Below, piece by piece: positions 1-64,000 of a stretch of 64,000 nt of DNA (the stretch's first letter is position 1; every line of letters starts with the position of its first letter). This DNA is from Favolaschia claudopus. Lineage: Eukaryota > Basidiomycota > Agaricomycetes > Agaricales > Mycenaceae. The position numbers and the translations under genes were made by a program. The notes under the pieces were generated by a model, which did no database searches, was not told the DNA's origin, and saw only the letters and a list, made by a program, of their open reading frames with translations. Location: positions 1,364,001 to 1,428,000 of the forward strand of contig JAWWNJ010000018.1 of the NCBI GenBank assembly GCA_037176885.1. The letters run 5' to 3'.

Positions 1-115
1 GGTTACTTACCTTGCTTCAAGTTATAATTCAAGTAACAGGCATGTTATAATGCTGGATAGCCAGCTACTTAGTGCTAAGTCTACTAGTGACACAGCCCAG
101 AATGGGACCAATAGG
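1..115. repeat. Dispersed repeat remnant at window edge
   Basis: This stretch aligns, with gaps, to 55612–55715: both contain TTACCTTGCTTCAA, a GCATG..TAAT..CTG..ATAGCC block and a CTAGTGAC block in the same order. A further TTAC.GTGAGTTTGAA-like match lies near 118–140 and 55334–55350. It is a diverged copy of the repeat carrying the conserved 27-bp head at 55011 and 55562. The left end lies outside the window. No gene is seen in 1–499. Confidence 0.45.
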
Positions 116-499
116 AGTTACGAGTTTGAAACCCAAATGCTATCGGGTTCCTGCGGCATTTTTCTGTTTGCCCAGGTCATGTTACTCAGAATTGATAATT
201 TCCTTTGAAGTTACCTACTATGCCTCAGAGTCTTCAGATTGCGGAACCATCATATTCATCTGGGACTGGGCTGCCGATTACGTGTCCTTCCCTATGTGGT
301 TTGGATCCTTTCTCACATAATTGCGTTTTAACTTTGAACCTGCTACTTACTTATATCTGCTCTGCCACAATTCTTTTTTTACCAACGTGCATCCGCCTTT
401 AACCGCTCTACGTCATTTCCCTGGTTTTAATGTGCCCTGGCACATTTTCCGGCCGTTTTCCTTGTTTTCGAAGTTTTGGGACTGTGCGTAAAGTGCCTA

Positions 500-858
500 C
501 TGTACCTCCCTGTATGGGAGCAACACGCAGCGGACCGTGACAAAACGGTTGCCTCTTTTTCAGGCAACGGAGCCGCCGTGAGCCGTGACGGTTGCAAACA
601 GAAGCAACCACACAGGGCCGGAATCGGGTCAAAACGAGGAAAACGCACGTCTTTTCTCTCGCAGCGGCTGGTACAAGCGCTTGTAATGGCAGGGAGGATT
701 GCTGCAATTTTCTGAACTGAAAATTGAATTTTTTTTTTAGGGATGTCACGATTTTTTGAAGGCAACCACTCTCGCCGTTACCGTGACACGGCGGAAAAGA
801 GGCAACGCAACGGACCCCACCGTTACCGTGACGGTTGCTCCCATACAGGGAGGTACAG
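500..858. mobile_element. TA-flanked MITE, CTGTACC family C
   Basis: Terminal inverted repeats begin CTGTACCTCCCTGTATGG and are flanked by TA at 498–499 and 859–860. The 359-bp interior holds inverted CCGT(T/G)ACCGTGACGG-like blocks and no plausible gene. TA target duplication and short size suggest a non-autonomous Tc1/mariner-type element. Open frames here are by-products of the palindromic structure. From 861 to 1133 I see nothing recognisable. Confidence 0.8.
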
Positions 859-1133
859 TACAGTGTTGGTCTGTTGGTCTGCGACCACAGGCTCCATTCT
901 ATGTTTACTCTCCTTCTACCTCTTAAGCAACTCTTAATGTCAAGGATAATGATGGTTGGCATCGAGCATTGCTTGAATGCTATCGATTGTTTGCCTTTGT
1001 TGACTTTTCCATTGCAACTTCAAACCCTGAAAAGCATCCATAGTACATACTATTACTGTTCCCTTGGATGATTGTGGTGCAGTTTTACGCACGCACTCTT
1101 CCTAGTAACTTAGTTGTGTTCATCAGCCGCTTT

Positions 1134-1353
1134 CTGGATGGTCTGGCGGACCAAGGGGATTGGCAAAAGGTGATCTCATCAGTCACATGTCTCCTCATTC
1201 TCTTCGTCTCGCCCACCTCCGCACATCGCGCTTTTGGCGCGGCGACTCCGTCTCTTTGAGACTTTCCCTTGTCCAGTCCCCCTCCATGACCCTGAGTCTT
1301 GTCCCCTGCTACTAGTCTTCTCCCCCCGTCGCTGTCATCCCTCTTTTCTCGTG
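1134..1353 (+). repeat. Split direct repeat A1
   Basis: 220 bp nearly identical to 3845–4064, at a constant offset of 2,711 bp. It starts with CTGGATGGTCTGG and overlaps the start of the RT reading frame. The pair defines the left terminus of the Ngaro-like element. Confidence 0.85.
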
Positions 1354-1427
1354 TTTTTCTCCGCCTTTCTTTTGGGTGCTCACGCCGCTCTCTCGTCTTC
1401 TGCCCCACCTTCGGCTGGTCGACCTCG

Positions 1428-3470
1428 ATGCCTTCTCTTCGGCCCCTCCCCAGACTTATCAATGTTGATGGTTTCTTGCGCTGGGGGACCCCTGACCGGG
1501 GAGCATGGACTCCTCCAAACGATGGTAGAATCTTGATGATTGCTGGGGCTCCAGTGCGTACACAGATCTGTTGGGGCCACAACCGCGTTGGGGGTTGCTG
1601 GGATGGTCGACGTCGATGTCCTCGTCGCCATGTCTGCTCTCATTGTGGAGAGCGTGCCCATATCGCACCTTCATGCCCTCGTCGTATGTCAACGCCCCCA
1701 GATGTGGCTCGGCCGATTCCGCCTCAGGAAAATCCCCCTGCTGGCGTGTTAGTGAAGCCGGGTGAGCGAGGGGGAGATGCTTCTGGCTCTCCTCGCTCGG
1801 AATCGAGCAGGGAAGTCTTGTCTCCCCCATCATCTGCCAAAATTGTGGAATCTGACCATGCTCCCACTTTTGAGGTGCCACCACCACCACTGCTTGCTCC
1901 AGCACGCCCTAATACAGACCTCCTCTTTCCGCTCACGACTCCTCATTCAAAGTCAATGCCGCCCTCAAAGCTGCGCCCCGAGGCTTGGGCGCACGCCCTC
2001 ATTGATTACCCAGATCGGGTGTTCGCTGAGACCCTCGTCTCTGCCATCCGCCATGGTGTCCTTCTAGGTGTAGATCCTGCACGTATGCCTCCTCCCTCCT
2101 CCTCTGCCCCTGCCGCTCTTCCTTCTGCACTTGCATTTCCCGAGACAGTAGATAAAGACATTGCTCACGAGATTTCTCTGGGGCGTATTGTCGATATCAC
2201 AGACTCTGCTGTGAAGCCTGTCCTGTCCCCGCTGGGCTCCGTGCCCAAGAAATATAGGGAGAAGCGTCGTCGTATCCATCATCTCTCGTACCCTCCTGGC
2301 TCATCCGTCAACGACGCTATCCCAGCGGAGTTTGGCCATCTGGTGTATGAGGCTGTCATGGGGGCGATTGAGTGCATCCGGCAGGCTGGCGAACGGTCTT
2401 TCCTCTACAAGGCAGACCTTGAGGCGGCCTTTAGGCATATTCCCATTCACCCTGATCATATACACCTGATGGGCTTTGAGTGGTTAAAGCGTCTATTCCT
2501 CGACATCTTCCTGCCCTTTGGGGTTCGTACGGGACCCCGCATCTACAATTACTTTGCGGAGGCCCATCACTGGGTCCTCCTCTCTCGGGATGAGGTCATG
2601 GCACTTATTCAGCACTACCTAGATGATTGGCTCAATGTCACCCCCGCTTCCAGGGGTGTGGAGTATGCTCGTCATGGTCGTGCTGTCTTCCGGGCGGTTG
2701 CGGAGGAGCTAGGCTTCTCAATCTCCAGCGACAAGGAGGAGGGTCCGACCCACTGCCTTGAGTTCCTTGGCATTGAGCTGGACACCATTGCTATGCAGGC
2801 TCGTCTGCCCAAAGATAAGCTTGCTCGCCTCCTTGTCTTTCTGGATGGGTGCCTGTCTCGTCGGACTGCCAGCTACCATGACCTAGAGAAACTCTGTGGC
2901 CATCTCGTCTTTGCTCAGTCAGTGATTCCCGTTGGACGCTTCTTCACCCGCCGTATCCGGGACTTCATGCGCCGCCTTTCACTTCTCCCCCGTCACCAGC
3001 GCCGCCGTCTCCCTTCCTCTGCTCGACTCGATATTGCGTGGTGGAACACCTTCCTCCCGTCTTTCAATGGTATTTTTGCCATTGGACCCCCGCGTCCCAC
3101 CATCGAGATCTTCACGGATGCTAGTGGTAAGCTGGGTTTGGGTGGTTACTGGGGAGGTGGTGACCTTTTCTTCACTGAACCTGTCCCGGTGAAGTATGAA
3201 CGCCATCCAATCCATTGGAAGGAGATGCGTGCTGTACTACGGGCAGCGGAGGACTGGGGTCACTGTTGGGCTGGGTTGGAGGTTATCTTTCGTATTGATA
3301 ACGAGGCCATCTCTACCTGTCTGCAGTCTGGCTCTATTGATCATCCTCCTACCCAAGCGCTTTTCCGCCAGTTCGCTCTCCTTGCCGTTCAGAAGGACTT
3401 CACTTTCCGCCCTGTCTGGATCCCAACAGACGAAAATTCCGTAGCAGATGCCCTTTCGAGGTTCCGGTGA
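1428..3470 (+). CDS. Reverse transcriptase–RNase H protein of Ngaro-like element
   Basis: The frame is open from about 1299 with no ATG; the first in-frame ATG is at 1428, giving about 680 aa. An N-terminal Cys/His cluster (CWGH..., CPRRHVCSHCGERAH, C) resembles a gag-type zinc-binding motif. The RT core follows: a KK...RRRIHH segment, KADLEAAFRHIPIHP (motif A) and HYLDDWL (catalytic YxDD, near 2616–2636). A DIRS-type RNase H domain is seen as IFTDASGKLGLGG, HWKEMRAVL, RIDNEAI and ENSVADALSR, so all four acidic positions appear present. The frame ends at 3470 without internal stops. It lies between A1 and B1 of the element. What is missing is the tyrosine recombinase normally downstream. The family assignment is solid; the exact start is uncertain. 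Confidence 0.85.
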   Translation: MPSLRPLPRLINVDGFLRWGTPDRGAWTPPNDGRILMIAGAPVRTQICWGHNRVGGCWDGRRRCPRRHVCSHCGERAHIAPSCPRRMSTPPDVARPIPPQENPPAGVLVKPGERGGDASGSPRSESSREVLSPPSSAKIVESDHAPTFEVPPPPLLAPARPNTDLLFPLTTPHSKSMPPSKLRPEAWAHALIDYPDRVFAETLVSAIRHGVLLGVDPARMPPPSSSAPAALPSALAFPETVDKDIAHEISLGRIVDITDSAVKPVLSPLGSVPKKYREKRRRIHHLSYPPGSSVNDAIPAEFGHLVYEAVMGAIECIRQAGERSFLYKADLEAAFRHIPIHPDHIHLMGFEWLKRLFLDIFLPFGVRTGPRIYNYFAEAHHWVLLSRDEVMALIQHYLDDWLNVTPASRGVEYARHGRAVFRAVAEELGFSISSDKEEGPTHCLEFLGIELDTIAMQARLPKDKLARLLVFLDGCLSRRTASYHDLEKLCGHLVFAQSVIPVGRFFTRRIRDFMRRLSLLPRHQRRRLPSSARLDIAWWNTFLPSFNGIFAIGPPRPTIEIFTDASGKLGLGGYWGGGDLFFTEPVPVKYERHPIHWKEMRAVLRAAEDWGHCWAGLEVIFRIDNEAISTCLQSGSIDHPPTQALFRQFALLAVQKDFTFRPVWIPTDENSVADALSRFR

Positions 3471-3726
3471 CTCACGCTAGCAAAGCTGTATCCCCACTGG
3501 CCCCTCCCCAAGTCCAGTACCCGCCCTGCCCGTGTCGCCGTCACTGCCCCCTCTATTGTCATTGTGCGTTCCTAGCACTCCTGCCCCTCTCCCCCCTCCT
3601 CCCCCCCCCTCCTCTCCCCTCCCCTCCCCTTGTTGCTGTCCATTCCCCTCAGTTTCTTGTGGAGCCTGTGGCGCTTCACCCTGTCTTCGCCCGCCTGTGG
3701 CTGCTTCATGGTGAGCTGTTGGTTGT

Positions 3727-3847
3727 GGGCTGCCTTGGCTCCCTCGCCTTTGGGCGGAGTGCAGCGAGCTTCGTTTTGAAGTTCATGCCCAATATATCAA
3801 TCGCGTGCTTACAAATCCTCTCTCTCGTGAAGCTCAGGCCAATCCTG
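3727..3847 (+). repeat. Split direct repeat B1
   Basis: 121 bp matching 4150–4270 exactly in length; it abuts A2 with shared CTG. Polypyrimidine sequence without a gene fills 3471–3726, where a recombinase gene would be expected. Confidence 0.85.
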
Positions 3848-4064
3848 GATGGTCTGGCGGACCAAGGGGATTGGCAAAAGGTGATCTCATCAGTCACATG
3901 TCTCCTCATTCTCTTCGTCTCGCCCACCTCCGCACATCGCGCTTTTGGCGCGGCGACTCCGTCTCTTTGAGACTTTCCCTTGTCCAGTCCCCCTCCATGA
4001 CCCTGAGTCTTGTCCCCTGCTACTAGTCTTCTCCCCCCGTCGCTGTCATCCCTCTTTTCTTGTG
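3845..4064 (+). repeat. Split direct repeat A2
   Basis: Copy of A1 directly fused to B1 through CTG, forming the internal B1A2 junction. About 85 bp unique to this copy separates it from B2. Confidence 0.85.
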
Positions 4065-4149
4065 CCCACCCACCCACTCCTAGTTAGTTTTGCTATTTTC
4101 TGCGCACTCACGTAGCTACGATTTTGTTCTGTATCCTGTAGTGATGTAG

Positions 4150-4270
4150 GGGCTGCCTTGGCTCCCTCGCCTTTGGGCGGAGTGCAGCGAGCTTCGTTTT
4201 GAAGTTCATGCCCAATATATCAATCGCGTGCTTACAAATCCTCTCTCTCGTGAAGCTCAGGCCAATCCTG
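4150..4270 (+). repeat. Split direct repeat B2, right terminus
   Basis: Copy of B1 that ends in ...CCAATCCTG, then diverges into flanking DNA (GTCGGG...), marking the right end of the element. From 4271 to 4810 I find no gene; 4750–4822 is probably part of the exonuclease relic resumed at 6300. Confidence 0.85.
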
Positions 4271-4822
4271 TCGGGTTAGTCGTGGTCTCTCAAGGATGTC
4301 CTCGACTGGCGTCTTCTTCTCTTGGGTGCCGTCTCGTGCATCCCATCGTTCCACGACCTGGAGCTCAGCCGGTTATATTTCCCGGCTGTCTTCTCCTCAC
4401 CCGAATAATACTATGGCTGCCTCCTGATAGAATATTTACAAGTGTGAACGAGTACAGTCACAAGATGGCCAAAATTGACCAAAAACACAATATTGCACGG
4501 GTTATAGCGACAGAACCGATGCATATTTTTGCCCAATTCGAAATGCCACATCTATTTACTCATCGAGGGCTACAATCTGGCCCATCCAGATTGTGACGAA
4601 AAACATCTTGTGCCGAGCTAGATTTTGGTGATTTTGCCTTTTTCAGCCATTTGATGGCATATCATGATTGTTTGATCGGATCATTATGCTAGAAATATGC
4701 AAATTGTCATTCTACCCCACCTAACACTTTGTTTCATGAAAAACCCTCCATTCAGTGTCCAGAAATCCAAAAAAGAAGCGACGCCATCACTTTCCGTGAC
4801 ACCGAGTATGTATACTCTATGA

Positions 4823-6287
4823 AATACCTCTTGATCCGGTACCACCATCTGCACCCAGGGCGCTTCCCAGCGCTACCATCCAGAATCTTCACAAAATAAT
4901 CTACGCTGTGAAACTTCCTAAAACTACCAATGCTAAATTCTGCACCGTTCCCCTTGCCGACTGGAATACCATTCGAGCGCTTGCCGCCGCACTTGTACAG
5001 CAGCCTGCTGCCAACTCTAATGCCACCCGCATCGACTCCCTGACCACAAAACTGGATACCATTATGACCAAACTGGAATCCCTACCCACTTTGACCACCC
5101 AAACCACTCTCGCATCCACCAGCACTCCGGACAAATCCTATGCTTCTGTCGCCGCCAGCTCACCCGCCACGTCACTCGCCCCTTCCCACGTCACCCGTGA
5201 CACATCACGTGATCTCATATTGACCCCGAAAGATCGCCTCCACAAGGCGTTCGCCAACGACACCCACTTCGCAATCCAACAACAGTTCAATGCACTCATG
5301 AACCAGATGGAGTTTGACTCCCCTATCCACCCATCGGCTCGTGCTGTTGCGAAATATCGCAACGGAGACATTCGTCTTACACTCGCGAGAGTCGAAGAGG
5401 TAGAGGTCCTTCGGGAATACCTCAACGACTGGCTGCCCGCATTCTCCAGTCTGCTCCAATTTCGTTTCCCCTCCTACGCTGTTGTCATGCATCGTGTCCC
5501 CACTGGCTTCAATGTTGGTAATGGCACTTTGGATGCGAGCAATGACTCGTGGGAGAACGACATTCTGGAGCTAGCAGATACGAATGAAGTCGACCACGAG
5601 AGTCTGGTCCGAGTTCACTGGATCGGACGCCGTTCCAGCGAGCAGGTTCGAAAGACCAAGAAATTCTCATCATTGGTTCTGCACTTCAATGATCGGGATG
5701 TGGCGAACTACTTCATTACGAATAAGCTCGCTCTTCACGGTCACCTCCATCGCACCGAGAAGTATTGCCCGCAGCCCATGCAGTGCTTTAACTGTTACCG
5801 ATTTGGACATATAGCCGCGCAGTGCAAACGATCTTCTGTTTGCGGCACCTGCGCTTCCGACCACCCCACTTCGAACTGCCGCTGCCCCCACAAGACTCCC
5901 TGTCGTGCCAATTCCTCTGGATGCACCCATATCGTGCTCAAATGCGCCCTCCGGGGATGCGGCGGGCAGCACCGATCCACCGATCCTGCATGTCCCGTCC
6001 GTCAGTCGATTCTTCGACGCATCGCGGCCGAGCACCATGCATCGGGGCCATTTTTCCCCACGGACTAATTCCCCCAATGCCAATCCCTGCCCCTTCCTCT
6101 TGCTCCCACATCCCTCACGTATTCACAAATTCCCTGCTCTCCCTCACCCCCGGGATTACTCCTACTGAACCCATGAAAACCACTCCCACCCATATAAATG
6201 CAATCAATAGTAGAATCTCATGTTTAGAGTAGCATCATACGCCGTAAACGGCGTCCAGTTACTATAAAATTGGAACTTTATTATTAT
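4823..6287 (+). mobile_element. ORF1-only LINE (non-LTR retroelement)
   Basis: A perfect 12-bp target duplication TATACTCTATGA flanks the copy (4811–4822 and 6288–6299). The 3' end carries a CGCCGTAAACGGCG stem-loop and a TTA-repeat tail, typical of LINE 3' termini. Between them lies only ORF1 (4824–6068) and about 220 bp of 3' untranslated sequence; there is no endonuclease/RT ORF2. It is inserted in a 3'-5' exonuclease relic. A second fragment of the same family is at 50537–50786. Confidence 0.85.
4824..6068 (+). CDS. LINE ORF1 (gag-like, zinc knuckles)
   Basis: The frame starts with ATA at 4824 where the related copy at 50786 has ATG (followed by PLDPVPP in both), so the start codon is lost or changed here. 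About 414 codons remain open to 6068. Residues near 30–60 form a basic/coiled region (TRIDSLTTKLDTIMTK). The C-terminal third has a CCHC knuckle, CFNCYRFGHIAAQC, then CGTCASDH...C and further Cys/His pairs. Such proteins bind element RNA in LINE ribonucleoprotein particles. Related fungal elements normally carry an RT ORF2 next; here the 3' UTR follows at once. Product assignment is good, activity is doubtful. Confidence 0.75.
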   Translation: MPLDPVPPSAPRALPSATIQNLHKIIYAVKLPKTTNAKFCTVPLADWNTIRALAAALVQQPAANSNATRIDSLTTKLDTIMTKLESLPTLTTQTTLASTSTPDKSYASVAASSPATSLAPSHVTRDTSRDLILTPKDRLHKAFANDTHFAIQQQFNALMNQMEFDSPIHPSARAVAKYRNGDIRLTLARVEEVEVLREYLNDWLPAFSSLLQFRFPSYAVVMHRVPTGFNVGNGTLDASNDSWENDILELADTNEVDHESLVRVHWIGRRSSEQVRKTKKFSSLVLHFNDRDVANYFITNKLALHGHLHRTEKYCPQPMQCFNCYRFGHIAAQCKRSSVCGTCASDHPTSNCRCPHKTPCRANSSGCTHIVLKCALRGCGGQHRSTDPACPVRQSILRRIAAEHHASGPFFPTD

Positions 6288-6299
6288 TATACTCTATGA

Positions 6300-6684
6300 C
6301 ATATTGCGCATCCAGATGCTCACTGGCGGAATCCTCCCCGCGCAACTCAAGAATGTCATGCTCAATCCACGGATCCTCAAAGTTGGGCGGGCCGTCAGTA
6401 GCGACCTAAAATATCTACAGGAAGCTTGTCAGTCCACAGACCCATTTGTGGGTGCTCTCGATCTCGCACAGATGGCGAAAGAGCGTCTCGTTGTGTCTTC
6501 TGCAAAGATACATAGGGCCTTCTGACTTATGCGCCAAATTTTTGAGTCGCCGTGTCGACAAAAATGTAGCGGAGCGTGTCAGCAGTGCTGCGATGGAGAG
6601 CTCTCGGACGCTCAAGTGCGCTATGCATCTCTCGATGTCTACGCATGCCAACGGATTTACGTGGCTTCGATCTGAGTATTAGTC
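6300..6684 (+). pseudogene. 3'-5' exonuclease (WRN/DEDD type) relic
   Basis: Three frames together read as a RNase D/WRN-like exonuclease C-terminal half: ILRIQMLTGGILPAQLKN..., ILKVGRAVSSDLKYLQ and GALDLAQMAKERL in one frame; SDLCAKFLSRRVDKNVAERVS in the second; GELSDAQVRYASLDVYACQRIY in the third. The last contains the motif III pattern YAxxDVYA. At least two frameshifts break it. The LINE at 4823–6287 is inserted within this sequence, since the frame VYTLYDILR spans the target duplication. Exonuclease domains of this type are frequent in agaricomycete repeats; host origin cannot be excluded. Confidence 0.65.
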
Positions 6685-6735
6685 TCCTTCTTAATTTAGT
6701 CACTCCGGCTAAATCTAAGGATTTTCGTCACTTTG
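6674..6735. repeat. 62-bp dispersed block (copy 1)
   Basis: Begins GAGTATTAGTCTCCTTC and matches 25563–25624 over an equal 62-bp length with a handful of substitutions. It overlaps the end of the exonuclease relic, so both copies may derive from sequence downstream of that gene. Nothing further is recognised between 6736 and 7014. Confidence 0.6.
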
Positions 6736-7022
6736 ATGAATATCCGTCAGTCGAGCTCAAATCTGAGAAAGTTCGTGAGTTGCTGTCATCCATCTGCCGC
6801 GGTGGCCAACTCCTCGGCAACAATTCGGCACTGCGAGATCAAGTTCAAGTTCGACTTGGTGTGCACGAAGGGGACCGACCATTCCCGTCGACCGTCCCCC
6901 GAACCGGGGCCGCTCAGGTCGGCACACTAAAGCCGTGCGGATCCCTATGTCCTCACCCTAAACCTTAACCAGTCGGGGCGGGATTATTTTGCTGAATTCC
7001 CGGAGTCCGCTTGCCCTAACTC

Positions 7023-7348
7023 AGGCCCCGGGAAGCTCCCGCCAAGGCTGCTCCGAAAAAGTGGGTTTTTGAGGCTGAAATTCGGCCGTTTTTTCTCTCC
7101 AAAAAGTGGGTTTTTCAGGTCAGAAATCGACTCTACCTCCTCCGAAAGGCGGTTTTTTGGACGATTTTTAGCCGTTTTCGACAGATTTCAGAGCAAATCT
7201 GATCCCATCAGTCTACGGCGGCTTCGGCAGGTCAGAACCTTCTCCGTAAAGCGGGTTTTTCAGCGGAAATCGGCCAAATCAAGTGGGTTTTTGAGGCCAA
7301 AATTCTGGACTTTTTCGGAGCAGGCTTGGCAGGAGCTTCCCGGGGCCT
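7023..7348. mobile_element. hAT-like MITE with 8-bp target duplication
   Basis: Terminal inverted repeats start AGGCCCCGGGAAGCTCC and extend about 40 bp with few mismatches. Perfect direct repeats CCTAACTC flank it (7015–7022, 7349–7356). The 326-bp interior holds five related GTGGGTTTTT-type segments. 8-bp duplications fit hAT, or P-type, transposition; no coding capacity. Confidence 0.8.
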
Positions 7349-7620
7349 CCTAACTCCTCGGCTGCGCATTTATTTGGCCTTTCGGCAGTCACTAAAAAGG
7401 AACAAATGTATTGATGGCCGTCCAACTTGAATTTAATGATTTCAACAAGCTGAGTTACGAACTTTCTTGAAAATTAACACAATTCAGGTGGGCGCACTCC
7501 CGCGAGAGGAGTGCAATGTCTTGTGACCAGCGGAGTACTTAGGGGCCGAAATCTTAGCCTGGCTGCCTCAGGCCGAGATCTCACAGACGACTACTTCTCG
7601 TTATTGTTTCCGGGAGAGGA

Positions 7621-8520
7621 TTGTCTCTCTTTTCCCATGCTTCTTCTCTCCTTTGTGGTTTAGGCTACGTCCTTCAAGGAGCGCAATATCTGCTACCCCT
7701 GTGTCAGGTCAGACACTGTCGACTTGAGGATTCTTGGCTCAAGGATGAGTTCTGCGTCAAGACCAGCGTAGGAGTGTCATCCAGCCGTCTCCCCATATGC
7801 CCCGCTATTCGTCACCTCCACGGTGCTCCACTTTCCCGTTCCTTTGCACTCTCCGCTCTTGATACCTGCCTCCGAAGGGCTGGGTATAGCTCGACCGAGT
7901 TCACCGGCCATAGTTTCCGCCGTGGAGCTGCCTTTGCGGCTGCGGAAGCAGGGTACACGCAGGAGCAAATCAAGCTTTTGGGCCGCTGGAAGTCAGATGC
8001 GTGGAAGCTCTATGTTGACTGCCCCCTCTCCATGCTTCGCGAGTTTTCATCAAAGCTCCACTCTACCTCCGCCGTCTATCGTACCCGTCCTGCTTCCACG
8101 CCCCCCATCGCCCCTACTACCCCTCCCCGTCTCTTCATTCGGATTCCGGCCCGTCCTGCACCTCTCACCCCTCCATCCCCTCCCCCCGCTGTCTCCACCT
8201 CCAAGCGCGCTTCTTCGAAGCGTGCACCTGCACCTGTCTCCCCTCCATCCCGTATCCCTATCCTCTCCACTTCCAAGGGACCTTCTTCGAAACCTGCACC
8301 TGCACCTATCCCCCCTCCATCCCCCCTCCCTACCCCCTCTGCTCGAAACGGTCTTCTTCGAAACGCGTGGCTGCATCTGTCCCCCCTCCATCCTTGCCGG
8401 CCTCACTCCCTACGTCTCAGCCCCTGCTTCCCGTCCCCTGAAGGCTTCGAAACCTCCGCGGGCAGAGCCTATGCGCACTGCTGCTGTTTCCCGTCAAGCG
8501 GTGCTTGCCCTTCAACGTGA
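7621..8520 (+). pseudogene. Tyrosine recombinase, C-terminal part (Ngaro-like)
   Basis: The catalytic C-terminal half is clear: FTGHSFRRGAAFAAAEAG supplies the HxxR box, LLGRWKSDAWKLY supplies the later W and the catalytic Tyr. The box containing the first catalytic Arg is absent or out of frame upstream, so the protein is N-terminally incomplete. After about residue 160 the frame becomes a Pro/Ser/Ala-rich repetitive tail with SKR/SKGPSSK units. In DIRS-order elements this enzyme integrates a circular DNA copy without target duplication, consistent with the split repeats downstream. Homology is strong, the 5' end is lost. Confidence 0.75.
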
Positions 8521-8630
8521 GGCTAGCTGGCGCTAGGATGCTGCATTTTGTGGAGTGCCTCTGGCTTCTGCGCTATTCCTCCCCCACCTTTAGCTGGTCG
8601 TTCGCGCAGAGCTTGTGTTCTTGGGCTGCC

Positions 8631-8749
8631 GAGGCCCTCCCTTGCTGTAGAGGTATTGCGGACTCGAGAGCCGAGTCATCTGCCCAAAAGTAGACGAAAA
8701 AATCATATTTCTCACGTATCTCTCTCTCTGAATGACTAGCGCCAATCCT
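8631..8749 (+). repeat. Split direct repeat B1' of second Ngaro-like element
   Basis: 119 bp repeated at 8964–9084 (121 bp, two extra A in an A-run). It ends in CCAATCCT and runs into A2' with CT shared. Confidence 0.8.
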
Positions 8750-8963
8750 GGATGGTCTGGACAGACCACGGGGATTGGCTAAGATCACGTCATCTTCTCC
8801 TCGTCATCTCATAGTTTTTTCTTCCTTCCACCACGTCGACTCGCTCCTCCGCCTTCGCTGCGCTCCCCCTCCTTAGTTTTTCTTTGTCGTCCCACCCTCC
8901 ATCCCCAGCTTCTCCTTAGTCTTTTTGCATACCTGTGTAGATATTTTAGCTACACGGGGGGCT
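8748..8963 (+). repeat. Split direct repeat A2'
   Basis: Begins CTGGATGGTCTGGACAG at the junction with B1'. Its A1' partner would lie 5' of the truncation and is not in the window. Confidence 0.6.
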
Positions 8964-9084
8964 GAGGCCCTCCCTTGCTGTAGAGGTATTGCGGACTCGA
9001 GAGCCGAGTCATCTGCCCAAAAGTAGACGAAAAAAAATCATATTTCTCACGTATCTCTCTCTCTCAGTGACTAGCGCCAATCCT
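8964..9084 (+). repeat. Split direct repeat B2', right terminus
   Basis: Copy of B1' ending CCAATCCT before flanking TGGTTATATTTG. It marks the right end of the second Ngaro-like element. Confidence 0.8.
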
Positions 9085-9196
9085 TGGTTATATTTGTGAA
9101 AACACCATCTTCCCCCTACCAGTGCCACTACTGCGGCGAGCGAAAGAAAGAAAAAAAAAAAACATACTGCTAATCAAAGCTACTGTGACTCATACT

Positions 9197-9589
9197 ACAG
9201 ATTTACAAGCTTCACTAACAACTTTTAAGCTATACATTGCTTAAACTATCCAAATTGACTGTGTTACTATTAGGAACACAACCAGTACTGCTGACCAGAA
9301 CCATGTACCGTGTTCCGGCAACTTGAACTCCATGAATTCCACGAGGTGCATGAGTGAATTTCAAAGACTCGCCTGGAAGCCAGGAATGAATTTTTTGACC
9401 AGTTTTCACACAACTGCATTCATTCAATTTTCAAGCGAAATTCACATAGTTCGTATTGGCCTAACATAATTATGTGAATGAGCTACATGAAGTTACAACT
9501 CCCTGAATCTGAATTCACCAGATAATCCCATGAATTGTGGAATTCATGGTCCGGCTATGGGAAATTCAGGGGGTTCTACTTCCTCAGTG
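9197..9589 (-). mobile_element. CACTA-like MITE, truncated copy
   Basis: Reverse-complement match to the left ~390 bp of the complete copy at 59066–59834, ending in the same terminus CACTGAGGAAGTAGAACC (read on the minus strand). The other end is lost near 9197, beside an A-rich tract. A third, diverged full copy is at 36843–37612. Confidence 0.75.
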
Positions 9590-9619
9590 CCGGGAAATTT
9601 AATTCATAGGTGATGATTC

Positions 9620-9997
9620 TTGCTTAACCTGTATCAGTTTTCTAACTCTAATCTATTTTGCTGGCTTTGGTCTAAGATAGTCCAAGTTGGTCTGGACGAG
9701 TTTTTGGATTATTTCAACAATCAGAAGACTCGCAAACAACCGGGTCTTCCCTCGGGTGTGGCTCCCAACGTTGTCTTTGATATGCCTCAAGACTATGGCC
9801 TTGAGAACCTTGCCGTTCCGGTTGCCCAAGAAGCAATAGACGCGCTTCGTGGTTTGATTGATACCCCACGCAGCGAAGCTCTTCGCTGGATACCTGACTT
9901 ATTCAATGGCCTTGCATTTGAGGTGTATCATGAGCTAGGATCTTCTAAATTGGAGGCGCTGAATGGCTGGGCAGTATTAACGCAATGGCTCCTCTAA
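9620..9997 (+). pseudogene. Integrase-type transposase, C-terminal fragment
   Basis: About 100 residues from VQVGLDEFLDYFNNQKTRKQP through NVVFDMPQDYGLENLAVPV resemble the region after the catalytic Glu in fungal integrase-core proteins (W/LDEF..YWNNH, then an N-rich linker, then a helical tail). No catalytic DDE portion is present upstream. I treat it as a fragment; recognition is by pattern only. Confidence 0.45.
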
Positions 9998-10218
9998 TTC
10001 AGGCACAAGTCGAATTACACGGCCTGTATGAAGCACTTCTTGTTTGAATACCTACTCAATAATTGTGTTTCTCCACCAGACCTCGCTGTTTTTCCCTGAG
10101 AATGATATTAGATATCCTTGGACTGTATGCTACGTGAAATCACATCCAAAAAATATCAGACTGACCTTGTCCTCGCCAGTCCTCAACCAGAGACCCGAAT
10201 TTCTGATGTCCTGTGATA

Positions 10219-10404
10219 GAGCCTTTGCGGTGAGCCGCCACACGAACTGGCGGCTCGTGCCACACAACGACCTACGGATGCTACTGGGCCAAGTTAGCCA
10301 CCTTGAGATGCCCTTCATAACAGCTGCTCAGGGTGGCTTACTTGAGCCCAGGTGCTCAGCGGGTCGTGAGAAAAATTAGCCGCCAGTGGCTACCGCAAAG
10401 CCTC
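10219..10404. mobile_element. MITE with GCGGT–GCC inverted repeats (copy 1)
   Basis: Inverted termini GAGCCTTTGCGGTGAGCC and GAGGCTTTGCGGTAGCC (reverse complement of the right end) with TA at 10217–10218 and 10405–10406. Relatives are at 24391–25107 and 54598–54792. Confidence 0.7.
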
Positions 10405-11413
10405 TATTGTGAATGAGAGCCTGACTTCCGATCAAAGTTGATTATTTACATCCTCACGAGCTGCGGGACCCGTGCCTTTGCCACTCAGGACCTTTAACAG
10501 TTCAGATTTCGCGCTCACTTGCTGCTTTCAAGGCCGACGGCGCCGCACTACCGCTCGCTGCACTCGCCGGCGCGCGTCGCAGCGGGGAGAGCGTGGGTAA
10601 GTCCACGTGCTGCGCACGTGGTTTTCTGTCAAAGGCTGTGCCGTGCTCTTTTAAAGTATAGGATTGCATTGGGTCATTATTTGGGGTAACAAATAAGATG
10701 TATTGGTGCAGTACTAAGAAATTTATCTATTACCTCAAGCACCAACGCGCCCATGGCAAACTGACACTGGATTTTGTGTGCGAGGTGACCTGGTACAGCC
10801 ACTCGGGCACCTTCCCGAAACGGCTGATGACAGGAATCAAAAATCAAAATCAACCGCGGCCTTCCCGTGATATCCGATCTGATAGACGAAGCACATTATC
10901 TTGTAATGCGGTGCCCGGCTTACAGATGATGAGGGGGAGCTTGCGTTAATTCCGTCCAGACTACACAGAAGTACGACGAAAAAATCAAAACTGTGCATCA
11001 GTCCAATGGAAAAAAAAAAAGCTATCTTTCGACCTGAGAATCTCAGAAGTTAGGCTGAGAGGCCAAGTTTTGACCTTAGATCAGCCTTCGATTCACAACT
11101 CAAGGCATCTTTCTTGTATTACTGTTGCAGTCCCGGTGAAATCTGCTACCATGAGCTGAATACAGGAATTTGTGCAGTTTTGACTGCTGCCCAGGCATTT
11201 TTTCTTGGAATTGTGTGAATTGAACTCGACTGCAGCTGCCTTTGTGCCATGTGGTGTCTTTAAGGGTTACTTATACTTGATTTCTATTGATGCCGGCCCT
11301 TGGCTGAGAGTATTCCTTGACTGCATTTTCCCTGAGTGCACCGCTGTACAGTAGGCCACCTTGAGGCCACTCGTCTCAGGTCTGAGTCGTCTCTAAGCCT
11401 CCATCACATATTG
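10405..11413. other. Non-coding interval
   Basis: No supported gene. A GGGGGAGCTTGCG block at 10931–10943 matches 62414–62426 and resembles the polypurine-tract region of copia-type elements, so a decayed LTR element may lie here. Confidence 0.3.
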
Positions 11414-14400
11414 ATGGCGTACCCGTGGGAGATCACAGCTGATGGTGCCCGCTATAAGCTTTGCAAGTGCAACAAATGCTGCAAGCGCTGCGTTGACGGA
11501 GTTCTGAAGCCTCTGCGCACTTATCTACCGCACAATCCACACGAAACACCCGCAGAATCTTTTCCCTCTCACAAAACCCTCGATTTATCACAACCAAATT
11601 ACTTGAAGCGCTCGAAGCCCGATGATCCACCTCATAGCACACGAAAGCGTCGAAGGACCCGCAATGATGTATCTGAATCTTCTGGAGCCTCGATGAGGGA
11701 TGTGCAGCCCGGTACAGAGGTAAAAGTCACAGCTATATCACAAGTCTTTGTTTTTTTCAACATAGGAAATATATCATGTTCAGTTTCGTAGTCCCTCGCC
11801 TCAGTATGACCCCGAGATAGAGACTCCGTTTGACGAGGACTCTGCCCCACCCTCGCGTGAAGCAACAGCGAGTCCAGATCAGCCACCACCACCTCCCATC
11901 CTCTTCCACCGCCCTTGATTGTCCTTGATAATCTAAAATCCAGCAAGGATTCATAGACGCTCTCAAGTCTGGCATCTCTCAATGATGACGATCTCGATCC
12001 CGATGTTTTGTCTCGGCTGCGTACACCCATACAAGAACTCCTCGACATAGATCCAGATACTCAGCTCTCCATTGAAAACTACATTGGACTCGATAATGCC
12101 TCTGAAAGGCGTACACTACGATCTGCGGCAATATTAAGCGGCGATTCCCTGATTGCAAACCATCTCTCGCATTATCTTGTCAAGAAGAAAATCGAGGAAC
12201 TAACGGGAGTCGTTTCCATGGTCCATGACATGTGCTGGAAGTCTTGTGTTGCATATACCGGTCCATACAAGGATCTGAGAACTGCCCCGAGTGCGGTGAA
12301 TCACGTTGGAATCCCGTACAGCTCGCAGCCAGCGGCGGCGAAACCAAAATTCCACGCTTGACCTTCCGTACTTTTCCGCTTGGACCCCAGCTCCAGGCAT
12401 TGTGGCGTACGGAAGAAGGAGCTCGAGCGATGCGATACCGAACTGAGAAAACAGCAGAAATTCTGCGCGCAGCAGCGGAGAATGGTGGAGTGGTGGAGAC
12501 TCACGACGACTTGTTCTGTGGTCAAGACTACCTCCGTGCCGTTCTCGATGGGACTATTAAAGAAAAAGATATGCTTCTTATTTTCACAGTCGATGGTGCC
12601 AAGCTCTACGCCATGAGGGATTCCAATTGCTGGATTTACCTCTGGATTGTTTGCGACCCCCAGCCCGATCTCCGCTACAAAAAGCGTCGTGTCCTTCCCG
12701 GCGGCATCATTCCTGGTCCAAATAAACCGAAGAACCTCACATCATTCTTTTTCCCCGGTCTTTATCACCTGGCTGCCCTTATGCACGAGGGGCTACTCAT
12801 TTGGGATGCTGTTGACCCGCTCTTTTCCATTCTCTTTCCTCGAAACTGCTGATGGTCCCGCCATGGCAGAAATAGCCGGCTTGACGGGCCATATGGGAGC
12901 TATGGTTGTCGGCAGTTTTGCTCCGTCAAAGGACGAAGAAAACCTGGCGGAAATCACTATTATCCCGCTCTTCAAAAACCCTCGGACTATGGCGTCGATG
13001 GCTCCAATCACGACGACGTTGACGGCAAACATCTTTCCATTGTCGATGTCTCGGAATATTCAAATGCCTACATTCACTTCTCTCCTCCAAACGACCACCG
13101 AGTACCAGAACCAACGTCGTGATACAGGTATTTCGGAGCCTAGTGTGTTTAGCGGACTCGCACTCTTCCGATTCCAAGATGCTTCGGGTCAGATTCAATG
13201 CATCTCTACGCACTCAATCTTCCCGATCTCTTCTTCTCGCTCTGGCGGGGTACTATGCAGTGTGATCCGGATGATGATAAGAAAACCTGGGACTGGGCGG
13301 TCTTAACTGGTGAGATTTGGGAGAAGCACGGTGCAGCCGTCGCCGACGCTGCCAAACATCTTCCTGGTTGCTTGACAAACCCCCAGGAAACCCTGCGGAG
13401 AAGATGAACAGCGGCTACAAAGCACAAGAGTATCTCACCTATCTTTATGTCCTTGGACCTGCGCTTTTGCGCACATCCTCCCCGAGAAGTACTGGCTGCA
13501 TCTCTGCAGACTAGCTCGTGCTGTGCGTCTCATTTGGGAACGCTCCATCCCTCTCTCCAACTTCCTCGAAGCTCACGAACACCTTTGCAAAACGGAAAAG
13601 GATTTCGAAGATTATATTATCAAGGGAAAGCTTCGCGTCTGCATTTCTGTCGCCAGAGTATCCACGCCATACTTCATGCCGTTCCCGAGGCACTTCGCAT
13701 TGGTCCCAGTGGATATAGAAGCCAGTGGACAATGGAGCGTACCATTGGCAATTTGGGCGAAGAGATAAAACAGCACTCGAGCCCGTACGCCAATCTAGCT
13801 GAGCGCGGTTACCGTCGCTGTCAGTTAAACGCCCTCACACTTCTCATTCCATCCCTAAATCCCGCTCGACCCCTTCCACAAGGATCTCAGATATCGGAAA
13901 CGGCTACATTCTCCTTCGTGCGCGAGACGAATACCATCAGATTGTTGCTGGGAAGTATGGGACTGCTATCAGCGATTATTTGGAGGAAGCCGAGGGTGTA
14001 CCGCAGCGGAAGGATGGATGCCGCGTGTCGTGAGATGGGCGCGCATGAGGTTACCGAATGGACAGATTGTCCGCTCCGTTTGGCAGGAGAGCAGAATGCT
14101 GCAATTGAGGATCGCTCGTAATGTCAAGGTAAGAATTGTTTCGTTCATACGAGTATAGCCACTAATTGTTCAAAATTATAGTACATAGGTGAGGGACGAC
14201 AGCACGCTGTATGCCGAGGTCCAGTTTTTCTTTCAAGCTACAATCAACGGCCAGGTTAAAAACTCTCGCTCTTATTTCGGTATATTCACCGCCAAATCCT
14301 GATCTCCTCGCAAAGTCCTTCCACACTGTAGCTGAGTGCGACTACTTTGGAGACGACAACTTGCAAGTCATCCAGGTCCCCCAGATACGAGCGGGTGTTG

Positions 14401-14420
14401 GATGATTCCGATTGAGGAGA
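11414..14420 (+). pseudogene. Tnp2-like (Plavaka/CACTA-related) transposase relic
   Basis: Start ATG at 11414 opens a Cys-rich N-terminus (YKLCKCNKCCKRCVDG). A GT–AG intron is likely near 11720–11764. The core reads across several frames: NCPECGESRWNP (zinc ribbon-like), LLIFTVDGAKLYAMRDSNCWIYLW (candidate first catalytic Asp) and GGIIPGPNKPKNLTSFFFPGL, then LETADGPAMAEIAGLTGHMG, and TMERTIGNLGEEIKQHSSPYANLAERG further on; the end resembles AEVQFFFQATINGQ...ISVYSPPNPDLLAKS. This order matches agaricomycete Tnp2-type transposases. Frameshifts occur near 12230–12270, 12840, 13150, 13500 and 14260 (an A-run). An intron near 14117–14187 is plausible. Element termini were not found. Confidence 0.65.
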
Positions 14421-15115
14421 CCGGCAAATATTTTGTCGCAGAAAAGCTGGGTTTGGACATTGAATGCATGGCAGAATGGAGGACGAAGATGAAGATGAAG
14501 ATAACTAGCACACCTTTGTTTCCGTATTCATCTTGCCCGGATTTTTTGAGGCTTGACCATATCAAATCATTGGCTTCACAAACCGAAAGACGCGTAACTT
14601 TTCTGTGACAAAAGTCACATGGGCGTGTCCTTCTTCCTTCCGCTCGCCACTGGCGTCTTCTATCTCTTACCCCAGCCTCAGCTAGCGACCTTGTTTCTCT
14701 AGTTGGGCATGTTTCCTACATCTCCAATAGAGGCATTTGCCCCCGAAATGGACCCAAACTTCAATTCTTCTGGCGGCCGTGCTGGCCAGCCTCAGGCTGG
14801 TGCCAGTCAGCTACCGCATCACGGTGTCCACCCCGCAGATTCCTTTCAAAACGGCTACTATGGCGCAGGGACCGGATCTAATAGCACAGACAACTCTTTC
14901 TATAACTGGAATATGCAGCCGAATGGACTCCCGGGCTTGGTGTGTTTACGCTAATGCTCGGTCTCATTTCCACTGCTAATTCTCTTAGCTCGCCTCTGCA
15001 TTGCACAACGACCTTCTCTACATCAATGGAACCTACACAACTCTTTTTCAGGCTTATAATACGATGAAGGAAAAATATGGCAACACTCGAGTGCGTCATT
15101 AGCTCGTTCCCAGGT

Positions 15116-15995
15116 CAGTGTTCTCCCTTAAGGCCTTATTAAGGGTGTCCTCGGCGGCTAAGGGCTTAACTTGATATTAAGACCTAATTAAGACCTGCAA
15201 TTTAAGGCATTAAGAACAAAAAAAAATCGATTTTTTTTTCGGCCGGACTACTGTACTAATTCGACCGGTTGTTCACGTTATGTGTGACGGCCGGTCGTGA
15301 ACTGAACTTGGTGACGGGTGACACCGAGTTTTTTGGCCCAAAAAGGGCAAGAAAATCAAAGAAATCTCCGGCCGGCATGTGACGAGTAATGCCGGCCTAC
15401 CATATACGGGAATGTTGATGTGATTGACGTGTTGTGAACAACTTGTCCAGTGAACAATTTGGGTGACGGGTGACACCCAGTGCTAGTGAACAACGGTCGA
15501 ATTAGTACAGTATGTAGTAGCAAATTCTACTCGTTCCAGTTCCCGCCATTGTACTCGTCTCCGTAACCTTCCAGTTCACCATCATCAGGTTCTTCGTCCG
15601 AATGTTCAGCTGCCAGCAATTCCATCAACCCGCTCCTCTTGTGTGAATGCCTGACGCCGGCGTGAAGGAGCTCCGGAGGCTTCTTGAATCTTCACTGTGC
15701 CCCGAATAACTTTGAAAGTGGGCACGGAAGCATTTCTTGCTGCGGCCCTCTGGCGTAGGGACGATGGGCTCGAATCCCGCCTTCATGGAAGTAGTTGCAG
15801 ATGTCGAGCTTCTTGGGCGGCATTGCGAGAGACGACGTCGAAGGAGCGAAAATTTAGCCGAGTGTGCCGTAAATCCATCAGCCATCAATTAAGCCTTAAT
15901 TAAGGGTTAGATTGCTTGGCCCAAGTTAAGCCCTAACATCAACTTGTTATTAAGGCTTAATCCATTCTAAGTCTTAACCCTTAGGAGGAACACTG
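15116..15995. mobile_element. hAT-like element in intron 2 of the HMG-like gene
   Basis: Ends are CAGTGTTC...GAACACTG with subterminal TTAAGG/TTAAGC arrays at both ends. CGTTCCC occurs just outside each end (offset by four bases on the left), hinting at a target duplication. A short Cys/His-containing reading (KLDICNYFHEGG) near 15760–15830 on the minus strand may be a BED-finger remnant. It contains a nested MITE at 15251–15510. Confidence 0.55.
15251..15510. mobile_element. TA-flanked MITE, CTGTACT family F (nested)
   Basis: Termini CTGTACTAATTCGACCG with inverted partner, TA at 15249–15250 and 15511–15512, 260 bp. Interior shows inverted GTTGTTCACG and GGTGACGGGTGACACC blocks. Nested inside the hAT-like element, hence younger. 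Confidence 0.75.
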
Positions 15996-16286
15996 CGTTC
16001 CCTTGATTTGAATGGTACTAACGGAAATATATATATTAGAACTGCTTTTTCTCAGTTTTCTTCTTCTATAGCTCAGCCCCAACCCCCCGCCGAATCTGCT
16101 TCTCCCCTGTCTACAGCGCTTTCTACCGACCTCCCAAGCAAGAACTGTATCCCAAGGTCCGGTTCTGGTATCAAGCGGACTCAAGGCGGCGAATCAGAAG
16201 AAGAAGAAAACGACACGGCTAAACGATGTACCAGAGCCACGCGGCGGCAAACGTATGTCTGAAGATATCAATGTGATGACGACCTA

Positions 16287-17049
16287 CAGCCGTTTTGGAA
16301 ACGATACAGCCGTTTTGGAAACAATATACGGGTTTTGATTGAGTGGTGCTGGTTCGTTTGTGCTTACGTTTGTGACCATTCTGTCATCGGCAAAGCCAGG
16401 AGCACCACTTTGTGGGGCGTTGCCGTACCGCATCAATTGCCGTTGGTCCCTTGTTTTGGCCCTTGCTCGCAAGTCATGGCCGTGTCGAGCTCTGGGCAAG
16501 TAGCAGCTGAGTCTTAATCCTCAGTTCTGTTAACCCCCTGTTTTTCCCGGTGTTCTCTGGTGGCGGAAGCAAAAACTCAAATTCGGCTGAAGTGAGCTGG
16601 TGATGGAAGCAAAACAAAGGTAAGCACAAACGAACGAGCACCACTCAATCAAAACCCGTATATTGTTTCCAAAACGGCTGTATACGGGTTTTGATTGAAT
16701 GGTGCTCGTTCGTTTGTGCTTACGTTTGTTGACGATTCTGTCATCGGCAAAGCCGGGAGCATCACTTTGTGGAGCGTTGCCGCCTGTTGCCGCACCACAT
16801 CAAGTGCCGCTGGTCCCTTGATTTGGCCCTTGCTCGCAAGTCATGGCCCGGTCGAGCTCTGGGCAAGTAGCAGCTGAGTCTTGATCCTCAGTTCTGTTAA
16901 CCCCCTGTTTTTCCCTGGTGTTCTCTGGGAGGCGAAAGCAAAACTCAGATTCGGCTGAAGTGGAGCTGGTGATGGGAAGCAAAACAAAGGTAAGCACAAA
17001 TGAATGAGCACCACTCGATCAAAACCCGTATATTGTTTCCAAACGGCTG
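16287..17049. mobile_element. Tandem pair of TA-targeted MITEs inside an exon
   Basis: Termini CAGCCGTTTTGGAAAC / reverse complement, TA at 16285–16286 and 17050–17051. Two near-identical palindromic units (from about 16307 and 16681), each with TATACGGGTTTTGATTG ends and an internal GCTTACG arm, share a middle TTGTTTCCAAAACGG spacer; the left end also repeats CAGCCGTTTTGGAAAC twice. Removing 16287–17049 with one TA restores ...MTTYLEKEDG... in the host exon. Confidence 0.75.
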
Positions 17050-18854
17050 TATCTGGAGAAAGAGGACGGCACTATTCTTTCCGGCAAGGAGGCCCAAGCA
17101 ATTCGAGCGACGCAAACCTCGATCTATCGCGAAATTCAGCGTGTCAGCCCCGCAGACCTTCCGAAAACCTGGGGCTCAGCCTCTCTGACGATCATCACAT
17201 ACCATCGGGCGCAAATGTATAAGGCCACCCGCTTCTCCGCTTCTGCCACGATCATTGGAAGGTCGAACGTCTCGCTACGCAGACGTATTCGAGCTGGTAC
17301 TCAAAAAATGTCAAGAAAAGGCGGCGGCAGTAACTCTCAGACGAGATGGATGCACTTGCGTCTGCACCTGCTCACGCGATTCCCCAAGCCAATCCAACAA
17401 CAACGATGACGACGATGACGACCCCATTTCTCGCTCGACATCGGGATCTACCTCCGCCTCTTCCTCGACATCTGCCTCCGGTCCTACCTCAATCTCACCT
17501 AAATCCTCAGTCGCTTCGTCCCGCCCCACACGCAAACGGAAGATTTCTACTGTGTTCATTCCATCAACCCAGCCACAGAAACGACGGATCACTTCTCACG
17601 ACCCTGATGCTGATATGCTGGATTCTCTCGAGAGTGATCCCGCCGCTTCGACACGAGCTCCCGGCGCCGACCAGACTCTCGTCAACATCACTAATACTGC
17701 CCCATCCGCGACACTTTCTGCGGCAGGAGGCGCAGCCCCTACACCCATTGCTCCCATACCCTCTACCACCCCATCGACACCTTCAAATGATTCTATTCCT
17801 CTGTCTCCCCTGCTGTGACATCTCCGACTACTTCCGCGTCTTTGACTGCTTCTACGCCGCCCACCGCTTCCACGCCTTCGACTAGCACCGTTTCTACACC
17901 TCCTGCCGCGTCCACGCCTCCAACTGTATTTGCACCCTCATCGGTTTCTTTCTCAAACAACGCTCCGTCCACCGTGCCTGAAGTCACTCCAGCCGCTCAC
18001 TCCACTGTTGTCGTAAGTCATCAATCTGTCTTGTTCTGCGGGTGTCTTGTTTGACCGCGGCTCGGATTCAGGTACCTGCAAAAACCGCACTTGTGCTGGT
18101 CAATCCTTTGTGAGTACATCTCACGCGCATCATAAAGAACGGCTGATCACTCGGTCCTCGCACGTAGAAACATTGTATTTGGAGCGCCAGTGGGGCCTCC
18201 CGCTAGGAGTGAAGGGCTCAAAGGTCAGTCATTGTTTCTGTAATTGAGGGATGCTACTTACTGGAATTATCAGCGGCGTCAACCTCGGTAGCGGGTCCAT
18301 CGACGTCGAAGAAGGCTAAGAAGCGGGTCAATAAGGATTCTTTGAGCCCAGCGTATGTTCCAAGGCTAGGAAAATCTCTCGGCCGAACTGACTTTCCATT
18401 CAGATCGCTATTCTATCAAGATTACCTGAAGACTCACGACGCAGTCACCTCCCAAGAATTTGACCAGATTTTTGCGGACTTATCCGAGGAAGAGCGCCTG
18501 GTTTGTACAGTTCTAATTCGTCTCTTTCTATGTGTCTGATGTATTGCAAGAAATGGACTCGTCTCAGTACTGAACGTAACAAAGCCAAGAAGGCCGCAAA
18601 ACAGTCTGCAGCTGGCGCAGCGACAACGGTGCGTTGCCGTCACATTCTTTCAAGCTATGCTTACGTTCTGGCCAGATTTCGCAAACACAGAACGAGACAA
18701 GGGTATGTTATGCTTCCCATTTTAAGTGCTTGACGAGTAACTATTGACTCCTTTGCAGCTAAAGCGCTTTGATCATGCTATTAAAAGGATTCCATTGCAA
18801 CAGTTTTTCGCACACGAATCAAGACCGAAGCGGCGCCCCTTTGAATGGAAGTGA

Positions 18855-19395
18855 TGTAGGCTGGCGGGGCGGCGGTACCGTGAGGTGGGGCGGCGTGAGG
18901 ACGGCGAGGATGCTGGGGCGGCGAGGGAATGGGCGGGAGTATAGTACCCCTACATAGAGCTCGATGTCGCTCGATGGGCAATTTATATAGCTTGAATTGC
19001 TCAAGCAAAACATCGAGCCAGATCGAGGAATCGGCCACTTTGCGAGCCATTTCGGACTAGCTCAATATGGCTGCCTTTGGCTTGAGCTGGCTCAGTTCTG
19101 GCTCGATTCAGCTGCCTGGGGCATTATCCTCACTGCGCGGCCCATGTCGGAGTCTAGCAGTACATTGACTGTATCACTATAATTGGTAATCATTCGGCTG
19201 CCCTTGATCCTTCAAACTCTCTGCAATGATTCCCGCAACGAGGGGCTGTGTTTCTCCAAACGGGGTTGTCGGTGGCGCACTACCGCTTGGCGTGAGTGAC
19301 ACGATCGTGGGGCGATCACGTGCCAGTGTGGTCATGAGGTTGGTTGGCCGAAATCGGCGCGGCGGAATCTCGGAGTGTCTAAATTGTTTCTCCGA
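18855..19395. other. Non-coding interval, G-rich then AT-rich
   Basis: No gene is supported. 18860–18945 is strongly G-rich on the plus strand; the rest holds short GAGCTCGA/GAGCCA repeats without clear structure. Confidence 0.3.
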
Positions 19396-19396
19396 G

Positions 19397-19495
19397 GGTG
19401 GGGCAAGGGTGGGGGCTGCAGGATTCGAACCTGCGACCTTGGCAATGTGCGCGTGGTCAACGTTCAACCTTAGGGGATGGTTACCACTGGCTTCA
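19397..19495 (-). repeat. tRNA-like / SINE-like module
   Basis: On the minus strand a B-box GGTTCGAATCC inside a 5-bp T-stem (GCAGG/CCTGC) is preceded, about 55 nt upstream, by an A-box-like AGCCAGTGG. A convincing acceptor stem and anticodon arm are not found, so a tRNA-derived retroposon or degenerate tRNA is more likely than a working tRNA. Confidence 0.35.
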
Positions 19496-19514
19496 GCTGC
19501 CTTTGAGCGTGCTG

Positions 19515-20031
19515 TAAGGCTCCAACCATTTAGTTTTCGTTTGCGAGATCTGGCAAACTAAACGGAAATGGTTTAAAACCGTTTATAAACGTTTTTCGGA
19601 GCACAAAAATCTGGACATGCAAAGACCATTCTCTCCAGGTCAGTGTGAGTTGTTTTACTATTCATTTTGCTACCCTGTGCTTCAGATGCTTGTTTCCGGG
19701 TCCAAGTACCTTCTCCGAAGTATCCAGAGTCAAATTTGGAGTTGACTTGATTTCCTTTCTGGGCAAACACTTTCGTCGTTGAAGTAAATATACCCCAATG
19801 GCAAGGAGAACAGATCGAAAACTCACTGATAGCATCGGTAAGTATTCCTGGTATGTATTCCTGGGTGAGATTGAGCCTACTTAGCCTCATATATTGTGCC
19901 AGAGGCTTGCTGATTGGCACGTACTAGCAAACTGTTTACAAACTGTTTTCACCCCCCCCGCAAATTAAATGGAAACAGAAACGGTTATTACCGTTTATAA
20001 ACGTTTTCAAACGGAAATGGTTGGAGCCTTA
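19515..20031. mobile_element. hAT-like MITE with 8-bp target duplication
   Basis: Inverted ends TAAGGCTCCAACCATTT with perfect direct repeats GCGTGCTG at 19507–19514 and 20032–20039. Interior has further inverted AAACGTTTATAAACGG segments but no gene. Confidence 0.85.
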
Positions 20032-20385
20032 GCGTGCTGTCTGGGTTGATTTCTTCGTCTGGGCCGCTCGCAGTGCACCTTTGCGTTGTTTCGTGGGGGC
20101 AGGCATGAGAAGAGAAGAGCAAGATGACAGATCCGAAGGGAACGGGTGCAATTTCTCGGTTAGCTGGGCCGAAAAAGTGAAACACCGTGGGAATATTTGG
20201 GTCTGAAGGCATAAATCGTTGTATTTTGAGGCGCTGAGTTCGCCGAAAATGGTCAAAAAAATCACAATTTTTTTCCCGGCCGTACCGGCCGGTGTAAGAC
20301 AAGTGCCTAGTTGCAGTGTACCGCTGTGCCATCCAACCCCCAAATCCCCGGACAGGTGCGCTGGTCAACACCATTTTTGCATAGA

Positions 20386-21407
20386 TCAAATGCTTCTTGA
20401 TGCAGATCTGTCCAGTTCCAAGGGATGCCTTTCTTCAACAGTCCAAACAAAGGTGTGTGCCATCCACGCGTAGAACGGCACGTAGGATGAGAAGTAAACC
20501 ATCATACCCAAGAATGTTTGAAGTTCTGAAGCATTCTTAGGGTACGTCCAGTTCGACGATTGCATCAACCTTTTCCTTGTGCGTCGAGAGTCCAAGTCGA
20601 GATACCTTTTGGCCAAGAAGCATCAAAAACTGATAACCCATATGACATTTCGGAGGTGACAAGGTAAGGTTGGCTGCAGCAATGGCTCCAAACATGATCT
20701 TCAAAGGTTCGTGAATAAATCACAATGTCGTCGATATAGACCAGGGCAAAAAGCCATGGAAAGGGAGCCAAGACAGTGTTCATGACGCGCTGAAAACACT
20801 TGGTCCATTGCGGTAACCAAAAGGCATTCGCGCAAACTGCCAGAGTCTGCGGTGGGTTCGAAATGCCAATTCTTCGGCCGAATCCGGGTGCATGGTGAGC
20901 TGAGTGAACCCGGCTAGCGCATCGAGCGTAGTTAACCATTGGGAGCCTTCCAGAGCTTGTAGAACATCGTCTTGTCTTGGGAGCGGAAACTCGTCTGGTA
21001 CAACCATCTCGTTCAACTTCCGCAAGTCAATTACCATCCGTGGTTTTCCATTGCGCCAAACAGTGAACGCTGCGTACGGACTTCTGGACGGTTCAATCAC
21101 ACCCAACTCAATCCACAAATCCATCTGTTATCGATGACTTCGCGTTTCGCTGGAGAGGCAGGAAGGGGGGTAAGGAAACAGGTTCCGCGCTGGGCTTCAT
21201 GGGAATGACAACTTGTTCCTTGTAAGTTCCAAGTCGCCCATCCAGCCCAAAAGCCTTGCTGTTCTTGATGCAAACATCTTCCAATGCCTTGCGCCATTCC
21301 GGTGTCAGGTCCTTTGAGAAGTCCAATGCTTCAAGAAGCTTGGAAGAATCAACCATTAATATTTCATCACTGACATATAGGTTCGTCACGTCCATAGAGT
21401 AAAACAA
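20386..21407 (-). pseudogene. Ty3/gypsy reverse transcriptase relic (first)
   Basis: Minus-strand pieces in order: LTPEWRKALEDVCIKNSKAF (linker before RT), ELGVIEPSRSPYAA and KPRMVIDLRKLNEMV (RT fingers), TTLDALAGFTQLTMHPD (motif A with D), then FALVYIDDIVIYSRTFEDH (catalytic YxDD) and NASELQTFLGMMVYFSSYVPFYA (RNase H connection). At least three frameshifts separate them. No protease, integrase or LTRs were found beside it; 21408–22446 and 20040–20385 hold nothing recognisable. Confidence 0.75.
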
Positions 21408-22446
21408 GGTCGAATCTGAGAGGTCTATTTCGCGAACCAGCCATCTGACCGCGGTTTTGACTAGATAGGGCGACGCAGCTCCTCTAAACTAAGCGTTTCC
21501 GCGCATTTTCAGAAAAAAATCGTGATTTTTGAAGCCGCCAGAGCGCCATCAGTGCCGAAAAATAGAGTAAATCAGGCCGAAATTCGGGTTTTCAATGTGA
21601 CGAACCTGGTAGGTAGTGACCGGGGGCCTGTATCGCACATTTGAGTCGTGAGAAGAGTCCCACGGTCGTGGGACAAAACTTGTCACGCGGATGCGGCAGA
21701 ACCAGGGCCACCCCCTGCCACCCCGCCTTCCTGGATTGCGTTTCGGCGCCGCTGTCTCGGTACCCAGACCTTGAGGGCGGTTAGAGCTTTTGAGGTAACG
21801 ATCACGCTATAACGTCCGGTAACTTAACATGGGGACTGGCAAATCACACCAAACAAATGTCTGTTTGGACTTTGTTTGTTCGGAGTCGGTCCTGCCCCCC
21901 GCCCTCTACAGTGACGCTAAAAATCTGAAACAAATTGCAAATGAGTCCTGAGCCGAATCCTGAGGAAAGTCCCCGCGCCGATTTCCCAAATTTTCCCCAA
22001 GAAGAGCGGAACATTAACGCAGAAATGGCTGTGAAATGGCTTTGCACGGAGAAAATAATCATTTGCGGAACAGCAAGGGCCAAAATAAAAAATGTGGCCG
22101 GGACATTCCCTGTAGATTACAAATACTAAGAGATCCTATACTCAAGTTGTATTGAAAATGTCGACAGTTGAGGCTGCAGAAGGGACTGATGAGGGGCAGA
22201 CATTTGATCACAGCCACTTGCCAGTCCCCACCTTGAAGTTAACAACCCCCCATCCTGTCACACACCCTTTCCTCCTTCCCCGTCCTTACTTGGTTACCCT
22301 TGTATATGCACTTCAAGGTCTGCTCAGTTGCCTTGCCTTTTTTCCTCATCAGTTTTGGAGCTCGTGGGAACCGGGAGCAACATCGCAGTTGATTCAATTC
22401 CGCCTCCACGTGCGAACCCAATGGGGTAATGTTTTTCGGCGGACGG

Positions 22447-22728
22447 GGCCGGGCAACCCGCCATTCCAAGGGTGATGGCAAATCGGTCGCCAGACCGATT
22501 AAAGCCGATGCCCTCGGCCGGTAAAACCCTCGGCAATCTGAGGCTATTTCCGGCGAAATAAAGCCCTCGAAATGACCGATTTTTCGGGCCGGGCAACCCC
22601 GCCATTCCAAGGGTGATGGCAAATCGGTCGCCAGACCGAATTAAAGCCGATGCCCTCGGCCGGTAAAAACCCTCGGCAATCTGAGGCTATTTCCGGCGAA
22701 ATAAAGCCCTCGAAATGACCGATTTTTC
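22447..22728. repeat. Tandem duplication, unit ~140 bp
   Basis: Unit 1 (22447–22585) and unit 2 (22586–22728) both start GGGCCGGGCAACC and end AATGACCGATTTTTC; they differ by a few single-base insertions. A related CCTCGGCCGG...GACCGATTTTTCGG block occurs at 25339–25403. No gene is seen between 22729 and 23220. Confidence 0.8.
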
Positions 22729-23220
22729 TACAGTGCCGGACACGCAAAGTCGACAACTTTGATCTTCCATTTATGGAAGGTGTGACACATGCCCAGGCGG
22801 CTAGTTTTCTATGTAAACATGTTGTTATAGACCGAACAACGGCTTTACACGAGCCGATTTCCCCAAAACTCAAAATAAAATAAAAAAAATGACCCCAAAA
22901 TTTTAGCCGAACACCGAGATTTCATGGGAAAATTACGAAACATAGCGCAATCGACTCCGTTAATTAAGCTGGTTCTGTCCCTGATAACATCAAAGCAATT
23001 TCACGAGCCGTTTTGGCACAAATTCCTTGGGAAACATCGCCGTATTTGGACAACTTACATCATGTTGATCAATTCTATCACAGACCATGTGTCAACATGC
23101 TTGCCGACCACCATGCCGTGCCGCTGCCCTGGGTTGGTGCTGAGAATTTGCAGCTGAGAATTTGCACGGATTACCGCCCATATTGTAGTTCAGGCCGTCA
23201 CCCTTCCACCAAGGATCAGT

Positions 23221-23372
23221 AATTTTGCGCTCGGAGCTCAAAAGGGGTACACACAGTTTCGATTTTTGACCTCAAAAATTTGGCCACAGCCAAAATGTCG
23301 TGGGAAAAACTTCGGAGGTGGTTTTTCGAGCTTTTCAGGGGTCGGCGAATCCGAATCTGAAGTCAGATTTAT
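23221..23372. repeat. Dispersed ~150-bp block (copy 1)
   Basis: Aligns with 28884–29043 (shared GTACACACA, GCCAAAATGTCGTGGG, AAACTTCGGAGGTGG, GAAGTCAGATTTAT). It abuts the truncated end of the gypsy relic, suggesting an insertion or a shared element end. Confidence 0.65.
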
Positions 23373-24390
23373 CCCAAACGTCATCGTCAACAATACGACC
23401 GAGAACCTTCATTTCTGGCTTCAGGAATTGAAGCTTATGCTCGCTGAGGTACAGTGTCTCGCGTTTTAAGATGTCAATAATTGCTTTGACATGCTTGAGG
23501 TGATCGTCTAACGATTCAGAGTAGATGATGATATCGTCCAGATAATCTTCCAATGAAATCCGAAAATAGGTAGTTCATTAAAGATTAATACCTCGCCGGC
23601 GCGTTACAGTCGCCTATCTGAATAACCAGACTGACCATATTCCCATCAGGAGTAGTTACCGTGGTACGGTCAACATGCTCGGGAATAATCCGAATTTGCT
23701 CATAGGCATCCTGTCCGTCAATCAGAGACCGATATTTACACCGAGCAACTCGGCGCAAAATACCTTCCATGTCCGGAAGTGGAGACGACAATTTGTGAGT
23801 ATTCTTATTGCGGGCTCGCAGGTCAACCACGGTGCGTAGTTTCGGCGGGTTTGTTTTGGCTTTCGGAATTAATAGCATGGGAACAGTATTCCCCGAGCTG
23901 GTGACTTTCCAGCGCCCTGTTTTCAAAAGATTTCGGCGTTTCTCATGCCATTGAGGGACGAAGAGCCTCGGGACACCGAGAGGGTCTCCATGGTAAGATT
24001 TTCTCCTCATCAATGAGAGGAATAGTGTGATTGATTGCGCGCAAAGGCGGCAAGGATGTTTCCGAAGCTTTCTTGCAAATCGGTTTAGCGTATTCAATCA
24101 ACTCATCAGAGCAGATTAAATTGTATGGTTCTTCAGCTCAGTCGAATGAGAATAGATTTTTGCAGTTGCGACTCCCGAAATTGGTAAGCACTTCGCGCTA
24201 CCAACATACACTCGAGCTGGATTGAACCCAATATTAACCTGATGTTGAAACAGCCAGGCTGTCCCCAAAATCATGGTGGTATCCGCTGATATTTGCGACG
24301 AGAAGGTGCGAGGACAACTGATGTCCTGATATTTGAAAACTAACTTCAACGGATGGTTAATCTTCGACCTTGATCCTGAACAGCAAGCTG
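23373..24390 (-). pseudogene. Ty3/gypsy protease–RT relic (second)
   Basis: On the minus strand a retropepsin-end motif TTMILGTAWLFQHQVNIGF lies at 24116–24390. RT follows: KTGRWKVTSSGNTVPMLLI, LRTVVDLRARNKNT, KYRSLIDGQDAYEQIRI (motif A, D present), then a gap and YLDDIIIYSESLDDHLKHV (YxDD) near 23470–23545. Sequence between motif A and YxDD is largely missing. The upstream protease end is interrupted by the MITE at 24391–25107 and the downstream end by the repeat at 23221–23372. It is a different family from the relic at 20.4–21.4 kb. Confidence 0.7.
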
Positions 24391-25107
24391 GAGAGTTTGC
24401 GGTGAGCCGCCAGAAGCCACCTGGCGGCTCTAACGGCATGCGGATTGGAGCGGCTACGTCATGTGGCGGCTCGTTCAGCGGCTCGTCGCGCGCGGGTCCT
24501 TAGCGGTTGGGTAGTGGTTGTGTACCTTGCATACTTGACTATACCTTCAATGAGAGTTCGTTGTCCAAACGTGCATAATTGTTTTGAATTGAAGCAATTT
24601 CCAGCGTCAACCAAGGGGTACCAACCCTTAAAACTTCGGACACAGGGTCGGAAAAGTGACCTTAACGCTCGCTCGACCTGGCCATGTTGTTCGGGTTTGT
24701 CCAGGATACAACAATATATTATGTAATCAAATATTTTTCTTACTTTTTTTTTCTGACCTTCTCAAACGCGTTTTCAGACCAATCCAAGGCTAGGTCGGAA
24801 AAGTGGAATAAGGCGACCTTGAGGCCCACCCCCCCCCCTTAGCCGGTGTCTCGGGTTTTGCCGGTGGGTACCCCTTGGCGTCAACCGAAGTCTTCGGCTC
24901 GAATGCGCGATAGCGTCAGATTTTCGGGTTCAATTTTCTTCGTGTGTGTATGGCTCAAGATATAGATGACTAAGTACTAAGAATAGACTCGCAAAAACTT
25001 AAACCAGTCTTACCAGCCGCCAAACGAGCCGCCAGGCAGCATAGCCGCTCCAATCCGCATGCCATTAGAGCCGCCAGGTGGCTTCTGGCGGCTCACCGCA
25101 AACTCTC
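24391..25107. mobile_element. DNA element with ~65-bp inverted repeats (GCGGT–GCC family, copy 2)
   Basis: Left end GAGAGTTTGCGGTGAGCC and its reverse complement at the right continue for about 65 bp with one or two mismatches (including GGAGCGGC). Right flank is TA, left is TG. The ~590-bp centre has no supported gene; its GTCGGAAAAGTG repeats are unexplained. Confidence 0.8.
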
Positions 25108-25870
25108 TATTACCGTTTCCGAACTACCTACTATACGAAATCCCCGCCAACCCCTACCGTACTGCTGCATAGCTCTTCAAGAATCTGTTTTGTTGAGTTG
25201 AGGGGGGGATATCGCCAATTGGAGGGAGTTGGTAGAATTCACCAAAGACTATGGGTGGAATGTTCCCCGATTGCTCGTCCGCAAATGGTGGAGAAATCTA
25301 CGATCAACTCTTCCAAGTTGTACCCTGCTTTCCCTTTTCCAAGGGGAAATCCCTCGGCCGGGAAAACGCGTTTTAGAAAAGCCTCGGAATGACCGATTTT
25401 TCGGCCATGACGGCAGTGACAGCTGCGTGACCGACGGCCATTCCCGAAGTCCGCTCACTCGTTGACCGCAGGTGTACCGCTGCGTTTGTCGCCTTCGGAG
25501 AGGTTGCGTCAAACCCGTTTCTGGGCGTCCAACCCCGGACCCTGTTTCATTGGTAGACACCCGAGTATTAGTCTCCTTCGTAAGTCAGTCACTTCGGCTA
25601 AATCTGAGGATCTTCGTCACTTTGTGCTACCACCAGTGTCTTGGATATACTTACCACTATCCAGTGAGTACATATAAGCTTTAGCTGTCAAAATTAATAA
25701 TCCAGAAAAAACAGGGCCGCTGAGTCACTGCAACCAGATTCATCAGGAGCAGAGTTTTGAAGGTGAATACTGTACAATTACGTTCAAATCGTTAATCACG
25801 CGTCACACCCACCTCTCCCGAACCGAATTTTTGCCCTGTGTCACTGACTCATGTCGGAAAAATTGAAAAA
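25108..25870. other. Non-coding interval with 62-bp block
   Basis: Holds the second copy of the 62-bp block (25563–25624) and a CCTCGGCCGG segment related to the tandem repeat at 22447. No gene supported. Confidence 0.35.
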
Positions 25871-26284
25871 GCCTGGTAAGGCCTTGGAGCACCTAACGGC
25901 CTTATAAGGCCTAATAAGGTTCGAGGGGTGACCTTATAAGGCGTGATAAGGTCTGGTTAGGTCTTCCCAGGCTAACTTCCCGGAGGTTACAAAACTGAGT
26001 TGGGGTTGTTAGAGACATGGTAGGTGTGGTTTTATTGCATCTTTTTCGGCGGAAAATTCAGAGTTGTATTGCTTTTGATAATTTGTGCTGTGATTGTATG
26101 TCAAGATGGCTGATTTGAATTTCAAAAAGTATGTAGGGGAGCATATATACTCATGTGTAGTAAATCACCAGTCAATGTACGAGCAATATCTTGAGTTGTT
26201 GTGTTATGGGGAAATTGTACAGGTAAGTATCCGAGAGCTACGCCATATGTATATGGAACAAAATTTCCCTAATTGTAAAGCTCT

Positions 26285-26362
26285 CTTAGCATAGCAGTAT
26301 TGTACATTGCCATTGTTTTATTCGCACTGCAGAGGTCGAGCGTTCGATTCTCGCAAGCACCA
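26285..26362 (+). repeat. tRNA-like / SINE-like module
   Basis: B-box GCGTTCGATTC within a CGAG/CTCG stem, then CAAGCACCA, preceded by an A-box-like TTAGCATAGCAG. The 5' acceptor strand does not pair with the 3' end, so it is a remnant, not a credible tRNA. Confidence 0.35.
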
Positions 26363-26365
26363 GTA

Positions 26366-26734
26366 CTGTAGATACTTGTACCGAGGCAACCGACCCCGAC
26401 ACCGTGACACCGTGACCCGCCTTCGGCAACGCAACCAGAGCGGCAGTGAGCGTGACGGTTGAATTTTGCGCAACCGAGAACGCGAAAATTGGCCATGATC
26501 TTGGGCAAATTCAGACTTTGAGCAGTCCAACTGCGACGAAAATAGTTGGAAACGACAATTCAGAGGATTTTAGCAAAAATGGCGCCAAAATAGGGCGAAA
26601 AAATGAATATTTTCTGAAATGTCACGATTTTTTGGAGACAACCAGACCGCCCGTGACCGTGACCCGCCGCGGTTTGGGCAACGCAACGGAGCCCACCGTG
26701 ACCGTGACGGTTGCCTTGGTACAAGTATTTACAG
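26366..26734. mobile_element. TA-flanked MITE, CTGTAGATAC family B (copy 1)
   Basis: Termini CTGTAGATACTTGTACCG, TA at 26364–26365 and 26735–26736. Same family as 41777–42144, including the GACGGTTGCC arm and the AATTGTCGTTTCCA-type centre in inverse orientation. No gene. 27016–27422 holds nothing recognisable. Confidence 0.8.
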
Positions 26735-27422
26735 TAATTAATTGTTAGAGTCAGTATTGTAGTACAACAGAAATAGATAGTATTAGAAAGTCAAGACAAG
26801 GTGCAAGCAGACACCTTACAAAGAAGGTAAAGTGGTAATACTTTTGCTTAACGCCGCCGAACATGCCTTGTAAGGCCTTACAAGCCTCATTAGGTCCTAT
26901 AAGGTCCATTATGTGTTATAAGGCCCTATATGTAGTATTTGGTACGTATTTAAACCTTGTAACCCTCCTTTTCCCCAACGGCCTTATTAGACCTTACAAG
27001 GCCTGCCCAGGCCCAACAACCCTTTTTTGATTTTCCGACACACGCCTCACACGGGCCATTGTCGAAAAAAATCCTTCAAAATGGGATTTTGCTCAAAAAT
27101 CACTTTGCTAGTAATGTGGGCCCTCTGGTGTGTTTTCTTGACTTCTTATGTTCAATTTCTTCTAGGTTTCCACTTGAAGTGATTTTCAACTGAATTCTCG
27201 GTACCGTCTGAAATGCGGTTTTTTTGCTCAAGGTATAGTATTTCTCCACCGCATTCCCAATCCTCGCGGAAAAAATCCAGACTCACTTACTAAATGTTTT
27301 CAGGCTCCTCCTCGCGAGACTGGGGGTTGTCGAAAATTTGCGCCCTGTCACACCACGCCAGGACCAGATGTCGAATTGGTTCAGGCGCGTTCACCCCCCA
27401 TGTCGATTTGAACGTAATTGTA

Positions 27423-27753
27423 CTGTGCGCACGAAAGCTTGACTGAACCGATGATCATCCGTTGTTTTTTCCAGCATATGCGCAGTCGCATCACTTATTT
27501 CGGTACGTCAGTTCGTTGAATACGTCAACACAATCCTGAATTCACTCCACAGCTCATTCTCTCGCCCAGAACGCTCATTTACGCGTCATTCTACTTTTGC
27601 ATCGCCGAAGTAAGCCTAAGCATCTCTCTCCCTCCTCCCCTGAACGTCAACCAACATGCTTCCTAACCAAAGTGTACTCCAACGCCCTTCTCGCGAGCCT
27701 CAACGCCCGCACCATCATCCGCGGCCGCATCACCGGCGTCGACAGCAACCCCT
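27423..27753 (+). pseudogene. Partial DUF6534-type gene copy (3' exons)
   Basis: Near-identical to the reverse complement of about 31455–31785, i.e. the last exons of the minus-strand DUF6534 gene, including the introns between ICAVASLIS, LILSPRTLIYASFYFCI and VYSNALLASLNA. One G is missing before the intron near 27607. It stops abruptly at ...GACAGCAACCCC. This is a duplicated fragment in inverted orientation. Confidence 0.75.
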
Positions 27754-27922
27754 GAGAGGTTCAGAAGGAGTCGGAGATGTTTTATCAATCACCGGAAGCG
27801 ACAGTTGGGCATCCGCATCAAACATTCTTGACTCATATTAATATTCATGAGCGGCAAGGGCGGCGAGGGCGACAACGGCGGCATGGTTGGTTAGAGCACA
27901 AATGGGGCTTCAGCTTCAGACC

Positions 27923-28854
27923 CAGTCAAAAGTGCGTTGGATAGTTTGAGATGATCTGGGATGGAATGATAAAAGCAGCAGCTAAAAGTGATGATTTGAG
28001 ATCGTTCGTCAATGGAATTCGAAACATTTCGTCTCATCACAGTGTCTGGCAACGGCGACCTAGGGCGACCTTCCATGGATTTCTTCAAGTCGACCGCATC
28101 ACTCGGTTATTGTACAACGGCAGTATAAAGTGGCACCACTTTCCGCCACGTCATCCACTCTCTCTTGCCTTCTTCTACCTCGTCTGAGTCGTTTTGCCTC
28201 CTCCGCCACTTCCTCGTCTGTGTCGGGCCTTCGAAGCCCAGCCAAATGTCGTCTCCTGCTATTCACATCTGCTCTTGTCTAGTATCCACGGCGCGTTGTG
28301 ACCATGATCTTCTGTTGAGGGCGAAGGTATGTTTTTACCCATTTTTTATTTCTACACCGCTCTTACCAGTTCCCACCCAGCTACCAGTGCTCCGCTCTTG
28401 CTCTAGCTTAGAAACACCAAACGGTAGATCCAAACTCTATTGTCTGCAAGCCTGTGGCGCTGGCTGTTATACCGTTCATGCCGGCGTCAATCCTCGAGTG
28501 TCTCTTTCTTTCCTTTTATCTCTGGTTTACCTTGCCTCCTGGCCGGTCTCGATGCTTTTGCGGTCCAAGTATATATATAATATATATGGTACTAGATAGT
28601 GTACCATTGTATATTTCGATAATTTACACCATCTCAAAGCATCCTATATGTTCTGTTGACGCCACAACGCCTCCCTCTACCAGTTGCGATGCATTGAGAT
28701 GAATTGTACAAACATTCAGACTATCACGATGCATCTCAAGCTATACCGAAAAAGTCTGCCACTTTTCCAGATGGTTTGAGAATGGATGAGATAGTTTGAA
28801 GATATTCGCATTTCATCTCATTTCATTTCACTCAATCCCGTGAACTTTTGACTG
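27923..28854. mobile_element. Candidate MITE with CAGTCAAAAGT ends
   Basis: Inverted ends CAGTCAAAAGT / ACTTTTGACTG. GGCTTCAG occurs just outside both ends, but offset on the left, so the target duplication is uncertain. Subterminal GAGAT(A/G)GTTTGA and CATTTCATCTCA motifs recur. A CT-rich interior has no convincing gene. Confidence 0.45.
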
Positions 28855-28883
28855 GGCTTCAGAAGGCATACTAGTTAGCTAAT

Positions 28884-29043
28884 TTTTGTTCCCCGAGGCT
28901 CGGAGAGGTACACACAATTTTGAGTTTTTTGACTCAAAAATTTGGCCGCAGCCAAAATGTCGTGGGAAAAACTTCGGAGGTGGTTTTTTTGGACATTTTC
29001 GAGGGTGTTGAGTCTGATTCTGAAGTCAGATTTATGCCAAAAT
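28884..29043. repeat. Dispersed ~150-bp block (copy 2)
   Basis: Partner of 23221–23372. It is followed by a GC-rich segment (29170–29290) with a GGCGCCGCACGCGGCGCC palindrome and no gene. Confidence 0.65.
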
Positions 29044-29318
29044 TCGCGTTCTTCGGCAATCATCATTGTCGACTTTGGGTGTCCCGCACTGTATATTACG
29101 TTGAAGCAGTGCATCCTATACTTGAAAAGAGGGCCAGGCCATCAGTCTCGTGACTTCTGACAGAAAATCGGGTTCCCGGCGCCGCACGCGGCGCCGCGGG
29201 CACGGAAAAAAATCGCAAGAAATTTAAACCGGGGTTTGCCCCGAGAAGCTGTGCACCAGCCGCGCAGCGAGCCGGCCCTGCCGAAGGCGGGGTGCTCAAG
29301 CTTGTAACAATTAACATA

Positions 29319-29489
29319 CTGTACCGATCTGTATGGAGGCAACGCTCTGAGGAGCGTTACGCGCCGTTGCTAGCCTTTTATGGTAATTTGCTGTGCAAAA
29401 GCAGTGCAAAATTACTATATATGGGACGATTTGTAAGCAAAAATGGCCCTGCGTTATGCGTTACGTTGCTACCATACAAATCGGTACAG
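29319..29489. mobile_element. TA-flanked MITE, CTGTACCGAT family A (copy 1)
   Basis: 171 bp, termini CTGTACCGATCTGTATGG, TA at 29317–29318 and 29490–29491. It reads identical to the copy at 57982–58152. Interior holds inverted GCGTTACG segments. Confidence 0.9.
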
Positions 29490-29491
29490 TA

Positions 29492-30825
29492 CTATCCTAA
29501 CCCGTGATGTGTCCTCGAAATTGATGCAGGCCCATATTGTTCCGAATTTCTTCATATTTTTTCTCAGCATTGAAGGGTATGCATAGCCACATCTGATACA
29601 TACTCTTGAATATTTAGGGGACTAGGAAGCTCCGACTGCGTCGGAAGACACCTTGCTTGAGATAAAAAAAATGATTTATTGTATCAAGGTACATGCTTTC
29701 GGCATATATTAAAGAAAGTTCTCTGCTTTCTGCCAGTAAAACTGCTACTAGTGCTAGCCTGTGGAAACAGGACTTGTATCTCGAATTAGGGTTGAGCCTC
29801 GGCCGTTGTGTAACTTGCTATAGTCTGCGTGAATTCGATTGGCGTAGAAAGAGGAATTTGCGAACTAGAACAGGCGCGGGCTGAAAACAAAGTGAAACAT
29901 ATCAGTGTTGGAGCCACATAGAAAATTCCTAGAGTCCAGGACCTAGACAGCTGAAAATGCTTGAAAAGGAAGTAGGTGCCGGAAGTTCTCCATCTTGTCT
30001 GGAAATTTACCTTCTCAGTCACCGAATTTTCGCATCCTTGATATTGAATTTGCAACCGCAAACTTGGTATGGGGTCCAAGAGTACATCCCAGCTCTGGTT
30101 TAGTTTCTGATAAACAATATGAGCTTTCTCACATCTTTGCATTGAGATAATTCACTTAGCTGACTCGACGCGGAGAATACTACTGAATGTTACGACCAAG
30201 GGGGCTAAAACCCTTCGATCCAGCCACGAGGGGCGCAGGTGCGCAGAATGACGGGATTCATTCACATTGCCTGTATCATCATTGGGTAGTCTGCGAGGGA
30301 TGGACGGTCTTCCCTGGAAGTAAAAAGATTGGCCAATGAACCAAGTCAGTTGTATCGTTAGCCAAGCCAGTTTAATTCCTGCAACACAGATGCTGCCTAT
30401 TTTGAGGCCAGGGGCCCTGATATCAGCGCGTTTTTACAGCGAGTACCCAGTTCCACAAGAAAGTCGAGTCGATGCATCCAACCACGAGCGGACACGGAAA
30501 TTTTCAGCACAGCGACCAGCCGACTGCCGTTGACAGCAGATCCAATGGTCGATGTGCGTGACAGTTGATACAATGAGAATATGTACTGATTCGAGATTGA
30601 GACTAAGTGGAGTGCAACCGCTTGCGGAGATTCGCCGACTCGGGAAACATCGATTTTCTCTTTGAATTGTTGTTGGTACAGAGTACAGACTGTAGACCCG
30701 AATGTAGCAGTGCTAGTGCAAGATAATGCTATGTTAGGTGGAAATATTACCTCCGCTGACACTGGAGAACTCGAAAGTTGACGGTGATGCGATGGTTTTG
30801 GGTGGTCCGTTTTTTTAGTCTTGAC
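29492..30825. other. Non-coding interval
   Basis: No gene, repeat or terminal structure that I can support; open frames are short and lack family motifs. Confidence 0.3.
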
Positions 30826-30959
30826 CTTCCACCATGACAGCAGCTACCTTAGACTCGGGAGCGCCGTTGGGCAATACGTGCGTTCGTGACCGCAATTCAT
30901 ACCGTTCTCCGGCTCAAGCAAGCGCAGGATGGGTTCTATGCTCCTCGGTGTCATCTTTA
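30826..30959 (+). pseudogene. Partial DUF6534-type gene copy (promoter and first exon)
   Basis: Matches the reverse complement of the 5' end of the minus-strand DUF6534 gene (34734–34824 plus 34966–34990), but without the 138-bp MITE present there. It therefore preserves the empty target site TTA at 30849–30851. Homology ends at GTCATCTTTA. Confidence 0.75.
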
Positions 30960-32223
30960 CGGGCGAAGGTCAGTTAAAGTGGTCCGTGAACAATATATGT
31001 ATGTATAACTAATACTCTATACGCGGGAAAAGGTGCTCTAGGGCCGTGTTTTAGCTTTGAGAAAGGGTATGATGGTCGTGCGGCCTATTTTTGGGAGATG
31101 TGGACTCTCTTCTAGGTGAAGGCGAAGTGACATTCGAGGAAGACAAGCTAAGCAGCGGAGTCAGGCTCCTTAATCTGAGCACACCGTCAGCAAAAATCCA
31201 TCGCGAAACGATTGATAATTCAAACGCACCTCGGTCGAAGTAAACGCACTCTTCCTGTCACTATAGCTCCCATCCCCATCCGCATACATCTCAGTCCTCC
31301 GATCAATCCTCACCGCAAGCGGCTCATCCCCCGCGCCCGCCGTCGAAACAACATCAATCTCAATATCCCCAGGTCTCACGAAGACGTCGCGCGACAGACG
31401 CCGCGTTGCTGCGGCACTTGCACTGCCGTTGCGTGAGGCCTTTACGTTGATGTGGTGGAGGGGGTTGCTGTCGACGCCGGTGATGCGGCCGCGGATGATG
31501 GTGCGGGCGTTGAGGCTCGCAAGAAGGGCGTTGGAGTACACTTTGGTTAGGAAGCATGTTGGTTGACGTTCAGGGGAGGAGGGAGAGAGATGCTTAGGCT
31601 TACTTCGGCCGATGCAAAAGTAGAATGACGCGTAAATGAGCGTTCTGGGCGAGAGAATGAGCTGTGGAGTGAATTCAGGATTGTGTTGACGTATTCAACG
31701 AACTGACGTACCGAAATAAGTGATGCGACTGCGCATATGCTGGAAAAAACAACGGATGATCATCGGTTCAGTCAAGCTTTCGTGCGCACAGGCGAAACCA
31801 TCCGAACCTGGTCAATCTAAATGAAGTAATCCAAAAGTCAGCGTGAACATGCTAACAGACACTCAAGGCAGACGCGCTTACAGTCCCGTATTAATCGTGA
31901 AAGCAATCTGGAGTCGAATCAGCGCCCAAGGCCTGACGTCGAAAGACTACTGCTTGCTCACCAGTTTGTTTACCATGCTCTTCGTTCTGTAGTATTCGCA
32001 ATGAGCTGCTGTTATGTGATATAGAAAGAAGGATTCAAAACGCACTCGACAGACTCGGGGTTACTTTGGCGCAGCATCAAACACATCATCGCGGTGATGT
32101 AGACATCTGCGGCTGCCGATAGTGCGTTGATGGTGATTGTAAGTGCCTGAACGAGCAAGAGTCTTACACTGTTCGAGCCGGAGAAGGACAGATGCAAACC
32201 GAGATTTGGAGAAGGTCTTGATA

Positions 32224-33801
32224 CACTGACTGGGAAAAAGTATGGGATCACGGCATCTGTGAGAAAGATGCTCGTGTTGCGCAAGATCGCGGGGATAGAC
32301 TGGTAACTTTTGTGACTCATTATGGAGTACACTATGTGTAGTATGTGCCTGTAAGATATCGGGAGGCTGCGTCCAAAAATGAGAGCTGTGCAATGAATTT
32401 ATTGGTGATGGGTGATCCAATTATATATCTGCTTTTTGCCGCTTTAGGAAATACAAGTCAGAAAATGAGTTTGAGAGGGAAAACGGACAAGAAAAGCTCA
32501 CAGAACATTAATAGTGAGTCGGGCCTCCCTTTTCTTTCAACACTTTGCGCACCCTGTTGGGCATACTGCCGTATAACTTGTCAGTATATGTCTGATCTAT
32601 TTTCTCCCACTCCTCCTTCAAAGTGATCCTGGTTCTTCGGCAGAGAGTCCCGAGCGCGTACCATACGCTCCAAATGATCCCAAAGATTCTCTATGATGCT
32701 CATATTGAGCGAGTACGGGCACCAGGGAAGAACATCAAAGCCCTCGAGATTAAGCCACCCCTGCGCGTGCTTGGATTTATGCTTTGAGTCGCCGTCTTGC
32801 TGGAAATAAATAGTCGAGCGGTCCAAATTACGCTGGTCCAGAATGTTGAGGAGGGATTTCGAGAGGATGTCAGTGTAAACGAAGCGATCCATGATCCCTT
32901 CGGTCCGATGAAGTTGACCGACACCGTGTCGGGTGAGACAGCCCCAGACCATAACACTCCCGCCGCCGAGTTGGACCTATATCTGGAGTCATACGCCTTC
33001 CCTGGTTCCCTTTAGCACCACTGTCGGCCACCCGAACCAATGATGTTGAATTTTGACTCATCTGAAAATATAACGGCCCGCCAATTCTCTGCAGTCCGGT
33101 AACAATGAAGTTCCCCCCCACTCTTTTCGCTTCCTCCGGTGCTCTGGCTTCAACAGAGACTTGGATTGGCATACATAGACCCCTAGTTCACGCTCTCGTA
33201 GCGCAGACCGGACCGTATCGACGTGCAAATGCGGGAAATATTTCCGCTGCAGGTCTGATGCATTCTTGGCTTTGCCAGAAGAGAGCAATTGGAGGGCTCT
33301 ACGGATGTTTCTCTCGCTCATTTGGCGTGAGCGACTCGGCCTAGGTGCTTTCTCATCGAAGCCGTGTGTTGGACCATAGCGGGCATTGATTTGGAAGACC
33401 GTAGAGGGCGCAACATTCTCTTTTTAGGCTACATCTCTATTTGAGATGCCTGCCTTCTTAAGGGCGTCTATGGCGGCCTTGTTTACGGCAGTGGTGTTGA
33501 ACATGATGTGAAGAATGAGTTACAACAGGTCTGGGGTAAATCGAGCGCGTCGTTGTGGTGATTCAGAGTGAAAAGTCTTGGGCTTGCCAAATGCGGAAAA
33601 AGTATTGGATCACGTGTACGCGATAATCACGCTCTCTGACGACAACGCGCGCACATCGGACGTCGAGTTAATACATGTAGAAAGGGTAGTCCTAGAGGTA
33701 TACGAAGCACTATATATCACCCCCAAAATTTGCTCACTCGCGCCGCAGTTCAAGCCGAAAGTTTGAAAACCAGGTGATCCCATACTTTTTCCGAGTCAGT
33801 G
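32224..33801 (-). mobile_element. Tc1/mariner transposon, decayed
   Basis: 1,578 bp with inverted ends CACTGACTGGGAAAAAG / CACTGACTCGGAAAAAG (right end reverse-complemented) and TA duplications at 32222–32223 and 33802–33803. It carries a degenerate transposase on the minus strand. Confidence 0.9.
32590..33506 (-). pseudogene. Tc1-like transposase relic
   Basis: From an ATG near 33506 the frame reads MFNTTAVNKAAIDALKKAG with a helix-turn-helix-like start, then a TAA stop after about 27 codons. Downstream SERNIRRALQLLSSGKAKNA, the catalytic YIFSDES-equivalent region (frameshifted), VMVWGCLTRHGVGQL, IYFQQDGDSKHKSKHAQGWL and SIIENLWDHLERM follow. The second Asp (QQD) and the Glu (IIEN) are separated by 34 residues, the D34E signature of Tc1. 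Stops and frameshifts make it non-functional. Confidence 0.85.
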
Positions 33802-34824
33802 TATGTTTTAAATTGCAGACTATACGCGGAATGTCAAATTAAAAGTTCATCGATAAACGGCCAACTCACGCAAGGATGACCCAAGCTTCGGGGGGAAGAA
33901 AATCATGAGAAGTTCATAACTGGCAGAGCGCTGGACATACCGGTACCACATGCGTTTGTGGCGAGGACCAGTACTAACACAAAGCCCGTGGCGAAGTAGT
34001 TACGGTGGCTCACTTGAATTGGAGAATGAGTGAAGGCAAAGAAAATGTGAATGAATACTTACTCCGCCAGATTCGATACGCGTAGAACCTGTAAGATGTG
34101 GGAGTACTGCAGGAAGTGATGGGATACTACCTGACGTACATTTGAACGAGTCCTGCCGTTAATCCCTAGGACCAGACGTAATTGAATGGGAGCAGAAAAA
34201 AAACTTGTTGTGTCTCACCGTCGGTACTGCCTCGAGGGAGACGCTCCTGCGTTGTGTCAGCGCTTCATGTTCCTCTACCTCGAAGGTGGTACGGCGCACC
34301 AGATCATGAGTCTGGCTATGAGTAGGGTGAGATACAGTCGGAAGACATAGCGGTGCGTCAACCCACTAGTAGTTCGAGATAAGATAATGGTATACTTATG
34401 ATGGCATTAGTTTTCTTTGCTTCAAACGTTAGAGGACGACGCAACAGGTATGCACCACAAGGGATAGGTGGAATGTATCCAGAAAGAGCGTGAGTGTCAC
34501 CTTGGTAGAGTTCAGCTCGCAAACTCAACTGGAATCGGAACAAGCTCAAGGGCTTACGATGACTTTGAGGTAAATAGGATCGCGTTTGTAACCTGCAAAG
34601 TTGTCGAGGGAGACGAAGATTGAGCCTCACGAGTAGACCGACAATGAGTACTGTGCACGTACGCGTGAAGTAGAATAAACACTGCAGCAAACTGATACCA
34701 TACAGGATGGCGCTAAAGATGACACCGAGGAGCATAGAACCCATCCTGCGCTTGCTTGAGCCGGAGAACGGTATGAATTGCGGTCACGAACGCACGTATT
34801 GCCCAACGGCGCTCCCGAGTCTAA

Positions 34825-34962
34825 GGCTCCATTCGGCTGTCGTGTCTTAGCGTCACTTAGCGTCACTTTGGAGCACTTGGGAAAAATTCCACGCCAAACT
34901 TTTGGTGAGAAATACTCTTAAGTGACGTCAAGTGCTCCGAAGTGACGCAACCGAATGGAGCC
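34825..34962. mobile_element. PIF/Harbinger-like MITE upstream of DUF6534 gene
   Basis: 138 bp with inverted ends GGCTCCATTCGG and 3-bp duplications TAA at 34822–34824 and 34963–34965. The paralogous fragment at 30826–30959 shows the same flanks joined through a single TTA, so insertion and target duplication are directly demonstrated. Confidence 0.85.
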
Positions 34963-35391
34963 TAAGGTAGCTGCTGTCATGGTGGAAGATCGCTGAGTTG
35001 CTGTAGTGTTTTTGGGCGAATATTATGGCAACCAAATATATGCGCCACCAGGCAGGACCCTGAGAGTTCACACAGTCTAAACTTTTTTTCATTCTTGATC
35101 ATTCCCTCCGCCCAAACAGAAGAGCGGTCTAACGACGGTGAGAGTCAAGAAGCAATGAGTAGTTCCTAAATGGGCGTTCGGCGCTGGCCGGCGAGCTGTT
35201 TGGATGATTGCCGGACAATCAACCCTGCAATGACCACAAATGCACCCACACTTTGCCCACACTTGCACATGAAACGCCGACACGCACGCACGCGCCTGAA
35301 CGGGTGACAAGGTGGGAGTCCGAGGGACATGAATGCATGAATGGGTATGTGCACAATGGTCCACATACATAGGATGGGAAGCTTGCTTCTA

Positions 35392-35770
35392 CAGTTGCGG
35401 CGAAATCAATTTACTTACCAAAAATGGAAATTCCCATCAGAACCGCCCTACCGCACAGAAAAACGACACACTGGGAGGTGGAAATGGGTTAGAGGACCTG
35501 TATTCCTTGTGATGAATAGGTCTGCGCACAGAAACCAGCCCGATCGCTCATGTTTCTGGCAGGTTTTGGCTGAACCTTTTGGGACAAACTCACCGGCTAT
35601 CCCGGCAAAATCAATACAAAGACACAGATTTTTCTACACCAGACATGCAGGCTCGAGGCTCTGAGCATTTCTGTCAAGTTTCCCCTCGAAAGAACCATTC
35701 GTCTCTGAGAAAAGAAGTGGATTGATGGGAATTTCCATTTTTGGTAAGTAAATTGATTTCGCCGCAACTG
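35392..35770. mobile_element. TA-flanked MITE, CAGTTGCGG family
   Basis: Inverted ends CAGTTGCGGCGAAATCAATT extending about 47 bp, nearly perfect. TA at 35390–35391 and 35771–35772. No gene. The interval 34966–35389 upstream holds nothing supported. Confidence 0.85.
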
Positions 35771-35772
35771 TA

Positions 35773-36839
35773 TGCTGTTCGTTTTGGAAAAAAATTCAAT
35801 TTATATTTGTATGGGAATAATCTAGTTTGAGAGAGGTGAGACGTCTGGGATTCTGCCTATCCAGAGGCCTCAGTATTCTAAACATGTGTTACATTTTCGA
35901 GAGGCCGATATTTATGTGAGCTCGTCCATATATTTCTGAATGTGAATGCAATTTATTTGAATGGGGCCTGTAGTCCCGGCGAGAAGCAACCATCAAGCTC
36001 TATTGGTCACTGTTGAGTGCGTCAATCGGGTGCTTCGGGCACTTTGCCGAAGCGTCGGGACTCGGGAGGCGGGTCCTGGCGGGACATGATGCGGGAGGTT
36101 CATTACGGATGACATTCGGCTGATGCGGCCGGCATTTCCCGACAATTTGGAAATCTACCTCCTTGGGAATGTCCCCAAGCAATGGAAGACGTATTGTTGG
36201 CACATCGAGCTCAGAAAATTAGTTTCTGTTGGGTCTAATCAATCTCATCCCTCCAGGTGCTTGAAATTCAATCGACTCCGAGACCTGGAGAGTCACGAAC
36301 ACAAGCAAAGTATGCAGTAACGGCCAACAGATGCCCTGCTCATCGTTCGTTTCACACAAACATCGCAAACCTGGCTGTATTGTGCTTCAGAACTCCAGCT
36401 AAGTACTACTAGTAATCAGTAAGTTAGTATCAATTGTGTTGGACTGTTTCGCGAGCCATTTGATTGCATCACGGACAGTGCCGCGTCTGCTTTGATCTGA
36501 TATCATAAAGCCGAGAAGCCCGACCATCCAACGCCCATCGCAAATCACAATGCCGCCCAACGGCGGGGAGGACGGCACCCTCATGGAACAGTGCACAAGA
36601 TCTCCCGCTCACTGAGCACGCCAATGCCAAGCCAAATCAATCAAATAAATATGAGCCTGCCTCAGAAATATATTGAACACTCGGAAATATATTGAAAGCC
36701 TCACATAAATCTCCTTGACCCTATGAATAAATTGGTTATATAGAAGCTATATGAAGGGGAATTCTCGTGGTTCTGTTGAGTGCCAAAAGAGTCAGTGTCT
36801 CAAAAATATAAATTGAATTTTTTTCCAAAACGAACAGCA
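35773..36839. mobile_element. TA-flanked element with TGCTGTTCG ends
   Basis: Inverted ends TGCTGTTCGTTTTGGAAAAA continue for about 36 bp. TA at 35771–35772 (shared with the neighbouring MITE) and 36840–36841. The ~1-kb interior has no supported gene. Confidence 0.75.
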
Positions 36840-36842
36840 TAT

Positions 36843-37612
36843 CACTGTGGTCGCAGAACCCCATGAATTTCCCATAGCCGGACCATGAATTCCACAATTC
36901 ACGGGTTTATCTAGTGAATTCAGATTCATGGGGTTGTGACTTCACGTACCCAATTCACATAATTAGAGTCCGCAATATGAAGTGCGTGAATTTCACTCGA
37001 AAATCGAATGAATGCATATGTGTGAAAACTGCTCAGAAAGTTCATTCCTCGCTTCCTGGCAACTCTTGGAAATTCACCCGTAAACCTCGTGAAATTCATG
37101 GAGTTCAAGTTGCCTCGAACATGGTACATGGTTCTGGTCACCAGTACTGGTTGTGTTCCTAATACAGTAATATAGTCAATTTACATACTTTGAATAGTAC
37201 CGTAACTTAGTAATCGTTAGTAAAGACTTGTTGTACTTGTTCAGTAAGTACTTCCATACAAAAGAGATAAGACTAATACTTGTATGTTGACACTGGTCAA
37301 AGCGAGGGGTACGTAGTAGATTTTTCATGCAGTTTCCACTGTGTTTTCACGTATTTTTCAAGTGACTTCCGGGAGTATTGGAAGGGAATCCAACACAGTG
37401 AAAAAGTTTTCATTGGAATATGAGGTGGATATCATTCCCAAACCATGTGAATTAACACCATGGAATGTCCCACTCACATAGTTGGACCCAGTGAAAATAT
37501 CTCCGTGAAATTCACAACTCCATAGTGGAATTCACAGAGTTTTCCGGTGAATTTCCCATTGAAACCTTGTGAACAAACTATGGGAAAGTCAGGGGGTTAT
37601 GCGACCACAGTG
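36843..37612. mobile_element. CACTA-like MITE (second copy)
   Basis: Ends CACTGTGGTCGCA / TGCGACCACAGTG, then AACCCC(C/A)TGAATTTCCCATAG as in the copy at 59066–59834; the interiors align throughout. ATAT flanks both sides. No gene. Confidence 0.8.
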
Positions 37613-37640
37613 ATATGCTTCAGTCCGTACATGCACTTTA

Positions 37641-38361
37641 CACTGTGCAAAGTATACATCATGAAATTCATGCAAACTGTCATGAATTTCAGGTTTCATG
37701 ATGTTTTGTCATGAAGCACACCATGAATTTCAAGGGGGGTTTCATGATGCTCAGAAGCTCATTTTTGCAAAATTATGAATTCATGACAAAACATCATGAA
37801 TTTTCGTCATAAAGGACCGAGCGATTTTTTCTGGCTAAGTCCACCAAGAGTTAAGTGGGTAGGGTGCTAATATCAATAATAAAGCCAATAAATGGTATCA
37901 GTCGGTCTCTGGTCTCTATCAAGTGCACACTGCTGAAAATTAGAAACAAATGAGGAGAACGGGGATGAACAACTTGAGACTGTGCAGTATGACATTCATA
38001 TATTGGCGAAGCTAACGAAGTTTATAATTCCCACTTAGTCTACCAGTAGTACTCTCAACGTGTATACTGTAGTATGTCACACGGCGGTCTTGAGTTCGAT
38101 GCCGGCTGGTGGCATCTGAGGTTGGTGGTTATTTATTTGCTTTGCACCGCTCTCGTTTCATGATATTTTGTTCTGAAATACTTGATAAAACATCATGAAA
38201 AAACGTCATGAAGAGCCCCATAATCATCATGAAAACATACTTTCAATTCATGATGTTTCGTTAGCAATTTCCAGGCGATTCATCATGAATTCCTGGACAT
38301 AATGTTAGGATTTTCATGGCCAACAACATCATGAATTTCATGACCCTTCCTTTGCACAGTG
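37641..38361. mobile_element. CACTG-ended element with ATGAATTTCATGA subterminal repeats
   Basis: Inverted ends CACTGTGCAAAG. Both arms hold many CATGAAATTCATG-type palindromic repeats, as in CACTA-like subterminal regions. The right end is inserted in a LINE RT relic (after the LTGEA reading); flanking triplets TTA and CCT do not match, so the left side may be rearranged. Confidence 0.65.
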
Positions 38362-39515
38362 CCTCGCCTGTAAGTTTTGAGTCAATAACAACACCGATCC
38401 ACTTGACTGTTTCCGACGGGTGGATGGTGACCCCGTTAAAGGTGACGCAGTAGCTCGAGAGGTCTTCCCGGCCAGGCGAGTGGTGCAAGAGCTCGGTTTC
38501 GGACTCTTCAAAGGTAGCTTCGTCGTCGTCGGACCAGGAATTGGAAACGGAAGCGGCCTTGTTGAGAACTCCGACATTCTGGAATGCTGAACGGCTGGCC
38601 GTGCTGAAATTCGTGTCATCAACAAACCCGTACTTCCAACCAATTGAGACCCCAATTTTCTCTAGGCGACGCAGTAAGCGGTTGATGACTAAGTAGAAGG
38701 AAAATAATCACAGACAGAGCAGAGCCCTGCGGATCAACACAGCGAAAAGTGACGGTGCGAACACCATCAATGACCACCGTGACGAGGTGATGGTGAAGGA
38801 ACGACGCAACCCAGAGAATGAGCTGGCGAGAGAAGCCTAGGGATGCCAGCTCTTGGACGACCACGCGGTGCGATACACGGTTGAATGCCCCTTTGAGATC
38901 GTAGAAGAGGGTAGATACAGTGTTTCCGGCGTCGAGCTGAGCTCGGACACGATGAATGTAACCGTCGACGGCTTGGAGGGTGTTGTGTCCAGGGCGGCCA
39001 CCGTATTGTGCATCCTCGATGAACCCAAGAGTTTCCGCTTCAAATGCGAGACGGTCAGCAACGAGACGCTCCAGAGGTTTAGCAAGAATGTGCTCAAATT
39101 TCTCCACCGGTCGCCACGCCTTTGGCGATGTCTTGTCTTTCTTGCCTTGCTTATGAACCGGAGTCGCAACATTGGCTTTGTACGGCGTGGGCTTTGCACC
39201 TAGTGCCACGGAAGACTTGAAGACGGCGCGGATCCATTCCCGTGTGACCAGCGATATTTCACCACTGGGCATCCGAAACGCAATGATGAGTATTCCCGAG
39301 CGCGCAAAAGACCTCACCAATGGTGCGGGAGAAAAAATTGAGCAACCGCTCAGATCTCCGCAGTAATGGATACCAGGTGTGACCTCTAAGCGACCTAGAA
39401 GACTATTGTCCTGGCACATTGCTAGGTCGCTGGGATCTTCCATCTGAGACTGTTCGTTGTAGAGATCTAAGCAGTTCAATAGCGACCTGGGTCGCTCGCA
39501 CAAAATATGTGGCAT
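38362..39515 (-). pseudogene. LINE reverse transcriptase relic
   Basis: Minus-strand RT motifs: TPVHKQGKKDKTSPKAWRPV (finger region), ERLVADRLAFEAETLGFIED, NTVSTLFYDLKGAFNRVSHR (motif A with Asp), DPQGSALSVIIF (motif B, garbled before PQG) and, after a frameshift, KYGFVDDTNF (motif C, VDD). The 5' part and endonuclease are not seen, and the 3' end is cut by the element at 37641–38361. It could be the ORF2 type that the ORF1-only LINE at 4823 lacks, but that link is unproven. Confidence 0.7.
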
Positions 39516-40651
39516 TGAGGAAAAGGGAGAAACGGAGTAAGTTACTGGTAGAAGTTGGGTAGAAGAATATGTTTTGAATCGCTCATATGGTGTTCAAATA
39601 TTTGCCGGCGCTGTTAGAATATCCAGTTGGCGGTGCAACTTGTTGCAGTCTTGTCGTTGGGATGGCGAGTGTGCGGAACTGGAGAAGTCTGCCAAAAGTG
39701 TAGGAAGTGATGGTCAGCGTACAAGACGAGTCGACATAGTTAGTAGTGCCTATTGCACGGAGCATCCGATGCATTTAGCTCGCCTTTGCTCACCGCCGCG
39801 GCACACACAAATACTGCACCTCTTACTGGTGAGAGTCCCTCCTCAGAGTTTCGAGCAGCGTCGTTGGCGCCCGCAATAAACAGCTGTATCAATCCACGAT
39901 CCCGCAGCATGTCTCGCTTGTGGGTTTCCTGCGCAAAATTATAATATTAATACCTCCGATTCCACCTCGCGCACGCGTCGTAGAAGGATCGAAGGGTGTT
40001 GTCGCATTTTTTTCCCTGTTGTTTCCATGCCCGTTCGCGTCGCCGTTTGTGCACTATGTTGTACGACTGAGTGGTGAACAGAACACTTGCTCGCCTTCTC
40101 CGTACGCTCCGCAATAAGATATCACGGACTGACCGAGGTCTGGAAGATTGAAGCATTGCCACTTCTGAGAATGAGGTAAATGTCCTTGGAATCTGAATAG
40201 CCTTTGAGTAGCCGGATGGAGTAGCATTAGACTGGCTTCAAGTCCAGGCATGGGCTCTGGTGTAGGACTTGAGTTTTTGCATTATTTTGTCTTCGAGAGC
40301 GCCGCGACCCCGATTTTATTCTCCCTTCACAAGTCCAAAGGGTCCCGACATGCGGAGCAGTTCAGACGGAGAGACCTGACCTCAAATTTAAACCGGTATG
40401 AACGAAAATCGAAAACGAAAACGCGGCTAGCTGATAATGATCAGGCGGCCTTCCAGGCCATCAAGTCCATCAATTGCCAGCATTCAGAAACGAAAATGAT
40501 CGGGCAAAGAAGCCGAGAGGATTGGATTGATGTCACAGTCACAGTATATCAATGTACGTGGTCTATTGTGTCATCGGCCGCTTACCGAACGCGTCCGAGT
40601 GGCTGTACCAGGTCACGCACACGGCGTGTCTTAGCACTTAATTGAAGAGTG
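39516..40651. other. Non-coding interval
   Basis: No gene or repeat that I can support. Confidence 0.3.
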
Positions 40652-41004
40652 GGTGACTTCCCGTAAGATAAATTTATGCTGGCCCAATTTCTGAGGTTGT
40701 TTGAGAGTGCCAGTGATGCAATCAGACTGGCGATATTTTCATCGCAAAACAAATCTACCAGGTGCGCGACTGCCCTGTTTGCGGGAGAGAGGTTGCAGGA
40801 CCTGATGGGGTGTCAAAAAGTGTCTGGAGATTTATTTTTGGGTCTTGAAATCTAGTGGAGGGGTGCCGACCCCCCATCCAAACTTTATTATATTCAACTG
40901 ATGCGGACTAAATCTTCGCTCGATTTGGGTGCGAAGAGTGATGGGGTCCCGACAGCTGTCTCGAAATATTCTGGTGGAGTAAATTTACCTTACGGGAAGT
41001 CACC
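40652..41004. mobile_element. MITE with GGTGACTTCCCGTAAG ends
   Basis: Inverted ends GGTGACTTCCCGTAAG plus (G/A)TAAATTTA. GAGTG occurs directly at both flanks (40647–40651, 41005–41009), suggesting a 5-bp target duplication. 353 bp, no gene. Confidence 0.65.
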
Positions 41005-41055
41005 GAGTGAAGATCACTTCACTTCAAAATCATAAAATAGAAATTTTTACGATAC

Positions 41056-41766
41056 AGTCGTAAACTAGGAAGCGCAACGATTAGCATTCTAGGCAAATTA
41101 TTCCAAGAAATTGTGCTAGATACCCGGAATTTTTGTGATAGAGCCCTAGCCCTGTATCTGGTCTATGGATTCAACCAAAAGTTTGCGATGAATGAAGCTG
41201 TTTTGAGTGAGATCGAGGTCCAAAGTTCGGCATCACCGAATTTGGCCGATTAACGTAGAAACGCAACACAGACAAACAAAGCCTGAAGCCTTCCCTGCAG
41301 GTCGGGACAGTACAATAAAGGTGAATTGGGGCGCTGAAAATATCATACAATGAATTCTACCTGCTGGGGAGCACCCAAAATTATGTGGATCGAACGGCAA
41401 AATTCCCGGCCAGGTCAAAATTCCGCGAAAGATCGGCTCGTTTGAGTTCGTTAGAAACCGAATCGGTCCAAATTTTTCAAGGGATACCGATTTCACTTTC
41501 AAAGACTATTTGAGCACAAGCAGGCCCATGGAAATCTCCCAAAAAAAGCGGGGGACATCAAATTTCCTCCCAGATTTGGCAATTTTTGAGCAATCGCGGC
41601 CATACAAGCTGAACGGTGGATTTCCATGTTCCAAAAACCGTTCCATCGAATTCAGCGACCTTGAAAACGGTAGGAAGTGGCAGATTTCTTGCTGGAGAAT
41701 GGTTATCAGGGCCGAAATCCGCGTGTTGCTCTTCTACGTAATGTTGCGCTTCCTAGTTTACGACTG
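41056..41766. mobile_element. TA-flanked element, CAGTCGTAAAC family
   Basis: Inverted ends CAGTCGTAAACTAGGAAGCG with GCAAC next, TA at 41054–41055 and 41767–41768. 711 bp without a supported gene. Confidence 0.85.
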
Positions 41767-41776
41767 TACCCAAGTA

Positions 41777-42144
41777 CTGTAAATACTTGTACCGAGGCAA
41801 CCGTCACGGTCACGGTGGGGTCTGTTGCGTTGCCCAAACCGCGGCGGGTCACGGTCACGGGCGGTCTGGTTGCCTCCAAAAAATCGTGACAGTTGAGAAA
41901 ATATTCATTTTTCGCCCTATTTTGGTGCCATTTTTGCTTAAATCCTCGGAATTGTCGTTTCCAGCTATTTCTGTCGCAGTCAGACTGCTCAAAGTCTGAA
42001 TTTGCCCCAGATCATAGCAAATTTTCGCGTTCTCGGTTGCCCAAAATCCAACCGTCACGCTCATGGCCGCTCTGGTTGCGTTGCCGAAGGCGGGTCACGG
42101 TGTCACGGTGCCGAGGTCGGTTGCCTCGGTACAAGTATCTACAG
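41777..42144. mobile_element. TA-flanked MITE, family B (copy 2)
   Basis: Termini CTGTAAATACTTGTACCG, TA at 41775–41776 and 42145–42146. 368 bp, inverse-orientation relative of 26366–26734. It starts only 8 bp after the preceding element's TA. Confidence 0.8.
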
Positions 42145-42679
42145 TATGAGATTCGTGGCAAACATGATACTTATAGACAAACACTAAAGGTATGTAAATA
42201 GGAAACAAGAATGGACTACATAAAGTAAACAAATATTATTATTTTATATTTATCTGTTAATTTGTGTTGGCTGCCGGCAGTAGCTAAGTTGCACGAGCAT
42301 CTCAATTTGCGGAGGGAAAAAACGGCAATTTCGGTTATTTTTAAGTAGTAGCCGAGCATCGGAACGGGACCAACATGAGCATGTACGTGACCGTGACCCT
42401 TGGCGTCATAGAGCCGACCTTGACTTGTTCCGTGCCGACTGCTTCATTTTCGTTTCTGAACCTGCTGCCGACGGGCACCACCGGCCATCTATCGGCTATT
42501 CTATATATAGTTGTTTTCGTTTTCGTTTCTAGTATATACTCAATTTAAACTTGACTGGAGATTTGCAAGAGCTTCGACTCCGGATAGTATCAGAGGGCGG
42601 AAAATCCTGATTCTCGACTCTTGGGAAGCCTCAGTAGTTGAGACTAAACGCTATCCCCCACTAAACGCTACGCGTGTAC

Positions 42680-44007
42680 CTTTAATGTCCCCGGGTATTC
42701 CTTTTCTGTCCCGGCGATCATATTTCTGTCCTTCTGATCAGGCAGCTATGTCCACGGCACCAATGATTCTGGTCCCTCTGCTCAGAGATTTCTGTCCCTT
42801 TGCTCAAACAAATGAAGCTGCTTGTTATAATTATTCAGTCCACAGTATAAGAAATTACAGTCCTTTTCCTAAGCGATTTACGTCCTCAGGTCATCACTTT
42901 CTCGTCCGGCCATCATTTGTTTTCGGTCCGGCCGACAAGCACTTTCTGTCCGATCTTTATGGATCTCACCAAGGGTCCTACCAAACCTTCTGATGTTGTA
43001 TACCTTCATGATCCATTTTTGAAGCAGATTCCAGGAAAAATGTTTCTGAGGCCATATCTCAAAATCTTAGTGCTGTACAGCGCAAACAAGCAGAGTGTCC
43101 CAATTAGGAAAACTCAGTGTTCAGCCATTTCGATTCTCGCTATAGCTCGCTATATTGAAGAATCCATTGCTTGGAAGTAGTAAAAGTGTCCAAAGCCTTG
43201 CATCTGAGACCCATAGCTGTCAGCTCAGGGTATGTGGCACATATTTTCAACATGTTATCCCGGCCATGAGCAAAATCAACCGCGGGAAGACCTTTCTCCA
43301 TCTTTTATCTGCAATTTATCGAGTTCTCAGCACGGCTTCAATTCCCTCAAATAAGGCTTTACAGGGCCCTACGCAGTGGCATATGAGTCATTCCATGCCG
43401 TCGGCATGTACGAATTCAAGCGGAAAAGTTGTGAAAAATTGCGAACTGACACTAACTTGGACTTGTTTTGTGCATCACTCGAAGGCAACCAGAAATGAAG
43501 CCATTGTTGCACACATATACTAGCACGTCTTCGCCTATCTAGCTACAGTGCCAGATAATACATTAGTAGGGAGGTAAGTGTGATGGGGCTGCAAGGATCA
43601 TTTGCCGTGACTCCGATGAGCCCGATCAAGACCATATTTCCTGATATGGTCCGATGTTCTGAGGGGAGATTTAATTTTCTAAACTGTCCAGATACTGTAC
43701 CGATCTGTATGGAGGCAACGCTCTGAGGTGCGTTACGCGCCGTTGCTAGCCTTTTATGGTAATTTGCTGTGCAAAAGCAGTGCAAAATTACCATATATGG
43801 GACGATTTGTAAGCAAAAATGGCGCTGCGTTATGCGTTATGTTGCTACCATACATATCGGTACAGTACGCTGGGGACACCTATAGGTAGTCTATATAGGC
43901 TGGGGAAACTTAAATATGCTGTTTCCATAAAGATGGGACAGAAGGACAATACCTGGGACAGAATCATCTTGTCAGGGACAGGAAGACAATGCCCGAGGAC
44001 ATTATAG
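42680..44007. mobile_element. Candidate element with TCTGTCC subterminal repeats
   Basis: Left arm (42680–42960) has at least eight (T)CTGTCC-like units on the plus strand; the right arm (43930–44000) has the inverse GGACAGA units. The outermost TTAATGTCCCCGGGTATT matches inverted ATAATGTCCTCGGGCATT at the right end. Nested MITE A copy at 43695–43865. No gene is credible; a long frame over the repeats is an artefact. Confidence 0.5.
43695..43865. mobile_element. TA-flanked MITE, family A (copy 2)
   Basis: 171 bp, TA at 43693–43694 and 43866–43867. It differs from the copies at 29319 and 57982 at only a few positions. Confidence 0.9.
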
Positions 44008-44024
44008 ACTCACTCGCCCACGCC

Positions 44025-44103
44025 CAAGGGGCGACCACTAAAATAAGAATTGAAATGCACTGGTACTGTGGTCTATTATTTGGTATTTGATCCTGTCATC
44101 GGC
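44025..44103. repeat. Left terminal inverted repeat of P-like element
   Basis: Starts CAAGGGGCGACCACTA directly after CCCACGCC; partner is 49783–49861. The unpaired positions cluster at 26–37 of the repeat. Confidence 0.85.
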
Positions 44104-44259
44104 AAAATCAACGGCGTGTGATCGGCAATCAATTCTGGATGCTTTAATTGCACAACGCGTCAACAACGCGTTCTCAACGTGTTTTCCGTGTGTTTTGCGC
44201 ATGTTGGGAGCTTGAGCTCACCTTTTCTCTCTTACCTTCGAGTCTCTCCCCTCTGCAGT

Positions 44260-44855
44260 ATGGATGTGAAACAAGAGGACAGAGAGAAGGCTCGAGAAGC
44301 TTCAATCAAAGCCGAACAAATCATGGCAGCGAGCCCGGTCCGGAAAAAACGTGCCGCAGCACTCACCTCAAGCATGAGAACCTCGATGTAAATATAAATT
44401 CAACGCTAAATGAATCTCAAATAATGTCTTGCACAGACCTTTTCAACCGGGGGGAGCTTTTGATTCACAAACTGATTCTCAGGAGTGGTTAGAGGGGCTG
44501 TATGAGCATCCCGGGCACTCAAGCCCATGTGAGTGGCCTAGTTTAACTCAATCTTAGTTCTAATATGTTACAAGCTCATGCTCCAGAACCCGAATACTCG
44601 CATGACACACTTATCCTTAGAGCTGAGGAAGCTGAGGAGGAACGCGACAACCTTCGGATGGAGTGTCACAATCTTCGGATCGAGCTCGATGTTATCAAAT
44701 CGGAACTTCAAGATACAAAAAAACAGCTAGCCTCCGCTAATTACAATGCTGAACAATGGCAAAAAGCTGCAGTCACTATTTCCAAGGCAGCAGAGAAGGC
44801 TAAAAAGGAGATTGCGAAAGTCAAGGAAGCATTGGATGTAGTTGAATTAGTTTAG
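44260..44855 (+). CDS. Small coiled-coil accessory protein of the P-like element
   Basis: Three exons (44260–44387, 44437–44528, 44575–44855) with 49- and 46-bp GT–AG introns join in frame to 501 nt, 166 aa. The N-terminus is charged (MDVKQEDREKAREASIKAEQ) with a basic SPVRKKR stretch at about residues 26–32 that could be a nuclear signal. The middle is Gly/Ser/Asp-rich (GGAFDSQTDSQEWLEGLYEH). The C-terminal ~85 residues have heptad-like Leu/Ile/Val spacing (AEEERDNLRMECHNLRIELD, then IKSELQDTKKQL), so a coiled coil is likely. I recognise no family. It sits 157 bp inside the left inverted repeat and converges on the transposase gene, their stops overlapping by two bases, so it is plausibly an element-encoded cofactor or regulator; this is inference. 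Confidence 0.75.
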
Positions 44856-47800
44856 TTAATTGGTGTAAAGCTCAAAGTGGGTCTTTTTGATGCATGACGA
44901 TCTGTATCGGACATAGTTGAAGTTGTTGAACCCGTGTCTGCTCTCGGACGCTTGTCTCGAGGAGTCTGAGGCTCTGGCGGGTCTGAGGGAGGGAACAACT
45001 GGTCGCTATCTGGAATCTGATTGTCCTGTCTCCACTGTGTAGTTTGGGCTGCTGCAATTCCAAGTGCTTCTTCTTCAACTCGCCGGATGAACAGCTCTTT
45101 CATGAAAGCCGGGGGAATGGGTTCAACTGTGTCCTTGTGCAAAGAGTGGACCACGATTACATGATACATTGCATTGTATTTCCAGATTGTTGGCTGGTCC
45201 CTTGACACATTATTGTTCGGCAGACATAAGGAACAGAGAATCGGAACATTTGTAGATGGAGATGTCTTAGTAGAAGTTTGAGCCTTTCGATAGTTCATTC
45301 CAGAATAATGATAAGGGCAGCTGGAAAGAATGGAAGGAGGTTTCTTCGGATGATTTGTATTGATCAGTTGGGTGAAACAACCCTCACGACCACAGAATCC
45401 GCATGGCTCTGAGCCAACCGGTTGCAACAGACCTGGTTCAGGGACACCTCGGAGAGACATCAGAATATGCTTTCCAACATGGCTTCGCATCCCATTTAGC
45501 TTTGTCTCTGTGCCACAGAGGAAACAAGAGACTTTATCGCCTGCACGTAACTTGGTTCGTGTTAAATGAGCCGGTACATTCTGAACGATAAGTGATGGGA
45601 TACCTAACATGAATCAGTATTCATCCAAGCCTGATAACAAATTGGCATACCTCGGGCATCTGGGTAAGGAAAAGAGTCTGAGTTCCAAACCTCAGAGAGT
45701 TGCGCAATATTAGCAGCAATCTGTGGGGTTTCCGGTTCTAGCAATTCCCAAGCATCTTTCAAGATCTCATCCAACTGTGCTGTAGGGACACCCCATGTAG
45801 GGCCTGAATCCGAAGTAGTAGACACTGTGACAGATGGAGCAACTGGATGAACAAGAATTCCCGGAATTTCTGCAACAAAGCGACGGCGCGTTTCACGACC
45901 TTGCTTGCTGTCGTCCTCTAAAGATAGAAATTTGCCTGTCCATTCCCAAAGGTCTGCAGGTTTCTTATCAACCTCTGGATTTCGCATTTCCATTAGCTGG
46001 CCAACAATCTGTGCCCTGATCTCCGGAGATTCGAGGTCATTCAAAGATATTGATGTTCGTGTTGATTTATCAGAGTCTGTGCGGATCGCCTTGACCATAA
46101 ATATACCGAGGCTGACTTTGCCTCCTGTATGAACTAAAGAAGCTACTAGATCCCCAGTCTTCAGAAGATTATCGTCATCCATTTCCGTTGCGTCAAAATT
46201 CTCAAACTTCTTACTACGGAAGTCTTCCAGAGCTACACCTCTCACGCGGAGTGTTCGCATAGTTACTTTTTTAGATCTGTTTGAACTCAGAGAGGCGACC
46301 AAAGATGACTTGAGATATCGTTTCCCCTCTACTTCCAAGAATTTAGAAAATGCGGCAGGCTGGGGGTCATCACGATGATCCTCTTCATCAAGTTGTTCAT
46401 CCGGAAAGAATTGATCAAGGTCAAGCCCGAGCGGCATATCTTGATGCTCTTCCTGAGTTCCAAACTCATTCTGAACTGACTGGACTTCCTCCGTAGAAAG
46501 TAGATTCTCTTGATTAAAAGCCCTAGTATTGTCTGAAGGATCACCATTGTTGTGAATTTCTGGAAATAAAGTTGTCTCATCCTCTTCCTCTGATCGTTTG
46601 TCTTCATGTTTTGGGTCGAGTCCCACATATACCCCACAAGGCCGTAGCAAATCAAAACCAGGCTGAGCAAAGATGCGCTCAAAGTCAACTTTTCCGGAGG
46701 GTCCAAAATGGCTTTCAAGGAGATCATTCGCTGCTAGTTCCCCATCTTTCCAGCACTTTGCAATATTTACATTTCCAACACAGGTGTCACCTTTCCAGGA
46801 TCTGGGATTTACGTGGTCCATTCCTAGGGCCCCCGAGAGACTGAGCCGGCGATGACCGCGGTCAAGATCAGGATTTCTTTGAAATGCAGCATTGATCAAG
46901 GCTCCCACTCCCAGTTTTCCTGCTAACTGTTCAATATCAAAATTGCGTGCATGATCTTGAGTGCGGCAATCTGAAAACACTAGCTCTAGCCGGTCTGTGC
47001 CTTCCAGTATAATGTAGAACCTCAAGTTTGGATTGATGATCTGCATTTTAGCAATTGTGAATATGATATTCTTTATTGTCGCTTGTGAATCTGCATAAAG
47101 GGGACCAGTGAAACAGAAAGACCCGTGCTTGATCTGCAACGCAGCGGAAAGGAATGCATATGTCGACAAAGATGTAACCTGTTCAGAGAGACTCATCTCC
47201 ACAGTGATGAAGGGGACCACAAAGTAGCTGAGCACTTTTGAAAAAAATACAACACTTTTTCGCATCTTGGCTTCACTTGTATGGGGAGGTATAACAAGAC
47301 CGTCAAGTTTTCGAAGTTGTTGAATCAGTGATACTGCCTTCGGAACATTTTGCTTGTCAGCTGGATCTAACAATTGCTTTGCAGCTTCGAGTGTGACCTC
47401 TGGTAGTGCAGATAAATGCTGTACAATGTCCAGGGGTTGAATCAATGATTCTCCAATCATGATTCCAGCCAGATTCCGTAGTAAGGTTGCATCCCCTGCA
47501 AAGAAGTAAGAGGACATCCTATAACAGAACGAAAGATAAAAGACTCGTACGTTTGAAAATGTGTTTGGGATCACAGGTTGAGAGCTGCCCATTTTTTGAA
47601 GTAAATCGATTTATCCCCAATAGAGGGCAGATAATCTTGCCGAGTGCAGAGTTTGGATCAGTTTCTTTGACCATGCATATTATATGCTTGGCAAGTCGAT
47701 AAGTCGAGTCTCCATCGCTTGCAAGTGCATCAATCGGGCCATGCAAAATCTTTCCTTGTGGATGAGTTTCCCAGACATCAAGAATGACCTGCATCCATTT

Positions 47801-49506
47801 GGCAAGCTGTTCCCCAGTCTCTGTTTTATCTGAAGGGGAAACCACAATTGGCACTGGAGTGTAGTGATCATCTCTGGCATAAGGTGCAATAGCAACCACC
47901 GTAGCGTCAGTTCCAAAACATACTCTGTCTGGATCATCTTTGTCCTTTTGAAGGGCAGTCCGCACACTTTCGACAGAATCAAGAGTATCAACAGCTGTAT
48001 TGACTCTGTGTGAATGTTCACGACATAGGCCAAGAATAGCGTTGCGAATAGGACAGTAGCGGCACTTGGGTTCAAGAGCGACACCATCAAACATGACAAC
48101 ATTTCCCGGAAGAGTCTGACCTGGAATGACCTGAGGGGGCGGCTTGATTTCTGGATCCAAGAAGCTTGAGATATTGTCATAGATTTCTTGCTGCAGAGGA
48201 ACCCCAATAGATGGCACAAGTTTTGGTACCTTGGCATGTCTCCGGATAGTTGAGACTGAAGCAAGTCCAAAAGCTTTTTGAAGAGCATAGAGAAGACGTG
48301 GTCCGCCAATGGCTTTGGCAAGAAATGATAAATCTAAATCCCGAGCACTAAAACCACCTCGAGGGCTATAAAGGTGATGCATGCAATCCACTATTGCTTT
48401 AGCAATTGCCCGAGGCCCTGCACCGTTCTTTGCCTTCACTGTGAGCAAGCGACGAAGACCAGGGACATCATTGGTAGCTAGAAGCATCATAATTCTTCGA
48501 TATTCGCTAATCTTCATACGAGCAGCTTTCGTTGATCTTCTCGAATTATTTAGCTATCAGAGGTTATTAGCCAGATCCAGTGTCCGATATAAAGATGTAC
48601 TCACCTGGGTCCTCAGATCCTTTTGTGACTTGGCCATTGATTTCATAATCTTGAGTTGTTGCGCTGCGCTCAGATATTCCCATGGTGTGTGCGGCAGACT
48701 CTCAGTAGCTGAATCTATAAATCTGAGAAACCTGGATGATGAAGGTAAAGCTTGACATGGGATGCAGGGAAGACCAGATTCAGCCGGAACTTGGGTAAGA
48801 CAGTTTTCTGCACGAAATTGCATTGTGTTATCTGTGCCAAAACCTATAGGTTCCCAGCCAAGAGAATGAACCCCATGTTGGAGATACGGATAAGTCATCC
48901 AATGTGATCCTACAGTCCAATTTATCGCAACACCTGGGCAAGTTTTTTTCCTGGGCAGTGGAGTTGAAGATCTAGGGGTCTCAATTTGGAGCGGTCTATT
49001 CTGGTGTTGCCCGAGTTGTGCCAAGCCTGCTGTAATATAGCCAAGGGACTCTTGCCGCACATGAGCACGATTAAAATTCGGCTGAGCTGTAGAGCTGTTC
49101 CCAGGCTGAATAAAATTTCATCTCAGCATTTATCTACAGTGTAGAAAATACGAACTTTACTCACTGATAAAATCGGGTTTCCTGGGATTGCAGACCGAGG
49201 CACCAAGGTTTGACTCTAAAGGGAACATTGAGACAAGTTTCAGAGCAAAAAGAAATTATAATGACACACTCTCAGCTTTCTCCTGGCTTCACTCTTGCAG
49301 ACCTCGTTGTTTCGATGCAAGAGAAGATTGTATCTGTTTGCCGAGACTGTCATCTTTATCTGCGTGCCACAAAGATCACAAATAGCATAGTGAATCTTGC
49401 TTTCCGAGTCAATTCGGGTGGTAATTGACCCATAGGGCTCCTCAAAATCTATAGTTACAGGTTCAGTGAGTGGCTTAGCCTTCTTCTTGCTCGGACGGGG
49501 GGACAT
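44852..49506 (-). CDS. P/THAP9-like transposase with terminal zinc fingers
   Basis: Six exons (49270–49506, 49165–49215, 48605–49105, 47551–48553, 45651–47495, 44852–45603) with GT–AG introns of 47–59 bp join without a stop to 4,389 nt, 1,462 aa. The first in-frame ATG is at 49506. A C2HC finger lies at C43-C46-H64-C70. The catalytic region shows MFDGVALEP (D419), ASDGDS (D543), TCDPKHIFKR (D591) and EGTDRLELVF (E768); the last two resemble the CDP-H-LK-R and TSQDRLE-F segments of P-element/THAP9 RNase H-like transposases. The C-terminus has CFLC...H...H (1239–1258), CGFC (1280–1283) and CSLC with His pairs (from 1336). Residues 900–970 are acidic. An animal P transposase has an N-terminal THAP finger; here it is replaced. 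The agaricomycete family is common but I know no accepted name. Catalytic residue choice is inference. Confidence 0.8.
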
Positions 49507-49782
49507 GGTAGAACTGAAGACCGACCACACCTTCACGCGCCTTTAAATCTGATAAATCAGTTCAGGAACCACTAGCTACAGCTTCTAGTTTTTGATTGAT
49601 TGCGGATGTCTTAGTACTCAATTGCAATAGCTGAATGACCCCCAACCTATCAGGTTTCTTGCCTTGACAATGTATATACTCTAGCATTGCAACGGCGCGC
49701 AGAATTAATCAAGCAGACGCGTCTCAATCGCGTTCGCGAAACATGTTAACTGATTGATGGCCGCAGACTGATGTTGATGCGA

Positions 49783-49861
49783 GCCGTTGACATCATCAAA
49801 AACCAAACAGTAGACCACAGTACCTCCGCATTTGGCTTTTAATTCTAGTGGTCGCCCCCTG
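49783..49861. repeat. Right terminal inverted repeat of P-like element
   Basis: Reverse complement starts CAGGGGGCGACCACTA; followed by the direct repeat CCCACGCC at 49862–49869. About 277 bp separate it from the transposase ATG, presumably holding its promoter. Confidence 0.85.
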
Positions 49862-49964
49862 CCCACGCCTCCCCCAGTCTGCCATTGCCAAATAGGGAAA
49901 TACTTACCAAATGTAGTAATGGGCGGGAGACCTAGCAGTGGACGTATCCTGCCAATTCGTACCT

Positions 49965-50066
49965 TTGCTGTGGTCACTCTCGTCGAGCGGTAAGGTACGT
50001 TCCTCTCCATTTGGGTGGTGTGCGGAAGCCACCGGTTCGAACCCGATTGTACACTTTTATTTTTTT
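49965..50066 (+). repeat. tRNA-like / SINE-like module
   Basis: A-box-like TCGAGCGGTAAGG, a GGTGG/CCACC hairpin, B-box GGTTCGAACCC and a TTTT run resemble a class II tRNA followed by a polymerase III terminator. Acceptor pairing is poor, so a tRNA-derived retroposon or pseudogene is more likely. 50067–50536 has nothing else supported. Confidence 0.35.
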
Positions 50067-50536
50067 TCACACCCTGAGCTGTTTAATTTTTCTTTTTGGT
50101 ACACCGTACTATTCCCCGGCAAGTCCCTTGTTTCCTGACCTCAATAGGATGTGTTTGACACCTTTTCTTCTTCTGAATAATTCTACAGATCAGCACATCA
50201 TCAAAACTACCACAGACACTAATTGAAGTAAGTTTATCGAGCTCTTCTTGAGAAGCAAAGTGAGCATTCATTATAACCATTCCAATATATCATCCTTACC
50301 TCAAGGAATACCCCAGGGCTTTATTTGGAATAACTCAGTCTCCTCAAATGCCAAAACATTCGATGAAAGTACCGAAAATTTCCTTTTTTGGATAGAAATG
50401 TCTTTCAGTGTAAAGGTGTGGACCAAATTGTTGCTCACAATAGGAACATGCTTTTCAAGTCTTCAGTCGATGCGACACGCCATTTAAACTTGAAAAACGC
50501 GTCTAAGACGCGGTCAGACTGACAGACGTAAGGCCC

Positions 50537-50786
50537 GACACGTGATGGGAAGGAGTCTAGTTTCGTCATGATTGTGTCGAGTTTTGTGGTCAAGGATTCG
50601 ATGCGGGTGGAATTAGAGTTGGCAGCAGCAAGGCAGCAGGCTGCTTTACAAGGGTGGCGGCAAGGGCTCGAATGGTATCTCAGTGGTTTTTGGAAGTTTG
50701 ACAGAATAGATGAGTTTATGGAGGTTCTGTATGGTAGCGCTGGGAAGCGCCGTCGGAGCAGGTGGTGGTACCGGATCAAGAGGCAT
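50537..50786 (-). pseudogene. LINE ORF1 5' fragment, same family as 4823–6287
   Basis: Starts ATG (50786) with MPLDPVPPPAP and PSATIQNLHKLIYSVKLPKT, closely matching the N-terminus of the ORF1 at 4824. After a frameshift NSTRIESLTTKLDTIMTKLD continues, then homology ends. It shows what the intact start codon of this family looks like. Confidence 0.8.
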
Positions 50787-50859
50787 AAAAAAAAACCCCC
50801 GCCTTGTCTTCTGTGATCGGGGCTTAGTACCACCATACGGGAGGAGCCTCCACCTCACC

Positions 50860-50985
50860 GAAGAGATCCAAGACCTCCCCCCGAAACCATCTCTGGTCAT
50901 GAAGAGTATGAAGTTGAGGAGATTCTCAAGTCTCGGAAAAGAGGAAAAGGACATCAGTATCTGGTAAAATGGAAAGGCTTTCCGC
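50860..50985 (+). pseudogene. Chromodomain fragment of a Ty3/gypsy integrase
   Basis: Plus-strand reading PPPETISGHEEYEVEEIL then KRGKGHQYLVKWKGFP matches the start of a chromodomain as found at the integrase end of chromoviruses. The flanking LINE fragment at 50537–50786 lies next to it in the opposite orientation. The rest of the element is absent. Confidence 0.7.
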
Positions 50986-52368
50986 ACAGTGCCTTCTGCA
51001 CATTTTCAGGCAATTTTCAGGTATTTAATAAAGTCTTTTACACGTACCGTTAGTTAACACTGCCACCTGATGAGTCTTTGCAGACGAAACGTTCAATATG
51101 ACAGCGATTCCGTAACGTACGTTATCGCTCAGATTTGCGTTCAATACTGGTATTCCCTGCGTTCGTCGTCGGATTAGAAAAATTATTGAATGGGCCAGGA
51201 TCGCCAGGTACGTCGAAAAAAAAGAATGGGTAAAAATGTCATCATTCAATGCCAGTATGTAAATACAGCGCAGCTCCAAAGTACATATACAGAAACAAGA
51301 AAAGAAAACTCTCTGGTATGCGCCATGGTTCCGCAAAATACTGGTGAAGGCAAGGTGAAGGTGGTCAGCGAAAGCTATTGAGGGTATATGCGCGGGGAAA
51401 TACCTTGCACTCAACGCTTGGGCACGGGAAAGGACTCGACGGAACTTGAAGTGGGAAGTGGAATTCAAGGAGGGAAGGAGGACTGGAGTTGACGGCTGGG
51501 TGGGAAGCCTTTTATACTCCTCAACGAGTCCTCGCATGGCGTTGATCAGCGCAGGTCGGCAAGGGACTTAGAAGAATTTTCGCAAAGACTACACTGACAA
51601 AGTCCGGCCGAATGTCGCATCAACGGTTGACGGCAGCTGCGCCATGTGGAGACCGAGGTCTATCGCTTAGCGCGATGTCTGCGGCTGTCTATCGCTTCCT
51701 TCCGGGTCTACGATTGTCTGACGGCGTCTGTAGGTCTGTGAGTGTCTACCGCAGACATTGGGTTTCTATTTTGTGAAAATGCGTTTCCAGATGTGCGCCC
51801 AAACGTCGTGGGTCCCCGCCCGTCTTCTCTCGCTAGCATAAGTAGCACCTCACCAGCTCTGATCGACATTCACTTCACGGCCGACAAGTGCAATATTTTG
51901 CGACGAGATGAGGGAAATAGTAAAGTTTCGGCATGGAGGAAGGTCTGGCTTTCCGAGACTAGGCAAATTGAGAGGAACTTACGTTATGCTAAATGCCCCA
52001 TCCCAGAATTCCAAGCTCTAAGTAAACAAAGGGGCGACTCGCATCGGATTCCGAGTACATAAAATCTTTCCTTCGAGGGGCGGAAGACCGAAGTGTGTAG
52101 CCAAGACAAATGTGGGTTCGTTTCGATTTTGAAAGCACTCGCGCTGAGAAAAGCCCACAGTGTACCAACAAGAGTGTGAAGAAGGAGGGGCAGGGAGACA
52201 GTATGCAGGCGAGACTGAGGATGAGAGAAGACTTCTGAAGGACTCCAGACTGAACAAATATTCAAGTCAATTCCGGGCGCAGATGCAGAGTGCGAGTTGA
52301 GAGAAAGCGGAAGCAGAGCGGCCGGTGTTTCCCGGATTTCCAAACTGAATTATCCGAGATCCTGTGTA
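50986..52368. other. Non-coding interval
   Basis: Frames on both strands are open over 350–510 bp but show no family motif, splice pattern or repeat relation that I can support. Confidence 0.3.
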
Positions 52369-52538
52369 CTGTACCAATCTGTATGACTGAAACGCAAAAT
52401 GGACCGTTACAGGCTGAAACGCTTGAAACGGCTTACAAATCACCCTTTTATGAAAGGTGGCCTGCCTTATATGGGTGATTTGTAAGCGAAAAAAGGCCGC
52501 CGTTACGCGTTACGTTTCAGTCATACAGATTGGTACAG
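52369..52538. mobile_element. TA-flanked MITE, CTGTACCAAT family D
   Basis: 170 bp, termini CTGTACCAATCTGTATGAC, TA at 52367–52368 and 52539–52540. Right arm GCGTTACGTTTCA parallels families A and E. 52539–53045 holds no supported gene. Confidence 0.85.
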
Positions 52539-53057
52539 TACCAGATTTCCTCTCAGTTGAGTTTCGTGATTTTGCCCAAAGATTTGGCCATCCAAAAAGG
52601 AATATTGATCCGAAATCACTCATTTGGTCCCAGATTGATGGCGGATCGTGTTGAATGAACTTGATGTCGTCTGAATAGAGTCTATTCGAAGTCGCCCAAA
52701 TCCTGTTTTTCTTTGAAATTTGGGCCGTTGATCTTGAAATCTGCAAGCGATGCCGTTGTGTGGAGCTCGCCGTAAACGCTTGCATAATCCCGCTTTCGAG
52801 CCTCAACGCGCTCCAGGAAGTCCTGGAGGGTGTTGTGGATGTGTATTCGGGGTGTTCGGGATGTGTATTCGGCGACCCGCCCTCAATCAGCTCTCCTGAA
52901 ATGACGCACAACGCATGTTATGCTCGAAGCAAATGCCAGTATTATAGGGCTAGTAACGGCATGAGCCCACTCTGCTTACGGCCCTCGATCACTTGAAATC
53001 TGCCTTTTAAAACTTGAAATTTGAAAACCACTTCGAATAGACTCTAATTAGTGGAAG

Positions 53058-53221
53058 TTTTTTTTTTCTTTCTTTTTTTTTTTTTTTTTGTGGAGCGTTA
53101 CAATAGTGCGGGCTAACCCCTTCAACTCGACGAATTCATGGGCAATCCGTCAAGTCTCCAGGCCGACAAAGTCGGTCGCCCCCCACCGCTAGTTAGAGGC
53201 CATGGACTTGAAACCCAGCTG
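53058..53221 (-). mobile_element. SINE with poly(A) tail and 12-bp target duplication
   Basis: AATTAGTGGAAG flanks it at 53046–53057 and 53222–53233. Read on the minus strand it begins CAGCTGGGTTTCAAGTCC (B-box-like), continues through CTAGCGGTGGGGGGCGACC and ends in a ~30-nt A-rich tail (T-tract at 53058–53090). Non-coding; needs LINE machinery in trans. Confidence 0.75.
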
Positions 53222-53233
53222 AATTAGTGGAAG

Positions 53234-54597
53234 CTGGCCAAATCCTGTTCTTGGCGCGGGTATGTGGCAGAGCCTCCTCTCTTCTGGGATAATGCGCATT
53301 TGGCAAATCTTGTAGTCTACATCCTTCAACTCAGTATGCGATATATGATCAAGGCCTTACATTATATTTTGTATTCAAAACCTATCCTCATTGTTTGGCT
53401 CAAACTATACACACAAGCTCCCCCACCATGTACGCCGGGAACCGGCATACACAACCTACGTATCTTTTTACCCTTCGACTTTTTTAAGAAAACTCTTCAT
53501 AGAATGTCCTCCACTGGCCTCAGGTAGAGTAGCTGCCAGAGTGACAAGTTGTGACAAAATTGAGATTCTCAAATCCATTGAGCTCGTAGACAACTAAGTA
53601 TGACAATGATACATGGTTTAAATGATCAAGGCTCGTTCTCTTGTGTCCTTACTTGATTGAAAAATGGCCCTCAGCATTTCAAAGTACGTAGTTGTACAAT
53701 CGCAGCACCGCAAACAGGATGCTGCGAGCAAATGAATCCACATTCGATCATTTTAGCCTGCTGATCATTCTTCCTCCAAATCGGTTAACTCATCCTCACT
53801 GCCATAATCATATCCAAAAGCCGCGCGCCATGCGTTTTGAAAACTATTCCGAAGTAAGCGTTGCGGAAGATCGATATTGACTTGGATTTCACCTGGATAT
53901 CTGAGCCCGGCGGGCTTTTTGACAGAACTTGGTCAGCTGTGACATTTTATATACTTCTGGCGTATAGTCTTTTTTGCCTTCGTCTTGTTTCGCAACCACA
54001 ATTTGATGCGCAGCGTTGACATACAAAATGCCGGAGTCATGACACACGATCTTTGTGATGCGGGATGGGGAGGTAATGAACTCGGATGATGGAAGGGTCA
54101 TGCGCTTAGGAACTGTCTGTGTGCTTTGGGTGAGACCGGCGACTTACATGCGCAGCGCATTGCCAATGGCTTGGTGTTTAGTAATGACTTACATGCAGAG
54201 GTATGAGCTTTATTTTCTCCACGACGCCATTCACGTATCCAATAAAACCAACAGGAGATTGAAAATTTTGCCAACATTGAGCGGAGACGGGACTGTCTGC
54301 GGGGTATAAAGCAACGAGCGTCTTCCGATCGGGTCCTGGAAGAGAATATACGAGCACCCCATGGGCAGTGGGATCACCGGGAATCCGAAGGCTGACGGCC
54401 TCAAACCGGGGAAAGGTTGGGTGCATGACTGCTTTGGATACTTATTGGTTGTGAATTGATTTATAGAATATCGGCAGGAGCTCCGACCCAATACACCTTG
54501 ATCCACGGCATTGATAGGAGATGGGTTAATCACTAGCATAGTTGCTCGAATACGTGATACTACTGACTTGATACTGACATCTTCCAACGCGATATTA
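53234..54597. other. Non-coding interval
   Basis: No gene with recognisable motifs. The minus-strand frames at 53889–54101 and 54178–54426 could be exon pieces of an unknown gene, but I see no consistent splicing. Confidence 0.3.
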
Positions 54598-54792
54598 GAG
54601 AGGTTGCGGTGAGCCACTGGTGGCTCTTGTGCTGCCTGGAGCATTGCTGGAGCGGGGCCGTTGTTTGGCCCTCGGGCCCAAAGTAGCCACTATTTTATCC
54701 CATCATAGGTCCTACAAATAGTGGCTAATATGCCGCGAGGCGGTCATCCAGTCTCCAGAAAAAATAGCCACCAGTGGCTACCGCAAACTCTC
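54598..54792. mobile_element. MITE with GCGGT–GCC inverted repeats (copy 3)
   Basis: 195 bp; ends GAGAGGTTGCGGTGAGCC and, inverted, GAGAGTTTGCGGTAGCC; TA at 54596–54597 and 54793–54794. Confidence 0.75.
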
Positions 54793-55010
54793 TATTGTTG
54801 AACTGGAGTGGACACATTGTTGACAGCTTGTGAACATCCATTAAGTTGTACTTACGTAGCTAGAGTACATAGTGAGTGTGTAGAACTCCGAAGATCTCGG
54901 ACCACCTGTTTGGGAACCGAGATGCGTCACGGGCTGCCCGATCTACAGTTGAATCTGCTTACCAACCCTGACAAATCACTGCTTTTCCTTGTCCACAACT
55001 GTTGAATAAA

Positions 55011-55561
55011 ACTAGCTGTGGGCCCGTGCTTCGCCCGGGTACATACTCAGCAGGGGGTGGGCTGCAATATATTTAAGCCTTGAGCTACATTTATCATTCA
55101 AGGCGCCGCTCGTCATCGACCTTCGGTCGATTCCTCGCGGCCCCGTGCATGAGCTTGATTTTTTACAAGGAAAACATGCCCTATTCTAGCCCCCAAATTG
55201 TTATAATTTCCGGTATGGCCAGCTCCAGTGAGCTCTTGGACTTTCGTTGGTCAAAGGTACTAAAGGCTGTAGATATTAAGTAGCTGGAAATTTTCTTGTA
55301 TATCGTTGGTTCGTATTATGCCAAGGATTCTTATTACCGTGAGTTTGAAGCCCATTGATTGCCTTCAGGCTCGGGGGCCGGATATTGTAATTCACTGCGC
55401 CTTCATGGTGGTAGGGTCAAAAGAACTCGACATCTCAACATCGCTGTGGAGCGGGATCAACGTTCGGTCGAATCCGGTCCACTGCCGGAAGAACCCGGGT
55501 CCGCTACTGGCCCGCTCCACTGGCACTCCAGCTCCAGTTTTGTCTATGCTATTTCAAGTGC
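55011..55561 (+). repeat. Dispersed repeat with ACTAGCTGTGGGCCCG head (copy 1)
   Basis: A 27-bp head (55011–55037) including GTGCTTCGCCCG is repeated exactly at 55562. The remainder includes TTACCGTGAGTTTGAAGCCC (55334–55353). No gene supported. Confidence 0.55.
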
Positions 55562-55729
55562 ACTAGCTGTGGGCCCGTGCTTCGCCCGCGTTGGGCTGCT
55601 GAGTTACTGGTGTCAGAACCATTACCTTGCTTCAACTAACAAGCATGCTGTAATACTGCATAGCCTTGAGTCATAAGTCAGCTAGTGACTTAGTCCAACA
55701 TGTTTGGATCCGGTCCCAAATTAACGGAC
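55562..55729 (+). repeat. Dispersed repeat with ACTAGCTGTGGGCCCG head (copy 2)
   Basis: Same 27-bp head; 55612–55715 matches the window start (1–115). It abuts the polypurine tract of the gypsy element, where a 3' LTR would be expected. Confidence 0.55.
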
Positions 55730-57980
55730 TGGTACCCCCCTTGGAATGCCGCGCCTCGACGCATAGATCGCACCTGAGCTGGAGTTGACGAGCGGTCACG
55801 GAAGGGAAGGGAATCGAAGGCAGCAACAGCAATGGAGCGAGGTTTGGAAGGGTATTTGCGGTAGAAAGCAGCGACAGCGTCCGGGGCAAAGACATTAGAG
55901 TGCTTCACCCATTGATCATGGGACGGGTCATAACCCTTCCAGCGAACAAAGTACCATAGACTCCCATAGCGGATCTTGGCATCCAATATCTCCTCGAACT
56001 CCCATTGCTTGTCGCCAGGGACGTCAAGGACTGGTGGCGGCTCTTCGTGTCTGGGGCGAGTAGGGAATGGATCGGCTTCCACAAGCTGAAGTTTCACGAC
56101 GGGGAAGACAGGGTGGAGGGCAGAGTACCGGGGCGGCAGCTCCAGTTTGAAGGCACCATTACCGACGACCTTCAGAACCTTGAAGGGGCCGATACGCCGG
56201 TGGGAGAATTTCACCGAAGAGCTGGTGGTGCAGATATCTGAAGCATCAACCCACACCCGGTCACCAACCTTGATGTCTGGAGCTGGTGTCCGCCGGCGGT
56301 CATAGTACTGCTTGTACTCTGCCTTGGTCTTGACGAGTGCCGCCTTCGCCTCGGAAACCCCTGACGCAATCCGAACGTGGAACTCGTTTACAGCCTCTAA
56401 CCTAGAACGTGCAGCGTGGGGCTCAAAGCCCATCCGTGGAAGCCGACCAGTGTCCGTCATGAACGGTACCTGCTGCGCGGAGGAGTGCATGTGGTTGTTG
56501 TACGCAAACTCCGCTGCAGGTAGCAGCTCATCCCAGTCGTCCTGCTTGTAATTGGTGAAGAGCCGGACGTACTGCTCGAGTTCCTGGTTAACACGCTCCG
56601 TTTGGCCATCGGTCTGCGGGTGGTAGGCCGTAGAAGTGGCTGGGGTGACCCCAACGAGGCGCGGGTGGTAGGCCGTAGAAGTGGCTGGGGTGACCCCAAC
56701 GAGGCGCCAAAGCTCGCGCGTGAACTCTGCGATGAACTGGGTGCCACAATCCGAGATGTACTTCTCTGGCAGGCTATGGTGGCGCCAGACGTTCCGGTAG
56801 TACAGCCGAGCAGCACCAACCGCGTCGATGGTGGTGTGACACTCCATGAAGTGCGCTCTCTTCCCAAGGGCACAGACAGCGACCATGACTGCGTCGTATC
56901 CATGGGCCTCGGGAAGCTCGACAATAAAGTCGACCGACACGGTGTGCCAGCGCTCTTCTGGGATCTCTGTGGGGTGGAGCTCACCAATCGGCAGTTGACG
57001 AAGCGCCTTGGTGCGGCAGCACAAGTCACAAGTCGCGACATACCGACCGACATGGCGCGACAGCTGGGGCCACCGGTAATTCCGAGACACGAGCTCCAGG
57101 GTCTTGAAACGACCGGCATGGCCTGCAACGCGCGTGTCATGGTGCTGCTCCAGGATGCGTCGGCGGAGGTCCTTGTCTCGGGGGACGACAATCTTCCCCC
57201 GGAAGTAAAGGAGCCCACCTTCAATACACCATTCCGAAGACCGGGCAGACCGCACACCTCGGGCCTTGAGGAATTCCTTGGCAGTCAGGGCAATGGGCTC
57301 TTCAAGGTCGGGTTCCCCGGCAAGCGCATCGCGAATGTCGCGCAAGAGGGGAGCCTCAGGGCCAGCAATAACCAGGGCTTCGGTGGCCCGAACATGGAAC
57401 AGCTCGGGTCGAAGCAGGGTAACGTCCTGGTTATTGTCCTGCACTCCATGGTCCGGTCTCCGAGAAAGCGCATCGGGGCGACCCATGAGGCGACCCGGTT
57501 GGTGGTGCAGCGAGAAGTCGAAACGGGAGAGGTAGAGAGACCACCGAGCTTGGCGACGGTTGAGCTTCTGGGCCTTCCGGAAATGTTCCAGGTTTTTGTG
57601 GTCCGTCCAGATCTCAACCCAGTGCTGCGCGCCCTCAAGGAAGTGTAGCCACTCCTCAAGGGCTCGCACGATCGCGAGCATCTCCTTGTCGTGAATCTCG
57701 TAATTCCGCTGCACCTCGTTCAGGCTCTTGGAGTAGAACGCAACCGGATGCCACTTGCCATCGTCACCCTGCTGGGAGAGGACGGCACCGGTGGCATAGG
57801 CAGAGCTGTCAGCCTCGAGCCGGTACGGGCGTTCGGGGTTCGGGAGAACCAGAACCGGGTCCCGAGTCACCCGCCGCTTGAGCTCGTCAAAGGCAGCTTG
57901 CTCTTCAGGCCCCCAGGTCCAGGCAATGCCCTTCTTGGTGAGTCTGAAGAGGGCTTGAGCAACCGCAATGAACCGGTAGT
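55690..57980 (-). pseudogene. Gypsy pol part 2: RNase H, integrase, chromodomain
   Basis: The frame is open across RNase H ([51 protein letters not shown]), the integrase zinc domain ([13 protein letters not shown]...CDLCCRTK), the catalytic core ([40 protein letters not shown]) and a chromodomain ([26 protein letters not shown]) to a stop at 55690. A 45-bp tandem duplication (56617–56706) lies between the second Asp and the Glu. The N-terminal end is cut by the MITE at 57982. Known role of the chromodomain in such elements is chromatin targeting. Confidence 0.85.
56617..56706. repeat. 45-bp tandem duplication inside integrase
   Basis: Two identical units (56617–56661, 56662–56706) add the 15 residues [15 protein letters not shown] a second time. 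Without it the Asp–Glu spacing is 35 residues, as in active D,D35E integrases; with it the spacing is 50. Confidence 0.9.
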
Positions 57981-57981
57981 A

Positions 57982-58152
57982 CTGTACCGATCTGTATGGA
58001 GGCAACGCTCTGAGGAGCGTTACGCGCCGTTGCTAGCCTTTTATGGTAATTTGCTGTGCAAAAGCAGTGCAAAATTACTATATATGGGACGATTTGTAAG
58101 CAAAAATGGCCCTGCGTTATGCGTTACGTTGCTACCATACAAATCGGTACAG
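57982..58152. mobile_element. TA-flanked MITE, family A (copy 3) inside gypsy pol
   Basis: 171 bp, same sequence as 29319–29489. TA at 57980–57981 and 58153–58154. Deleting it with one TA joins FLGFTN...[10 protein letters not shown], the conserved RT/RNase H connection of gypsy elements. Confidence 0.9.
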
Positions 58153-59065
58153 TAGAAGTTTGTGAAGCCAAGGAACTGCTGCACATCCTTCTTATTCTCA
58201 GGTGCTGGCCAAGCGGGTCCATCTCGACGTGGTTGTGGGAGATAATCACGCCGAGGTACTCAATAGAGGTCCGCTCAAACTCACACTTCTCAGCTCGAAG
58301 GTAAAGCTTGTTTGCGCGAAGCCTCCGCAGGACCTCTCGGACGATCTCTCGGTGCCGACGGATGTCTGAGTGGGCAATGAGGATATGGTCGAGGTAGACC
58401 ATGACGTCGCCAGAGAGGATAAGATCCTGGAGGATGTCGTTCATCATGGTCTGGAAGGTTGCAGGGGAGTTGGTCAGACCGAAGTACATGACCAGCGGCT
58501 CAAACAGTCTCCGGTTGGTCCGGAACGCTGCCTTCCACTCGTCGCCTTCACGGATTCGAACGTTGTTAAAGCCCCATCGGACATCGAGCTTCGTGAAGTA
58601 CCAGGCTCCCCTGAGTCGGTTGATGAGGTCGTTGATTAAGGGGAGTGGGTAACGATTCTTCACGGTCATAGCGTTTAAAGCTCGATAGTCCTGTACGAAC
58701 CGAAGTCCGCCGTCCTGCTTCTTGACGAAGAAGACGGGTGAGGCCATAGGTGATTTTGACGGTCGAATCCGGCCAGTGCCAAGTCCCTCCTCGATGAAGG
58801 CATCAAGTTCCTTCTGTTCGAGAGGCGAGATTGGGTAGACCTTGCAGTTCGTGGGTTTAGAGTCCGGCAGAGCTCAATGGCATGGTCCCAGGATCGGCGT
58901 TCAGGCAGCGAGTCAAAGGACTCCTTGTTGAAAACATCGTCAAACTCTCGGGCCCATTCGGGAACGTCCGAGCGCGCCGGGGCTGAGTTTTTGGCGTATG
59001 CCTCAGCCAGGCGCTGGGAGACGGTGCTTCCAGCACGGATATCCTCAGAAGGCAGGAACTGGGTG
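58153..59065 (-). pseudogene. Gypsy pol part 1b: reverse transcriptase
   Basis: Minus-strand RT with [40 protein letters not shown] (motif A) and [18 protein letters not shown]. The catalytic motif reads [13 protein letters not shown], so the second Asp of YxDD is His. A small deletion after HNHVEMDP removes about eight residues and shifts the frame before [19 protein letters not shown] frame change near 58675–58860 also separates RT from SVSQRLAEAYAKN...DDVFNKESFDSLPER. Confidence 0.8.
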
Positions 59066-59834
59066 CACTGAGGAAGTAGAACCCCCTGAATTTCCCATAG
59101 CCGGACCATGAATTCCACAATTCATGGGATTATCTAGTGAATTCAGATTCAGGGGGTTGTAACTTCACGTAGCTCATTCACATAATTATGTTAGACCAAT
59201 ATCAACTATGTGAATTTCGCTTGAAAATTGAATGAATGCAGTTGTGTGAAAACTGCTCAAAAAATTCATTCCTGGCTTCCAGGCGAGTCTTTGAAATTCA
59301 CCCATGCACCTCGTGGAATTCATGGAGTTCAAGTTGCCCGGAACACGGTACATGATTCTGGTCATCAGTACTGGTTGTGTTCCTAATGCAGTAACATAGT
59401 CAATTTGGATAGTTTAAGCAATGTAGCTTAATAAGTAGTTGTTAGTGAAGACTGTAAATCTGCAGTATAAGTACCTCAGTACAGATGGAGTGCAACCAAT
59501 ACTTGTAGGTTTGATAGTGGGCAAAGCGAGGAGTGAGTAATAGATTTTTCATGCAGTTTCCATTGTGTTTTCACATACTTTTCAAGTGAATTCCCGGAGC
59601 ATTGGAAGGGAATCCAACACAGTGAAAAAAGTTTTCATTGGAATATGTGGGATATCATTCTAAAACCATGTGAATTAACACCATGGAATGTCCCATTCAC
59701 ATAGTTGGACCCAGTGAAAATATCTCCGTGAAATTCACAACTTCATAGTGAAATTCACAAAGTTTTTCAGTGAATTTCCCATTAAAACCTTGTGAACCGA
59801 CTATGGGAAAGTCAGGGGGTTCGGAAACCACAGT
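59066..59834. mobile_element. CACTA-like MITE inside gypsy pol
   Basis: 769 bp, ends CACTGAGGAAGTAGAACC / GGTTCGGAAACCACAGTG, GTG duplicated at 59063–59065 and 59835–59837. The 3-bp duplication and CACTG ends fit CACTA-type transposition. Removal restores GDRVFYTQFLPSEDIRAG in the host pol frame. Confidence 0.85.
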
Positions 59835-60665
59835 GGTGTAGAACACCCGGTCTCCCGGCTCAAGGGGGTCATCCACTTCATCCGCATCATCCACTTCATC
59901 CACATCATCCTCGTCATCATCCTCGTAGTCCGGGAACAGCTCTGGCAGGTCATCGTATTCATCTTCGCCTAAGTCTATGGCGCAGGTGGATGGAAGGGGA
60001 CCAAGTCGGAGCTGCCGGAGGATCTCAGCGGCCAGGCGGGACTCTCGGCGTGCAGCGCAAGCTTCCAGGCGAACCTCGGTGCGGCACGTAGAGCACTCGC
60101 TGGGGCATCTGCTCATCTTGACCTCTCGGGTGTCCCAGTCGATCTCCGGGTTATGCTTCCGGAGCCAGGAGTAGCCGAGGATGAGCTTCTGCTTCCCAAG
60201 ACGAGTAACAGCGAGCTGCATGCGCTCGGAGCGACCACGATACTGCAGCACGACGTCAGCCACCTCGCGGATCGCACCAGCCTCATTTGGCGAGCCATCC
60301 ACATTGAAAACTGGAATGGGCTGTGCAAAGCGGCGGAGGGGGAGGCCAGACTTAGCTGCGAACTCAGAGTCAATGAAGTCTGAGGTGGCACCACAGTCAA
60401 CGAGACCTTCGAGGGAAAGCTTGGTGGCGTCCTGGACTGCCTGAATCTCAAGGGGGAGATGCAGGGAGTTGGCAGCGGGTGCAGCAGCAACAGTATAGCG
60501 CTGAGGAAGTCTACGTTCCCAAGGCTTTCGCCGGATGCGTGGGGAACGGAGGGGAGCAGGGGGTACGTCTTTCGTTTCGGCAGGTTCAACAGATGTGACA
60601 TTGGCAGACTCATCATACAAACATGCGAAACGATTAGGAGACGCAATCGAGGGCGTACCGCTCAC
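59835..60665 (-). pseudogene. Gypsy pol part 1a: aspartic protease
   Basis: The frame opens in −1 relative to gag without an ATG, overlapping the gag stop by four bases. LSLEGLVDCGATSDFIDSEF holds the protease active-site Asp (DCGAT instead of the usual DSGAT), KLILGYSWLRKHNPEIDW is the second conserved block. A Cys pair (CPSECSTC) and an acidic repeat (DDEDDVDEVDDADEVDD) follow. The frame then runs into the MITE. Confidence 0.8.
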
Positions 60666-61771
60666 TCGTCGCGTGGGAGAAAACCCTGCTCTTCCTCGGC
60701 GGCTACAGACTCCGGCTCAGGGAGCGAGTCGGTGGTGGCAACCCGAGCCACCAGTTCGGAGAGGAGCTCGGACCCAAGCTGACGTATGACCTCGTCAAGG
60801 ACATCAGCGGCTCGGACGTCAGCCGGGGTGAGGCAATCCCGGGCCAGGTGTGGACCGCCGCATCGGTAGCAGCCACGGGGAGGTCCTCTCCCGGAGCGCG
60901 TGCGATCAACGTCCATGGGGACTACCTGCGGAGGAGCAGGAGCTGGCATGGCCCGAGGAGGAGGCGCAGGGACAACAGGGAAGACACCTGCAGGACGTGA
61001 GCGAGCAGCTGGCGGAGCTGAGGGGGCTTTCGGGAGAAGCCCAGCAGCACGAGCCCGCACGTGCGATTCGTACTGGCGGTGCGCTCGGGTCCGCCAAGCC
61101 ATGTAGTCGCGGAGGTCTGGGGGGTCGCTGGACGAGGTGATGGCCGCATTGATGGCAGGGTCAAGGCCAGAGCGGAACTTGGTGACCTTGACCAACGCGT
61201 CAGCAAACCCAGCAAGGTCGAAGAGGTCTTCAAAGTCATCAGTGTACTTGAAGACATCCCGGGAGCCCATATAGTATGCCCTGTTTGTGTAGGGCGTGGT
61301 CCTGCTCGTTCTCCTCGACAAAGCGTGAGCAGAACTCCTTGGTGAAGGCGTCCCAGGTGAGGAAGGGGAAAGGGGTTTTGATGGACATGCGCTCAGCCCA
61401 TTTTTGCGCAGAGTCTTTGGACATAAAGGACATGGTGAAACGTACTGCCTTTTCCTCGGACATCTCGCCACCTTCGACAAACGCCTCCGGAACCAGTCGG
61501 ATGTAAGTCCGAGCTGAGTGAAGGAAGGCCCGGCCAGCCAAGCGGTCGCCGTCAAAGACGAAAGGGGGGTTCGGTCGAAGGACCGTGGGGTGAGGTTGGC
61601 AAAGAGTCCTGGACTCTCGGCCGGAGGCTCTGGAGGAGCGGCAGGGGTCGGAGCAGTAGTAGTGGAAGGATTGGCGGCAGTTTGAAAAAGCTCGACCACA
61701 CGGTCAACAGTCCTCTCGAGCCTATCCATCCGCTCGGCGGCGGCTGCAGCAGCGGCGGCAGAGTCGGTCAT
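60662..61771 (-). pseudogene. Gypsy gag with CCHC zinc knuckle
   Basis: ATG at 61771 begins MTDSAAAAAAAAERMDRLER, coiled-coil-like. The capsid-like core (AGRAFLHSARTYIRLVPEAF, WAERMSIKTPFPFLTWDAFT) is in another frame between about 61565 and 61290, so two compensating frameshifts exist; one lies at a C6 run. The frame then returns (GSRDVFKYTDDFEDLFDLAG) and ends with RGCYRCGGPHLARDC, a CCHC knuckle, and a stop at 60662. Confidence 0.75.
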
Positions 61772-61941
61772 GGTGGGTTCTAGAGAGGGGGAGGAGGGGG
61801 CAAGATTCGCGGTTTGCGCGTCCGAGACAGCAGAGGAGGAGTCCGCCGAAGCGTCTGAAAAATCGCCAAAGCGCGCAATCTTGACCAGTTAATCCCTTGG
61901 AGCCTTTCTTCTGCTGTAAGGGCAACCTTTAGGACCCGAAA

Positions 61942-62083
61942 TGTCTCGAGGGTCTAATACAAAGTTAATTAAGAAGCTACTAAAAATACATCACAGCGCA
62001 CCTAGCGAGGGAGAATCCAAAGAGAAGAAAGGCTGAGGATTCCCACGCTAGGTGCAGTAAACATATAGTAACTAGTTCCCACA
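61942..62083 (-). repeat. Putative 5' LTR of gypsy element
   Basis: Read on minus: TGTGGGAACTAG...CTCGAGACA, 142 bp with TG/CA ends, 170 bp upstream of gag. It contains an inverted pair GCACCTAGCG / CGCTAGGTGC around 61998–62054. No second copy is in the window, so the call rests on position and ends only. 62084–62449 holds nothing supported. Confidence 0.4.
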
Positions 62084-62449
62084 AGCTCGGAGCAATCGGC
62101 AATGATCCCGGGCCAAGTCACATGCCTTCCTCCACGATGACATAGGGCTTTGGGGATTTGACAGGAAAGTGGGAAATCTGCAAGAGGCCTGCGTCATAGG
62201 TGGCTGTGTAGTGCCAAAAGAGGGAGTTCCCCTGACAAACCCATGGGCTACAGCCTGATTCGGCATGGGATCCTAACTTTGTCGGCATGGGACGGCAGAT
62301 TGAGTTAGGACAAAGCCGTGAAGCTGTGGCTAGTCACCAACCTACTCAAATGGTGTTTGAATGCTGAAAGCAACCAAATATGATTTGTATGCCGGAGTTC
62401 CGGCCTACAGAAGGGGGAGCTTGCGCGAATCCGTATTGTCAGCGTAATT

Positions 62450-62909
62450 TGCTGTTCGGTATCGCCCGTATCGAGTGGTCAAGACGAGAAGTCGAAAGAA
62501 ACTGTGTTTGTGTAGAGAACGTCGTGGTCTCGGTTAAAAACGCATCAAGACTACGTAACGCTTACGAGAGTACAGTATGCTGGAAAGTAAAGAGTAGTAA
62601 ATACTGTAGCAATTTGTATGGGTGAAACCGAACCTTGAGCGTGACTGGAAACACGACGCATGGAAACCAGAAACGGCCTAAGCGTTATGCGTGACACGAG
62701 AAAAATATTGAAACCGCCAACCCTCCAGGGTATTTCCCACGCACACAAGCTCTCTAAGACAGAGATTTTTTATTTTTGTGGGCCAGTTAGTCACGCACTC
62801 TTCTGGGAAACCTCTGCTGTGTTATGCGTTACCGTTGAAACGAAACGGGGGGAGCGTTACGCGTTACGTTTCACCCATACAAATTGCTACAGTAATTACC
62901 GCTAACACT
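62450..62909 (-). repeat. Copia-like LTR remnant containing a MITE
   Basis: On the minus strand a GAGGGGGAG tract is followed by TGTTAGCGGTAATTAC at 62909, as at a copia polypurine tract/3' LTR junction. CCGAACA near 62450 may be the LTR end. MITE E is inserted at a TA within. No copia protein was found. Confidence 0.35.
62604..62892. mobile_element. TA-flanked MITE, CTGTAGCAAT family E
   Basis: 289 bp, termini CTGTAGCAATTTGTATGGG, TA at 62602–62603 and 62893–62894. Right arm GCGTTACGTTTCACCC parallels families A and D. Confidence 0.85.
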
Positions 62910-64000
62910 CCCCCTCGGCGAGTGGACTCGAGTAAGGGATGAATAAGTAGAGGGCATGATGGAGAATATGTAAAATATATGGAGCAACATACTGTTGCTC
63001 CCCCTTGAGCGTAAAACTTGCCAAATAAACTTCCGACCCAATACGACCCAGCATTCTCCCTGGTAGAGCGTCGACGCTGTGTCGTGGCTCTCCAGCACAC
63101 GCGGTCGCGGATCGAAGACTGTTGGCGCTGACCCACTTGGGTCTCTGGCCCAGTCGTAACGTGTCCGCCCGTCGCAGCTGTGGCGGTCTTCTGGTCATCG
63201 TATTATCGGCTCCGTAGTCTTCGCTGCTGCTCTGGATGTCGCCGATCAAGACCTCCGCCCGTCACATTGTGCACCTAGGCGGTATAATCGAGTCGAACCC
63301 CCATACTGAGCGTGGTGGGCCTCCATACCCCTTATCTCCCCCTTCGAAAAATTGGTTTTCCGACTGTTCCGCGTGCGCAATGGAAGGAAGGGGAAAATGT
63401 GAAAAACTGTGTGAAGTCGGCGATAGATGATGCGCGACGGGGTGAATGAAAGTGAATTGCGCGCTTGGGCGCGTGAGACGCGAGTGTCAGTGTGCGGCAG
63501 ATGAGGTGAGACGTTAATGAGGAAGCAAGAAGCTCCCCCTGTGTCGGCCGTTCGCGTCGAAGTTGGCGGTGCGAAAGTCGCCATGAGCAAGTCGTCGAAT
63601 GCAGGGACTGCTCTAAATGCTCCCCCTGTGATGCCTGTGCGAGGTGTAGAAGGAGAGAAGGAGAGGCTCCCCCTGGGCATGCGAGGAGGGTGTGCGCGAT
63701 GTCGCGCTGCCCGGAACGTCAGGACGAGCGTACTCGCGTCGTCTGAGTTGTCCGTGGCGTGGTGACGGAGTAAAACTGCTCGTCGGTGGCGCTGCTGCTG
63801 CTCGTTGCGAGTGAGCGCCTGCGGCCCTCGTTGAGATGGATCCTGGGGCCCGCTGCCCCATTCTGCGGCCGTGGGATTGCGATACGTGCCAGAGCCAAGT
63901 TGACTGGCATACGTCCCCGCTGGCAGTGGCGGGTTGTGACATGTGGGACCCATATGGGTATGCCCTTTTCGTTCGCTTTGCCAAATCCATCGTTTCTTCC
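62910..64000. other. Region with GCTCCCCCT repeats, possible copia remnant
   Basis: AGGGGGAGC units on the minus strand occur near 62996, 63530, 63620 and 63669. Minus-strand frames (63246–63990) are Ser/Pro/His/Arg-rich without a known motif. I cannot support a gene; decayed copia or spacer sequence is likely. The window ends inside it. Confidence 0.3.

Follow-up and report, generated by a model that had tools for sequence, protein, structure and literature searches.

A unit of 5,837 bp with inverted ends and an 8-bp duplication lies at positions 44025-49861 of the window, by which we mean the whole 64,000-nucleotide stretch analysed, on contig C18 of the agaric Favolaschia claudopus (Mycenaceae, Agaricomycetes). 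A preliminary description had taken it for an apparently intact, P-like DNA transposon with two genes, and the question that this locus raises is whether it is one and whether it could still be active. The evidence below indicates that the unit is very probably a full-length cut-and-paste DNA transposon from a fungal branch within the P superfamily.

Ends, insertion site and short copies

The two 79-nt arms are identical at 63 of 79 positions, as compared with a maximum of 35 in 10,000 shuffles of one arm, and CCCACGCC is present on both sides of the unit, in agreement with the length, the inverted repeats of about 79 bp and the perfect 8-bp duplication of the preliminary description. The genome (264.6 Mb, 460 contigs) was then searched for empty sites and other copies, as proposed there. 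The 501 bp to the left of the element matched over their whole length at four places, one of them the window itself, and the other three (on C130, C158 and C80) run directly into the right flank with a single CCCACGCC and are thus empty sites. Over about 1,500 bp to each side they share 99.6-99.9% identity with the left flank of the element and 99.1-99.5% with the right flank; the junction was read letter by letter for C130 and deduced from the 8-bp overlap of the alignments for C158 and C80. Given three empty sites with flanks 99.1-99.9% identical, the insertion appears recent, as had been suggested. The three sites could be either alleles or other copies of a repeat. A stretch of about 176 bp at window positions 43692-43868 is repeated genome-wide, at at least 36 places beside the four full-length flank matches.

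The left end of the element was found at 24 places in the genome, counting the two ends of the unit itself and, for several copies, both of theirs, and the 20-bp end pattern occurred with at most one mismatch at 31 places, own ends included, as compared with 0 for the backward control. Sixteen further loci were fetched, of which 11 were scored at both ends, four with one readable end were left unscored and one (on C9) was judged by reading. Exact 8-bp duplications were present in 10 of the 11 short relatives scored at both ends, the end of the eleventh (L011) having been set one base off, and by reading the 1,581-bp C9 copy has CCGTAGAG on both sides, so other copies with 8-bp duplications do exist. 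Ten of the scored copies are 314-337 bp long and the remaining one, of 540 bp on C120, is clearly an internal-deletion derivative. These copies of 314-540 bp would probably be mobilised in trans by an enzyme of the type encoded by gene 2 (see below). A copy on C187 matched the first 668 bp only (99.7%) within the 6.4 kb read. Shared flanks, or shared flanking 8 bp, were seen in the locus pairs L011/L012, L061/L062 and L074/L075. L011 and L012 may be allelic, since the flanks of L011 are those of L012, and the paired loci with shared flanks suggest that both haplotypes are present in the assembly.

Table 1. Features of the element, with positions in the window
Feature	Position	Strand	Evidence
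Target site duplication, left copy CCCACGCC	44017..44024		Identical to 49862-49869; one copy at three empty sites
Left terminal inverted repeat, 79 nt, begins CAAGGGGCGACC	44025..44103	+	63/79 identical to right arm
Gene 1 exon 1 (166-aa coiled-coil protein)	44260..44387	+	Open spliced frame, GT-AG introns, codon-likeness
Gene 1 exon 2	44437..44528	+	Spliced frame, codon-likeness, C187 public model
Gene 1 exon 3, stop TAG overlapping gene 2 stop	44575..44855	+	Spliced frame; dN/dS with C11 homologue
Gene 2 exon 6: Cys/His-rich C-terminus, stop TAA	44852..45603	-	Spliced frame, conserved positions
Gene 2 exon 5: helical insertion domain, D765, proposed catalytic E768, linker, small beta domain	45651..47495	-	Spliced frame, model, alignments
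D765-R-L-E768 codons, equivalents of P D528 (GTP contact) and catalytic E531	46984..46995	-	D and E in 75/75; aligned to D528/E531
Gene 2 exon 4: HTH, RNase H beta strands, D419, D543, D591-PK-H594	47551..48553	-	Spliced frame, family alignment, profile alignment
D591-P-K-H594 codons, P-superfamily D(2)H motif	47561..47572	-	D and H in 75/75; aligned to D339/H342
D543 codon, proposed catalytic D2 (= P D303)	47714..47716	-	D in 75/75; directly after beta 4 of the model; not placed by hhalign
D419 codon, proposed catalytic D1 (= P D230)	48086..48088	-	D in 74/75 of family; paired with D230 by hhalign
Gene 2 exon 3	48605..49105	-	Spliced frame
Gene 2 exon 2	49165..49215	-	Spliced frame
Gene 2 exon 1: start, CxxC...H...C motif, no THAP match	49270..49506	-	Spliced frame, Pfam scan
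Right terminal inverted repeat, 79 nt, minus-strand start CAGGGGGCGACC	49783..49861	-	Arm comparison
Target site duplication, right copy CCCACGCC	49862..49869		Identical to left copy; three empty sites

Two convergent genes and their relatives

Gene 2 has six exons and five GT-AG introns of 47-59 nt and encodes 1,462 aa, and gene 1 has three exons and two GT-AG introns (49 and 46 nt) and encodes 166 aa. Neither contains an internal stop, so both are open across seven introns as first described. The genes are convergent and their stop codons overlap, gene 1 ending at 44855 and gene 2 at 44852. The public model of gene 2 (P0001, 1,433 aa) begins and ends at the same points; aligned over 1,464 columns, the two proteins share 97.7% identity with two gaps, indicating that the public model sets some splice sites differently. 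The C-terminus (44852-45603) has conserved Cys/His positions, and in the structure comparison the beta domain preceding it weakly resembled BAH/SGF29 readers.

When a 1,854-bp core query was used in a DNA search, the window copy was the only whole-length match and eleven other loci matched partly (65-73%). Two of these loci were read further. The one on C40 (L078) is an element of 5,165 bp, which shares with the window element a P-like gene 2, the terminus CAAGGGGCGACC and an 8-bp duplication (ACTGTGGG), and differs from it in having perfect inverted repeats of 212 bp, no gene 1 match and only 44% protein identity over 1,240 columns. P-like elements lie near-tandem on C40 around 928795, 935873 and 942751, with a spacing of about 6.9-7.1 kb, and the unit read in L078 has an identical 767-bp stretch at either end. 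At the C103 copy gene 2 was present, and inverted repeats and gene 1 were looked for and not found. A protein search with residues 270-900 gave 195 proteins at E<=10 among 7,993 candidates scored, of which 120 were listed. Among these listed matches, all 91 that carry an organism name are from Agaricomycetes, judged by the names (the lineage was looked up for Favolaschia and Exidia only); they are titled hypothetical, uncharacterised or predicted, one being also labelled oxidoreductase, and 119 of the 120 are without a Pfam domain. A P-type assignment would give a candidate function to this large group of fungal proteins, nearly all of which have no Pfam domain.

The small coiled-coil protein encoded by gene 1 probably has an accessory role, binding either to the transposase or to its DNA. 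Whether gene 1 belongs to the transposition machinery can nevertheless be questioned, as it might have been captured, be a passenger or be a frame open by chance. The two P-like loci read further, on C40 and C103, gave no match to gene 1 at E<=1, and the protein search with gene 1 returned a single homologue, the C187 copy. In addition, relatives of gene 1 occur on C11 (L079, 5977-6267) and C23 (169139-169358); at C11, 7.7 kb were read and no match to gene 2 was found. Against this, the spliced frame scored 0.090 per codon under a codon-likeness model trained on gene 2 alone, higher than all 168 other stop-free runs of at least 90 codons in the window, and comparison with the C11 homologue (42% protein identity) gave dN 0.35 and dS 0.75 over 90 codons, that is, a dN/dS near 0.47. 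Moreover, the public model of the C187 copy (P0121, 127 aa) makes both splice choices identically before it diverges from the match. We regard a gene 1 outside the machinery as a serious possibility, albeit the less probable one. Pfam hits in exon 3 (Golgin_A5 at 2.5e-5 and others) were rejected as an indication of family identity, as they are generic coiled coils.

Probable relationship of the gene 2 protein to P transposases

The catalytic string of the P superfamily consists of a D on beta 1, a D on beta 4, a [C/D](2)H after beta 5 and an E on alpha 4, given for the P transposase as D230, D303, D339(2)H and E531 (PMC8230255). In the gene 2 protein these positions are occupied by D419, D543, D591xxH594 and E768, with spacings of 124, 48 and 177 as compared with 73, 36 and 192 in P. 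D543 is proposed as the second aspartate since it directly follows beta 4 of the model and is fully conserved; this position was not aligned by hhalign, and the global alignment places D303 elsewhere.

Plain sequence searches of Pfam, NCBIfam and the PDB gave nothing useful. No Pfam transposase model matched the window exons, five family members (including P0001) or 31 members; the animal P rows compared carry PF21787, PF21788 or PF21789, and neither P-transposase nor KDZ models matched any of the 5 + 31 fungal proteins. The family profile A1 found 0 PDB sequences and gave Prob 0.6 against one P sequence in hhalign. Weak hits to an Elf1 zinc ribbon (0.0083, gene 2 exon 1), zf_C2HC_14 (best 0.00076, 12 of 31 members) and TSCPD (best 0.00033, 6 of 31 members) were set aside, as they name no transposase. 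In HMM cross-searches at E<=10, the P profile found 46 of 120 fungal proteins against 4 of 120 reversed ones (best 0.12), and the fungal profile found 93 of 120 P proteins against 28 of 120 reversed ones, with a reversed sequence at the top of the list (0.012); in neither search was a hit convincing by itself.

A relationship emerged when profiles were compared, using the P core (checked against the PDB) with 87 of 120 listed P proteins and the cores of 116 of 120 fungal proteins; four fungal and 33 P proteins were left out, the latter as shorter than 450 aa (21) or by coverage or length (12). Three collinear local hits were obtained with hhalign, spanning the HTH through D1, the D(2)H through KQxV, and the DxxE helix. 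The best score was 41.0, against 32.0 for the best shuffled decoy and 16.2 for the reversed-profile control, and of 100 shuffled profiles not one attained the score of the best hit or the three-hit sum; the second and third hits are weak alone (P about 0.01-0.02). The global alignment gave Prob 93.1 and E 4.6e-8, values that deserve less weight given that it is forced end to end. The motifs common to the two profiles are D(2)H, [KR]Q[KN]V and DxxExxFxxxR.

Structural models of homologues of the gene 2 protein, rather than of the window protein itself, have a P-type fold with a helical insertion domain, and their best match by a wide margin was the Drosophila P transposase; in two models its Z score exceeded those of Transib, RAG and Hermes by 11 units or more. 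Neither of the outcomes named beforehand as refuting the preliminary description, a lack of other copies with 8-bp duplications or a match to a non-transposase family, was obtained. In a Foldseek search against the PDB nothing reached E<=0.001, and the best 50 of 223 rows contained none for P. The earlier statement that the motifs point to the P superfamily thus holds with respect to the structure match and the collinear profile hits, and does not hold for plain sequence searches, which do not show the link alone.

The missing matches to Pfam P models, together with THAP and several GTP-pocket residues (S409, F443, D444, N447) for which there is no recognisable counterpart, would fit a separate DDE superfamily sharing only the general plan of RNase H and helical insertion with P, hAT and RAG/Transib. 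Such a superfamily should not stand so much closer to P than to Transib, RAG and Hermes, nor share collinear motifs with P, and we consider it very unlikely. The 8-bp duplication is also compatible with a hAT or KDZ element, given that hAT makes 8-bp duplications and KDZ can, and ends starting with CAGGG resemble hAT ends; placement in either group appears extremely improbable. A fungal branch of the P superfamily is the preferred reading.

The inverted repeats, 8-bp duplications, empty sites, open genes and conserved motifs can all be read from the DNA, and the open genes are consistent with an element that is possibly autonomous. It could instead be intact in sequence and dead, through silencing or a subtle missense defect, as one copy only matched the whole core query; the open genes, the retained conserved residues and the near-identical empty sites argue against this, and we lean away from it while granting it substantial weight. 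An intact element is a candidate for a transposition assay. With regard to the earlier statement that almost every other transposon gene in the window is broken, the retroelement frames seen elsewhere in it are fragmented: those of a Gypsy-type LTR retrotransposon at 55690-61888 (minus strand; RNase H, integrase zinc finger, chromodomain, RT and protease) are spread over several frames, and frames with partial RVT_1 reverse transcriptase matches lie at 1296-3470 (plus) and 38619-39593 (minus).

GTP pocket, proposed mechanism and known systems

According to PMC7776569, the P element transposase is alone in the transposase/integrase superfamily in using GTP as a cofactor, with a pocket formed by D528, K385, K400, V401, S409, F443, D444 and N447. 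D528 and V401 have clear counterparts in the fungal family. N stands at the K400 position, as it does in 26 of the 88 P rows, and the S409 position is Q in 96 of 116 fungal proteins. The FDxxN stretch (F443/D444/N447) has no recognisable fungal counterpart, its mapping being uncertain; in P0005 497-604 the positions at least 80% conserved as D, E, K or N are D573, K579 and E602. No THAP match in Pfam was found in exon 1, P0001 or 31 homologues, and THAP domains have been described as restricted to animals. The family is filed as a branch of the P superfamily, and not as an animal P element, since the catalytic string does not include THAP. A fungal branch that has the catalytic core and seems to lack both THAP and some of the GTP pocket makes it possible to ask at what point the use of GTP originated.

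In the proposed mechanism, transposase subunits would bind the CARGGGGCGACC ends, the element would be cut out using D419, D543 and E768, and insertion would take place at sites 8 bp apart. More speculatively, and in our view rather unlikely, the enzyme may be a P-type transposase lacking the animal-type GTP cofactor and THAP and using gene 1 as a second element-encoded subunit, that is, a two-component P system.

The element is not wholly new as judged from published repeat tables, in which the label P-Fungi already appears for Pleurotus ostreatus (10 copies, 46,557 bp, mean about 4.7 kb), Phakopsora pachyrhizi and Daphnia magna (0.04%); these tables give label and counts only, and the present family is a candidate member of that class. 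One gene 2 homologue, P0072, is from Pleurotus pulmonarius. The literature search, with most subscription papers outside its scope, found no paper describing a P-Fungi group or the anatomy reported here. The earlier view of P as a superfamily best known from animals is to be qualified by the existing fungal label.

Compared with the Drosophila P element (6p5a/6pe2), the window protein has no THAP match, much of the GTP pocket is not recognisable, a Cys-containing insert follows D1, and 694 residues follow the proposed catalytic E as compared with 220 in the 751-aa Drosophila protein; the element has a second gene and 79-bp rather than 31-bp inverted repeats. Zebrafish Pdre2 and vertebrate THAP9 differ in being animal and THAP-bearing, a second gene being unmentioned in the parts of the sources consulted. 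They share with the window element the D..D..D(2)H..E string with a large insertion (PMC8230255) and, in zebrafish, internally deleted copies with 8-bp duplications (PMC7776569).
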